31,831 nt of DNA, taken from positions 1 through 31,831 of the IMG/VR virus record IMGVR_UViG_3300048930_000121. The stretch is one strand, 5' to 3'. The position numbers and the translations under genes are program-made. Under the pieces are notes generated by a model. That model did not search any database. It was not told the DNA's origin and worked only from the letters and a program-made list of their open reading frames with translations. Positions 1-31,831 of the stretch are shown piece by piece (the first letter of the stretch is position 1; every line of letters begins with the position of its first letter). The stretch is from a virus.

Positions 1-121
1 CGACGGGATCCCACTCCGGCACGTCACTTGCGACGACGTAGGTTTGCGCGATCGACGACGAGTCTGCGCCGAAGCTGACCGCGAAGTTATCGCGCAGGAC
101 GCCTTTGAGTGTGGTTGGCAT
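1..121 (-). CDS. Tail protein downstream of tape measure, partial at left edge
   Basis: The frame opens with ATG (complement of 119-121) two bases after the tape measure stop and stays open for 40 codons to the window edge. The visible N-terminus (MPTTLKGVLRDNFAVSFG) has no motif I recognise. In siphovirus genomes the gene after the tape measure usually encodes a distal tail or tail-tip protein, so that role is inferred from position only. It continues the same minus-strand operon, which means more tail genes lie beyond the left edge. Confidence 0.6.
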   Translation of the reverse strand, partial: MPTTLKGVLRDNFAVSFGADSSSIAQTYVVASDVPEWDPV

Positions 122-123
122 GA

Positions 124-1611
124 CTAGAGAGCGGCTTGAACCCAGATGAACGGCTGGCGGGCTTCCATCTTCTTGAGCGATTCAGCGGCCTTCTTGGTGT
201 TGGCCTCGATCTTCTTGTCCTCGCCCTTGTCGTTCAGGAACGTGCCGAAGCCTTGCTCGGCCCGGGCACCGGCGAACGAGTCGCGGGACGTGACACCGAA
301 CGATCGGTCTTCGAATGCTGTGGCCTTGGCGACGGCCTTGGGCATGTCTTCCAGGGTCGAGACCGAGAGGTCGACGTTCTTCACCGCGTCGGCAACGTCG
401 CTCACGTCCGACTCGACGCTGAGTGCGGTCGCGCTCACGGTGCGGAGCTTGGCGCGCTGCGCTTCCACCGCTTCGGCGGCAAGGCGGGCCTTCTCCTGAA
501 CGTCGTCGAAGAAGCCCTTGACCGCCTCCACCCGCGAGCCGGTGAAGGCCGACTCGAACGCCGCAACCGAATCCTCGGCCGCTTTGCTCGCCACGTCGAG
601 CATGGCATCGCCGACAGTCAGGATCGAGCTGTTGAACGTGATCGCGACGCCCGGAATCATGTTCAGCGCCGCGATCATCTCCTGGGCCATGAGCCCGATG
701 GCCTTGATGACGAAGCCGATGACGCCTGCGACCACGGTGCGAAGCGCATGCCACGCGCCCATCAGCAGGTCGATGACCCGCATGGACTGGGCGATGGAGA
801 CCGCGACGCCCTCGAACGCCGCCGAGACGATGGTCCCCGCCCCGCCGCCCTCGATGGCAAACCGCTGGGCGCGAATCGCGATCTCCTCGAGGAAGGGCGC
901 GAGGTTGACGGCGATTGACTCGTTAATCGCATCGACGATCTTCTTGACGTTTCCGAATGAATCGTTCGCCGCTTCGACCTGGGCGGCATCCACGCCTGAA
1001 AGCAGCGCTCCGAACTGATCGAGCTGGCGGTTTGCTGATTCGACGGCTGCCGCGCCGCCGTTGAGAAGCGGGAGAAGCTCCGCCGCGCCCTTTCCGAAGA
1101 TGCCTTGGGCTGCTGCAGCGCGAAGGGTGGGGTGTTCGATGGCTGAGATTGAGTTGGCAATGGCCTTGAACGCTGAATCTGGCGACTGACTCAACAATGT
1201 CGTAGCGCTCAGTCCGAGCGTCTGTAGTGCCGCTTGGGCTGTGTCTGAGCCGTTGGCTGCATCCACAATAGTACGACTCATACGTCCGAACGCTGGCGTC
1301 AACGCGTCCACGCTGACACCAGCAAGCTCGGAAGCGTGTCGAAGTGACTGTAGTTGTTCAACCGTCACTCCCATGCGTTCTGAGTCCTTTGCTAGTTTGT
1401 CGATTCGCTCCATGGCCTCGGACACGCCCTGAATCCCAGCGCGGACGCCGGCGAAGGCCGCGAACGCCGCGCCGATTCCGCTGGCCACCTTGACCAGCGA
1501 ACCCATGGACAACGACACGCTGCCAAGAGTCTTGCTCACCCCGCCCATCGCTTTGCTGAACGGGTTGGTGTTGGCGGTGACGAGTGTGTTGAGTACGGCG
1601 ACAGTGGCCAT
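124..1611 (-). CDS. Tail tape measure protein
   Basis: A 495-residue protein that should set tail length and be ejected with the DNA. Residues about 1-70 are Ala/Gly/Ser-rich and amphipathic. The stretch about 75-190 has the layout common in phage tape measures (VEQLQSLRHASELAGVS, then a helical repeat region with GIFGKGAAELLPLL). The middle holds hydrophobic helices around 270-320 (HALRTVVAGVIGFVIKAIGL) that could cross a membrane. Family knowledge of about 1.5 angstrom of tail per residue gives a short tail of roughly 70-75 nm. It directly follows the frameshifted chaperone pair, the standard siphovirus order. Confidence 0.9.
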   Translation of the reverse strand: MATVAVLNTLVTANTNPFSKAMGGVSKTLGSVSLSMGSLVKVASGIGAAFAAFAGVRAGIQGVSEAMERIDKLAKDSERMGVTVEQLQSLRHASELAGVSVDALTPAFGRMSRTIVDAANGSDTAQAALQTLGLSATTLLSQSPDSAFKAIANSISAIEHPTLRAAAAQGIFGKGAAELLPLLNGGAAAVESANRQLDQFGALLSGVDAAQVEAANDSFGNVKKIVDAINESIAVNLAPFLEEIAIRAQRFAIEGGGAGTIVSAAFEGVAVSIAQSMRVIDLLMGAWHALRTVVAGVIGFVIKAIGLMAQEMIAALNMIPGVAITFNSSILTVGDAMLDVASKAAEDSVAAFESAFTGSRVEAVKGFFDDVQEKARLAAEAVEAQRAKLRTVSATALSVESDVSDVADAVKNVDLSVSTLEDMPKAVAKATAFEDRSFGVTSRDSFAGARAEQGFGTFLNDKGEDKKIEANTKKAAESLKKMEARQPFIWVQAAL

Positions 1612-1614
1612 GGG

Positions 1615-2255
1615 TTAGACTCCGATGGATCGGCGAAGTGCCCGCTTGGCCTGTTCGACCGACTGTGGTTCGGGCGGTCCCCACTTCGTCAGGTAGTCGC
1701 GCAGGGGTCGACCCTTCTTGAGGTGCGGGGCCTCGACCGACTGGCGAATCAAAGCGGCATGCACGTCGAATCTCTCCGGGCCGATCGGATCGATCGCATC
1801 GAACGCCGCCCACTCGGACAGCTCGGCCGAGTCCATCCGCTCGATCAGTTCGCGACGCGTGGCGCCCATCGCCAGGGCCAGCCGGAATGTGAACCGGCGC
1901 CACGAGTCGCGCCTCAGTTTCCCAGCAGCTCGTCCTGGTGCGCCTTGGTCAACCGATTGAGGTCGGCGGCGACGTCGAACAGGCGGGAGAGGGCGGCTCC
2001 CGACTTGGCTCCGAGTGCATCGGCGTCCGATGCCTCGAAGATCCGCGTTCCCTGCTCGTCGCGCAGGCAGTGCACCAGCAGTCGGGCCCGCATGTTCTCC
2101 TGGCGTCGATCGGGAGAAACGGCCAGGACGCCCGACTCGAACGCGTCGCGCTCGGCGCCGGTCATCACGTAGACGCGCAAGGTCGTGTCCCATTCGGGGA
2201 CGGGGACGGTCTGGAACTTGATGTCGTCGGCACTGAGGATCTTGGTTTTCAGCAT
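1615..2255 (-). CDS. Tail assembly chaperone G-T fusion made by -1 frameshift
   Basis: The gene G reading frame ends CTG CTG GGA AAC TGA. The heptamer G GGA AAC fits the X XXY YYZ slippery rule exactly and sits against the stop. Slipping back one base gives GGG AAA CTG and continues in the open downstream frame as KLRRDSWRRFTFRLALAMG, followed by the minor tail T/DUF4035-like segment ERMDSAELSEWAAFDAI. The fusion would be 213 residues. The T segment has no convincing start of its own: the long open frame upstream of it overlaps gene G and reads as low-complexity arginine-rich shadow. Both proteins are chaperones for tape measure and tail tube assembly and are normally absent from the finished virion. 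Confidence 0.88.
1914..2255 (-). CDS. Tail assembly chaperone, G-like
   Basis: A 113-residue protein, the unshifted product of the chaperone pair. It sits between the major tail protein and the tape measure, the invariant place for this gene in long-tailed phages. The N-terminus (MLKTKILSADDIKFQTVPVPEWDTTLRVY) and a helical C-terminal half (LSRLFDVAADLNRL) match the look of G-like chaperones. It ends at TGA immediately after the slippery heptamer, so most ribosomes should make this short form and a minority the fusion. Confidence 0.88.
   Translation of the reverse strand: MLKTKILSADDIKFQTVPVPEWDTTLRVYVMTGAERDAFESGVLAVSPDRRQENMRARLLVHCLRDEQGTRIFEASDADALGAKSGAALSRLFDVAADLNRLTKAHQDELLGN
1917..1923 (-). 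other. Programmed -1 ribosomal frameshift site GGGAAAC
   Basis: On the coding strand the sequence reads CTG CTG GGA AAC TGA. GGGAAAC is a canonical -1 slippery heptamer in the correct phase, with the zero-frame stop codon right after it. The -1 frame downstream is open to 1615 and encodes a recognisable tail chaperone T-like segment. The zero-frame stop next to the site may act as the stall. I did not identify a clear stimulatory pseudoknot. Confidence 0.9.
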
Positions 2256-2320
2256 GACAGTCTCGGTCAGCGATCAGGGTTGGGGACTGGACAGCGTGCA
2301 GCAGCTTCAGACGCGACCGA

Positions 2321-2752
2321 TCAGCTTGCGCCTTCGGTGAACGTCTTGGCGCCCGCGACGCGGATGGTGATGGGGATCACCATCATGTTTTCACGCTCGG
2401 TTTCCATCCCGATGCTGGTCAAGAAGCCGTCGAAGTCCGACCGCGAGCCGTCTGCGAACTCGATTCGCCACGACTTCAGGACGCCCTTGAAACCCAGCAG
2501 CGTGGTGTAGCGGGTCTTGAGGTAGGCGATCACGGCCTCGACCGAGCCTTCGTCGATCTCGCCCGGCACAAACTCTTTGATCGGGCGTCCGCCCGAAAGG
2601 GAGTCGCGCGTGGTGATCTCGACTTCGCCGACTTCGGCTTCGTTGTCGTTGATGTTGACCACATGGGCGATTGGAGTGGAAGCCGCCGAACCGGCGGTCC
2701 CATGATAGAGCTTGCCCACGAATCCGTGGCGTCCGTCAGATACTGCTGGCAT
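2321..2752 (-). CDS. Major tail tube protein
   Basis: A 143-residue protein just upstream of the chaperone pair, with the compact beta-rich pattern of siphovirus tube proteins. Visible features are a conserved-looking opening (MPAVSDGRHGFVGKLYHG), alternating beta strands (EVGEVEITTRDSLSGGRPIK) and a C-terminal strand pair (NMMVIPITIRVAGAKTF). Its role is to polymerise as hexameric rings around the tape measure. Length and position fit; the assignment rests on gene order plus overall pattern rather than a catalytic motif. Confidence 0.8.
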   Translation of the reverse strand: MPAVSDGRHGFVGKLYHGTAGSAASTPIAHVVNINDNEAEVGEVEITTRDSLSGGRPIKEFVPGEIDEGSVEAVIAYLKTRYTTLLGFKGVLKSWRIEFADGSRSDFDGFLTSIGMETERENMMVIPITIRVAGAKTFTEGAS

Positions 2753-2758
2753 GACTGG

Positions 2759-3148
2759 TTACCTCGCGTAGCGGACGCGCACGTCGATCGAGGTCCGGTA
2801 GACCACTCGGTCTGATCCGTCGCCTTCGCGCGTGTCCAGGTCTTGAACGTTGTCGATTGAGATGCCGTCGAACCGGGTGTCATTCACGGTGCCGACGTAG
2901 TTGCCCAGATCAGCTTCGATCGCGTCGGCAACCTCTTCGGCCTTGGCCCGGGTCGCGGCGTACACGTCGAACTGAACGACCGCCTGACGCACCAGCGTCG
3001 CGGGCTCCATCGACCCCTGTGGCACGTCACTGATCCGCTGGTAGACGATCAGGGGACGCGGTGCCTGTTGCTCGGCAAGGGTGGGGTAGACTCGGTTGTC
3101 CACCTTGGCGCTGGCGGTTGTAAGGAGCGTGAGCAGGTCGGTGATCAC
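2759..3148 (-). CDS. Tail completion/terminator protein, DUF3168-like
   Basis: A 129-residue protein with the DUF3168 pattern: an N-terminal helix (DLLTLLTTASAKVDNRVYP), then APRPLIVYQRIS and a run of beta strands ending in YRTSIDVRVRYA. Proteins of this family cap the tail tube and join it to the head. It starts at GTG, which overlaps the TGA of the upstream gp10-like gene (GTGA), so translation is probably coupled. It sits between the head-tail connector genes and the tube gene, as expected. Confidence 0.8.
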   Translation of the reverse strand: MITDLLTLLTTASAKVDNRVYPTLAEQQAPRPLIVYQRISDVPQGSMEPATLVRQAVVQFDVYAATRAKAEEVADAIEADLGNYVGTVNDTRFDGISIDNVQDLDTREGDGSDRVVYRTSIDVRVRYAR

Positions 3149-3624
3149 GTGCGGTCTTTCGCGGCTTGGATGATGTCCAGCGCAGTCTGTCGCGCCACTT
3201 GCTTTTGGATCCGGTTGCGATGCGCCTCGACCGATGGTCGGATGAACGGACGAGCAGGCTGGTGGGCGGTGCCGTACTCGTAGAAGTAGACGTAGAACGC
3301 ATCGTCGGGCTGGGTGCCTTTGGCTTTGATCCGACCGGATGACACCGCGACGCCGTAGTTGCCCTTGTTCATGCGGCCCATCGCGCGGAGCTTGACCGAC
3401 TTGCGCAGGTTCCCGCCCGACGTCTGGTAGACCTGGCCATTCCGGTACACGGTTCGCGGTTCGCCGACCGGAGCCCGCGACTTCATGTCATCCTTCAACG
3501 GTCGCGCCGCATCCTTCAGCGTCTTGCGCGTCAGCTTCCTCGCAACCTTCGGCTCGATCTCGCCGAATCGCTTGAGGAGCCTGGCGACTTCCTTCGGCTC
3601 AAAGTCACTCGTGATCTGGATCAC
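3145..3624 (-). CDS. HK97 gp10-like head-tail connector/tail component
   Basis: A 159-residue basic protein. The N-terminal helical region (VARLLKRFGEIEPKVARKL) is followed by SRAPVGEPRTVYRNG, SGGNLRKSVKLR and a C-terminal YFYEYGTAHQPARPFIRPSV. The last stretch, with its YGT.HQPARPF signature, is typical of the HK97 gp10 family, which acts at the head-tail joint. The GTG start overlaps the TGA of the preceding gene. Confidence 0.85.
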   Translation of the reverse strand: MIQITSDFEPKEVARLLKRFGEIEPKVARKLTRKTLKDAARPLKDDMKSRAPVGEPRTVYRNGQVYQTSGGNLRKSVKLRAMGRMNKGNYGVAVSSGRIKAKGTQPDDAFYVYFYEYGTAHQPARPFIRPSVEAHRNRIQKQVARQTALDIIQAAKDRT

Positions 3625-3938
3625 GGCCTGCGCTCCACCAGCGTCATCACGATCTCGACGCCCTCTTCGTCGCGGTCGATCACGCTCGCCACTTCGAAGA
3701 TGCGGTCGCCGTACTTCAGTCGGTCTTTCGCGTCGATCTGCAGCGGTGCCCGGGCCTTCGCCTCGTGTGTCACCTGTTCATGGCGCTCGGCGTTCATCTC
3801 GATCTCGCGTGCCGTGAGGGGACGAAGGCTGATCCAGATCAGGCCCTGATCGGCCCACGTCTCGATGGGCTGGCCGTGCCCATCACGGGTGACGGTGCGG
3901 CGCTGGAGCGTGACCTTCTTGGACCTTTGGCTGATCAC
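3621..3938 (-). CDS. Head closure / head-tail adaptor, SPP1 gp16-like
   Basis: A 105-residue protein with the phage head-tail joining pattern: ITLQRR-like opening (KKVTLQRRTVTRDGHGQPIETW), LIWISLRPLTARE, then a C-terminal RLKYGDRIFEVASVIDRDEEG. The GDR.F.V motif is characteristic of the Phage_H_T_join family. Such proteins close the portal channel and connect it to the tail. The GTG start overlaps the TGA of the gp6-like connector gene, and its own stop overlaps the next start. Confidence 0.85.
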   Translation of the reverse strand: MISQRSKKVTLQRRTVTRDGHGQPIETWADQGLIWISLRPLTAREIEMNAERHEQVTHEAKARAPLQIDAKDRLKYGDRIFEVASVIDRDEEGVEIVMTLVERRP

Positions 3939-4543
3939 CAGACGCTCGGCAGTGCCCGCATGCGGACGATGGACTCGACGGTCATCGGAACCTGTTGGAC
4001 GATGGTGCCTGTGATGGTGGGCTCGCGGTGCTTGTCGAGGTGCGCCACGAGCATCATCACCGCCGCCCGGTCCAGGGGATCCACCTCGGCGGCGGTCGAG
4101 ACGCCGGCGGTGTAGTTCACTCGCACCGCCGCCGGCTTGTCCCCGTGGCTCGGCCAGGTGGTGACAGGGATCACCCGCGCCTGGATGCCCGACGCGTCGA
4201 GTCGGTAGACGGCAGGATCGACGGTCTGTTCCACGCCCGCCTGATCGAGGAACTTGATCGACGTCACCGAGACCACCGGGGCCCGGGCCAGCAGGATGGT
4301 GCCCCCGAAGGTGCGGCGATAGTCGACGGGCCAGGTGTCAAAGGTCTGGCGATACGTGGCCAGCGTCAGTGCCCGCTGCGTCAGGCGCTCATACCACGCC
4401 GCCGCCGCCGCGATGAATGCGGTCAGCACTTCATCCTCGTCGGCATGCGTGATGCGCAGGTGGTTCTTCACCTGGTCCAGCGTGACGGGCTGGACGGTGG
4501 GTGCGACGACGCGGTCGAGGTTGCCCGTGGGGTCGGTGATCAT
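3935..4543 (-). CDS. Head-tail connector, HK97 gp6 / phiE125 gp8-like
   Basis: A 202-residue protein beginning with a short variable leader, then VTLDQVKNHLRITHADEDEVLTAFIAAAAAWYERLTQRAL. That is the helical core of gp6-like connectors, which form a ring below the portal. The rest (PVVSVTSIKFLDQAGVEQ, then RVNYTAGVSTAAEVD and a helical C-terminus) agrees with phiE125 gp8 relatives. The ATG overlaps the upstream TGA as ATGA. Length is normal for the family. Confidence 0.88.
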   Translation of the reverse strand: MITDPTGNLDRVVAPTVQPVTLDQVKNHLRITHADEDEVLTAFIAAAAAWYERLTQRALTLATYRQTFDTWPVDYRRTFGGTILLARAPVVSVTSIKFLDQAGVEQTVDPAVYRLDASGIQARVIPVTTWPSHGDKPAAVRVNYTAGVSTAAEVDPLDRAAVMMLVAHLDKHREPTITGTIVQQVPMTVESIVRMRALPSVW

Positions 4544-4809
4544 CGCTTGCGACGGTTGGCAGGCTTGGCGGGTTCGGGCGTTTCGACGCGTGTGCTTTCA
4601 GGTTCGGGCGTCTCGGTCGCTGGGTGCACGATCGCCACCTCGTCGACGGTCGGTCTGGCGGTAGCGGTTTCGTGCGGATCCGGATCCACGAACTCGGCGT
4701 CCTTGGCGCGCACGAGCCGACGCGCCTCGTCGTCCGGGACTTCCACCACCTGGCCGGCCGACCAGACGAAGCTGGTGCCGACACGACAAACCTTCATTCT
4801 GATTCGCAT
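4540..4809 (-). CDS. Small protein between capsid and connector, unknown
   Basis: From ATG at 4809 this gives about 89 residues. The N-terminal half (GTSFVWSAGQVVEVPDDEAR) looks like the short conserved proteins often found between capsid and gp6 connector genes. The C-terminal half is a Glu/Pro/Thr-rich tail ending in a basic NRRKR. A GTG at 4851 overlapping the capsid TGA would add 14 residues, and ATG at 4797 is a third choice; none has a strong Shine-Dalgarno sequence. Function unknown. A 6-bp hairpin (4815-4836) lies just before the chosen start. Confidence 0.65.
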   Translation of the reverse strand: MRIRMKVCRVGTSFVWSAGQVVEVPDDEARRLVRAKDAEFVDPDPHETATARPTVDEVAIVHPATETPEPESTRVETPEPAKPANRRKR

Positions 4810-4814
4810 AATCG

Positions 4815-4836
4815 GCGGGCAGACCTTTCGGCCCGC
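4815..4836 (-). other. Short hairpin after the capsid gene
   Basis: GCGGGC and GCCCGC form a perfect 6-bp stem with a 10-base loop just past the capsid stop. No T-run follows, so it is not a clear terminator. It could trim or stabilise the capsid message, or set expression of the next gene. The GTG start at 4851 would lie upstream of it and the ATG at 4809 downstream. Confidence 0.4.
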
Positions 4837-4847
4837 ACGCCGGTGGC

Positions 4848-6140
4848 TCACGACGATGTCGAAGCGGACTGGGTCAGGAACTTGATCGGACGCGTGCCCG
4901 CGTCGATCAGCTTCCCGTCGTATCGCTGGTAGCCCAGGAAGCCCACCTGGAAGAACTCGGCGTAGCGTTCCACCAGACGAAGCACGGCGAATTGGCCGAC
5001 GCGGCGGACGTGGTATTTGTTCAGACGCCCGAAAAGCACCGTCTTGGCGCTGACCGTGATCACCGAGGCCATGGCTTGGTTGACGTAGAACGGGTTGCCG
5101 AGCAGCTGGTCCGGGGCACCTGCATCGAGGCCGGCATTCGGACCGCCGGCGACAAACAGCGGACGCCCGTAGTTGTCGGTCAACAGACGAATCGCCTTAA
5201 AGATGTTGTCGTGGAACATCCAGCCCACGCCGGGGCCTTCACGGTACGCCGGATCGACCGAGTGCTGCAGGTTGATCAGGTCGGCGTAGCTGATCGTGTA
5301 GCCGCTGGCAGCGGTGTGGCCACTGACAGCGCCGGTCACGATGCCCTGAGGCGCGGTCGAGCCGTTGCCGGTGGTCAGGCCGGGGTTCAGTCTGCGTCCG
5401 ATCCGTTCCGCGGCGGCATTGCGGATGATCTGTTCCACGTTGAACGCGCTGTCATTGATCAGTTGCAGCGAGACGCGGATCGGCCCCGACCCGTACATGT
5501 ACGCGCCGAAGTTCACCGCCGCGAAGTCGGGGTCGTCCGTGGTGGTGGTCTCGGTGTTTTCGCCCACGATCGCGCCTTCGTGGTCGGTGTCGTTCATCGA
5601 CGGATAGGGCAGTGTTTCGCCAGTGGACGTATCGAAGATTGTCGCGGCCTGCAGCACGCCGCTATACGACTTGAGGGCCACTTCCAGCTCTCGCACGAAG
5701 CCCTCGGGCACGGTCGCGCCGCCGGTGCCAGCCGTTCCAGCCGACAGCGCACGGGCCTCGGCTGTGTTCAGCACGGCATCGTACACCAGGCTGTTGCGAA
5801 GTTCGGGCGACAAGTTCCCGCGCAGGTAGGCGTTGAACGCCTTGTCGTCGCTGTTGCGACGCTCGGTCGGGGTGGTGTCATCCCGGCCCGTTTCCCGGCC
5901 AGCCCTGTTCCCGTCCTTCGGCGCGTTGCGAAGCTCGCGCTCGGCTTCGAGCTGCTTCACGTACATGTCGATCTGCGCCTTGGCCTTGTCGCCGGCCGCG
6001 TGACGCTTCTCGAACTCCTGACGCTCTTCGCCGCTCAGGTCGCGGTTTTCGGTCTTGGCCTTGGTCAGGATGACGCCAGCCTGGTCGAGGTCGCGCTTGC
6101 GCTCCTCCAACAGACGATTGATCTCGACTTGGTAGTCCAT
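4848..6140 (-). CDS. Major capsid protein, HK97 fold
   Basis: A 430-residue protein. Residues about 1-75 are charged and coiled-coil-like (EINRLLEERKRDLDQAGVIL), as in the delta scaffolding domain of HK97-type capsids. They are followed by a polar linker and the mature-start region near residues 128-145 (ARALSAGTAGTGGATVPEGF). The body shows P-domain and A-domain features such as VALKSYSGVLQAATIF, a long acidic loop, and a C-terminal ERYAEFFQVGFLGYQRYDGKL. The preceding gene is the matching protease, which would remove the delta domain after assembly. I expect cleavage around residues 110-132, an inference. Confidence 0.93.
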   Translation of the reverse strand: MDYQVEINRLLEERKRDLDQAGVILTKAKTENRDLSGEERQEFEKRHAAGDKAKAQIDMYVKQLEAERELRNAPKDGNRAGRETGRDDTTPTERRNSDDKAFNAYLRGNLSPELRNSLVYDAVLNTAEARALSAGTAGTGGATVPEGFVRELEVALKSYSGVLQAATIFDTSTGETLPYPSMNDTDHEGAIVGENTETTTTDDPDFAAVNFGAYMYGSGPIRVSLQLINDSAFNVEQIIRNAAAERIGRRLNPGLTTGNGSTAPQGIVTGAVSGHTAASGYTISYADLINLQHSVDPAYREGPGVGWMFHDNIFKAIRLLTDNYGRPLFVAGGPNAGLDAGAPDQLLGNPFYVNQAMASVITVSAKTVLFGRLNKYHVRRVGQFAVLRLVERYAEFFQVGFLGYQRYDGKLIDAGTRPIKFLTQSASTSS

Positions 6141-6185
6141 GCGAGTCTCCAGAGTTGGGGTTGTCAGACAGCCGATCGGGGTCGG

Positions 6186-6788
6186 TCAGATGCGACTCTG
6201 CGCCTCTGCCTGCTTCTGCATCGCCTCGGCAAGCGAAAGCGGAAGGGGCCGCGGTCGCTGACTCTGCAGCGAACGCACGGCCACGGTGGTGTCGGTGTAC
6301 GCGGGGTTGGACGTAATCGTGATCTCGCGCAGGTCGGCGTCGATCACGCGTCGGCGGGCTGGCTTGGCCAGTTCGTTCCACTCGTCCTTCATGGAGCGGA
6401 AGCCGAAGCTGCATCCCGCAATGTCACCCCGTTCAATCAGGGTCCGAACGTCGCGGCCGTAGCTCACGTCGGGCAGGTCCAGTTCGAACCTTAGCCCCTT
6501 GGCGTCGTCAATCAGTCTCAAGGTGTTGGCCGACGTGCGGCCGAGCAGCTTGTGGCTGTCGTGTTCGACCAGGGCCCGCACGTCCTCGCCAGTGGCCAGG
6601 GTGCGTTTGAAGGCGCCGTCGGCGATCTGTTCGATGAACTCGCCGCCGTAGAGCGGGACGGAGTCGCGGTTGTAGACGACGGCGTAGCCGGTGAGCGTGG
6701 CCTTCTTCCCGTCGTCGCTGACGCGAAGTTCGACCTTGTTGTCTGCGCCGAACGTGGTGGCGAACCGGCGTTCAATCGTGGGGTCCAT
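6186..6788 (-). CDS. Prohead (HK97 U35-type) protease
   Basis: A 200-residue serine protease. The likely catalytic His is H76 in RALVEHDSHKLLGRT, and the likely Ser is S127 in GDIAGCSFGFR, both in the expected family spacing. The opening (TLTGYAVVYNRDSVPL) and REITITSNPAY later on are family hallmarks. It matures the capsid by cutting the delta domain and itself. Its start overlaps the end of the portal gene by 17 bases, and the capsid gene follows after a 45-base gap. Confidence 0.93.
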   Translation of the reverse strand: MDPTIERRFATTFGADNKVELRVSDDGKKATLTGYAVVYNRDSVPLYGGEFIEQIADGAFKRTLATGEDVRALVEHDSHKLLGRTSANTLRLIDDAKGLRFELDLPDVSYGRDVRTLIERGDIAGCSFGFRSMKDEWNELAKPARRRVIDADLREITITSNPAYTDTTVAVRSLQSQRPRPLPLSLAEAMQKQAEAQSRI

Positions 6789-8304
6789 GTTTCACCTGCA
6801 GGATGTGATCGACGTCGGCTTCCACCGCGGCGATCGGGTTGGTCTGGTCATGACTCAGCAGCATGCGATGCGACACGGCACGGCATTGGGTTTCGGTCAG
6901 GTAGTCGGCCAGTCGCTCGCGGATGTGCTCCGCGTGGCGCTGCAGCCGCTTGTCGTCATTGGCTTCGCGGATCACGACTTCGCTCTGGGCCAGCCGGGTC
7001 ACAATCGAGCGGAGAAGCGCCCGCTCGTTCGCCCCGACGTTGGCGGTCCCGGGGCTTCCGGGGGTCGATCCGACGCCCGCCGTGGTGGTCGGAGCCGGCG
7101 AATCCTTCCCCGTGACCGCCATGTTGCCCGGTCGCAGGTACTCGTCGCCCCCCGCGATCGGGTTGAAGCCCTCGATCTGGCGAATGTCGTTGACCGACAG
7201 GTAGCCCCACTGGCGTCCGTTCGCGTAGTAGGCGTTTCGACCGGCAACGTCGGCCAGCCGTAGCCGCGACTCGTCGAAATCAACGTAGAGCGAAGACGGG
7301 CCGAACAGCTTGAGCTGAAACTCCTGTTCGATCCGCTCGATCCAGGGCGCCAGCGTGTACTGCAGCATGTCGGCGCTCATCTGTTCGACGTTCGACCACT
7401 TGGCGTTCGACAGATCCGCAAGCATGTGAGGCGGCACGCGGAACCACCGAGAGATCTCGCTGATCTGAAACTGTCGCGTTTCGAGGAACTGCGCATCCTC
7501 GGGTGGGATGCCGATCCGCACGTAGTCGGCTCCGTGGCTCAGCACGGCGGTCTTTCCTGAGTTCGGGCCTGAGTGCATTGCGTCGAACTGCTCGCCCAGC
7601 TTCCGGCGGGCTTCTGGCTCCATGCTTCCGGCCACCTTCAGAACGCCGGCCATCTGAGCGCCAGACCCGAAGAACTGCGCGCCGAAGTTTTCTGCCGCTT
7701 TGGTCAGGCCCAGCGACTCCCGGGCCAGTTGAACGACCGACTTGCCCCTGAAGCCGTCCGAGCCTGGGCCGACGATGTGGATCATGTCTTCGGCGTTGTA
7801 CGTCTCGGTCGCGCCGTTGATCGGTCGGTACTCATACACAAGCCGGCCGTTGGCCAGCACCTTGGGCGTCGTGCGCTCGGGATGAAGCACGTAGAACGCC
7901 ATCGGCTGCAGGGCACCGTTCCACACGATCCTGGCGTAGCCGTTTCCCCACAGAACCGCCGACTCCATGAGCTGTTCCTTGAATCGGAACGCCGTCTGGT
8001 ACTCGTTCGGCTGCAGGCCGAGCAGCTTGTAGGCCGGGTGGCTCTCGGCCTCGATCGACCCTTCGTCAGTCCAGCGGCGAACGCGCAGGGGCATGGATGC
8101 GATCGCTTCCGACAGCACCCGTGTGGCGCACCACACGGCCGAGATGGTCTGCGAGTTGGATTCTCCGATCAGCACGCCCGCGCGGGTGGTTCCACCGCCG
8201 ACCGCCTTGACCAGCTCCTCGGTTGTGATCGGCGTCGAGGGTCGCTCGATGGATCGGGTGTCAGTTCCCCACTCGATCCGCAGTTTGCCGAGTTCGATTT
8301 TCAT
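6772..8304 (-). CDS. Portal protein, HK97 family
   Basis: A 510-residue protein forming the dodecameric DNA channel at one capsid vertex. Family features include VWCATRVLSEAIASMPLRV, a helix-rich clip region (LMESAVLWGNGYARIVW), EDMIHIVGPGSDGFRGKSVVQ and the C-terminal wing/crown (NAKWSNVEQMSADMLQYTLAPWIERIE). A Pro/Thr/Gly-rich linker around residues 405-430 leads to a charged tail of about 80 residues that may be lineage-specific. The gene lies three bases after the TerL stop and overlaps the protease. Confidence 0.93.
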   Translation of the reverse strand: MKIELGKLRIEWGTDTRSIERPSTPITTEELVKAVGGGTTRAGVLIGESNSQTISAVWCATRVLSEAIASMPLRVRRWTDEGSIEAESHPAYKLLGLQPNEYQTAFRFKEQLMESAVLWGNGYARIVWNGALQPMAFYVLHPERTTPKVLANGRLVYEYRPINGATETYNAEDMIHIVGPGSDGFRGKSVVQLARESLGLTKAAENFGAQFFGSGAQMAGVLKVAGSMEPEARRKLGEQFDAMHSGPNSGKTAVLSHGADYVRIGIPPEDAQFLETRQFQISEISRWFRVPPHMLADLSNAKWSNVEQMSADMLQYTLAPWIERIEQEFQLKLFGPSSLYVDFDESRLRLADVAGRNAYYANGRQWGYLSVNDIRQIEGFNPIAGGDEYLRPGNMAVTGKDSPAPTTTAGVGSTPGSPGTANVGANERALLRSIVTRLAQSEVVIREANDDKRLQRHAEHIRERLADYLTETQCRAVSHRMLLSHDQTNPIAAVEADVDHILQVKHGPHD

Positions 8305-8306
8305 GG

Positions 8307-9971
8307 TCAGCCCAGGATGTCTTCAGCCGTCAACGGTCGGTCTGGCACGTCACGCATGGCCCGGCCGATGGCCATTGTCAGTGCGACCACGCCGTCGATC
8401 TTGTCTCGCGACTTCTCCCGGTCGGGTTTGATGTTCGACGCCTCGTCTCGCTTGATCGCCACGTTGCCGACCATCCAGCGAAGCACTTCGTTGCCGTCGT
8501 GCGCGAGCTGGCCAGATACCACCAGTCGCTCCAGCTCTTTGGCGGGTTCGCTCATGTCCCGGAAGCCCTGTCCGAACTCCACGAACTTCGGACCGCCCTC
8601 GGCTTCCAGCTGTTGTCGAAGGGCCTCAAGGTTCCATCGGTCGGCCGCGATCTGTTCGATCCGGTATGTCTTGGCGTCCGACACGATCTGCGACTTGATC
8701 GCCTGGTAGTCGATGACGTTGCCCTGCGTGAGGGTCACCAGACCCAGCCGTCCCCACGTTTCGTAGGGGACTCGGTCACGCTTCTCCCGCTTTCGGGCAT
8801 TGTCGGCCGGCACGAAGAACCGCGGCAGCACGTACCACCGCCCGCCGTACACCTCCGGCGGAAACAGCAGAACGAACGCCGCGACGTCGACCCGGCTCGC
8901 CAGATCCAGCCCCGCGACGCACCGGCGCCCGCGCAGTTCCGGGTACTCGGACACCCGGCACGCATCCCATCGATCCAGCTGCATCCAGCGTTCTGCCTGT
9001 TCCGTCCGCATGTTCAGATGCAGACGCTTGAACGTGTTTTCGTACGTCGGCTCGTCCTGGGCTCGCTGGCACTCACGCTCGAGGTAGTCCCGCTTGACCG
9101 ACACGCCCAGGTTCGGGTTGACCCGAGCCCACACCAGCGGATCCCGCCAGTCGTCCTTGGTCGCATCCGCCTCATAGAGCACGGGCAGGAACGACGAATC
9201 CTTGATCAGCCCGTCGCGAACCTTGGCCGCGTAGTCGCGTTTGGTGTTGCAGATCGACGGCCGGTCGTAATCGGCGGTCGTGATGTGCACCACCAGCGGC
9301 TGTCGACGCGATCCGGTCGACGTCATGAGCACGTCGACCAGTTCGCCGTCTCGGTGAGCGTGCAGCTCGTCGATCACGATGCCGTGAGCGTTGAGGCCGT
9401 GCTTCGTGTCGGCGTCGGCGGTCAGGGCCTTGAACACGGTGTTCATGGCCGGCACTTCGATCGCTTTGACGCTCCGCAGAATCTTGCACCGAGTCGCCAG
9501 CTCTGGTTCGCTGTTGATCATGCCCGACGCATGTCGGAACACGATCGCGGCCTGTTCGCGTTCGGCGGCTGCTGAGTAGATCTGTGCACCAGGCTCGCGG
9601 TCGACCAGCATCAGCAGCAGCAGGATGCCGGCCGCGAACGGGCTCTTTCCGTTCTTTCGGGGGACGTACAGGAACGCCTCCCGATACCGCCTGGTCCCGT
9701 CCGTCCGCTTCCACCCGAAGAGGTTGGCGATGATCGCCTGTTGCCACCGCTGCAGGATGAACGGCTGGCCGGCGGTTTCGCCCTCGATCAGCTTCAGCCA
9801 GCGCGGAAAGAACGAGCACGCCCGTTCTGCTGCTGGCTCATCGAACCATTCGCCTGGGGCCGCAGTTGTCCACGGGTCATAGCCCGGGATCCCCGTCCGG
9901 GCGATCTCAACCAGCGAGCTTTGGCCCGAAGAACGCGGTCGCTTCGTTCTCCGTTTCCGAGCCGATGTCAT
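8307..9971 (-). CDS. Terminase large subunit
   Basis: A 554-residue packaging motor and headful or site nuclease. The ATPase part has Walker A at about 103-110 (VPRKNGKS) and Walker B at about 198-202 (IVIDE). The nuclease part has an acidic residue at 366 in GLDLAS, then DRWN and a final DGVVALTMAIGRA. It belongs to the Terminase_1 group seen with P27-type small subunits. The ATG lies 65 bases inside the TerS gene; no later good start exists before the conserved core. Confidence 0.95.
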   Translation of the reverse strand: MTSARKRRTKRPRSSGQSSLVEIARTGIPGYDPWTTAAPGEWFDEPAAERACSFFPRWLKLIEGETAGQPFILQRWQQAIIANLFGWKRTDGTRRYREAFLYVPRKNGKSPFAAGILLLLMLVDREPGAQIYSAAAEREQAAIVFRHASGMINSEPELATRCKILRSVKAIEVPAMNTVFKALTADADTKHGLNAHGIVIDELHAHRDGELVDVLMTSTGSRRQPLVVHITTADYDRPSICNTKRDYAAKVRDGLIKDSSFLPVLYEADATKDDWRDPLVWARVNPNLGVSVKRDYLERECQRAQDEPTYENTFKRLHLNMRTEQAERWMQLDRWDACRVSEYPELRGRRCVAGLDLASRVDVAAFVLLFPPEVYGGRWYVLPRFFVPADNARKREKRDRVPYETWGRLGLVTLTQGNVIDYQAIKSQIVSDAKTYRIEQIAADRWNLEALRQQLEAEGGPKFVEFGQGFRDMSEPAKELERLVVSGQLAHDGNEVLRWMVGNVAIKRDEASNIKPDREKSRDKIDGVVALTMAIGRAMRDVPDRPLTAEDILG

Positions 9972-10368
9972 TGTTTGGCAGCTTTATGCTTGCTGCAGCG
10001 GCCGGCGTCAGACCGAACTCCCGAAGATAGCGAAGCACCGTGTCATAGACCTTGCCTTTGCGGACGATGATCTTCAAGGCCGCATCGCCCCGGGTCTTGG
10101 CCTGCAGCTGGTTCAGGGCGTCAAAGTCGGCCAGTGCCGTGCAGAGCATTGCCAGCGACGTCTTGTGGGCTTCGCTCATCACGCCGTGTGCAATCACCGG
10201 CAGCAGTTTCGACCAGTACGGCTTGGCCGAGTCTGCCAACCAGGTCGGTGGATCGCTGGACTCAAGCCCGCCAAGCCTGGCGTCGGCGCGATTGGCGTGG
10301 CGCGAGCGTTTGAAGGTGCCCGTCAACCGGTGCAGTGAAGTGGGCTTGGGGCGTTGACCGCGTTTCAA
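9907..10368 (-). CDS. Terminase small subunit, P27 family
   Basis: A 153-residue DNA-recognition subunit. The start is TTG with AAGAAGG about 8 bases upstream. The N-terminus is basic (MKRGQRPKPTSLHRLTGTFK), then PPTWLADSAKPYWSKLLPVI and a helical core, ending LREFGLTPAAAASI. That pattern is typical of P27 small terminases. It is the second gene of the packaging module, after HNH and before TerL, an order common in HK97-like phages. Confidence 0.9.
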   Translation of the reverse strand: MKRGQRPKPTSLHRLTGTFKRSRHANRADARLGGLESSDPPTWLADSAKPYWSKLLPVIAHGVMSEAHKTSLAMLCTALADFDALNQLQAKTRGDAALKIIVRKGKVYDTVLRYLREFGLTPAAAASIKLPNNDIGSETENEATAFFGPKLAG

Positions 10369-10451
10369 GGCAAAACCTTCTTATGCGCACCACTTTTCTT
10401 GCGCCTCACACGCGGTCCTCAGGGTCAAACCCCTGCGCTCAGACCCTCCCC

Positions 10452-10880
10452 CTACCCCATCAACACCCCATCCTGAGCCCCGCTGGCCCGGCCCATCCTT
10501 TGCGCCTCGCGTTCCGTCGTGTTGGTCCGACCTTCGGACGGCCCCGAGTCTCGATGCGTCTGCGTGCGTCCTGTGAGCCTGCGCGAAGTCTCGGTCGAGT
10601 GGCATGAGTGGCACAACGATTCGAGGTTCGATGGGTCGAACGCCAAGTCGGGGCGATCGGCCACGTCGACCTTGTGGTGAACGTGGACGGCTGGTTCGAA
10701 GACGCCGCGGCCTTGGCACCTGACGCACAGTGGATTCGACCGAAGGTGGACGATCCGCAGCCCGCGCTCTGGATCACACCAGGCCCGCCGCTTGTAAACC
10801 ACCGGGCCGCGTCGCTCTGATCGGAAGCGGTTGTCCGTCTTGCGTCGCTCGTCTGAGGTTGTGAGCGCCCGAATCGGCAT
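10452..10880 (-). CDS. HNH endonuclease of the packaging module
   Basis: About 142 residues. The HNH core is clear: C53-x2-C56 (CVRC), HVHHKVDVADRPDLAFDPSNLESLCHSCHS with the His pair near 69-70, Asn near 86, and a second CxxC near 91-94. HNH proteins next to terminase genes often assist terminase cutting during packaging. The ATG at 10880 shares a base with the stop of the SGNH gene; GTG one codon earlier is also possible. An 83-base gap with a G-rich coding strand separates it from TerS. Confidence 0.92.
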   Translation of the reverse strand: MPIRALTTSDERRKTDNRFRSERRGPVVYKRRAWCDPERGLRIVHLRSNPLCVRCQGRGVFEPAVHVHHKVDVADRPDLAFDPSNLESLCHSCHSTETSRRLTGRTQTHRDSGPSEGRTNTTEREAQRMGRASGAQDGVLMG

Positions 10881-12358
10881 CACCGCAACGATCGAGAGTA
10901 GACGGTTGGTCGACGACTCAGACGCACCGCCCGCTGCATCTGCTGGACGATCGCCTCGGCTCTGAGTGCGTGTCCCATCGGCGTTGCGTGCACGTAATCA
11001 AACATCGTTCGACGCAAGGGCATCCAGAACGCCTGTTTGTGGTTCGATGCCGGCGGGCTTCCGGGCTCGTTCCCAACGTTCGATCCGCGAGTGCTGATCC
11101 AGTAAGTCACGCCATTATCAGCGAACACGTCGCCACGATACGGGGTCGTGACTTTAACGATCGCGTTCTGTGCGTAGGTGGTTCCCACGTCCCACTCGGA
11201 CGCGCTGGTCGTGTCAACGTTCTCGCTGGCCGCGTTCGATCCGGTCTGGACCATCCAGCGATAGGTGTTGATCGCGAGCGTGTCAGCGTACTCGTCGGCC
11301 AGCTGTTGCAACGCGCGCGGGTACTTCTCGAACTCGGTTCGGCGCCCGAGATAGGTCGCGTCATTGTCGGCGTCCGCTCGGTAGACGTCGCCCAGCAGCA
11401 GGATCAGGGCGTCCGGACAGTGCTTCCGCACTAGGTCGATGTTGCCCTGCATGCGGGTCTTGAACTGAGCCTCGGTGACACCGTTGAAAGCGTCGTTTGT
11501 GCCGTATGCGAGCGCGACGATATGCGGGTTGAATGCCGCGAGATGCGGGCCGGAAGCGGACGCATCGACATAGAACCCGTTGGACTGTGATCCACCGTCG
11601 CCCTGAGCTGTCACGGCGATGCCGCCGACGTTGCGACACATTCTCGCCGCCGCGAAACAGCAGGTGCTACCTGTCGGGCTTCGAAGGTGAATCCGCTGGT
11701 TCGGACCGACCGACCACGTGGCCGGGGCGTTCAGCGTCGTCGCACGATGCCATCCGCCGCCCATTGCGACGCCGGCGAACGTGCCCGTGTTGACCACAGA
11801 TCCCCAGCTGTAGCCCGTCGACGGTTCGGCGCGGTCGAACCATCCGCCGTCGACGGAAGTTCCTGTCGTGCCCGAATCCAGCGTCGCATCACACAGCAGC
11901 ACTTCAGCGAACGTGCCCGACGTGTCGAGCGTTCCGTCTGCCTTGTGCCACCACTCACCGTTCCCGAACCACGGCTGGCCCATGTTGGTCGATGACGGGA
12001 TCAGCACGCCAACGAAGCCGTTTCCGGCGGGTGATGGCAGTCGGACCGGTGCCAGCGAGCCGGGCAGGAGCGACGACGTGGGGACATCGCCGTTGGTCGT
12101 CCCGTTGATCGCAGTGATGATCCCCGACGCCAGCTGCAGGTTCGACGGGCCGACCCACTGTGTGGCGGGCAAGCCGTTGCCGAACAGCAGCGCGAACTTG
12201 TGCGCCAGGGCATGAGCGAAGGGGCGGCCGTTCGATGACTCCTGAGAGTCGCCGATGATGTGCATGTCGATCCGCTCGCCCGCTTCGGCACGGTAGAACA
12301 GATCGGCCAGCCTCGGACTCTGGGCGGGATGAACGAATGGAACGCTTCGAAATGCCAT
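10880..12358 (-). CDS. SGNH/GDSL hydrolase with inserted CBM5/12-like module
   Basis: A 492-residue predicted esterase or deacetylase. Block I is IIGDSQESS with nucleophile S38, block III is AYGTND (N288), and block V is DYVHATPMGH with D454 and H457. Between blocks III and V lies an extra module at about 389-446: W, TYAQNAIV, GDVFADNGVTYW, then a Pro-rich stretch and W. This is the aromatic pattern of CBM5/12 chitin-binding-type modules, placed inside rather than at the end of the catalytic domain. A virion-borne enzyme that deacylates a host surface glycan is a reasonable inference. There is no signal peptide. Confidence 0.82.
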   Translation of the reverse strand: MAFRSVPFVHPAQSPRLADLFYRAEAGERIDMHIIGDSQESSNGRPFAHALAHKFALLFGNGLPATQWVGPSNLQLASGIITAINGTTNGDVPTSSLLPGSLAPVRLPSPAGNGFVGVLIPSSTNMGQPWFGNGEWWHKADGTLDTSGTFAEVLLCDATLDSGTTGTSVDGGWFDRAEPSTGYSWGSVVNTGTFAGVAMGGGWHRATTLNAPATWSVGPNQRIHLRSPTGSTCCFAAARMCRNVGGIAVTAQGDGGSQSNGFYVDASASGPHLAAFNPHIVALAYGTNDAFNGVTEAQFKTRMQGNIDLVRKHCPDALILLLGDVYRADADNDATYLGRRTEFEKYPRALQQLADEYADTLAINTYRWMVQTGSNAASENVDTTSASEWDVGTTYAQNAIVKVTTPYRGDVFADNGVTYWISTRGSNVGNEPGSPPASNHKQAFWMPLRRTMFDYVHATPMGHALRAEAIVQQMQRAVRLSRRPTVYSRSLR

Positions 12359-12371
12359 GGGTGCCTCGTCG

Positions 12372-13163
12372 TCAGGAGCCGATCACGTCGCGGAGCACGG
12401 TGACGTCATAGAGCTTGAGCGTCGTGTTCTGGCCGATCAGCTGGCCCTTGTGCGTCCAGCCGTTTTCGGGCGGTCGAGTGCGGGCGAAGGTGTTCTGGTT
12501 GGCGGCGATCGCGATCGTCACAGTCACCGTCGTGTCTGTTTGAGTCGCTGTCCCCGAGAACGAAGCGACTGCAACGCCGTCGCTCCCTGATCGCTGATAC
12601 TCCACGCGCTCAATCAGCCGGAGCGAAACTGTCTGTCCGTCCAGACTTGGGCCGGTGTAGCCCGTGACGGTGATCGCAAGCGAAACCGCGTCGCCTCGGA
12701 CAAACTCGATCGTTCCGTCAGGTCGGATCGGGCTTGAGACTTCAACATCGCGACCGGCCAGCGCCGCGACGATCGCTTCGGCTGTTGCGCCACCACCGTC
12801 CCCACCCCCTCCGGTCCACGCCACGTCGCCGCGATCGCGGATCGCTTCCTGGCTGTCGGTGGTGTTGTTGTAGGTGGTGGCGGCGTCGCCCTGGAACTCG
12901 GTGAGCGTCGTCGCGTCGGCGGTCTTGCCCGCCATGAGGCGCAGCCACTTCCGCACCAGCGTGATGCCGGCGAACTTGTCCGCGAAGGCGGTCAGAGCGG
13001 CCAGCGTGTCGCTAACGGCCTTGCCGAAGGTGCCCGCCGTGGTGTGTCCACTAAGAGGCTCATCCATCACCGCGTCCGCGATGTCGCCGACGCTTGGCGG
13101 CGTCGTGGTGTTGACGGTGCCCGAGGTCGGGAGCGTGCCGAGTCGGGTCGGGAGGTCCGCCAC
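12372..13163 (-). CDS. Tail fibre-like structural protein, probable downstream part of a split gene
   Basis: From GTG at 13163 this gives 263 residues: low-complexity Thr/Gly-rich N-terminal region, GTFGKAVSDTLAALTAF, a poly-Gly linker near 118-126, and a beta-rich C-terminal domain (RPDGTIEFVRGDAVSLAITV). No Shine-Dalgarno sequence precedes the GTG. The frame is open further upstream and encodes STYAGEDTPGTTELLTR, a stretch of the kind common in phage fibre proteins, but without a start codon. The gene may therefore be the 3' part of the LamG gene above, split by a frameshift. Function as a fibre or host-contact protein is inferred. Confidence 0.65.
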   Translation of the reverse strand: MADLPTRLGTLPTSGTVNTTTPPSVGDIADAVMDEPLSGHTTAGTFGKAVSDTLAALTAFADKFAGITLVRKWLRLMAGKTADATTLTEFQGDAATTYNNTTDSQEAIRDRGDVAWTGGGGDGGGATAEAIVAALAGRDVEVSSPIRPDGTIEFVRGDAVSLAITVTGYTGPSLDGQTVSLRLIERVEYQRSGSDGVAVASFSGTATQTDTTVTVTIAIAANQNTFARTRPPENGWTHKGQLIGQNTTLKLYDVTVLRDVIGS

Positions 13164-13174
13164 GTCCGTGCGCG

Positions 13175-14116
13175 TCAGCAGCTCGGTCGTCCCCGGCGTG
13201 TCTTCACCCGCGTAAGTCGAGGCGCTGTCGTCAGGTCGTCTGACGTGTACATGACGAGATAGTTGTTACTCATCTCGGTGACGTAAAACACGTACCGATT
13301 GGGTGTGCTTCCACGATCAATGACGTTGCCCGGCTCGCGGAAAGTGCGGGTTGCCGCCGCCGTCATAATGCTGGCCGTGGCTGGCGCGTCGTAAATCCAA
13401 GCGTTTGCCAAGTCAGTCGAGCGTGTCAGGCCGATGGGTCCGGTCGAGCCGTGAGGCCCGTTTACGAGCGTGGTAGCCGTCGTCGAACCGACGAACGTTT
13501 GATTCGGCAGGTGTACCGCGTCAAGTCCGGGCTGCTTTGTGCCGTTGCTGACCCACGACACAAGGTCGGTTGCCTGCACTTGACCGGGATGCTTTGTTCG
13601 ATTGACGAACGCCGTGAGGTCGGACGAGCCGATCGTAGCGTTGTAGCACCAGTAATCTGCGATGTCGCCGGTCAGGTGATTCGCACCGCCCGCGCTCGCA
13701 CGACGGCCAAACCTGCGCGTTATCGTTGAGTTGGCTGGCAGCACCTTCATCGTCGTGCTGGTGTTGCTTGCAACCGGCGTGGTCATGTTGTCGACGTAGA
13801 GCCGGTGAATGTTGGTTGCTTCGCGGCTGATGCGGATGAGGTGCCAGTTGCTATCTGCATAGCTTCCGTTGAACGCAATTTGGAAGTTCGTTACGTCGTC
13901 CTGAAAGTAGACTCGCAACCTGCCCGACGTGCCATCGTTGGCCGAGAGCTGCATGATCCAGCCCGATCCTGCCTCTTCATAAATGATGGCGTTGGTTGTG
14001 CCGCCCGAGAACTTCGCCCACACGAAAGCATCGAAGACGGTGTACCGCATCGCGCAGCTTGCAGCGAAGCCGGGTGCTTCGAGGACGGTGGTTGATCCGT
14101 TGAATGAGCGGGCCAT
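13175..14116 (-). CDS. LamG/concanavalin A-like lectin domain protein
   Basis: A 313-residue protein. Residues about 1-175 have the LamG sandwich pattern: SFNGSTTVLE, FDAFVWAKFSG, GWIMQLSANDGTSGRLRVYF, WHLIRISREATNIHRLYVDN, GDIADYWCYNATI. Such domains bind surface glycans in phage receptor proteins. The C-terminal 100 residues are beta-rich. The final residues (TAPRLTRVKTRRGRPSC) look like an out-of-frame tail. An 8-base near-duplication (GACGACCT followed by GACGAC, 13225-13238) lies just where the reading changes. The ATG is 1 base from the stop of the gene upstream. Confidence 0.75.
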   Translation of the reverse strand: MARSFNGSTTVLEAPGFAASCAMRYTVFDAFVWAKFSGGTTNAIIYEEAGSGWIMQLSANDGTSGRLRVYFQDDVTNFQIAFNGSYADSNWHLIRISREATNIHRLYVDNMTTPVASNTSTTMKVLPANSTITRRFGRRASAGGANHLTGDIADYWCYNATIGSSDLTAFVNRTKHPGQVQATDLVSWVSNGTKQPGLDAVHLPNQTFVGSTTATTLVNGPHGSTGPIGLTRSTDLANAWIYDAPATASIMTAAATRTFREPGNVIDRGSTPNRYVFYVTEMSNNYLVMYTSDDLTTAPRLTRVKTRRGRPSC

Positions 14117-14117
14117 G

Positions 14118-14885
14118 TCAGTTACCCAGCATCTCCCAGCGTTCGATGTCGTCTTGCGTCACCACGTCCGAGACAGTGCCGCCCTTGCCCGGCCCCGGAT
14201 GGAAGATCGCCAGCCCGTCGGCGGTGTTGGCCGCGCCAAGCATGGCCCGCCACGATTCGAGCGGCACGGGTGCGTTGTTCGTCTTGGCGTTGGCGTGCTC
14301 GCGCGACCAGAAGGCGGGGATGACGGGGATGAAGCTCATTGTGTAACCAGCTTCGTTGGCCGCGTACATCATGCGTTCAATGTAGGTCGATGCTTGTTCG
14401 GCGGTGTTGCGGTGCATCGCGTAGCACGAAGGCATGAGAAAATCGACGGCATCGTTGATGATGTTGCCTTGTTCTAGCCACTCTTGCCGCCACGCATCCC
14501 AGCGGTCGATGCCCTTGACTCCGCCTTTGACGCCTTGGTCAAACATCCACGCCCGCGTCGCACTTCCACGCGACGGGGCGCAGTCATAAATGCCGACTTG
14601 CGAGTTCGGTCGGTGATAGCGGATCAGGTCGCAGGCGTTGGCGAGGTCCGCCCACACCCGCTGCCGCTTGGGCGTCGTCGTGTCGCGCACCCAGTCACGC
14701 CAGTAGTCGTCGATGACCGCCAGCGAGCCGGGCGTAAGCGTCGCCGCGAACTCGCGGACCTTGGCGTGATCGAGTAGCCGCGTGCCTTCGATGAGTGCCC
14801 ACGCGCCCAGCCGGTAGACGGGCACCGCGTCGGGGATCGGGTGCGCGTCACGCACCTCTGAGGCTCGCATGTCGTAGAGGGTCAA
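14118..14885 (-). CDS. TIM-barrel hydrolase candidate, unknown
   Basis: A 255-residue protein that I cannot place in a named family. Strands spaced as in a TIM barrel are visible: SLAVIDDYW, QVGIYDCAP, VDFLMPSCYA, MSFIPVIPAFW, GLAIFHPG, with acidic and aromatic residues at strand ends as in glycoside hydrolases. A virion glycanase or an endolysin are both possible. It follows three membrane-type genes, where an endolysin would be expected, and precedes the lectin and esterase genes, where a surface glycan enzyme would fit. The ATG overlaps the preceding stop (ATGA). Confidence 0.55.
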   Translation of the reverse strand: MTLYDMRASEVRDAHPIPDAVPVYRLGAWALIEGTRLLDHAKVREFAATLTPGSLAVIDDYWRDWVRDTTTPKRQRVWADLANACDLIRYHRPNSQVGIYDCAPSRGSATRAWMFDQGVKGGVKGIDRWDAWRQEWLEQGNIINDAVDFLMPSCYAMHRNTAEQASTYIERMMYAANEAGYTMSFIPVIPAFWSREHANAKTNNAPVPLESWRAMLGAANTADGLAIFHPGPGKGGTVSDVVTQDDIERWEMLGN

Positions 14886-15394
14886 GCTGCGTCCCGGTTG
14901 TGAAGCAGCTGCAGGGCCTGCAACGCTTCCATGTAGCGCTGCTGCATATTTACGCTCTGCTGCATCATTTCGGCGTGGCGCGCGTCCGACGTCCTGATCG
15001 CCACCATCATTTCCGAGTGCCGGGCCTCTTGTTGGGCCATCATGCGCAACATTTCGTTGTGCCTCGCGTCCGACGCCTTCGCATCCGCCGTCGTCTGCAG
15101 CGACAGCTGCATGACGGCCATTGAGAGGCCGGCGTTCGCCTCGGTCTGCTTCTGCGACGCTTCGGCGAGGCCCCGGAGCAGTTGGCTAATCGCAGTGTGA
15201 TCGACCTTGCAGCCCATCGACTGATCGACCTGCAACAGCGACCGCGTCTCGGTGTCGCGCTTCTTGGATGCCATATGGCTTCGGAGCACGAACATGCCGA
15301 TGCCCAGGGTCAGCAGCATGCTGAGAACCTGAAGGATTTTGGCCGTGAGGTCGTCGGGCTCTTGCCCGACGCCGATGCCGACGATGAAGTCCAT
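14882..15394 (-). CDS. Membrane-anchored coiled-coil protein
   Basis: A 170-residue protein from ATG at 15394, the first Met before a natural-looking N-terminus (MDFIVGIGVGQEPDD). One transmembrane helix at about 16-36 (ILQVLSMLLTLGIGMFVL) is followed by a basic stop and a long helical, Met/Gln/Ala-rich region. The repeat (SDARHNEMLRMM, ARHSEMMVAI, SDARHAEMMQQ) has about 14-residue spacing and suggests a coiled coil. Gene order points to a lysis role such as a holin accessory, but there is no family match I can name. Confidence 0.65.
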   Translation of the reverse strand: MDFIVGIGVGQEPDDLTAKILQVLSMLLTLGIGMFVLRSHMASKKRDTETRSLLQVDQSMGCKVDHTAISQLLRGLAEASQKQTEANAGLSMAVMQLSLQTTADAKASDARHNEMLRMMAQQEARHSEMMVAIRTSDARHAEMMQQSVNMQQRYMEALQALQLLHNRDAA

Positions 15395-15395
15395 G

Positions 15396-15521
15396 TCAGT
15401 TTCGCTCCACCGTCCACATGCACCAGGCGATGATCGCCGCGAGCATCGCGACACCGCCAAGAATGACGCCCAGAACGAACCACATGGCCATCCTGCCCTT
15501 CACCAACACCGTCTTGTTCAC
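15396..15521 (-). CDS. Small membrane protein, 41 residues
   Basis: The GTG start overlaps the stop of the lipoprotein gene (GTGA). The product has a short basic N-terminus, one strong hydrophobic helix (MWFVLGVILGGVAMLAAIIAW), and a short polar end CMWTVERN. Its size and single helix fit a pinholin, spanin-like or other lysis helper. It lies one base upstream of the coiled-coil membrane gene. Upstream in-frame sequence is arginine-rich shadow, which supports this late start. Confidence 0.6.
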   Translation of the reverse strand: MNKTVLVKGRMAMWFVLGVILGGVAMLAAIIAWCMWTVERN

Positions 15522-16339
15522 GCATTCGCCAGCCGGGTCTGTTCTTTCACGACGGCGTGGAACTCCGGCGGGGCTTTGCGGGCCACGCTGGCTTTCTGTG
15601 CTTTGGCGTCCAGGCCGAGCTTGTCTGCGTCTTCCAGCGCGTCGATCTGCAGCCGGCTGGACGACTCCCACCACTCCATCCGTCGACCGAGCAGGTAGAC
15701 GCCCACCGCGACGCCGCCGATCAGGATGATGCCCACCGCCCAGGTGGCGCCGGTGATCAGCCAGTCGTCGATCGTTCCGAGCAGCCTTGCGGTCACCGCC
15801 ACGCCGATTCCAAAGACGATCGCCGGGATGCCCGCGAACCGCGTCGCCGGCCAGATCAGCAAGGCCGACCCGACGCCCGCCGCGATCACGCCCAAAGCAG
15901 TCAGCCAGCCGAGCCGGTCCCGGTGGGCTTTCTGTTCGGCCGCTTCGGCGCGGTCCGTGGCGGTCGTGAGCTGGGTTGAAAGCTCGCCGTTCGCCTTCTC
16001 CAAGGCCGAGATCCGCTCCGACGCCACCACGAGCTGATCGATCGCCGATGCGTTCGATGTCTTCGCGGCGTCAAGATGCTCGATGACGACGGGCTTCTGG
16101 TCCTCCACTGTCGCGGGCGTGAGTGCGGACGTCTCGTCCCGGGCTTCGTCGATGTGTCGCTCGGTCGTGCGAGCCGACTGGGTCGCCGACTGGACCGGCG
16201 CGGACGCAGACGCACCTGGTCGGGGTGTCGCGCCCGCGCTTGAGCCGCAACCACTCACGCAGGAGATCGCCCAGACGATCATCGCGGCCAGCAGCAGAAA
16301 CCTTGGCACCGACGCGAAGCGGGTTATCGAGTGGATCAT
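15518..16339 (-). CDS. Lipoprotein with coiled coil and three membrane helices
   Basis: 273 residues. The N-terminus is a lipoprotein signal: basic start, hydrophobic core LLLAAMIVWAI, lipobox VSGC with Cys31. A Ser/Ala/Thr-rich stretch and a coiled coil (residues about 90-140, EKANGELSTQLTTATDRAEAAEQ) lead to three hydrophobic segments at about 143-162, 168-187 and 193-218, then a charged tail. A lipid anchor plus coiled coil plus membrane helices suggests a lysis protein bridging membranes, perhaps spanin-like. This is inference. No good Shine-Dalgarno sequence precedes the ATG. Confidence 0.65.
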   Translation of the reverse strand: MIHSITRFASVPRFLLLAAMIVWAISCVSGCGSSAGATPRPGASASAPVQSATQSARTTERHIDEARDETSALTPATVEDQKPVVIEHLDAAKTSNASAIDQLVVASERISALEKANGELSTQLTTATDRAEAAEQKAHRDRLGWLTALGVIAAGVGSALLIWPATRFAGIPAIVFGIGVAVTARLLGTIDDWLITGATWAVGIILIGGVAVGVYLLGRRMEWWESSSRLQIDALEDADKLGLDAKAQKASVARKAPPEFHAVVKEQTRLANA

Positions 16340-16373
16340 GATCGAGGAAAAGAGCCGGGGCCGGCCCGGTGGT

Positions 16374-16592
16374 TCAGACCAGCCCCGGTGACACGGAGGA
16401 AGACGCTACAAGCCGGGGACGGCCGGTTGGGCGACGGGGCAAGCGGAAGTGCATTCCCGATTCACTCATCCGAGCTTCAAGGCGACGGCGAGCCGCTTTC
16501 ACCGTGCATGCTCGAACGCCGCGTCGACTTGCGACTTCTGCGGGCGTCAGACCGAGCGACAACAGGATCAGCGTCTCGCGCATCGCCTTCAC
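16374..16592 (-). CDS. Small helix-turn-helix protein
   Basis: 72 residues. The segment LILLSLGLTPAEVASRRGVRACTVKAARRRLEARM reads as a helix-turn-helix of the sigma region 4 or LuxR type, with TPAEVASRRG as the first helix and turn. The C-terminal 25 residues are basic and Pro-rich. Its position between the replication genes and the lysis/late block is where a late-gene activator would sit, but that role is inferred. Confidence 0.5.
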   Translation of the reverse strand: MKAMRETLILLSLGLTPAEVASRRGVRACTVKAARRRLEARMSESGMHFRLPRRPTGRPRLVASSSVSPGLV

Positions 16593-16598
16593 ACCCTA

Positions 16599-17060
16599 CT
16601 ACGCTGCGCGCTCCCCTTTTGGGGCGCTCGATCGTGATTTTTCAATCCGTTGATGCCTGCGATCCTGTTCGTGATCGTCGCGCAGGGCCTTGTAGCTGAC
16701 GTGCTCCAGGTCGAACCGTTGCCTGTCCGTGAGCGTAAACCACCACAGCGCGGCTTCGAGGCGGGCAAGGTCAACACCCGCCTCACGGGCAAGCCACGTT
16801 CGCAGGTCAGACATTCGCAGGGCGTCGAGCCACTGGCGAGCCTGCGAGACTGTCCAGGCTGTCGGGGATGTTGCAGCCGATGGGCACGCGCGCGGCTCGC
16901 GCGACTCCTGCCAGCGAGCGATCAGGGCGTCGCGTCGTCGGCTCGGTGAGTGTCGACGCCGAAACTCCGCGTCCTCTGCAAGCATGGCGAGCCAACGCAG
17001 GTCCGTCAGGTCGAGCTCGGCCGGGTTGATCGGCCTGGTGGCTGGGTGTCCTGGTGTCAT
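16599..17060 (-). CDS. Hypothetical phage protein
   Basis: 153 residues from ATG at 17060, chosen because GGAGG lies 9 bases upstream. The frame is open to a TTG at 17105, but that has no such signal. The sequence is helical and charged, with a Trp-rich patch (WLDALRMSDLRTWLARE, LEAALWWFTLTDRQRF). I recognise no family. It lies seven bases upstream of the HTH gene. Confidence 0.55.
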   Translation of the reverse strand: MTPGHPATRPINPAELDLTDLRWLAMLAEDAEFRRRHSPSRRRDALIARWQESREPRACPSAATSPTAWTVSQARQWLDALRMSDLRTWLAREAGVDLARLEAALWWFTLTDRQRFDLEHVSYKALRDDHEQDRRHQRIEKSRSSAPKGERAA

Positions 17061-17101
17061 CGGTCGCGGCCTCCGTGCTCGCGATTTCTGCGCCGTCAAC
17101 G

Positions 17102-17359
17102 TCAACGGATTTCAAAGCGCATCCATCTTCTTCCTGCTACGTCTTCAACTTCGCTCATCGAAACCACGTCTGGCTTCAGAGGTATCCGCCACAGCTTTCC
17201 AGTGACGTGCTTCAGGACCAGCTCATCGGGGTCCATAGACGTCGGCATCCAATGCTGTGGGACGAAGTACAGCACGTTGTAGCCTTGTTCGGCTCTACGC
17301 CGAGCTACGCCTTCCAGAAGCTCGTTTGACGTCGGCTTGAACAGTTCGTCTCGATACAT
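17102..17359 (-). CDS. Hypothetical protein, 85 residues
   Basis: The ATG at 17359 has AGAGG five bases upstream, which decides the start over the longer open frame. The product (MYRDELFKPTSNELLEGVARRR, then VLYFVPQHWMPTSMDPDELV) is mixed alpha/beta with an aromatic centre. No family recognised. It follows the replication-like gene after about 60 bases. Confidence 0.6.
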   Translation of the reverse strand: MYRDELFKPTSNELLEGVARRRAEQGYNVLYFVPQHWMPTSMDPDELVLKHVTGKLWRIPLKPDVVSMSEVEDVAGRRWMRFEIR

Positions 17360-17418
17360 CGATTCCTCTCTTTCGTCACTCGATCCCCGATTGCACTGTA
17401 CTCCCCTTCGCAAACTCG

Positions 17419-18588
17419 TCACGCCCGATGCTCCAGCGCCTGCGCAACCGTGATCTGGCACAGCGGCCGGTTCAGATCCCATTTCCCTGGCCCCTGCCAT
17501 TTCTCGATGGCCGCTCTCTCGGCTTGGGCTCGGTCGTCAGGTTTTGCCGACGCGATCAGCAGCTGCACGCGTTGTCGGTCAGCCTCGGCTCTGGCCTTGG
17601 CCTCAGCCGATTCCAACCGTCGTCGCTCCTGGTCAGCAGTCGATGCGACGTTGGGCGTGGCCTGCACCGTGGCACTCGGTGGCGGCGTGTCGTATCGGGC
17701 TTCCTTGAGCCAGGTGGTGGAGCTCGGAACGAATCGAGGCTCCGCCCACTGGCTCGAGCGGATCCATCCTTCGAGGACCGCGAGAATGTGATCAGCCCGC
17801 GCCTCCAGCTTTGTTTGGACCCAGAGCGACTGACAGGTGGCGGGATCGACACGTCGGGATGCCGGGTATCGATCCCAGAACCGCTTGAAACCCGGCAGAT
17901 CCTCACCAGCGGGCTTCTGGCGCGTCCTCCGGTCCGAGACGGCCTTGGAGTCGTTCGCCGGGCTTGTCGTGGCTGTGAGCCCGGAATCGTGAGGCTGGGC
18001 GTTCGATGGCTCAGCTTCGAACAACTCGCGCGCAGGCGGCGAAGCCGCCGGCACCCCCTTTGAGGGGGTAGGGGGTGTCTTAGTATTACTCTCTCTCTCA
18101 TCTTCATATATGCGATCCTTTCCGACCTGATCGCTACCCCATGTCGATGGGGTCGTGATGGGGTCGCTTGGGGGTGACTTGTCGAACGCCATGGACGTGC
18201 GGACAAAGCGGGTTTCGCCTGCGGCGGTCTCGCGGTTCACGTACTCGATCCGGAACGACCCATCGGTCCAGGGGTGCTCGGCGTTCTGCGCGTTCCCACA
18301 GGCACGCTGGCGCGTGAGCTGAAGGAAGGGCTTGCCTCGCCATTCGTACTTCCCGGCCAGACCGGTCTGGATCAGTTCGTCGATCGCCTCGAGGATCTGC
18401 CCGGTCCGCTTCTCAGTGCCTGACGGAAACAGCGCGGACCGGAGTCGTTCCGGTCTGGCGTCGAGTCGGCCGGCAAAGTCGGAAGCGATCAGGGCGTTGA
18501 TCCACACGCGAAACGCGAAGTCGGACAGGTGTACCACCGAGTCAGAGTCCAGGGCTCCTCGGTGCAGTTGTGCGTAGTCTCTGGGCAT
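17419..18588 (-). CDS. Replication initiation / helicase-loader-like protein
   Basis: 389 residues in three parts. Residues 1-110 look like a winged-helix replisome organiser domain (VVHLSDFAFRVWINALIASDFAGRLDA, then LEAIDELIQTGLAGKYEW). Residues about 150-230 are a Pro/Ser/Thr linker. Residues about 230-300 (GFKRFWDRYPASRRVDPATC, then FVPSSTTWLKEARYD) match the C-terminal motif of many phage replication proteins that load helicase. A charged tail follows. GAGG lies seven bases before the ATG. The linker coding sequence contains two tight hairpins (18036-18069). Confidence 0.72.
   Translation of the reverse strand: MPRDYAQLHRGALDSDSVVHLSDFAFRVWINALIASDFAGRLDARPERLRSALFPSGTEKRTGQILEAIDELIQTGLAGKYEWRGKPFLQLTRQRACGNAQNAEHPWTDGSFRIEYVNRETAAGETRFVRTSMAFDKSPPSDPITTPSTWGSDQVGKDRIYEDERESNTKTPPTPSKGVPAASPPARELFEAEPSNAQPHDSGLTATTSPANDSKAVSDRRTRQKPAGEDLPGFKRFWDRYPASRRVDPATCQSLWVQTKLEARADHILAVLEGWIRSSQWAEPRFVPSSTTWLKEARYDTPPPSATVQATPNVASTADQERRRLESAEAKARAEADRQRVQLLIASAKPDDRAQAERAAIEKWQGPGKWDLNRPLCQITVAQALEHRA
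18036..18069. repeat. Two tandem hairpins inside the replication gene linker
   Basis: GGCGGC-GAA-GCCGCC is followed immediately by ACCCCCT-TTG-AGGGGGT, two perfect stems with three-base loops. A second G-run continues past the second stem. They fall in the low-complexity linker of the replication protein, so coding constraint is weak there. They may mark an origin or a small inserted repeat. Confidence 0.5.
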
Positions 18589-18665
18589 TCCGTTACCTCG
18601 GTGTCATTCTCTCCATCCGTGTGCTGATTCGGGTTTCTGTGGCCGCTGGCATTCGGACGTGCGGG

Positions 18666-19091
18666 TTAAAGCGGCTCGAACTCGGCGGCGAACTCGTCTG
18701 GCGTACAGGCGCCCCAATCATCAACGGTCATTAGGTCAATCTGTCTTAGCCGCGCCCACCGCCACAGGTGAACTCGTTGCGTGCTCTTCTCCCTGCACCA
18801 TCCGCTGATCGGCCCCTCGCCCCACTTCGGCGGCCACGGTGCGATCGTTTCGTTGACGTCACCGATATGATCCGCCTTCGACTGCGTCGGGGCAGGGTCG
18901 GACGGCACGACGACGGCGACCTTCACCGGCGTCCCGTCGTACCGTTGCACACACTCCGTCGCTCGGGCCTGCGCCTCGGTTTCATAGAGACCGAGTGCGA
19001 AGCCACCACTCGGGTACTTGACCACCCAGACGGGCTGGATCTGCACGCCCGTCACGACTTGTCCGCGCCACCGTTCTTCGCTCTCGCTCAT
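18666..19091 (-). CDS. Hypothetical protein, 141 residues
   Basis: ATG with GGAGA just upstream. The N-terminal half (TGVQIQPVWVVKYPSGGFALG, then YETEAQARATECVQRY) looks like a small alpha/beta domain. The C-terminal half has WGEGPISGWCREKSTQRVHLWRW, rich in Trp. It belongs to the block of small genes upstream of the replication protein. No function recognised. Confidence 0.6.
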   Translation of the reverse strand: MSESEERWRGQVVTGVQIQPVWVVKYPSGGFALGLYETEAQARATECVQRYDGTPVKVAVVVPSDPAPTQSKADHIGDVNETIAPWPPKWGEGPISGWCREKSTQRVHLWRWARLRQIDLMTVDDWGACTPDEFAAEFEPL

Positions 19092-19117
19092 GCTGTCTCC
19101 GATCTCGTTGTCCTTTT

Positions 19118-19342
19118 TCAGCCTCGATCCGCCCGGGTCTGGATCAGGTTCCGCGCGAAGGCTTCCGCTTCTTCGCGGCTGTCGAAGGTGTGCGACTCCG
19201 CGGCGACGAGGACTTCCGCGACGAAGTCGCCCGCTTCACGCCGGCGTACGTCAACGTGACGCACTGAAGCACGGGGACGGGCGGTCGCCGGCCGACGTAA
19301 ATTCGCCACGGGTGCTTCATAGATCTCCGGGTTGGGGCTCAC
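19118..19342 (-). CDS. Hypothetical protein, 74 residues
   Basis: GTG overlaps the TGA of the DUF7694-type gene (GTGA), so translation should be coupled. The product has a basic N-terminal region and then AGDFVAEVLVAAESHTFDSREEAEAFARNLI, a beta-hairpin plus helix typical of small phage accessory proteins. Function unknown. Confidence 0.6.
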   Translation of the reverse strand: MSPNPEIYEAPVANLRRPATARPRASVRHVDVRRREAGDFVAEVLVAAESHTFDSREEAEAFARNLIQTRADRG

Positions 19343-19725
19343 GCGGGCACCTCCGCTTTCGGTCCGACGCACAGCGAAGGCGGCAGCACCACCTCGACGC
19401 CGACCGGCTTCCACAGGTGCAGGCAGTGGCGGTGGACGTTGACGTACTCCGACTCTGGCGGGTGGAACTGCACGACGCACTCGTCGGGCTCCCAGAACAG
19501 CCGCTTGACCCGGCACATCTCATCCCAGGTCGGGCATCGGTCCGGGCGGGACACCGACACGTGCTCCCACACGACGCCCCCGAACGGCCACTCCGCGCCG
19601 TCCGAAGCGATGATCGACAGCCCCCGGTAGTCGAAGTACCCGCACCGATCGCCCCGGTACGTCCGCCCAAAGAGCGGATGATCCCGCCGGGCCATTTCCA
19701 GCTCCTCGGTGAACGCGCGTTTCAT
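19339..19725 (-). CDS. DUF7694-type phage protein
   Basis: 128 residues from ATG at 19725, preceded by GGGAGGTG, one of the best ribosome binding sites in the window. The sequence carries the conserved run of this phage family: GVVWEHVSVS, RCPTWDEMCRVKRLFW, VVQFHPPESEYVNVHRHCLH. The family is frequent in phage early regions and has no established function that I know. It is the first gene after the proposed attP. Confidence 0.8.
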   Translation of the reverse strand: MKRAFTEELEMARRDHPLFGRTYRGDRCGYFDYRGLSIIASDGAEWPFGGVVWEHVSVSRPDRCPTWDEMCRVKRLFWEPDECVVQFHPPESEYVNVHRHCLHLWKPVGVEVVLPPSLCVGPKAEVPA

Positions 19726-19763
19726 GCTGCCACCTCCCATAGCGTGCGCCCATGCGCGAGCGC

Positions 19764-19776
19764 TTGGCAGAGCGCT
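19764..19776. repeat. 13-bp direct repeat, left copy, candidate integrase arm site
   Basis: TTGGCAGAGCGCT occurs here and again at 19988-20000, identical over 13 bases and 224 bases apart. The pair brackets the tRNA-like core at 19917-19936. Paired direct repeats on both sides of a core are the layout of arm-type sites for a tyrosine integrase. Confidence 0.55.
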
Positions 19777-19790
19777 TTATCTAGTTCCGG

Positions 19791-19820
19791 GGGGTTCGCG
19801 GTGGTTCGCGGTGGTTCGAG
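19791..19820. repeat. Three 10-bp direct repeats near attP
   Basis: GGGGTTCGCG, GTGGTTCGCG and GTGGTTCGAG follow each other without gaps. The 10-base spacing puts the copies on the same helix face. Because they lie between the outer 13-bp repeat and the core, they may bind integrase, excisionase or a host factor. Confidence 0.55.
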
Positions 19821-19916
19821 ACGGAAATCCGGACAGGCCCCGAATTCGGGGGAGTTTCGGGCAAAACACGCGACTTTTGGGGGGAACCCGGTGGTTGATG
19901 TCCCGGGGCTCAGGAC

Positions 19917-19936
19917 TGGGCGCGGTAGGATTCGAA
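19917..19936 (-). other. Probable attP core, matches a tRNA 3' end
   Basis: On the minus strand TTCGAATCCTACCGCGCCCA reads exactly like a T-loop (TTCGAAT), the 3' half of a T-stem (CCTAC), the 3' half of an acceptor stem (CGCGCCC) and a discriminator A. The 5' half of the T-stem is only partly kept, so this is not a tRNA gene. It lies 67 bases past the integrase stop. A phage that integrates into a tRNA gene must carry such a 3' end to restore the gene. The predicted target has a T-stem 5' half GTAGG and an acceptor 5' strand GGGCGCG. Confidence 0.65.
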
Positions 19937-19987
19937 TGTACCTTGTTTCGTCGGTAGAACCGATCGATTCGGCGTGCTGGTGATCGT

Positions 19988-20000
19988 TTGGCAGAGCGCT
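19988..20000. repeat. 13-bp direct repeat, right copy, candidate integrase arm site
   Basis: Second copy of TTGGCAGAGCGCT, three bases past the integrase stop and about 50 bases from the tRNA-like core. See the left copy for the argument. Confidence 0.55.
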
Positions 20001-20002
20001 GT

Positions 20003-21085
20003 TCATTGCGCCCTCCGAACCGTGCCCACAGCGGGCATTTGCTCCACCGCCCGCCCCACCGCTTCCGTGGTAGCAGACTCGGCGTAGTGTTTCTTGGTCG
20101 TCCGCTCGTCCGAATGACCCAGCAGCACGTGGGCGATCTCCACCCCATGCCCGGCCATCCTCAGCAGGCTCACCTGTTGCATCCGGAACGAATGCCGGTC
20201 GAAACGCCTGGACCCATCACCAGCCGAGAACGGAATGCCCGCCGCCTTGAGATCCGCCCGCAACGCCGAAACCGTCAAACCCGAGAACACGATGTCGTCC
20301 GACTTGGCCTTGGTCTGGCGCTTCAGCTTCCGGAGCTGCGCAGCCACATCCAGTCGCAGCGGAAGCGTCCGACCCGTGCGAGACTTGTCGAACGATGCCG
20401 GCACTGTCACCGTGGGCCGCTCGCTGTCCAGACTCAGCCAGCTCCAGCGCATCGATTCGAACGGCCTCATGCGCAGCGAGCAGTAAGCCAGAAACGTGTA
20501 CCCCAGCCTTCGCATCGGCGGCGCCGCACCCAGAAGCCGGTTGAGCTCGCCAATGGTCAAAGCCCGCCGAACATCCCTTCTCGCCGGCGGCTTGGCTTGT
20601 TGCACGTCGGCCAGGGGATTCGTCGACGCGTGTCGATGTGAAACAAGCCACTTGCCCCAGGTCTTGGCGATCGCCACGAACTCGGCCAAGGTCTTCTGAC
20701 CCACCTTCTGCCCCTGGAACTGCGTTCCACGCTCACGCCAGGCGATCAGGGACTCGGACGTCACGTCACCCAGCGTCACCCACCCTGCTTCGTCGGCCAG
20801 CCTGATCAGCCTGTTGATGCTCGTTTCGATATGCTTCTCGTCCCGACCCATCGCCGTCATGCTGGCTTCGTAAGCATCGATCAACGGCGCCACACGCTCG
20901 GCCGCGTTCATCCGGATCAATCCGAACTGACCCCGCTGCAGCGCGGCCAGCGTCTTGATCTCCCACTCCCGTGCCAGTTGCTTGTTCTGGAAGCCGCCCT
21001 GGCGATACACCCGCCCCGAGTATCGGAAGAGCGCCGTCCATGTCCGGGCTTTTCTGCCGCGCCGGGTTGGTCTGAAGGCAGTCAT
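20003..21085 (-). CDS. int: Tyrosine recombinase integrase
   Basis: 360 residues. The catalytic set is complete: R205 in YCSLRMRPFE, K234 in SFDKSRTGR, H298 and R301 in DRHSFRMQ, H324 in LLGHSDERTTKKH, and nucleophile Y334. The N-terminal third has a core-binding SAM-like domain (residues about 60-160) preceded by a basic arm-binding-like region. It should integrate the phage at a tRNA gene, judging from the adjacent attP candidate. The ATG overlaps the stop of the excisionase gene (ATGA), so int and xis are translationally coupled. Confidence 0.95.
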   Translation of the reverse strand: MTAFRPTRRGRKARTWTALFRYSGRVYRQGGFQNKQLAREWEIKTLAALQRGQFGLIRMNAAERVAPLIDAYEASMTAMGRDEKHIETSINRLIRLADEAGWVTLGDVTSESLIAWRERGTQFQGQKVGQKTLAEFVAIAKTWGKWLVSHRHASTNPLADVQQAKPPARRDVRRALTIGELNRLLGAAPPMRRLGYTFLAYCSLRMRPFESMRWSWLSLDSERPTVTVPASFDKSRTGRTLPLRLDVAAQLRKLKRQTKAKSDDIVFSGLTVSALRADLKAAGIPFSAGDGSRRFDRHSFRMQQVSLLRMAGHGVEIAHVLLGHSDERTTKKHYAESATTEAVGRAVEQMPAVGTVRRAQ

Positions 21086-21288
21086 CGCAACGCTCCCTGC
21101 GCTTCGGCGCGTTCGAGCCGGTCCATCCAGTCCTGTACCTCACGGGCCTTCCAGCGCACGACCTTCGGGCTCACGCGCACCGGTCGGGGAAAACTCCGTT
21201 CGGCCATGAGTCGGTAGATCGACGTCTTGCCCACGTTGGCGATCCTGATCACGTCGCGGATTTTGAGCAGCTGATCGGTCTCGGTCAT
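21082..21288 (-). CDS. AlpA-type excisionase / MerR-like HTH
   Basis: 68 residues from ATG at 21288. LLKIRDVIRIANVGKTSIYRL is the classic AlpA winged-helix opening, followed by FPRPVRVSPKVVRWKAREVQDWM, the usual FP.PV...V.W....V..W signature. Such proteins bend attachment-site DNA for excision or regulate the integrase. Immediately upstream of and overlapping int, as for many xis genes. Confidence 0.88.
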   Translation of the reverse strand: MTETDQLLKIRDVIRIANVGKTSIYRLMAERSFPRPVRVSPKVVRWKAREVQDWMDRLERAEAQGALR

Positions 21289-21722
21289 GGGTTCGCTCCG
21301 TTGATGTCGGTCAGCAAGTCTTCGAACGTCATCAGCGTCGGTTCGAGGCCCTTCTGTTGACCCGGCTGGAGCTCGGCCTGCAGCTTTCGCATGACCTGGA
21401 CGGCCAGCTGCAGGCAGATGTTGAGTTCCTTGGCCTGGGCAAGCGCCTTCTGGTCCTGTTCCGGGGACGTCGGCTTGTGGCCGTGGTGGATCCAGCTTCG
21501 AAGCTGGTCGGTCAGTTCTCTGGCCTTGGCCGGATCGTTCGGGAGTTCGATCAGCACGCCGCGGGCGGTGATCAGCATCGCGCCTTGACCCATGCCTTCG
21601 CAGCTCGGGTCGATCACGCCGTCGTCTTCCCAGACGTCGCCGAGTTCGACGTGGGTCGACGCGGTCACGCGGAACATGACGGGCATCACGGTGGGGGTCG
21701 GCTGCGTGGGATCCTTGGTCAT
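21285..21722 (-). CDS. Hypothetical protein, 145 residues
   Basis: From ATG at 21722. The first half is beta-rich (VMFRVTASTHVELGDVW, then GAMLITARGVLIELP) and the second helical with Gln and Leu (LQLAVQVMRKLQAELQPGQQ). Family unknown. Its stop overlaps the AlpA-type gene start and its start overlaps the preceding stop, so it is part of one coupled run. Confidence 0.62.
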   Translation of the reverse strand: MTKDPTQPTPTVMPVMFRVTASTHVELGDVWEDDGVIDPSCEGMGQGAMLITARGVLIELPNDPAKARELTDQLRSWIHHGHKPTSPEQDQKALAQAKELNICLQLAVQVMRKLQAELQPGQQKGLEPTLMTFEDLLTDINGANP

Positions 21723-21946
21723 TTGGCACCGCCCTTCACGTTGAACCCCGCCTTGCGGAGTGCTTCCACGTTGTCGGGGGTCAGCTCGATGACCGCGACC
21801 TTGGCGGCACGGAAGCACTCTGGAAGCGACATCTGACTAATCAACGCCTTTGTGCGGCGGCGGATGTGGCCGAAGTTTGCTGCACACGGCCCGCCGTCCA
21901 CAATAAACGCCGCCCACCAGATTTCAGCCTTGCGTTTCGCCTTCAC
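21719..21946 (-). CDS. Hypothetical protein, 75 residues
   Basis: GTG overlaps the TGA of the preceding gene. Basic start (MKAKRKAEIWWAAFIVDGG), then ECFRAAKVAVIELTPDNVEAL, which resembles the end of a small alpha/beta protein. No family recognised. Upstream in-frame sequence is arginine-rich shadow and is excluded. Confidence 0.58.
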   Translation of the reverse strand: MKAKRKAEIWWAAFIVDGGPCAANFGHIRRRTKALISQMSLPECFRAAKVAVIELTPDNVEALRKAGFNVKGGAK

Positions 21947-22389
21947 TTCGCACCGCCTTCCGCGCGAAACTCGACCAGGACTTCCTTTATCCGTTCGGCG
22001 AGACGCTTGAGGCGTTCGATGTTCGCAAGAGTGTTGGGCAGCTTGCCCATGCTGGCGTAATCTGCGCACTCATCAACCTGGTGAAGCCACAGCGTGTCCG
22101 CGTGCCGCTGAATGCGCCACTCCACCACGTCACAGTTGGGAATGTCGCCCATGCGCAGCACTGCTTCGCCGCGGTCGTTTTCACTCCATTCGTGCTTCAC
22201 TTCGAGGTCGGGAGCGGATTCACCGTCGGCTACAATCGCAACCGGAATGATGTCGCCTACCCACCCACTGTGCCACTTGCGACACTCCTCCTCCGTGTGG
22301 TCAACGTATCGAGACACTGAGGGCGTCTTCAGCTTTGGCTTACACACCCATCCCCTCGCCAGCACTTTGCCTGTAATGACATCGCTCAT
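21943..22389 (-). CDS. Hypothetical protein, 148 residues
   Basis: The ATG at 22389 is preceded by AGGAGAGAG, a strong ribosome binding site. The product is acidic, with SDVITGKVLARGWVCKP, DHTEEECRKWHSGWVGD and a helical C-terminus (LANIERLKRLAERIKEVLVE). It begins the coupled run that ends at integrase. Function unknown. Confidence 0.65.
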   Translation of the reverse strand: MSDVITGKVLARGWVCKPKLKTPSVSRYVDHTEEECRKWHSGWVGDIIPVAIVADGESAPDLEVKHEWSENDRGEAVLRMGDIPNCDVVEWRIQRHADTLWLHQVDECADYASMGKLPNTLANIERLKRLAERIKEVLVEFRAEGGAK

Positions 22390-22400
22390 CGCTCTCTCCT

Positions 22401-22742
22401 TCAGTGTCCGGCGATCTGCTTGTCGATGGTCTTGCGTATCACCGCGTGCACGCTTCCGATCATGTCGATCGGGCACTTGATCCAGCAGCGGAGTCGGAAG
22501 CGGCCGGAGCGTTCGACGACGCCCGCCACCACCACCAGGATGTCGGCCTCGGGCTGTACCCTGACGATCGCCTCGCCGCCGTCCTGGCTTCCCGTCCGCC
22601 GGGTCAGCTCTTCGATCAGTTCATGGCTCGGGTAGACCTCCAAGGGCGGGATCCACGACTGGCGCAGCAGCTCCACGTCCAGCCCGCTCGGGTCCAGCCG
22701 ATGGGCGATGATTCTCAGTGTCCTGGCCAGTCGCTTGAGCAT
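22401..22742 (-). CDS. Hypothetical protein with array-type leader A
   Basis: 113 residues from ATG at 22742. Helical opening (MLKRLARTLRIIAHRL), then beta-rich EAIVRVQPEADILVVVAGVV and a C-terminal helix. A weak GAGAG lies upstream. Its leader holds a 13-unit pentamer array and a GAAA-capped hairpin, as do the leaders of the genes at 23065 and 24250. I recognise no function. Confidence 0.62.
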   Translation of the reverse strand: MLKRLARTLRIIAHRLDPSGLDVELLRQSWIPPLEVYPSHELIEELTRRTGSQDGGEAIVRVQPEADILVVVAGVVERSGRFRLRCWIKCPIDMIGSVHAVIRKTIDKQIAGH

Positions 22743-22766
22743 CTCGGTTCTCTCTTTCGTAAGCCT

Positions 22767-22790
22767 CTCCGCAGCGTTTCCGATGCGGAG
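22767..22790 (-). promoter_or_regulatory. Leader hairpin A (GAAA tetraloop)
   Basis: On the coding strand CTCCGCA pairs with TGCGGAG (7 bp), then a single T/C mismatch, then CG-GAAA-CG. It sits five bases past the pentamer array and 24 bases before the start codon of the 113-residue gene. Hairpin B has the same plan. Confidence 0.6.
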
Positions 22791-22795
22791 GGGAC

Positions 22796-22860
22796 CCTTG
22801 TCTTGCCCAGCCCTGTCGTGCCCAGCCGCGCCGCGCCTTGCTCCGCCGCGCCGGGCCTTG
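22796..22860 (-). repeat. Pentamer array A, (CNNGG)13
   Basis: Thirteen consecutive five-base units on the coding strand: CAAGG, CCCGG, CGCGG, CGGAG, CAAGG, CGCGG, CGCGG, CTGGG, CACGA, CAGGG, CTGGG, CAAGA, CAAGG. Positions 1, 4 and 5 are nearly fixed while 2 and 3 vary. The phase is unbroken. The GG every five bases also fits two-tier G-quadruplex spacing. Confidence 0.8.
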
Positions 22861-22861
22861 C

Positions 22862-23065
22862 TCACTCGTCACTCAGTCCCGATCCGCCCATCTCAGTTCT
22901 CGGCATCAGCGTTAAGCGGATGACCGTCAGCGACGACGGCTTCGGCTTGTCGATCTCCGCCTCGAACGCGCGGCATGCGATCGCAGACCAGCTGACTTTG
23001 GACTTCTTCGACATTCGATCCATGCGAGCCCGCAATGCGTCGGGAACATAGATATTCATTCTCAT
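22862..23065 (-). CDS. CopG/Arc-type ribbon-helix-helix protein
   Basis: 67 residues. RMNIYVPDALRARMDRM followed by SKVSWSAIACRAFEAEI is the ribbon-helix-helix pattern: a short beta strand, helix, turn and helix. Such proteins are dimeric DNA-binding regulators. The ATG at 23065 has GGAGC seven bases upstream; an ATG at 23119 would add 18 residues but would start inside the leader. The C-terminal part is Ser/Gly-rich. Leader B precedes it. Confidence 0.75.
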   Translation of the reverse strand: MRMNIYVPDALRARMDRMSKKSKVSWSAIACRAFEAEIDKPKPSSLTVIRLTLMPRTEMGGSGLSDE

Positions 23066-23083
23066 GGTGTTCGCTCCAAAGCC

Positions 23084-23109
23084 CGCGTGCGTCGTTTCCG
23101 CCACACGCG
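23084..23109 (-). promoter_or_regulatory. Leader hairpin B (GAAA tetraloop)
   Basis: On the coding strand CGCGTGTG pairs with CGCACGCG (8 bp, one G-T), then one G/A mismatch, then CG-GAAA-CG. Located between array B and the ribosome binding site of the ribbon-helix-helix gene. The same order of stem, single mismatch and capped CG pair occurs in hairpin A with different stem bases. Confidence 0.6.
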
Positions 23110-23125
23110 AGCCGTCCATTCGGAC

Positions 23126-23195
23126 CCTTGCCTTGTCACGCCCCGCCCCGCCAAGCCCGGCCTAGCCGCACCAATCCGCGCCAGGCCACGCCTTG
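23126..23195 (-). repeat. Pentamer array B, (CNNGG)14
   Basis: Fourteen units on the coding strand: CAAGG, CGTGG, CCTGG, CGCGG, ATTGG, TGCGG, CTAGG, CCGGG, CTTGG, CGGGG, CGGGG, CGTGA, CAAGG, CAAGG. As in array A it ends CAAGG followed by GTCC. It fills the intergenic space between the RAMP-like gene (stop 23206) and the ribbon-helix-helix gene. Confidence 0.8.
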
Positions 23196-23205
23196 ACATA
23201 TTTCT

Positions 23206-23772
23206 TCACCCGCACACCGCAAACCGCCCGTACCTCGGTCGGTAGTCGCCCAGGCCGATCAGTTGCCCGGCGATGCTGATCGCCTCGTCGAGCTGTCGCT
23301 GGTCGATCACCTTCTTCAGGAAGTTGACCTCGAACTTCAGCTTCCACGTGCGGAAGATCGGCCGGGTTCGCATCACGCGGGAGGTACTCACCTTCACGCT
23401 CCGGCGGTCGGTGAACTTGCCGCTGGCGAACATCGCAGCCAGCTCTTTCGGGCCTTCGTAGATCAGGGGCCACGCCCCATCCACGATGATCGCGCTGGTG
23501 AACTCGCGCCCGAGCCTCGACTTCTTGGCCGCGTCGATCAGCATGCGTTCGAGTGCTTCACCCGGCACAACCACCTGCCCTTCCGCGTTGAGGTACAAGC
23601 CCGCATACCACTCGATCCGGGACATTTCGGCGTAGTCATCCTCGGTCTTCTTCTTCTTCCCGCTGACGCGCTTCAGTTCCTTGGACATCGGGTTGAGCGG
23701 GTCGGCCAGCTGGCCGTTGTGCATCAGGAGCGGTGCCACTCCCTCGATCAGGTATTCGGTCTTCTCGTACAT
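23206..23772 (-). CDS. Conserved phage protein, possibly RAMP/Cas7-like fold
   Basis: 188 residues from ATG at 23772, with GAAGGAG seven bases upstream. It begins EYLIEGVAPLLMHNGQLADP and has VVPGEALERMLIDAAKKSRL at about 68-87, RVMRTRPIF near 132-140, and ends with GLGDYRPRYGRF at 173-184. I recall similar proteins in other phage early regions but no assigned role. The PG-x-x-L segment and the terminal Gly-rich loop resemble RAMP (Cas5/Cas7) proteins; this is inference from pattern, not a match. Upstream gene overlaps it by 137 bases. Confidence 0.65.
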   Translation of the reverse strand: MYEKTEYLIEGVAPLLMHNGQLADPLNPMSKELKRVSGKKKKTEDDYAEMSRIEWYAGLYLNAEGQVVVPGEALERMLIDAAKKSRLGREFTSAIIVDGAWPLIYEGPKELAAMFASGKFTDRRSVKVSTSRVMRTRPIFRTWKLKFEVNFLKKVIDQRQLDEAISIAGQLIGLGDYRPRYGRFAVCG

Positions 23773-24250
23773 CGTCAGACTCCTTCGGGGCCTGGTGCGT
23801 TGCCGTGGGTAGGCCGGGTTTCGCTCGCTCATACGGGATGAGTCGATACCGCGTTCCGACCGAAGCCAGAGCTTGCACGTGTTTGCCCGCGTTGATGACG
23901 TTTCGTTCGTGGAGGGCGCGTTCGTCGGCTGTCAGTTGCGTGACATCGACCTCAAGCTGTCGCCGGTGCTCTCGCACCGCCTGTTTGAGCCGCTGGTGGA
24001 CCATGTTGAACGTGTGAGCGGACGCCTCGGCATCAGTCAGGATGCGGAGCGTTGACAGCTCGGACACGATCACCACCGGACGGCCGCGAATTCGAAGCTG
24101 TTGGACGATCTCGTCGCGCAGCTGGAGTGCTGCTAGCCGGAACTCCGCGCCGGGGCACTTGGCCTGTCGCCATCGTTCGATGACATCGGCCTCGATCACA
24201 CTGCCCTTTTCGAGCCGGTCGAAGTCCACAGGGAACCGAGTCGCGTCCAT
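23636..24250 (-). CDS. Hypothetical early protein with array-type leader C
   Basis: 204 residues from ATG at 24250, with GGAGG six bases before it. The first 150 residues are helical and regular (FRLAALQLRDEIVQQLRIRG, then AHTFNMVHQRLKQAVREHRR, then LTADERALHERNVINAGKHV). The last 45 residues overlap the next gene in another frame and are Arg/Glu/Pro-rich, so the natural end is unsure; a lost upstream stop is possible. Function unknown. It is preceded by array C and a GAAA hairpin. Confidence 0.65.
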   Translation of the reverse strand: MDATRFPVDFDRLEKGSVIEADVIERWRQAKCPGAEFRLAALQLRDEIVQQLRIRGRPVVIVSELSTLRILTDAEASAHTFNMVHQRLKQAVREHRRQLEVDVTQLTADERALHERNVINAGKHVQALASVGTRYRLIPYERAKPGLPTATHQAPKESDDVREDRIPDRGSGTAPDAQRPAGRPAQPDVQGTEARQREEEEDRG

Positions 24251-24270
24251 CACAGACCTCCGTAAGGCCG

Positions 24271-24292
24271 ACGACGATCTTTCAACCGCCGC
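24271..24292 (-). promoter_or_regulatory. Leader hairpin C (GAAA tetraloop)
   Basis: On the coding strand GCGGCGGTT pairs with GATCGTCGT over 9 bp with several G-T pairs, closed by GAAA. It lies between array C and the GGAGG ribosome binding site of the 204-residue gene. It lacks the inner mismatch of hairpins A and B. Confidence 0.5.
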
Positions 24293-24298
24293 CGGCGT

Positions 24299-24363
24299 CC
24301 TTGCCTTGCCTCGCCGCGCCATGCCATGCCGAGCATGGCCTCGCCGCGCCGTGCCCCGCCATG
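24299..24363 (-). repeat. Pentamer array C, (CNNGG)13
   Basis: Thirteen units on the coding strand: CATGG, CGGGG, CACGG, CGCGG, CGAGG, CCATG, CTCGG, CATGG, CATGG, CGCGG, CGAGG, CAAGG, CAAGG. It again ends CAAGG CAAGG. Part of the 308-base gene-free stretch 24251-24558, whose other half holds three hairpins. Confidence 0.8.
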
Positions 24364-24387
24364 CTTCACGAGCCTTCCGGCTCATCC

Positions 24388-24477
24388 CCCAAGTCGCGGG
24401 TTTCCCGCGACTTGGGAGTGCGGGGCCTGCTGACTTGAGGCCAGGCCCCGCGTCGACGGCGGTCGGACCATCCGACC
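24388..24477. other. Structured gene-free region with three hairpins
   Basis: Three inverted repeats in a row: a perfect 13-bp stem with loop TTT (24388-24416), an 8-bp stem CGGGGCCT/AGGCCCCG with a 14-base loop (24421-24450), and GGTCGG-ACCAT-CCGACC (24461-24477), the last flanked by GTCGAC copies. No T-run follows the long stem on either strand, so it is not a standard terminator. No convincing gene covers 24251-24558. A structured RNA, an origin or a processing site are all possible. Confidence 0.55.
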
Positions 24478-24558
24478 AGGCGTCGACCAGCGACAACCAC
24501 ACACCCGCCCCGCCGCCGCACGTTCGCCCTGGAGTCGCTCTCCATGCGGCAACGTGTC

Positions 24559-24828
24559 TCACTCACGCTGCGCTTCATGCGCTGACCTGGACTCGACGGC
24601 GGGGCCGATGGGTGGTTCCACGATCGTTGGAGTACTGGCCGGCAGTTCTTTGAGCCGGATTCCGGGGTGAGCTAGAAGCGTCCGACCAAACGCCTTGTGA
24701 ATGGCGTGGCAGTCACTCGCGTGCCTGCAAGCCGGGACACTTTCGGCCAGCCCCTCGAGCCGCTTGAGGGCTTCGAGAACCGCCCAGACGGCGTTTCCGT
24801 AGGTCAGCAATCGATCCGAGCGCTTCAT
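24559..24828 (-). CDS. Hypothetical protein, 89 residues
   Basis: ATG at 24828 with GAGGAAG immediately upstream. Helical first half (LLTYGNAVWAVLEALKRLEG), then CRHASDCHAIHKAFGRTL with two Cys and several His that might bind metal, and a Pro-rich tail. No family recognised. It starts 24 bases past the tRNA-like element. Confidence 0.6.
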   Translation of the reverse strand: MKRSDRLLTYGNAVWAVLEALKRLEGLAESVPACRHASDCHAIHKAFGRTLLAHPGIRLKELPASTPTIVEPPIGPAVESRSAHEAQRE

Positions 24829-24852
24829 GCCTTCCTCGTGTCAGCAATCCAA

Positions 24853-24939
24853 TGCACCCGGCAGGACTCGAACCTGCGACCCGTGGCGTACACAGCGTCA
24901 AGCCGACGCCACGTTGTCATTCCATCAGACCGCGGGTGC
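24853..24939 (-). tRNA. tRNA-like element with an expanded anticodon arm
   Basis: 87 bases. The acceptor stem GCACCCG/CGGGTGC is perfect with discriminator A and no encoded CCA. The T-arm GCAGG-TTCGAGT-CCTGC is canonical. The D-arm (GTC TGATGGAAT GAC) carries the GG pair. The anticodon arm is abnormal: CGTGGCGT pairs with ACGCCACG for 8 bp around a 16-base loop, so a standard 5-bp stem would leave a 22-base loop, 15 more than normal. A rival fold (GGCGT/ACGCT with loop CGGCTTG) lacks U33 and leaves five unpaired bases after the D-arm. No anticodon can be assigned, so decoding is doubtful. Confidence 0.6.
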
Positions 24940-24960
24940 GGTGCCGGTCTTTCCCGACTG

Positions 24961-25158
24961 TCACGCCCGCGCCGGTCGATCGATCCGACGCGCCGCTTCC
25001 AACTCGTTCGCCCTCGCCCGTCGTTCGGGGCTGATCCGACGCGTTCCAGTCAGCCTGCGCGAGGCCAGGATCGACCGCAGCGAGTCGGTCATGCCCCGCA
25101 AGCGGATCTCGCTCAGTGATGCCACGTCGAAGTTGTCGCCCAGGTCGTCCTGTCTCAC
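24961..25158 (-). CDS. Small hypothetical protein, 65 residues
   Basis: GTG at 25158 follows GGGAGG at a six-base spacing, so I prefer it to the TTG at 25182. The product is basic and helical (DVASLSEIRLRGMTDSLRSI, then SPERRARANELEAARRID). No family recognised. It lies between the 88-residue gene and the tRNA-like element, with 21 bases to the latter. Confidence 0.5.
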   Translation of the reverse strand: MRQDDLGDNFDVASLSEIRLRGMTDSLRSILASRRLTGTRRISPERRARANELEAARRIDRPARA

Positions 25159-25188
25159 AGTCGTCCTCCCGTCCGATGGCAACCCTGT

Positions 25189-25455
25189 TCACCGATCCGG
25201 ATCGATCGCGATCGCCTTGCACCGCTCGTTGAGCTCGCGGCAGAAGTCGTCGAACCCACGCATGAACTCGCGCGATCGCTCCCACGGCCAGGGGTCTACT
25301 TTCCACTTCGCGTTGGCCCGGCTGGTCCCGAACGCGGCTTCACGCCGACCCTCTTCGTAGGCGACCTGCAGCGGGTCGGGCCGTTTTGTCCCCGGAGCCG
25401 TCCTCTGGAGAGCGACCATCGGCCTGGCCTCGCGGTGGTGAATCGTCTGGTTCAT
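25189..25455 (-). CDS. Hypothetical protein, 88 residues
   Basis: ATG overlaps the stop of the preceding gene (ATGA) and has GGAGGAACG in front. VAYEEGRREAAFG followed by NAKWKVDPWPWERSREFMRGFDDF resembles the short ribosome-modulation-factor-like phage proteins with the pattern A...G...A..G....PY......W..GF. That resemblance is loose, so I leave function open. Confidence 0.6.
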   Translation of the reverse strand: MNQTIHHREARPMVALQRTAPGTKRPDPLQVAYEEGRREAAFGTSRANAKWKVDPWPWERSREFMRGFDDFCRELNERCKAIAIDPDR

Positions 25456-25775
25456 CGTTCCTCCGGAATGGGTGTCGGCGTGTCGTTGTAAAGCTGTCGG
25501 AGAGCCTTCATTTCGCGGTCGAGCGTCGCTTCCAGCCCAGCGATGATGTCGGAACAGAGTCGGTAGTGAGCCTCGGGCGAGTCTCGGTAAGAGACCTCGG
25601 TGGCGAGATGGGGCTCAGAGTCGGAAAACAGGTGCAGCAGCCGTTCGCCCGGTTGGTTGCGCAGATTGATCCAGGCTTCCAGTCGCCTCAGCAGCACCGA
25701 AACCTTCTTGAGCTGCTCGGACCGAGCGGCCACGCTCTTCAGTTCGCGGTCGATGTCTTGCGGCGTGAGCTTCAA
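25452..25775 (-). CDS. Hypothetical protein, 107 residues
   Basis: TTG overlaps the TGA of the XRE gene (TTGA), implying coupled translation. Helical throughout (RELKSVAARSEQLKKVSVLL, then RLCSDIIAGLEATLDREMKAL), probably a small coiled-coil or helical bundle. No family recognised. First gene after the regulator in the early run. Confidence 0.55.
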   Translation of the reverse strand: MKLTPQDIDRELKSVAARSEQLKKVSVLLRRLEAWINLRNQPGERLLHLFSDSEPHLATEVSYRDSPEAHYRLCSDIIAGLEATLDREMKALRQLYNDTPTPIPEER

Positions 25776-26032
25776 GCGGCACCGCCGATCTGCACCGGCA
25801 TGGGCATGGGCACAAGCACCTTGGTCAGCTCGAACGGCGCGACGCCAATGGCTTCGGCCAGCTTCGGGTACTGGTGGGGTTGCGGGAGATACTTACCGGC
25901 TTCCCATGCACTCACGGTTGTCTGCGTCACGCCGATCCGTTCGGCCAGGACCTCTTGCGAGAGCCCAGCGGCGAGACGCAGCCTCTTCAAGGTCTTCATA
26001 AACTCGTAGTTGGCGGATGCCTGCTCGCTCAT
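25772..26032 (-). CDS. XRE-family HTH regulator (repressor or Cro-like)
   Basis: 86 residues. LKRLRLAAGLSQEVLAERIGVTQTTVSAWEAGKYLPQPHQYPKLAEAIGV is a complete XRE/HTH_3 domain with the SQEVLA helix and VTQTTVSAWE recognition helix. No protease-type C-terminal domain is present. Because it is transcribed with the early lytic genes, it may be a Cro-like regulator. Equally, a small CI-like repressor is possible. Its promoter (26041-26069) would give a nearly leaderless message, as for lambda cI. Confidence 0.85.
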   Translation of the reverse strand: MSEQASANYEFMKTLKRLRLAAGLSQEVLAERIGVTQTTVSAWEAGKYLPQPHQYPKLAEAIGVAPFELTKVLVPMPMPVQIGGAA

Positions 26033-26040
26033 TTCCAGCA

Positions 26041-26069
26041 GTTATCCCAATGGAACCAGCAGAAGTCAA
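26041..26069 (-). promoter_or_regulatory. Sigma70-type promoter of the XRE gene
   Basis: On the minus strand TTGACT (-35), a 17-base spacer and GATAAC (-10), followed eight bases later by the ATG. Transcription should begin at or one or two bases before the start codon. There is no room for a Shine-Dalgarno sequence, so translation would be leaderless or nearly so. Confidence 0.55.
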
Positions 26070-26071
26070 CA

Positions 26072-26091
26072 GGATTAAAGCGGATTCAAGC
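26072..26091. promoter_or_regulatory. Tandem 10-bp repeats, candidate operator
   Basis: GGATTAAAGC and GGATTCAAGC follow each other directly on the plus strand. An inverted near-match GGATAAC forms the -10 of the XRE promoter. Located between the two divergent regulators, they are the best operator candidates in the window. Confidence 0.45.
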
Positions 26092-26145
26092 GGGAAAGAT
26101 TTCCACGCGAAGGCAACGGCTGGTAGTAACTTGAGTTGCGTGTCA

Positions 26146-26601
26146 ATGATTTCGCGAGACGAATCCAAGCGACTGGCGACGGCTGTGATCCAGCTGTCGG
26201 CGAACAGGTCTGAGCTCGCCCGGATGCTCGATTCCGACCGTGAGACCGTTGCTAAGGTGCTCAACCACGAATCGATCTCGGTGGCGAAGGCGACTCAGAT
26301 GTGGGAGCATCTGAATGCGGTGAAGTCGCTTAAGCGTCAGACCACGATCGAAGTCCCGGTCTTGCTCGAGCCAATGGTTCGCGAGATTGTCGCGTCGATC
26401 ATCAAGCACTGGTCGAGCCCGCAGTCATCAAGCGAGACAGGTGGCGTCAACATGGCAGAGTCGTCGCGCCCGCCGCTGCGATTAGCCAGTGACGTCGCTT
26501 CGTCGTTGGCGGCGCGGTCGCAAGGGCAACCGTCGACCAAGTCGCAGCGGGACGAAGCCACCAGAGACAAGAATCGAAAGCCGGGCCCGCGCCCGGAGTA
26601 A
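26146..26601 (+). CDS. HTH-like protein, divergent from XRE regulator
   Basis: 151 residues from ATG at 26146; GTG two codons earlier is also possible, and neither has a Shine-Dalgarno sequence. RSELARMLDSDRETVAKVLNHESISVAKATQMWEHLN looks like a degenerate helix-turn-helix. The second half is Ser-rich and unstructured, ending KNRKPGPRPE. Only this gene and the next are on the plus strand. By analogy with lambdoid layout, the gene opposing the early operon would be the lysogeny repressor, so it competes with the XRE protein for that role. Confidence 0.6.
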   Translation: MISRDESKRLATAVIQLSANRSELARMLDSDRETVAKVLNHESISVAKATQMWEHLNAVKSLKRQTTIEVPVLLEPMVREIVASIIKHWSSPQSSSETGGVNMAESSRPPLRLASDVASSLAARSQGQPSTKSQRDEATRDKNRKPGPRPE

Positions 26602-26610
26602 GGGGTCGCG

Positions 26611-27714
26611 ATGAAGTGGCGAATCGAAGGTGCGTGGAGAGAGAACGGCGAAGACGCAGAGCTGATCGTCGAGGCGGTCGATGCGTCAGCCGCGCAGGCG
26701 ATCGCATCCAAGAAAGGGCTGCTTGTGGCGTCGGTTGTGCCCCTGGGCGGTGCCATGCCCTACGCCAGCTCCCCGGTGATCATCAACAACACCGAGCCGT
26801 CGCGCGGCGTTTCCGGTCTCGGGATTGCTGCGTTGGTACTGGGGATCATCTCGTGCCTCGTGGCGTGGGTGCCCTTTGTGGGGGTCGTCAGCCTTCCGAT
26901 TTCGCTGATCGGTTTGTTGCTCGGTGTCATCGGCATCACCATCGCAGCGGCTTCGAAACGCCAAAGCATGGCGATGGCGGTGGCCGGCTCGATCGTGTGC
27001 GTCGTGGCCATTGGACTTGTCCTGGCACTGACCGTGCTTCCGTTGGGGGCTGTAGTGACGGCCGCTGGAAGCGCCGCCCAGAACCGGCCGACGACGTCTG
27101 CGACCGTTCCCGCACCGCCCGTTACGCCGCCGCCGGCGGTTTCGTTCGCGCCTGATCCGGTTGGTGAGGTGCCTCCGGCAGAACAGCCCCCAGCCGCGGA
27201 CGCGCCGGCCGTGATTCCCGACGAGAATCCGCTCGTTGTCGACGCTTCGAAGTCCCGATCCATTGAGGTCGGCGATGTCCGAGTGACGCTGGAAGGCGTT
27301 TGGAAGAGCAGGCCGTCGTTCAGCCGTTACGGCGACACGGTGACCGGGGCAGACGACAACTTGATCATTGACGTGACCATCAGCAATCTCGCCACGACTC
27401 GTCGCCTGTCTTACCGCCCCTGGATGGATGATCCGAGGTTTGGCGAAGAAGTGATGACGCTGCGCGATGAGCATGACAATCTGTACCGGCGAATCAGCAT
27501 GGGCTTTGGATCGTTCCCGGCGGGCGGGGTTGAAGATCCCGACAGCGTCAATCCGGGGGTCGGCCTTCGCGATCGATTCGTGTTTGAAGTCCCGATTGAC
27601 GCCGCCCAAAGGCTTCGTTTGAAGCTTCCGCTGTCCTACGTTGGCGGTGATGGTGAGGCGGTGTTTGAGATCCCGCGTTCGATGATCAGCGTGAGTCCGC
27701 CGCCGCGCATTTGA
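26611..27714 (+). CDS. Membrane protein with DUF4190-like and DUF4352-like parts (moron)
   Basis: 367 residues. Residues 1-47 form a small alpha/beta domain (MKWRIEGAWRENGEDAELIV, then AIASKKGLLVASVVPLGG) that I associate with planctomycete membrane proteins. Residues about 69-114 give two hydrophobic segments and about 118-152 a third. A Pro-rich linker (155-205) leads to a beta-sandwich like DUF4352 (EVGDVRVTLEGVWKS, then NLIIDVTISNLATTRRLSY). It lies beside the immunity genes, on the lysogenic strand, so lysogenic conversion or superinfection exclusion is a reasonable inference. Its 3' end overlaps the convergent peptidase gene by 29 bases. Confidence 0.72.
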   Translation: MKWRIEGAWRENGEDAELIVEAVDASAAQAIASKKGLLVASVVPLGGAMPYASSPVIINNTEPSRGVSGLGIAALVLGIISCLVAWVPFVGVVSLPISLIGLLLGVIGITIAAASKRQSMAMAVAGSIVCVVAIGLVLALTVLPLGAVVTAAGSAAQNRPTTSATVPAPPVTPPPAVSFAPDPVGEVPPAEQPPAADAPAVIPDENPLVVDASKSRSIEVGDVRVTLEGVWKSRPSFSRYGDTVTGADDNLIIDVTISNLATTRRLSYRPWMDDPRFGEEVMTLRDEHDNLYRRISMGFGSFPAGGVEDPDSVNPGVGLRDRFVFEVPIDAAQRLRLKLPLSYVGGDGEAVFEIPRSMISVSPPPRI

Positions 27715-28264
27715 CCACCACCCCCGGCAGGTACACCCCGGTCGGCAGGCCCGACGCCGTGACGACCTCGCGCCAGCGGGTCTTTCGCCCGCACGCGTCG
27801 CACTGCATCGACCGCTCGGCCACCGGACGACCCAGCTCCGGATCGATTGCGGCCGGTCCCTGTTCGATGCTGCCGATCATGATCGTCGCATCGCACACCG
27901 GGCAGGTGACGCGGTCCAGGTAGATCACGCCCGAGCCCGTCGCTTCCGTCGCCGCCGGCGGTTCCATGCTCATCAGCGCCGCAGTCCCGCCCTGGGCGTC
28001 GATCTGATCGCCCAGCGCCGCCGCGGCCTCGAACACGACGGCGTGCTCTTCTTCGTCGCGTGGAATGGCGCCGCGGTGGTAGACGATCGCGTGGGCCAGC
28101 TCGTGCATGAGCAGCCGCTTCCGCTGGTCGCGGGGTGCGTCCGGGCTGATCCGGATCCGCCTGGCGTGGTAGTCGATCGCCGCATCCCTGCAGAGCCCGT
28201 CGATGACGATCGCGGTCCGTGCGATCTCGACCCGGTAGGCATTTCCCGACACGTTGATCTGCAT
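27686..28264 (-). CDS. HExxH metallopeptidase with C-terminal zinc ribbon, ImmA/IrrE-like
   Basis: 192 residues. The active site helix is LLMHELAHAIVYHRG (H54, E55, H58) with downstream acidic residues (EEEHAVVFEAA) that may supply the third ligand. C121-x2-C124 and C155-x2-C158 form a likely zinc ribbon. ImmA/IrrE-type peptidases cut phage repressors to trigger induction, and this gene sits beside the immunity region. The ribbon is not part of the classic ImmA layout. The substrate is unknown. No Shine-Dalgarno sequence precedes the ATG. It follows the late terminator, so it needs its own promoter. Confidence 0.72.
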   Translation of the reverse strand: MQINVSGNAYRVEIARTAIVIDGLCRDAAIDYHARRIRISPDAPRDQRKRLLMHELAHAIVYHRGAIPRDEEEHAVVFEAAAALGDQIDAQGGTAALMSMEPPAATEATGSGVIYLDRVTCPVCDATIMIGSIEQGPAAIDPELGRPVAERSMQCDACGRKTRWREVVTASGLPTGVYLPGVVVKCAAADSR

Positions 28265-28315
28265 GCGTTGTACGGTATCTGTAAGGGTGACAACCTAGTG
28301 ACATGGGGGCATGAG

Positions 28316-28338
28316 AAAACCCCGCCGGGCGGGCGGGG
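28316..28338 (-). terminator. Rho-independent terminator of the glycosyltransferase operon
   Basis: On the minus strand CCCCGCC-CGCCC-GGCGGGG forms a 7-bp GC stem with a five-base loop, followed at once by TTTTCT. It is 30 bases past the stop of the last glycosyltransferase gene. It separates the virion/glycan operon from the peptidase gene. Confidence 0.8.
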
Positions 28339-28367
28339 CGAGAGGCAAACCGGGTTGGATGATCGGG

Positions 28368-29027
28368 TTACGCGGGCCAGCGTCCGCCGCTGACGGCGAA
28401 CTCGCGGACCAGACGCTCGAACGTCGCCTTGTCCTGGGCGTACAGCGTTGGATCCTCGTTTCGCTGCATCAACGCGTCGTCGTTCTCGGCCTTCCACCGA
28501 TGCTCGGCGACGTGACGCTTGACCATCTTGAGTCTGCCCCAGGCCTGCAGGGCGTGCTGTTGGAAGTTGTCGGCGTACACCGACTCGAACGCCGGATGAT
28601 AGATGCGCCCGCGCATGCGTTGGACCACGGCCCGTCCCAGGATCGGCAGCGTGCAGAGTCGCTGTTGTCGGCCGTCGGGGTACCAGAGGGCGGCATCGGG
28701 CGTCGGCAGGTCGAGCCGGATCATCTCGTCCCAGCCCTGGACCAGAGGTACCATGTCGTCGGCGATGACCACGACGACGTCCCAGTCGCCGGCGGTTTCG
28801 AGGTCGCGGTTGATCGCCTCGATCTTGTTGCGACTTCGACCGATGACGGGCCTGATGCCCCGGTCCGAGCAGACCCGCCGATAGGCTGACAGCTCCGCAT
28901 CATCCTCGTCGAGCGACACGAGCACGTCGGCCCGGGTCGGGTCTGCCAGCCGGGTGATCCAGGCGTCGAGCGTCTGGGCGAACAGTTTCGGGCGTGACCG
29001 CGACGGGTACTTGATGAGCAGTCTCAT
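28368..29027 (-). CDS. Glycosyltransferase-like protein (GT-A type)
   Basis: 219 residues from ATG at 29027, overlapping the FkbM stop (ATGA). The start MRLLIKYPSRSRPKLFAQTL, the strand RADVLVSLDEDD and the core VVVVIADDMVPLVQGWDEMI near 84-103 are as in GT-A enzymes, with ADD in the place of the DxD metal site. The C-terminal part (HPAFESVYADNFQQHALQ, then HRWKAENDDAL) resembles the end of phage-borne glycosyltransferases. Substrate unknown. Last gene before the terminator. Confidence 0.7.
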   Translation of the reverse strand: MRLLIKYPSRSRPKLFAQTLDAWITRLADPTRADVLVSLDEDDAELSAYRRVCSDRGIRPVIGRSRNKIEAINRDLETAGDWDVVVVIADDMVPLVQGWDEMIRLDLPTPDAALWYPDGRQQRLCTLPILGRAVVQRMRGRIYHPAFESVYADNFQQHALQAWGRLKMVKRHVAEHRWKAENDDALMQRNEDPTLYAQDKATFERLVREFAVSGGRWPA

Positions 29028-29629
29028 GGCTTGAGCTCCAGGATCAGGTGCCCGGCGTCGATGGCAGATACCAGCTTGTGGGTGGGAAGGGCCGCGACGA
29101 TCTGTTCGGCGGTCGGTGCCCCGATGTATTCGCCCGCATGGACCTCGGTGGCGATGATCGCCGTCCGGGTCACCAGCTCGCCCAGACCACGCAGGACGAT
29201 CGACTCTGCCCCCTGGACGTCCATCCAGAGCAGGTCGATGGCGTCGATCCCGTGAAGGCGCAGGAGCGTGTCGAGCCGCTGCATGGGCCGCGTGCCCGGC
29301 GTGAAGCTCATCCCGGGGTAGATGTCGCCGATGTTCGGCACGGGCGGGAGTGCCGACCCGCTCCCCGGATGAGCCTGATCGGAGATGTTCCAGACGGTTT
29401 CGCCGTTGGCATCGGCCGCGACGCACTGGTGCCAGTGCCAGCGATCCAGACCCTGCATCGGGCTGGGGCGTTCCGGCTCGATCAGGATGTTGGTCGTGTT
29501 CCCGTTGAACGCCTCGCGGATCCGAAGGGAGTGCCAGCCGTCATAGGCTCCGACGTCGACGACGATCGGGCACGCCCGACCCAGTCGCATGGTGGATGCA
29601 ATCGCCGCCTGCAGAAGAGTGTCGCTCAT
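29024..29629 (-). CDS. FkbM-type methyltransferase
   Basis: 201 residues from ATG at 29629. The SAM site is IVVDVGAYDGWHSL at 22-35. The FkbM signature continues with NTTNILIEPERPSPM, RLDTLLRLHGIDAIDLLWMDVQGAE and AIIATEVHAGEY. Family members O-methylate sugars and other surface molecules. Its overlap with both glycosyltransferases (ATGA at each end) says the three work together, presumably on one glycan. Confidence 0.85.
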   Translation of the reverse strand: MSDTLLQAAIASTMRLGRACPIVVDVGAYDGWHSLRIREAFNGNTTNILIEPERPSPMQGLDRWHWHQCVAADANGETVWNISDQAHPGSGSALPPVPNIGDIYPGMSFTPGTRPMQRLDTLLRLHGIDAIDLLWMDVQGAESIVLRGLGELVTRTAIIATEVHAGEYIGAPTAEQIVAALPTHKLVSAIDAGHLILELKP

Positions 29630-30240
29630 GGTTTGGATGGACCTCCGAGTCCGGTTTGTGACAGGTGGGTGATCTCGTCGGGCCGCTCGCGCCGGAAGTC
29701 GTACTGATAGAGCGGCTCGGCGACGAAGACTTCCGAGAGCAGGTGCGGGTAGACCCGGCGGGCGAAGTCCGAGTCCTCGCCGTGATTCAGCTGGGGGAAT
29801 CCGACCTGCTGGACGATCTCGGTGCGGATCGGGTTGAGGTGGTTGGGGGTGCGGCGGTAGTAGAAGATCGTGCCCGATCGCACCGTTTCGTACTTCTCGT
29901 TTCGAAGGGAGTGGATCGCGTCGGCGGTTCGGTGCCCGTCCTCGTAGCGGGCGACGACGAAACCGACGCAGTCGGGCTCGAGGCGCAGGGCGTCGAGGAT
30001 GCGGGGGACGTAGTGGGGCGCGACCCGGTCGTCGTCGTCGATGAAACAGCACCAGCGGCCGCGGGCCCGGGCGATCATGCGGTTGCGTTTGTCGCCGATG
30101 CTCACTTGTCCGTTGTCGACGTCGACCAGCAGCTCCACGTCGGGCGTGAGCTGGGGATCGAGGATGCTTCGAAGTCGATCGAGGAAGTGGGCGCGAGTCT
30201 GGATCGAACAGACCATCAGGGTGAGCGTGGGCGTGGTCAT
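29626..30240 (-). CDS. Family 2 glycosyltransferase
   Basis: 204 residues from ATG at 30240. LTLMVCSIQTRAHFLDRL begins the GT2 fold, the metal site is in CFIDDDDRVAPHYV (D68-D71), and the catalytic acidic pair lies in NHGEDSDFARRVYP. It transfers a sugar from a nucleotide donor to an unknown acceptor. The start overlaps the stop of the small Cys-x-Cys protein. Confidence 0.85.
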   Translation of the reverse strand: MTTPTLTLMVCSIQTRAHFLDRLRSILDPQLTPDVELLVDVDNGQVSIGDKRNRMIARARGRWCCFIDDDDRVAPHYVPRILDALRLEPDCVGFVVARYEDGHRTADAIHSLRNEKYETVRSGTIFYYRRTPNHLNPIRTEIVQQVGFPQLNHGEDSDFARRVYPHLLSEVFVAEPLYQYDFRRERPDEITHLSQTGLGGPSKP

Positions 30241-30530
30241 GGTTGTTTGGAAGCGTGCTTGATCGCCCGCCAGGCCGCGCGGAGTCGGTCGCGCAGGCCG
30301 TAGTAGATGATCCATCGCCAGCCGATCGGCGTCCCGGCTGGGATGATTCCGCGTCGGCGGGCTTCGCTGAAGAGCACGGCGCGGAGTCGAATGACGTTGA
30401 TCCGCACGCCCAGGCCCTTCCAGCCGATCTGGTCCATCCAGTGGACGTGCTTGATGCAGTCGCAGTCGGGCGTGACGCGATAGCCTGCGCGGTCGAGTGC
30501 GGCGTGTAGGGTTGCGCCGGGCTTCAGCAT
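30237..30530 (-). CDS. Small Cys-x-Cys protein upstream of glycosyltransferase
   Basis: 97 residues. CDCIKHVHWMDQIGWKGLGVRINVI, with Cys-x-Cys then MD..G...C/L..N, is a short conserved module I have seen beside glycosyltransferase genes in phage genomes, with no function assigned. The C-terminal half is basic and Trp/Tyr-rich. It overlaps the preceding virion-type gene by seven bases and the GT2 gene by four. Confidence 0.6.
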   Translation of the reverse strand: MLKPGATLHAALDRAGYRVTPDCDCIKHVHWMDQIGWKGLGVRINVIRLRAVLFSEARRRGIIPAGTPIGWRWIIYYGLRDRLRAAWRAIKHASKQP

Positions 30531-31120
30531 GGGCCGTCGGTAACGGTGAAGGTAAGGGTGCCCGTAATCGTTTCGGTAACCGAGAATGGCGGGCTTGTTA
30601 AGACTGATCGAACCTGAAGAGGCACGTCTTCAATACTGAAGCTGCAAGCGGTTCCGACGGCTGCATAACTGAAGGGGGCCGTTAAGATGCTGAACCAGTC
30701 CCCACCTGGAGTCGTTTCAAACACGAAGCTCCCCTGCCATTTGCCGTTGATGCACGCTATGCCAGACCTTGACCGCGTGATGTTTCGTCCGCATGCAGTC
30801 ACCGACATGGTGTCGAATCGTCGGAATGCAAAGACTCCCGTCGGCACATTTGGCTGCCAGCCGTGCTTCAGTCCCGCAAGACGGGTGACTGCCTCGTCGT
30901 AGAAGCATTCGAGCGTTGAGTTGACTGGCGTCGAGTCGAGCGTGATTGAGAGCGTTCCTCGTGTGCCGTCAACTGGTGTAACGATCGAGCTTGACGCATC
31001 GTACACGCTCTCGAACGATAGGCACGAGATGCAGCAGCATCGTGTGTCGGGGTCTGTGGCGCGGACGACGCGCCCCTGCTGTCGATGAACTAGGCCGTCT
31101 TTGCGCAGGATCAGGCTCAT
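30524..31120 (-). CDS. Hypothetical virion-type protein
   Basis: 198 residues, Cys-rich near the start (TRCCCISCLSFES), then beta-rich with many Thr and Ser (RGTLSITLDSTPVNSTLECF, ending TGTLTFTVTDGPC). The beta-sheet content and place in the operon suggest a structural or tail-tip component. I recognise no family. ATG overlaps the stop upstream (ATGA). Confidence 0.6.
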   Translation of the reverse strand: MSLILRKDGLVHRQQGRVVRATDPDTRCCCISCLSFESVYDASSSIVTPVDGTRGTLSITLDSTPVNSTLECFYDEAVTRLAGLKHGWQPNVPTGVFAFRRFDTMSVTACGRNITRSRSGIACINGKWQGSFVFETTPGGDWFSILTAPFSYAAVGTACSFSIEDVPLQVRSVLTSPPFSVTETITGTLTFTVTDGPC

Positions 31121-31590
31121 TCTTCGCAGACCCTTGATTTGAGGCTGACGCCAGAGACGAGGAGTTTGCCATCTTGTGTCCCGACGACAAGTCCGATTGC
31201 ATAGATGTTCGTCGCGTCGGGGTTGTCCTGCGTCAGAACATAAGTTGTGCCATCGTTGCCCAGCTCTTCCAAGTTGAGGAAGATAGCGTCATCCTCGGTA
31301 GCTTCCGATCCGCTACCGAACATCCCTGATACCGTCGGCGCGCCTGTCGTCGCCGTCCAGTTGCTTCCCGTGATCGTCGTCGGCGTGATCGTCCGGGCGT
31401 TGTACTTCCCATAGGCGGTCGTTCCGAGCGCGGTCGTGATGCGGACGATTCGGACGTTGGTCCCGCCGCCGACGCTCCTGGGCACGCGGCGCGGCTTGCC
31501 CGTCAGGTCGAGCGGCTCCCCCTCGACAAGCTGGACCGCCCGCGCGATGCGGTCGGCCTGTGGGCGGTTGAAATAGACGATCTCGGGCAT
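31117..31590 (-). CDS. Hypothetical virion-type protein
   Basis: 157 residues. The opening MPEIVYFNRPQADRIARAV and a long Thr/Gly-rich beta region (NVRIVRITTALGTTAYGKYN) resemble small structural proteins of tail or fibre regions. It follows the partial gene at the right edge after three bases. No family recognised. Confidence 0.6.
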   Translation of the reverse strand: MPEIVYFNRPQADRIARAVQLVEGEPLDLTGKPRRVPRSVGGGTNVRIVRITTALGTTAYGKYNARTITPTTITGSNWTATTGAPTVSGMFGSGSEATEDDAIFLNLEELGNDGTTYVLTQDNPDATNIYAIGLVVGTQDGKLLVSGVSLKSRVCEE

Positions 31591-31593
31591 GGC

Positions 31594-31831
31594 TCACGAG
31601 TCGGTGACGACGTACTCGATCACGGGGCTTCCGGCGTCCGACACCACGTACAGGGTGAGAGATTCGAGTGGGATCAGCGTGGGCACGCCCCCGGGCCGGA
31701 GCTTGGCGATCGCGTTGCTCCCGTCCGCCGCCCGGCTGATCTTGACGTTGTTGGACGTCGAGACGTTACGAGCCCACAGCAGGCCCGGCGTCACGCACCC
31801 GCCGACGTTCAACGCCGCCGCCGACGTCGTC
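31594..31831 (-). CDS. Virion-type protein, partial at right edge
   Basis: The frame is open to the window edge, so the 5' end is missing; a TTG at 31812 is unlikely to be the true start. The visible part is beta-rich (VTPGLLWARNVSTSNNVKIS, then LIPLESLTLYVVSDAGSPVI) and ends VEYVVTDS-like. Such short beta proteins are frequent among tail genes of phages with this gene order. It shows that the operon extends past the right edge. Confidence 0.6.
   Translation of the reverse strand, partial: TTSAAALNVGGCVTPGLLWARNVSTSNNVKISRAADGSNAIAKLRPGGVPTLIPLESLTLYVVSDAGSPVIEYVVTDS

Follow-up and report, generated by a model that had tools for sequence, protein, structure and literature searches.

Analyzing a viral stretch of 31,831 nucleotides (IMG/VR record IMGVR_UViG_3300048930_000121; hereafter the window), we found a compact locus on the minus strand between 22401 and 24363. 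In minus-strand order, it comprises array C with a hairpin, a vap candidate, vipr, array B with hairpins, a 67-aa gene, array A with a hairpin, and a 113-aa gene. The names follow VIPR, a proposed ancestor of CRISPR that was first reported in 2026 (bioRxiv, April/June; PMC13142463) and whose RNAs are called vrRNAs.

Arrays and genes of the locus

The features are as follows.

24299–24363, minus strand: repeat tract of putative vrRNA C, 13 units (NN = AT GG AC GC GA CA TC AT AT GC GA AA AA)
24267–24296, minus strand: putative vrRNA C tail, a 13-pair hairpin with a GAAA loop (shuffle z −4.5)
23636–24250, minus strand: vap candidate P0004, an ORF of 204 aa whose last ~45 codons (C-terminal) lie within vipr but are read in a different frame
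23206–23772, minus strand: vipr, a RAMP (Cas7/Csm3-like) of 188 aa with a C-terminal GLGDYRPRYGRF G-loop
23126–23195, minus strand: repeat tract of putative vrRNA B, 14 units (NN = AA GT CT GC TT GC TA CG TT GG GG GT AA AA)
23080–23125, minus strand: putative vrRNA B tail, two hairpins, namely a small GUCC-GAAU-GGAC hairpin (23114–23125) and then a long GAAA-capped hairpin (23080–23113; shuffle z −5.4)
22862–23065, minus strand: ORF P0002, 67 aa, ribbon-helix-helix-like by eye, no family match; its leader is putative vrRNA B
22796–22860, minus strand: repeat tract of putative vrRNA A, 13 units (NN = AA CC GC GG AA GC GC TG AC AG TG AA AA)
22764–22793, minus strand: putative vrRNA A tail, a GAAA-capped hairpin with one internal mismatch (shuffle z −2.7)
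22401–22742, minus strand: ORF P0003, 113 aa, no family; its leader is putative vrRNA A

The positions and the unbroken five-base phase that the initial annotation had given for the arrays are exact, on the minus strand. It had also described C, G, and G as fixed, which holds for most units but is slightly overstated: 33 of the 40 units fit CNNGG and 34 fit YNNGG, those departing from CNNGG being CGGAG, CACGA, CAAGA, ATTGG, TGCGG, CGTGA, and CCATG. The gene-side end is CAAGG in all three arrays, as had been noted, and reads CAAGGCAAGG in two of them and CAAGACAAGG in one. A five-unit stretch with at most one mismatch occurred 22 times in the window, against 0.01 expected from dinucleotide shuffles, and the NN pairs differed strongly among the three arrays. 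Array A starts 1 nt past the stop codon of P0002 and array B ~10 nt past that of vipr, so the tract, hairpin, Shine–Dalgarno (SD) sequence, and start codon fill the intergenic gap; the ribosome binding site and gene recorded after each hairpin are indeed there, as an SD-like sequence and an ATG.

Searches of 22300–24700 found neither a sigma-70-like promoter nor a terminator-like site on the minus strand. Just upstream of array C lie two perfect inverted repeats (24388–24416, 13-nt arms and a 3-nt loop; 24420–24451, 10-nt arms and a 12-nt gap), both in the gap where the promoter of a VIPR operon would be expected. A small GAGCC-GGAA-GGCTC hairpin (24369–24383) immediately precedes array C; by eye it resembles part of a hammerhead core, but it lacks the core bases and has no Rfam match. 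No Rfam family matched the region. A tandem-repeat scan of the window revealed no CRISPR-type direct repeats with unique spacers, and none of the neighboring genes tested matched Cas models (Pfam, PADLOC, NCBIfam); the locus has neither the repeat-spacer array nor the adjoining cas genes of a CRISPR-Cas system.

The nearest relative of the terminase (57%) comes from a MAG of Phycisphaerae, a group of planctomycetes, and further along the same strand lie integrase and AlpA-like genes. Together, these genes point to a temperate phage of Phycisphaerae as the likely source.

Vipr, the accessory gene, and their association with arrays

PMC13142463 describes vrRNAs as tracts of 9–16 YNNGG units that end in a structured 3′ tail, and Vipr as a small CRISPR-RAMP protein (~20 kDa) that binds the vrRNA and has an RRM core, a glycine-rich loop, and a thumb domain contacting the guide RNA. 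VIPR loci carry an accessory vap gene, occur mostly in phages and prophages, and are divided there into seven types, Escherichia phage SUSP1 representing type II. The NN pairs are described as reading double-stranded DNA with one base skipped, and the GG and the pyrimidine as protein-scaffold positions.

The window Vipr matched chain 36pp_D ("SUSP1 Vipr protein") best in the PDB (E 4.5e-32; residues 9–186, 178 residues), and a 28-sequence profile of this protein and 27 viral relatives matched SUSP1 Vipr alone (E 5.9e-57). It belongs to PHROG 4652 (E 3.5e-53), as does SUSP1 gp39, and matches 130 phage records. With its AlphaFold2 model (pLDDT 96.8), Foldseek returned chains from type III Csm CRISPR complexes as the best solved matches, Csm3 among those named (probability 1.00), and VIA-align against Csm3/Cas7 gave a Z of 11.1 with an rmsd of 3.6 over 152 residues; the RAMP fold match spans residues 1–188 of the model. 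The glycines and the arginine of the GLGDYRPRYGRF G-loop are conserved among relatives, and all 16 columns invariant in a nine-protein alignment are present. In a FastTree phylogeny, the window Vipr grouped with those of five viral stretches (L013, L020, L032, L075, and L111), with support of 0.82 for the wider clade and low support within it, beside a clade containing SUSP1, LESphi2, and actinophages.

Homologs of the vap candidate adjoin vipr in the same five stretches, among those listed. P0004 itself matched no family directly, PHROG 5926 included, and profile-profile comparison gave its family a distant match to SUSP1 Vap1 (probability 88.6, E 2.7e-6, 8% identity). The P0004 model points to a small helix-strand domain with long helices after it, and Foldseek found no significant solved match for it. 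The overlap with vipr covers ~137 nt (23636–23772), the vap ORF extending ~40 residues past the point where its relatives stop; either a frameshift or a genuine overlap could account for this extension.

The array pattern is common in IMG/VR: selection by array DNA only (seven perfect units) gave at least 120 stretches. Vipr was detected in them with an HMM built from nine Viprs. Among the 120 array-selected stretches listed, 83 encode a Vipr, compared with 0 of 61 terminase-selected stretches; many of the 37 without one are short or cut. The array strand was the vipr strand for 296 of 306 arrays in the Vipr loci among the stretches listed. Arrays opposite in strand to the nearest Vipr gene, contrary to this rule, were seen in L045 and L107. 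Selection by protein first gave a Vipr in 10 of 397 Phycisphaerae genomes, at 11 places, 10 of which have an array. It is Vipr that accompanies the arrays everywhere.

Hairpin tails and comparison with published systems

The GAAA-loop hairpin reported after each array is present, with full stems at 22764–22793, 23080–23113, and 24267–24296. GNRA-capped stems of at least 8 pairs lie downstream of all three window arrays and upstream of none (0.00 expected). These tails are similar in shape, and their sequence is not invariable as it is in SUSP1. When stems A and B were aligned on the loop, most pairs differed, with both sides changed; this is consistent with the compensatory change proposed initially, although so few copies (two or three) from a single genome do not amount to a statistical test. 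A stem was likewise kept while its sequence changed between copies in another viral stretch (L076).

The annotation had suggested looking for array–hairpin pairing in related genomes. In Phycisphaerae loci other than this one, 3 of 18 arrays had a GNRA hairpin after them, where 0.10 were expected; in loci outside Phycisphaerae the figure was 4 of 123, with 0.52 expected. The suggestion is thus borne out in part, the GNRA tail being one of several tail types. Over all Vipr-bearing loci, stable hairpins (z < −2) were found after 28% and before 17% of arrays, a nonsignificant difference (p 0.43), so the hairpin tail is not universal.

In five other viral stretches, tRNA-like minihelices consisting of an acceptor-like stem and a GGTTCGANTCC T-arm stand after vrRNA arrays: L131 (Mycobacterium phage LittleE; arrays at 3678–3737, 3803–3872, and 5248–5332), L130 (2891–2960), L009 (3709–3763), L111 (three arrays), and L027 (two arrays). 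These minihelices suggest that RNase P or RNase Z may process the 3′ side of the vrRNA. They were not called as tRNAs by ARAGORN (L130 and L131) or Rfam (L131), and the main text of PMC13142463 does not mention such elements after vrRNAs.

Among published systems, that of SUSP1 (NC_028808 gp38–gp39, PDB 36pp) is also phage-borne, encodes a homologous Vipr (35% identity, PHROG 4652) adjoined by a small accessory gene, and has YNNGG tracts with 3′ tails flanking its genes, with one vrRNA lying upstream of them and the rest downstream; the same array scan recovered YNNGG arrays on either side of its vipr. The differences are that the pyrimidine is mostly C in the window whereas it is T in SUSP1, that the window tails are hairpins with a GAAA loop whose stems differ in sequence whereas the SUSP1 tail is a near-constant pseudoknot, that the vap candidate precedes vipr and is a distant relative of Vap1 whereas SUSP1 vap follows vipr, and that the window vrRNAs lie in leaders of protein genes. 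Pseudomonas phage LESphi2 (OQ594955) shares C-type YNNGG tracts and a Vipr in PHROG 4652, and after each of its tracts come a small hairpin and then another hairpin, as in tail B; unlike those of the window, its three vrRNAs form a single array upstream of vipr, and its vap (PHROG 5926) follows vipr. Csm3/Cas7 of type III, class 1 CRISPR shares the RAMP fold (Z ~11) and the C-terminal G-loop with the window Vipr. In contrast to such systems, the locus has a single small RAMP, lacks a CRISPR array and further cas genes, and has a putative guide formed by a pentanucleotide tract with non-contiguous reading.

The tracts, at 13, 14, and 13 units, are within the published range of 9–16, and they likewise conserve GGY while NN varies. 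Because the arrays, Vipr, and accessory gene fit the published VIPR, the locus is a further member of a kind already known. We consider it very likely that it is the VIPR system of a temperate-type tailed phage with a probable Phycisphaerae host. The regulatory RNA that the initial annotation had put forward as one option was the right guess, array and hairpin probably making one RNA of repeat tract and 3′ tail, and the combination for which it had no name is the one named VIPR in PMC13142463. What is unusual here is that the vrRNAs occupy the 5′ leaders of operon genes, that the tails have the same shape but different sequences, and that vap lies 5′ of vipr.

Guide targets, alternative readings, and meaning

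In the proposed mechanism, for which the reading code and the repression are taken over from PMC13142463 and not from the window, minus-strand transcripts would carry three vrRNAs, each of 13–14 YNNGG units and a hairpin tail, presumably trimmed from the gene leaders. Vipr, whose gene lies between arrays C and B, would coat the tract, presumably with one subunit per pentanucleotide, gripping the GGY positions and leaving the NN pairs free. These pairs would match double-stranded DNA in which the same dinucleotides recur with a single base skipped between them, and the Vipr–guide complex would keep a competing phage, or another mobile element, from being transcribed, with the vap protein, encoded beside vipr, assisting.

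We searched for such targets. In IMG/VR, no exact match to an 11-unit one-base-skip pattern was found for A, B, or C, nor any to the nine-unit patterns of A and B. The nine-unit pattern of guide C matched two homologous contigs of metagenome 3300035070 in a tape-measure-like gene (L229, 12891–12916; L230, 244–269; minus strand), units 2–10 matching exactly in codon phase. Counting all units, 22 of 26 letters agreed, and outside the pattern 4 of 8 did, the latter being about the chance level, and we do not regard this weak candidate as convincing. In the 397 Phycisphaerae genomes, allowing up to three mismatches gave matches in 22–24 genomes per guide, almost all of them three-mismatch matches; those of guide C fall repeatedly in the gene for ribosomal protein L5, recognized by eye in the translations, and the conservation of this sequence inflates the count. 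The window itself contains no target. Overall, there was no convincing target in IMG/VR or the 397 Phycisphaerae genomes. Missing targets are expected if the host and its competitors are unsampled, though their absence leaves the biological role of the locus an inferred one.

The initial annotation had taken the arrays to serve three downstream genes. Such regulation is not required by the guide reading, one of these genes being the vap candidate and vipr lying between the arrays. Nevertheless, VIPR-derived arrays might act chiefly in cis and not as guides, with Vipr on the nascent leader controlling, by autoregulation, the translation or stability of vap, P0002, and P0003, as would suit both the lack of a target and the position of each array between the previous stop codon and the next SD and ATG. 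By a loose criterion under which some ORFs arise by chance, 114 of 306 arrays are placed like leaders, and this placement recurs clearly, directly before vipr or its neighbor, in L020, L075, L093, L112, and L114. However, the arrays are not leaders in many VIPR loci (SUSP1, L117, L122, and L131), and NN pairs that vary so highly among three arrays would be needless in a pure cis element; we consider a chiefly cis role unlikely. Decay of the locus into an inactive state, its guides having no present target, appears less probable still. The target searches, the six units departing from YNNGG, and the extended, overlapping vap C-terminus would accord with decay, but Vipr is intact, with all its invariant columns and a confident fold, the working SUSP1 arrays show similar unit defects, and target absence is expected with an unsampled host.

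Two-tier G-quadruplexes from the GG spacing had also been suggested; in these leaders they would gate translation. As far as the sequence goes, a GG recurring at five-base intervals would permit two tiers, but this leaves the fixed pyrimidine, the phase, the hypervariable NN, the 3′ tail, and the association with Vipr unexplained, and in the known guide code GG and the pyrimidine are scaffold positions and NN the reading positions (PMC13142463); we regard this reading as highly improbable. Least credible of all are iterons in double-stranded DNA or a recombination module (e.g., a replication or packaging site), which short tandem repeats in intergenic phage DNA might recall, since three of five positions are conserved, orientation tracks vipr (296/306), several separated copies occur per genome with RNA-like hairpin tails following them, and the units that had been offered as possible protein-binding iterons are better read as the guide-RNA code (PMC13142463).

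Within the VIPR reading, the most interesting feature of the locus is that its guides are embedded in gene leaders. It is conceivable, if rather doubtful, that the leader vrRNAs are doubly used, Vipr binding or excision setting the output of vap and the two small genes in a form of autoregulation. This would couple guide supply to protein supply, a coupling not described in the main text of PMC13142463.

The locus extends VIPR to a phage of probable Phycisphaerae hosts, and it does so by an independent route, with the array found first and the protein second. As a compact three-guide system whose tails vary in sequence but not in shape, it should be useful for learning what Vipr needs of the tail. 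That arrays are repeatedly placed in leaders hints that guides may be excised from messenger RNAs or read inside them.
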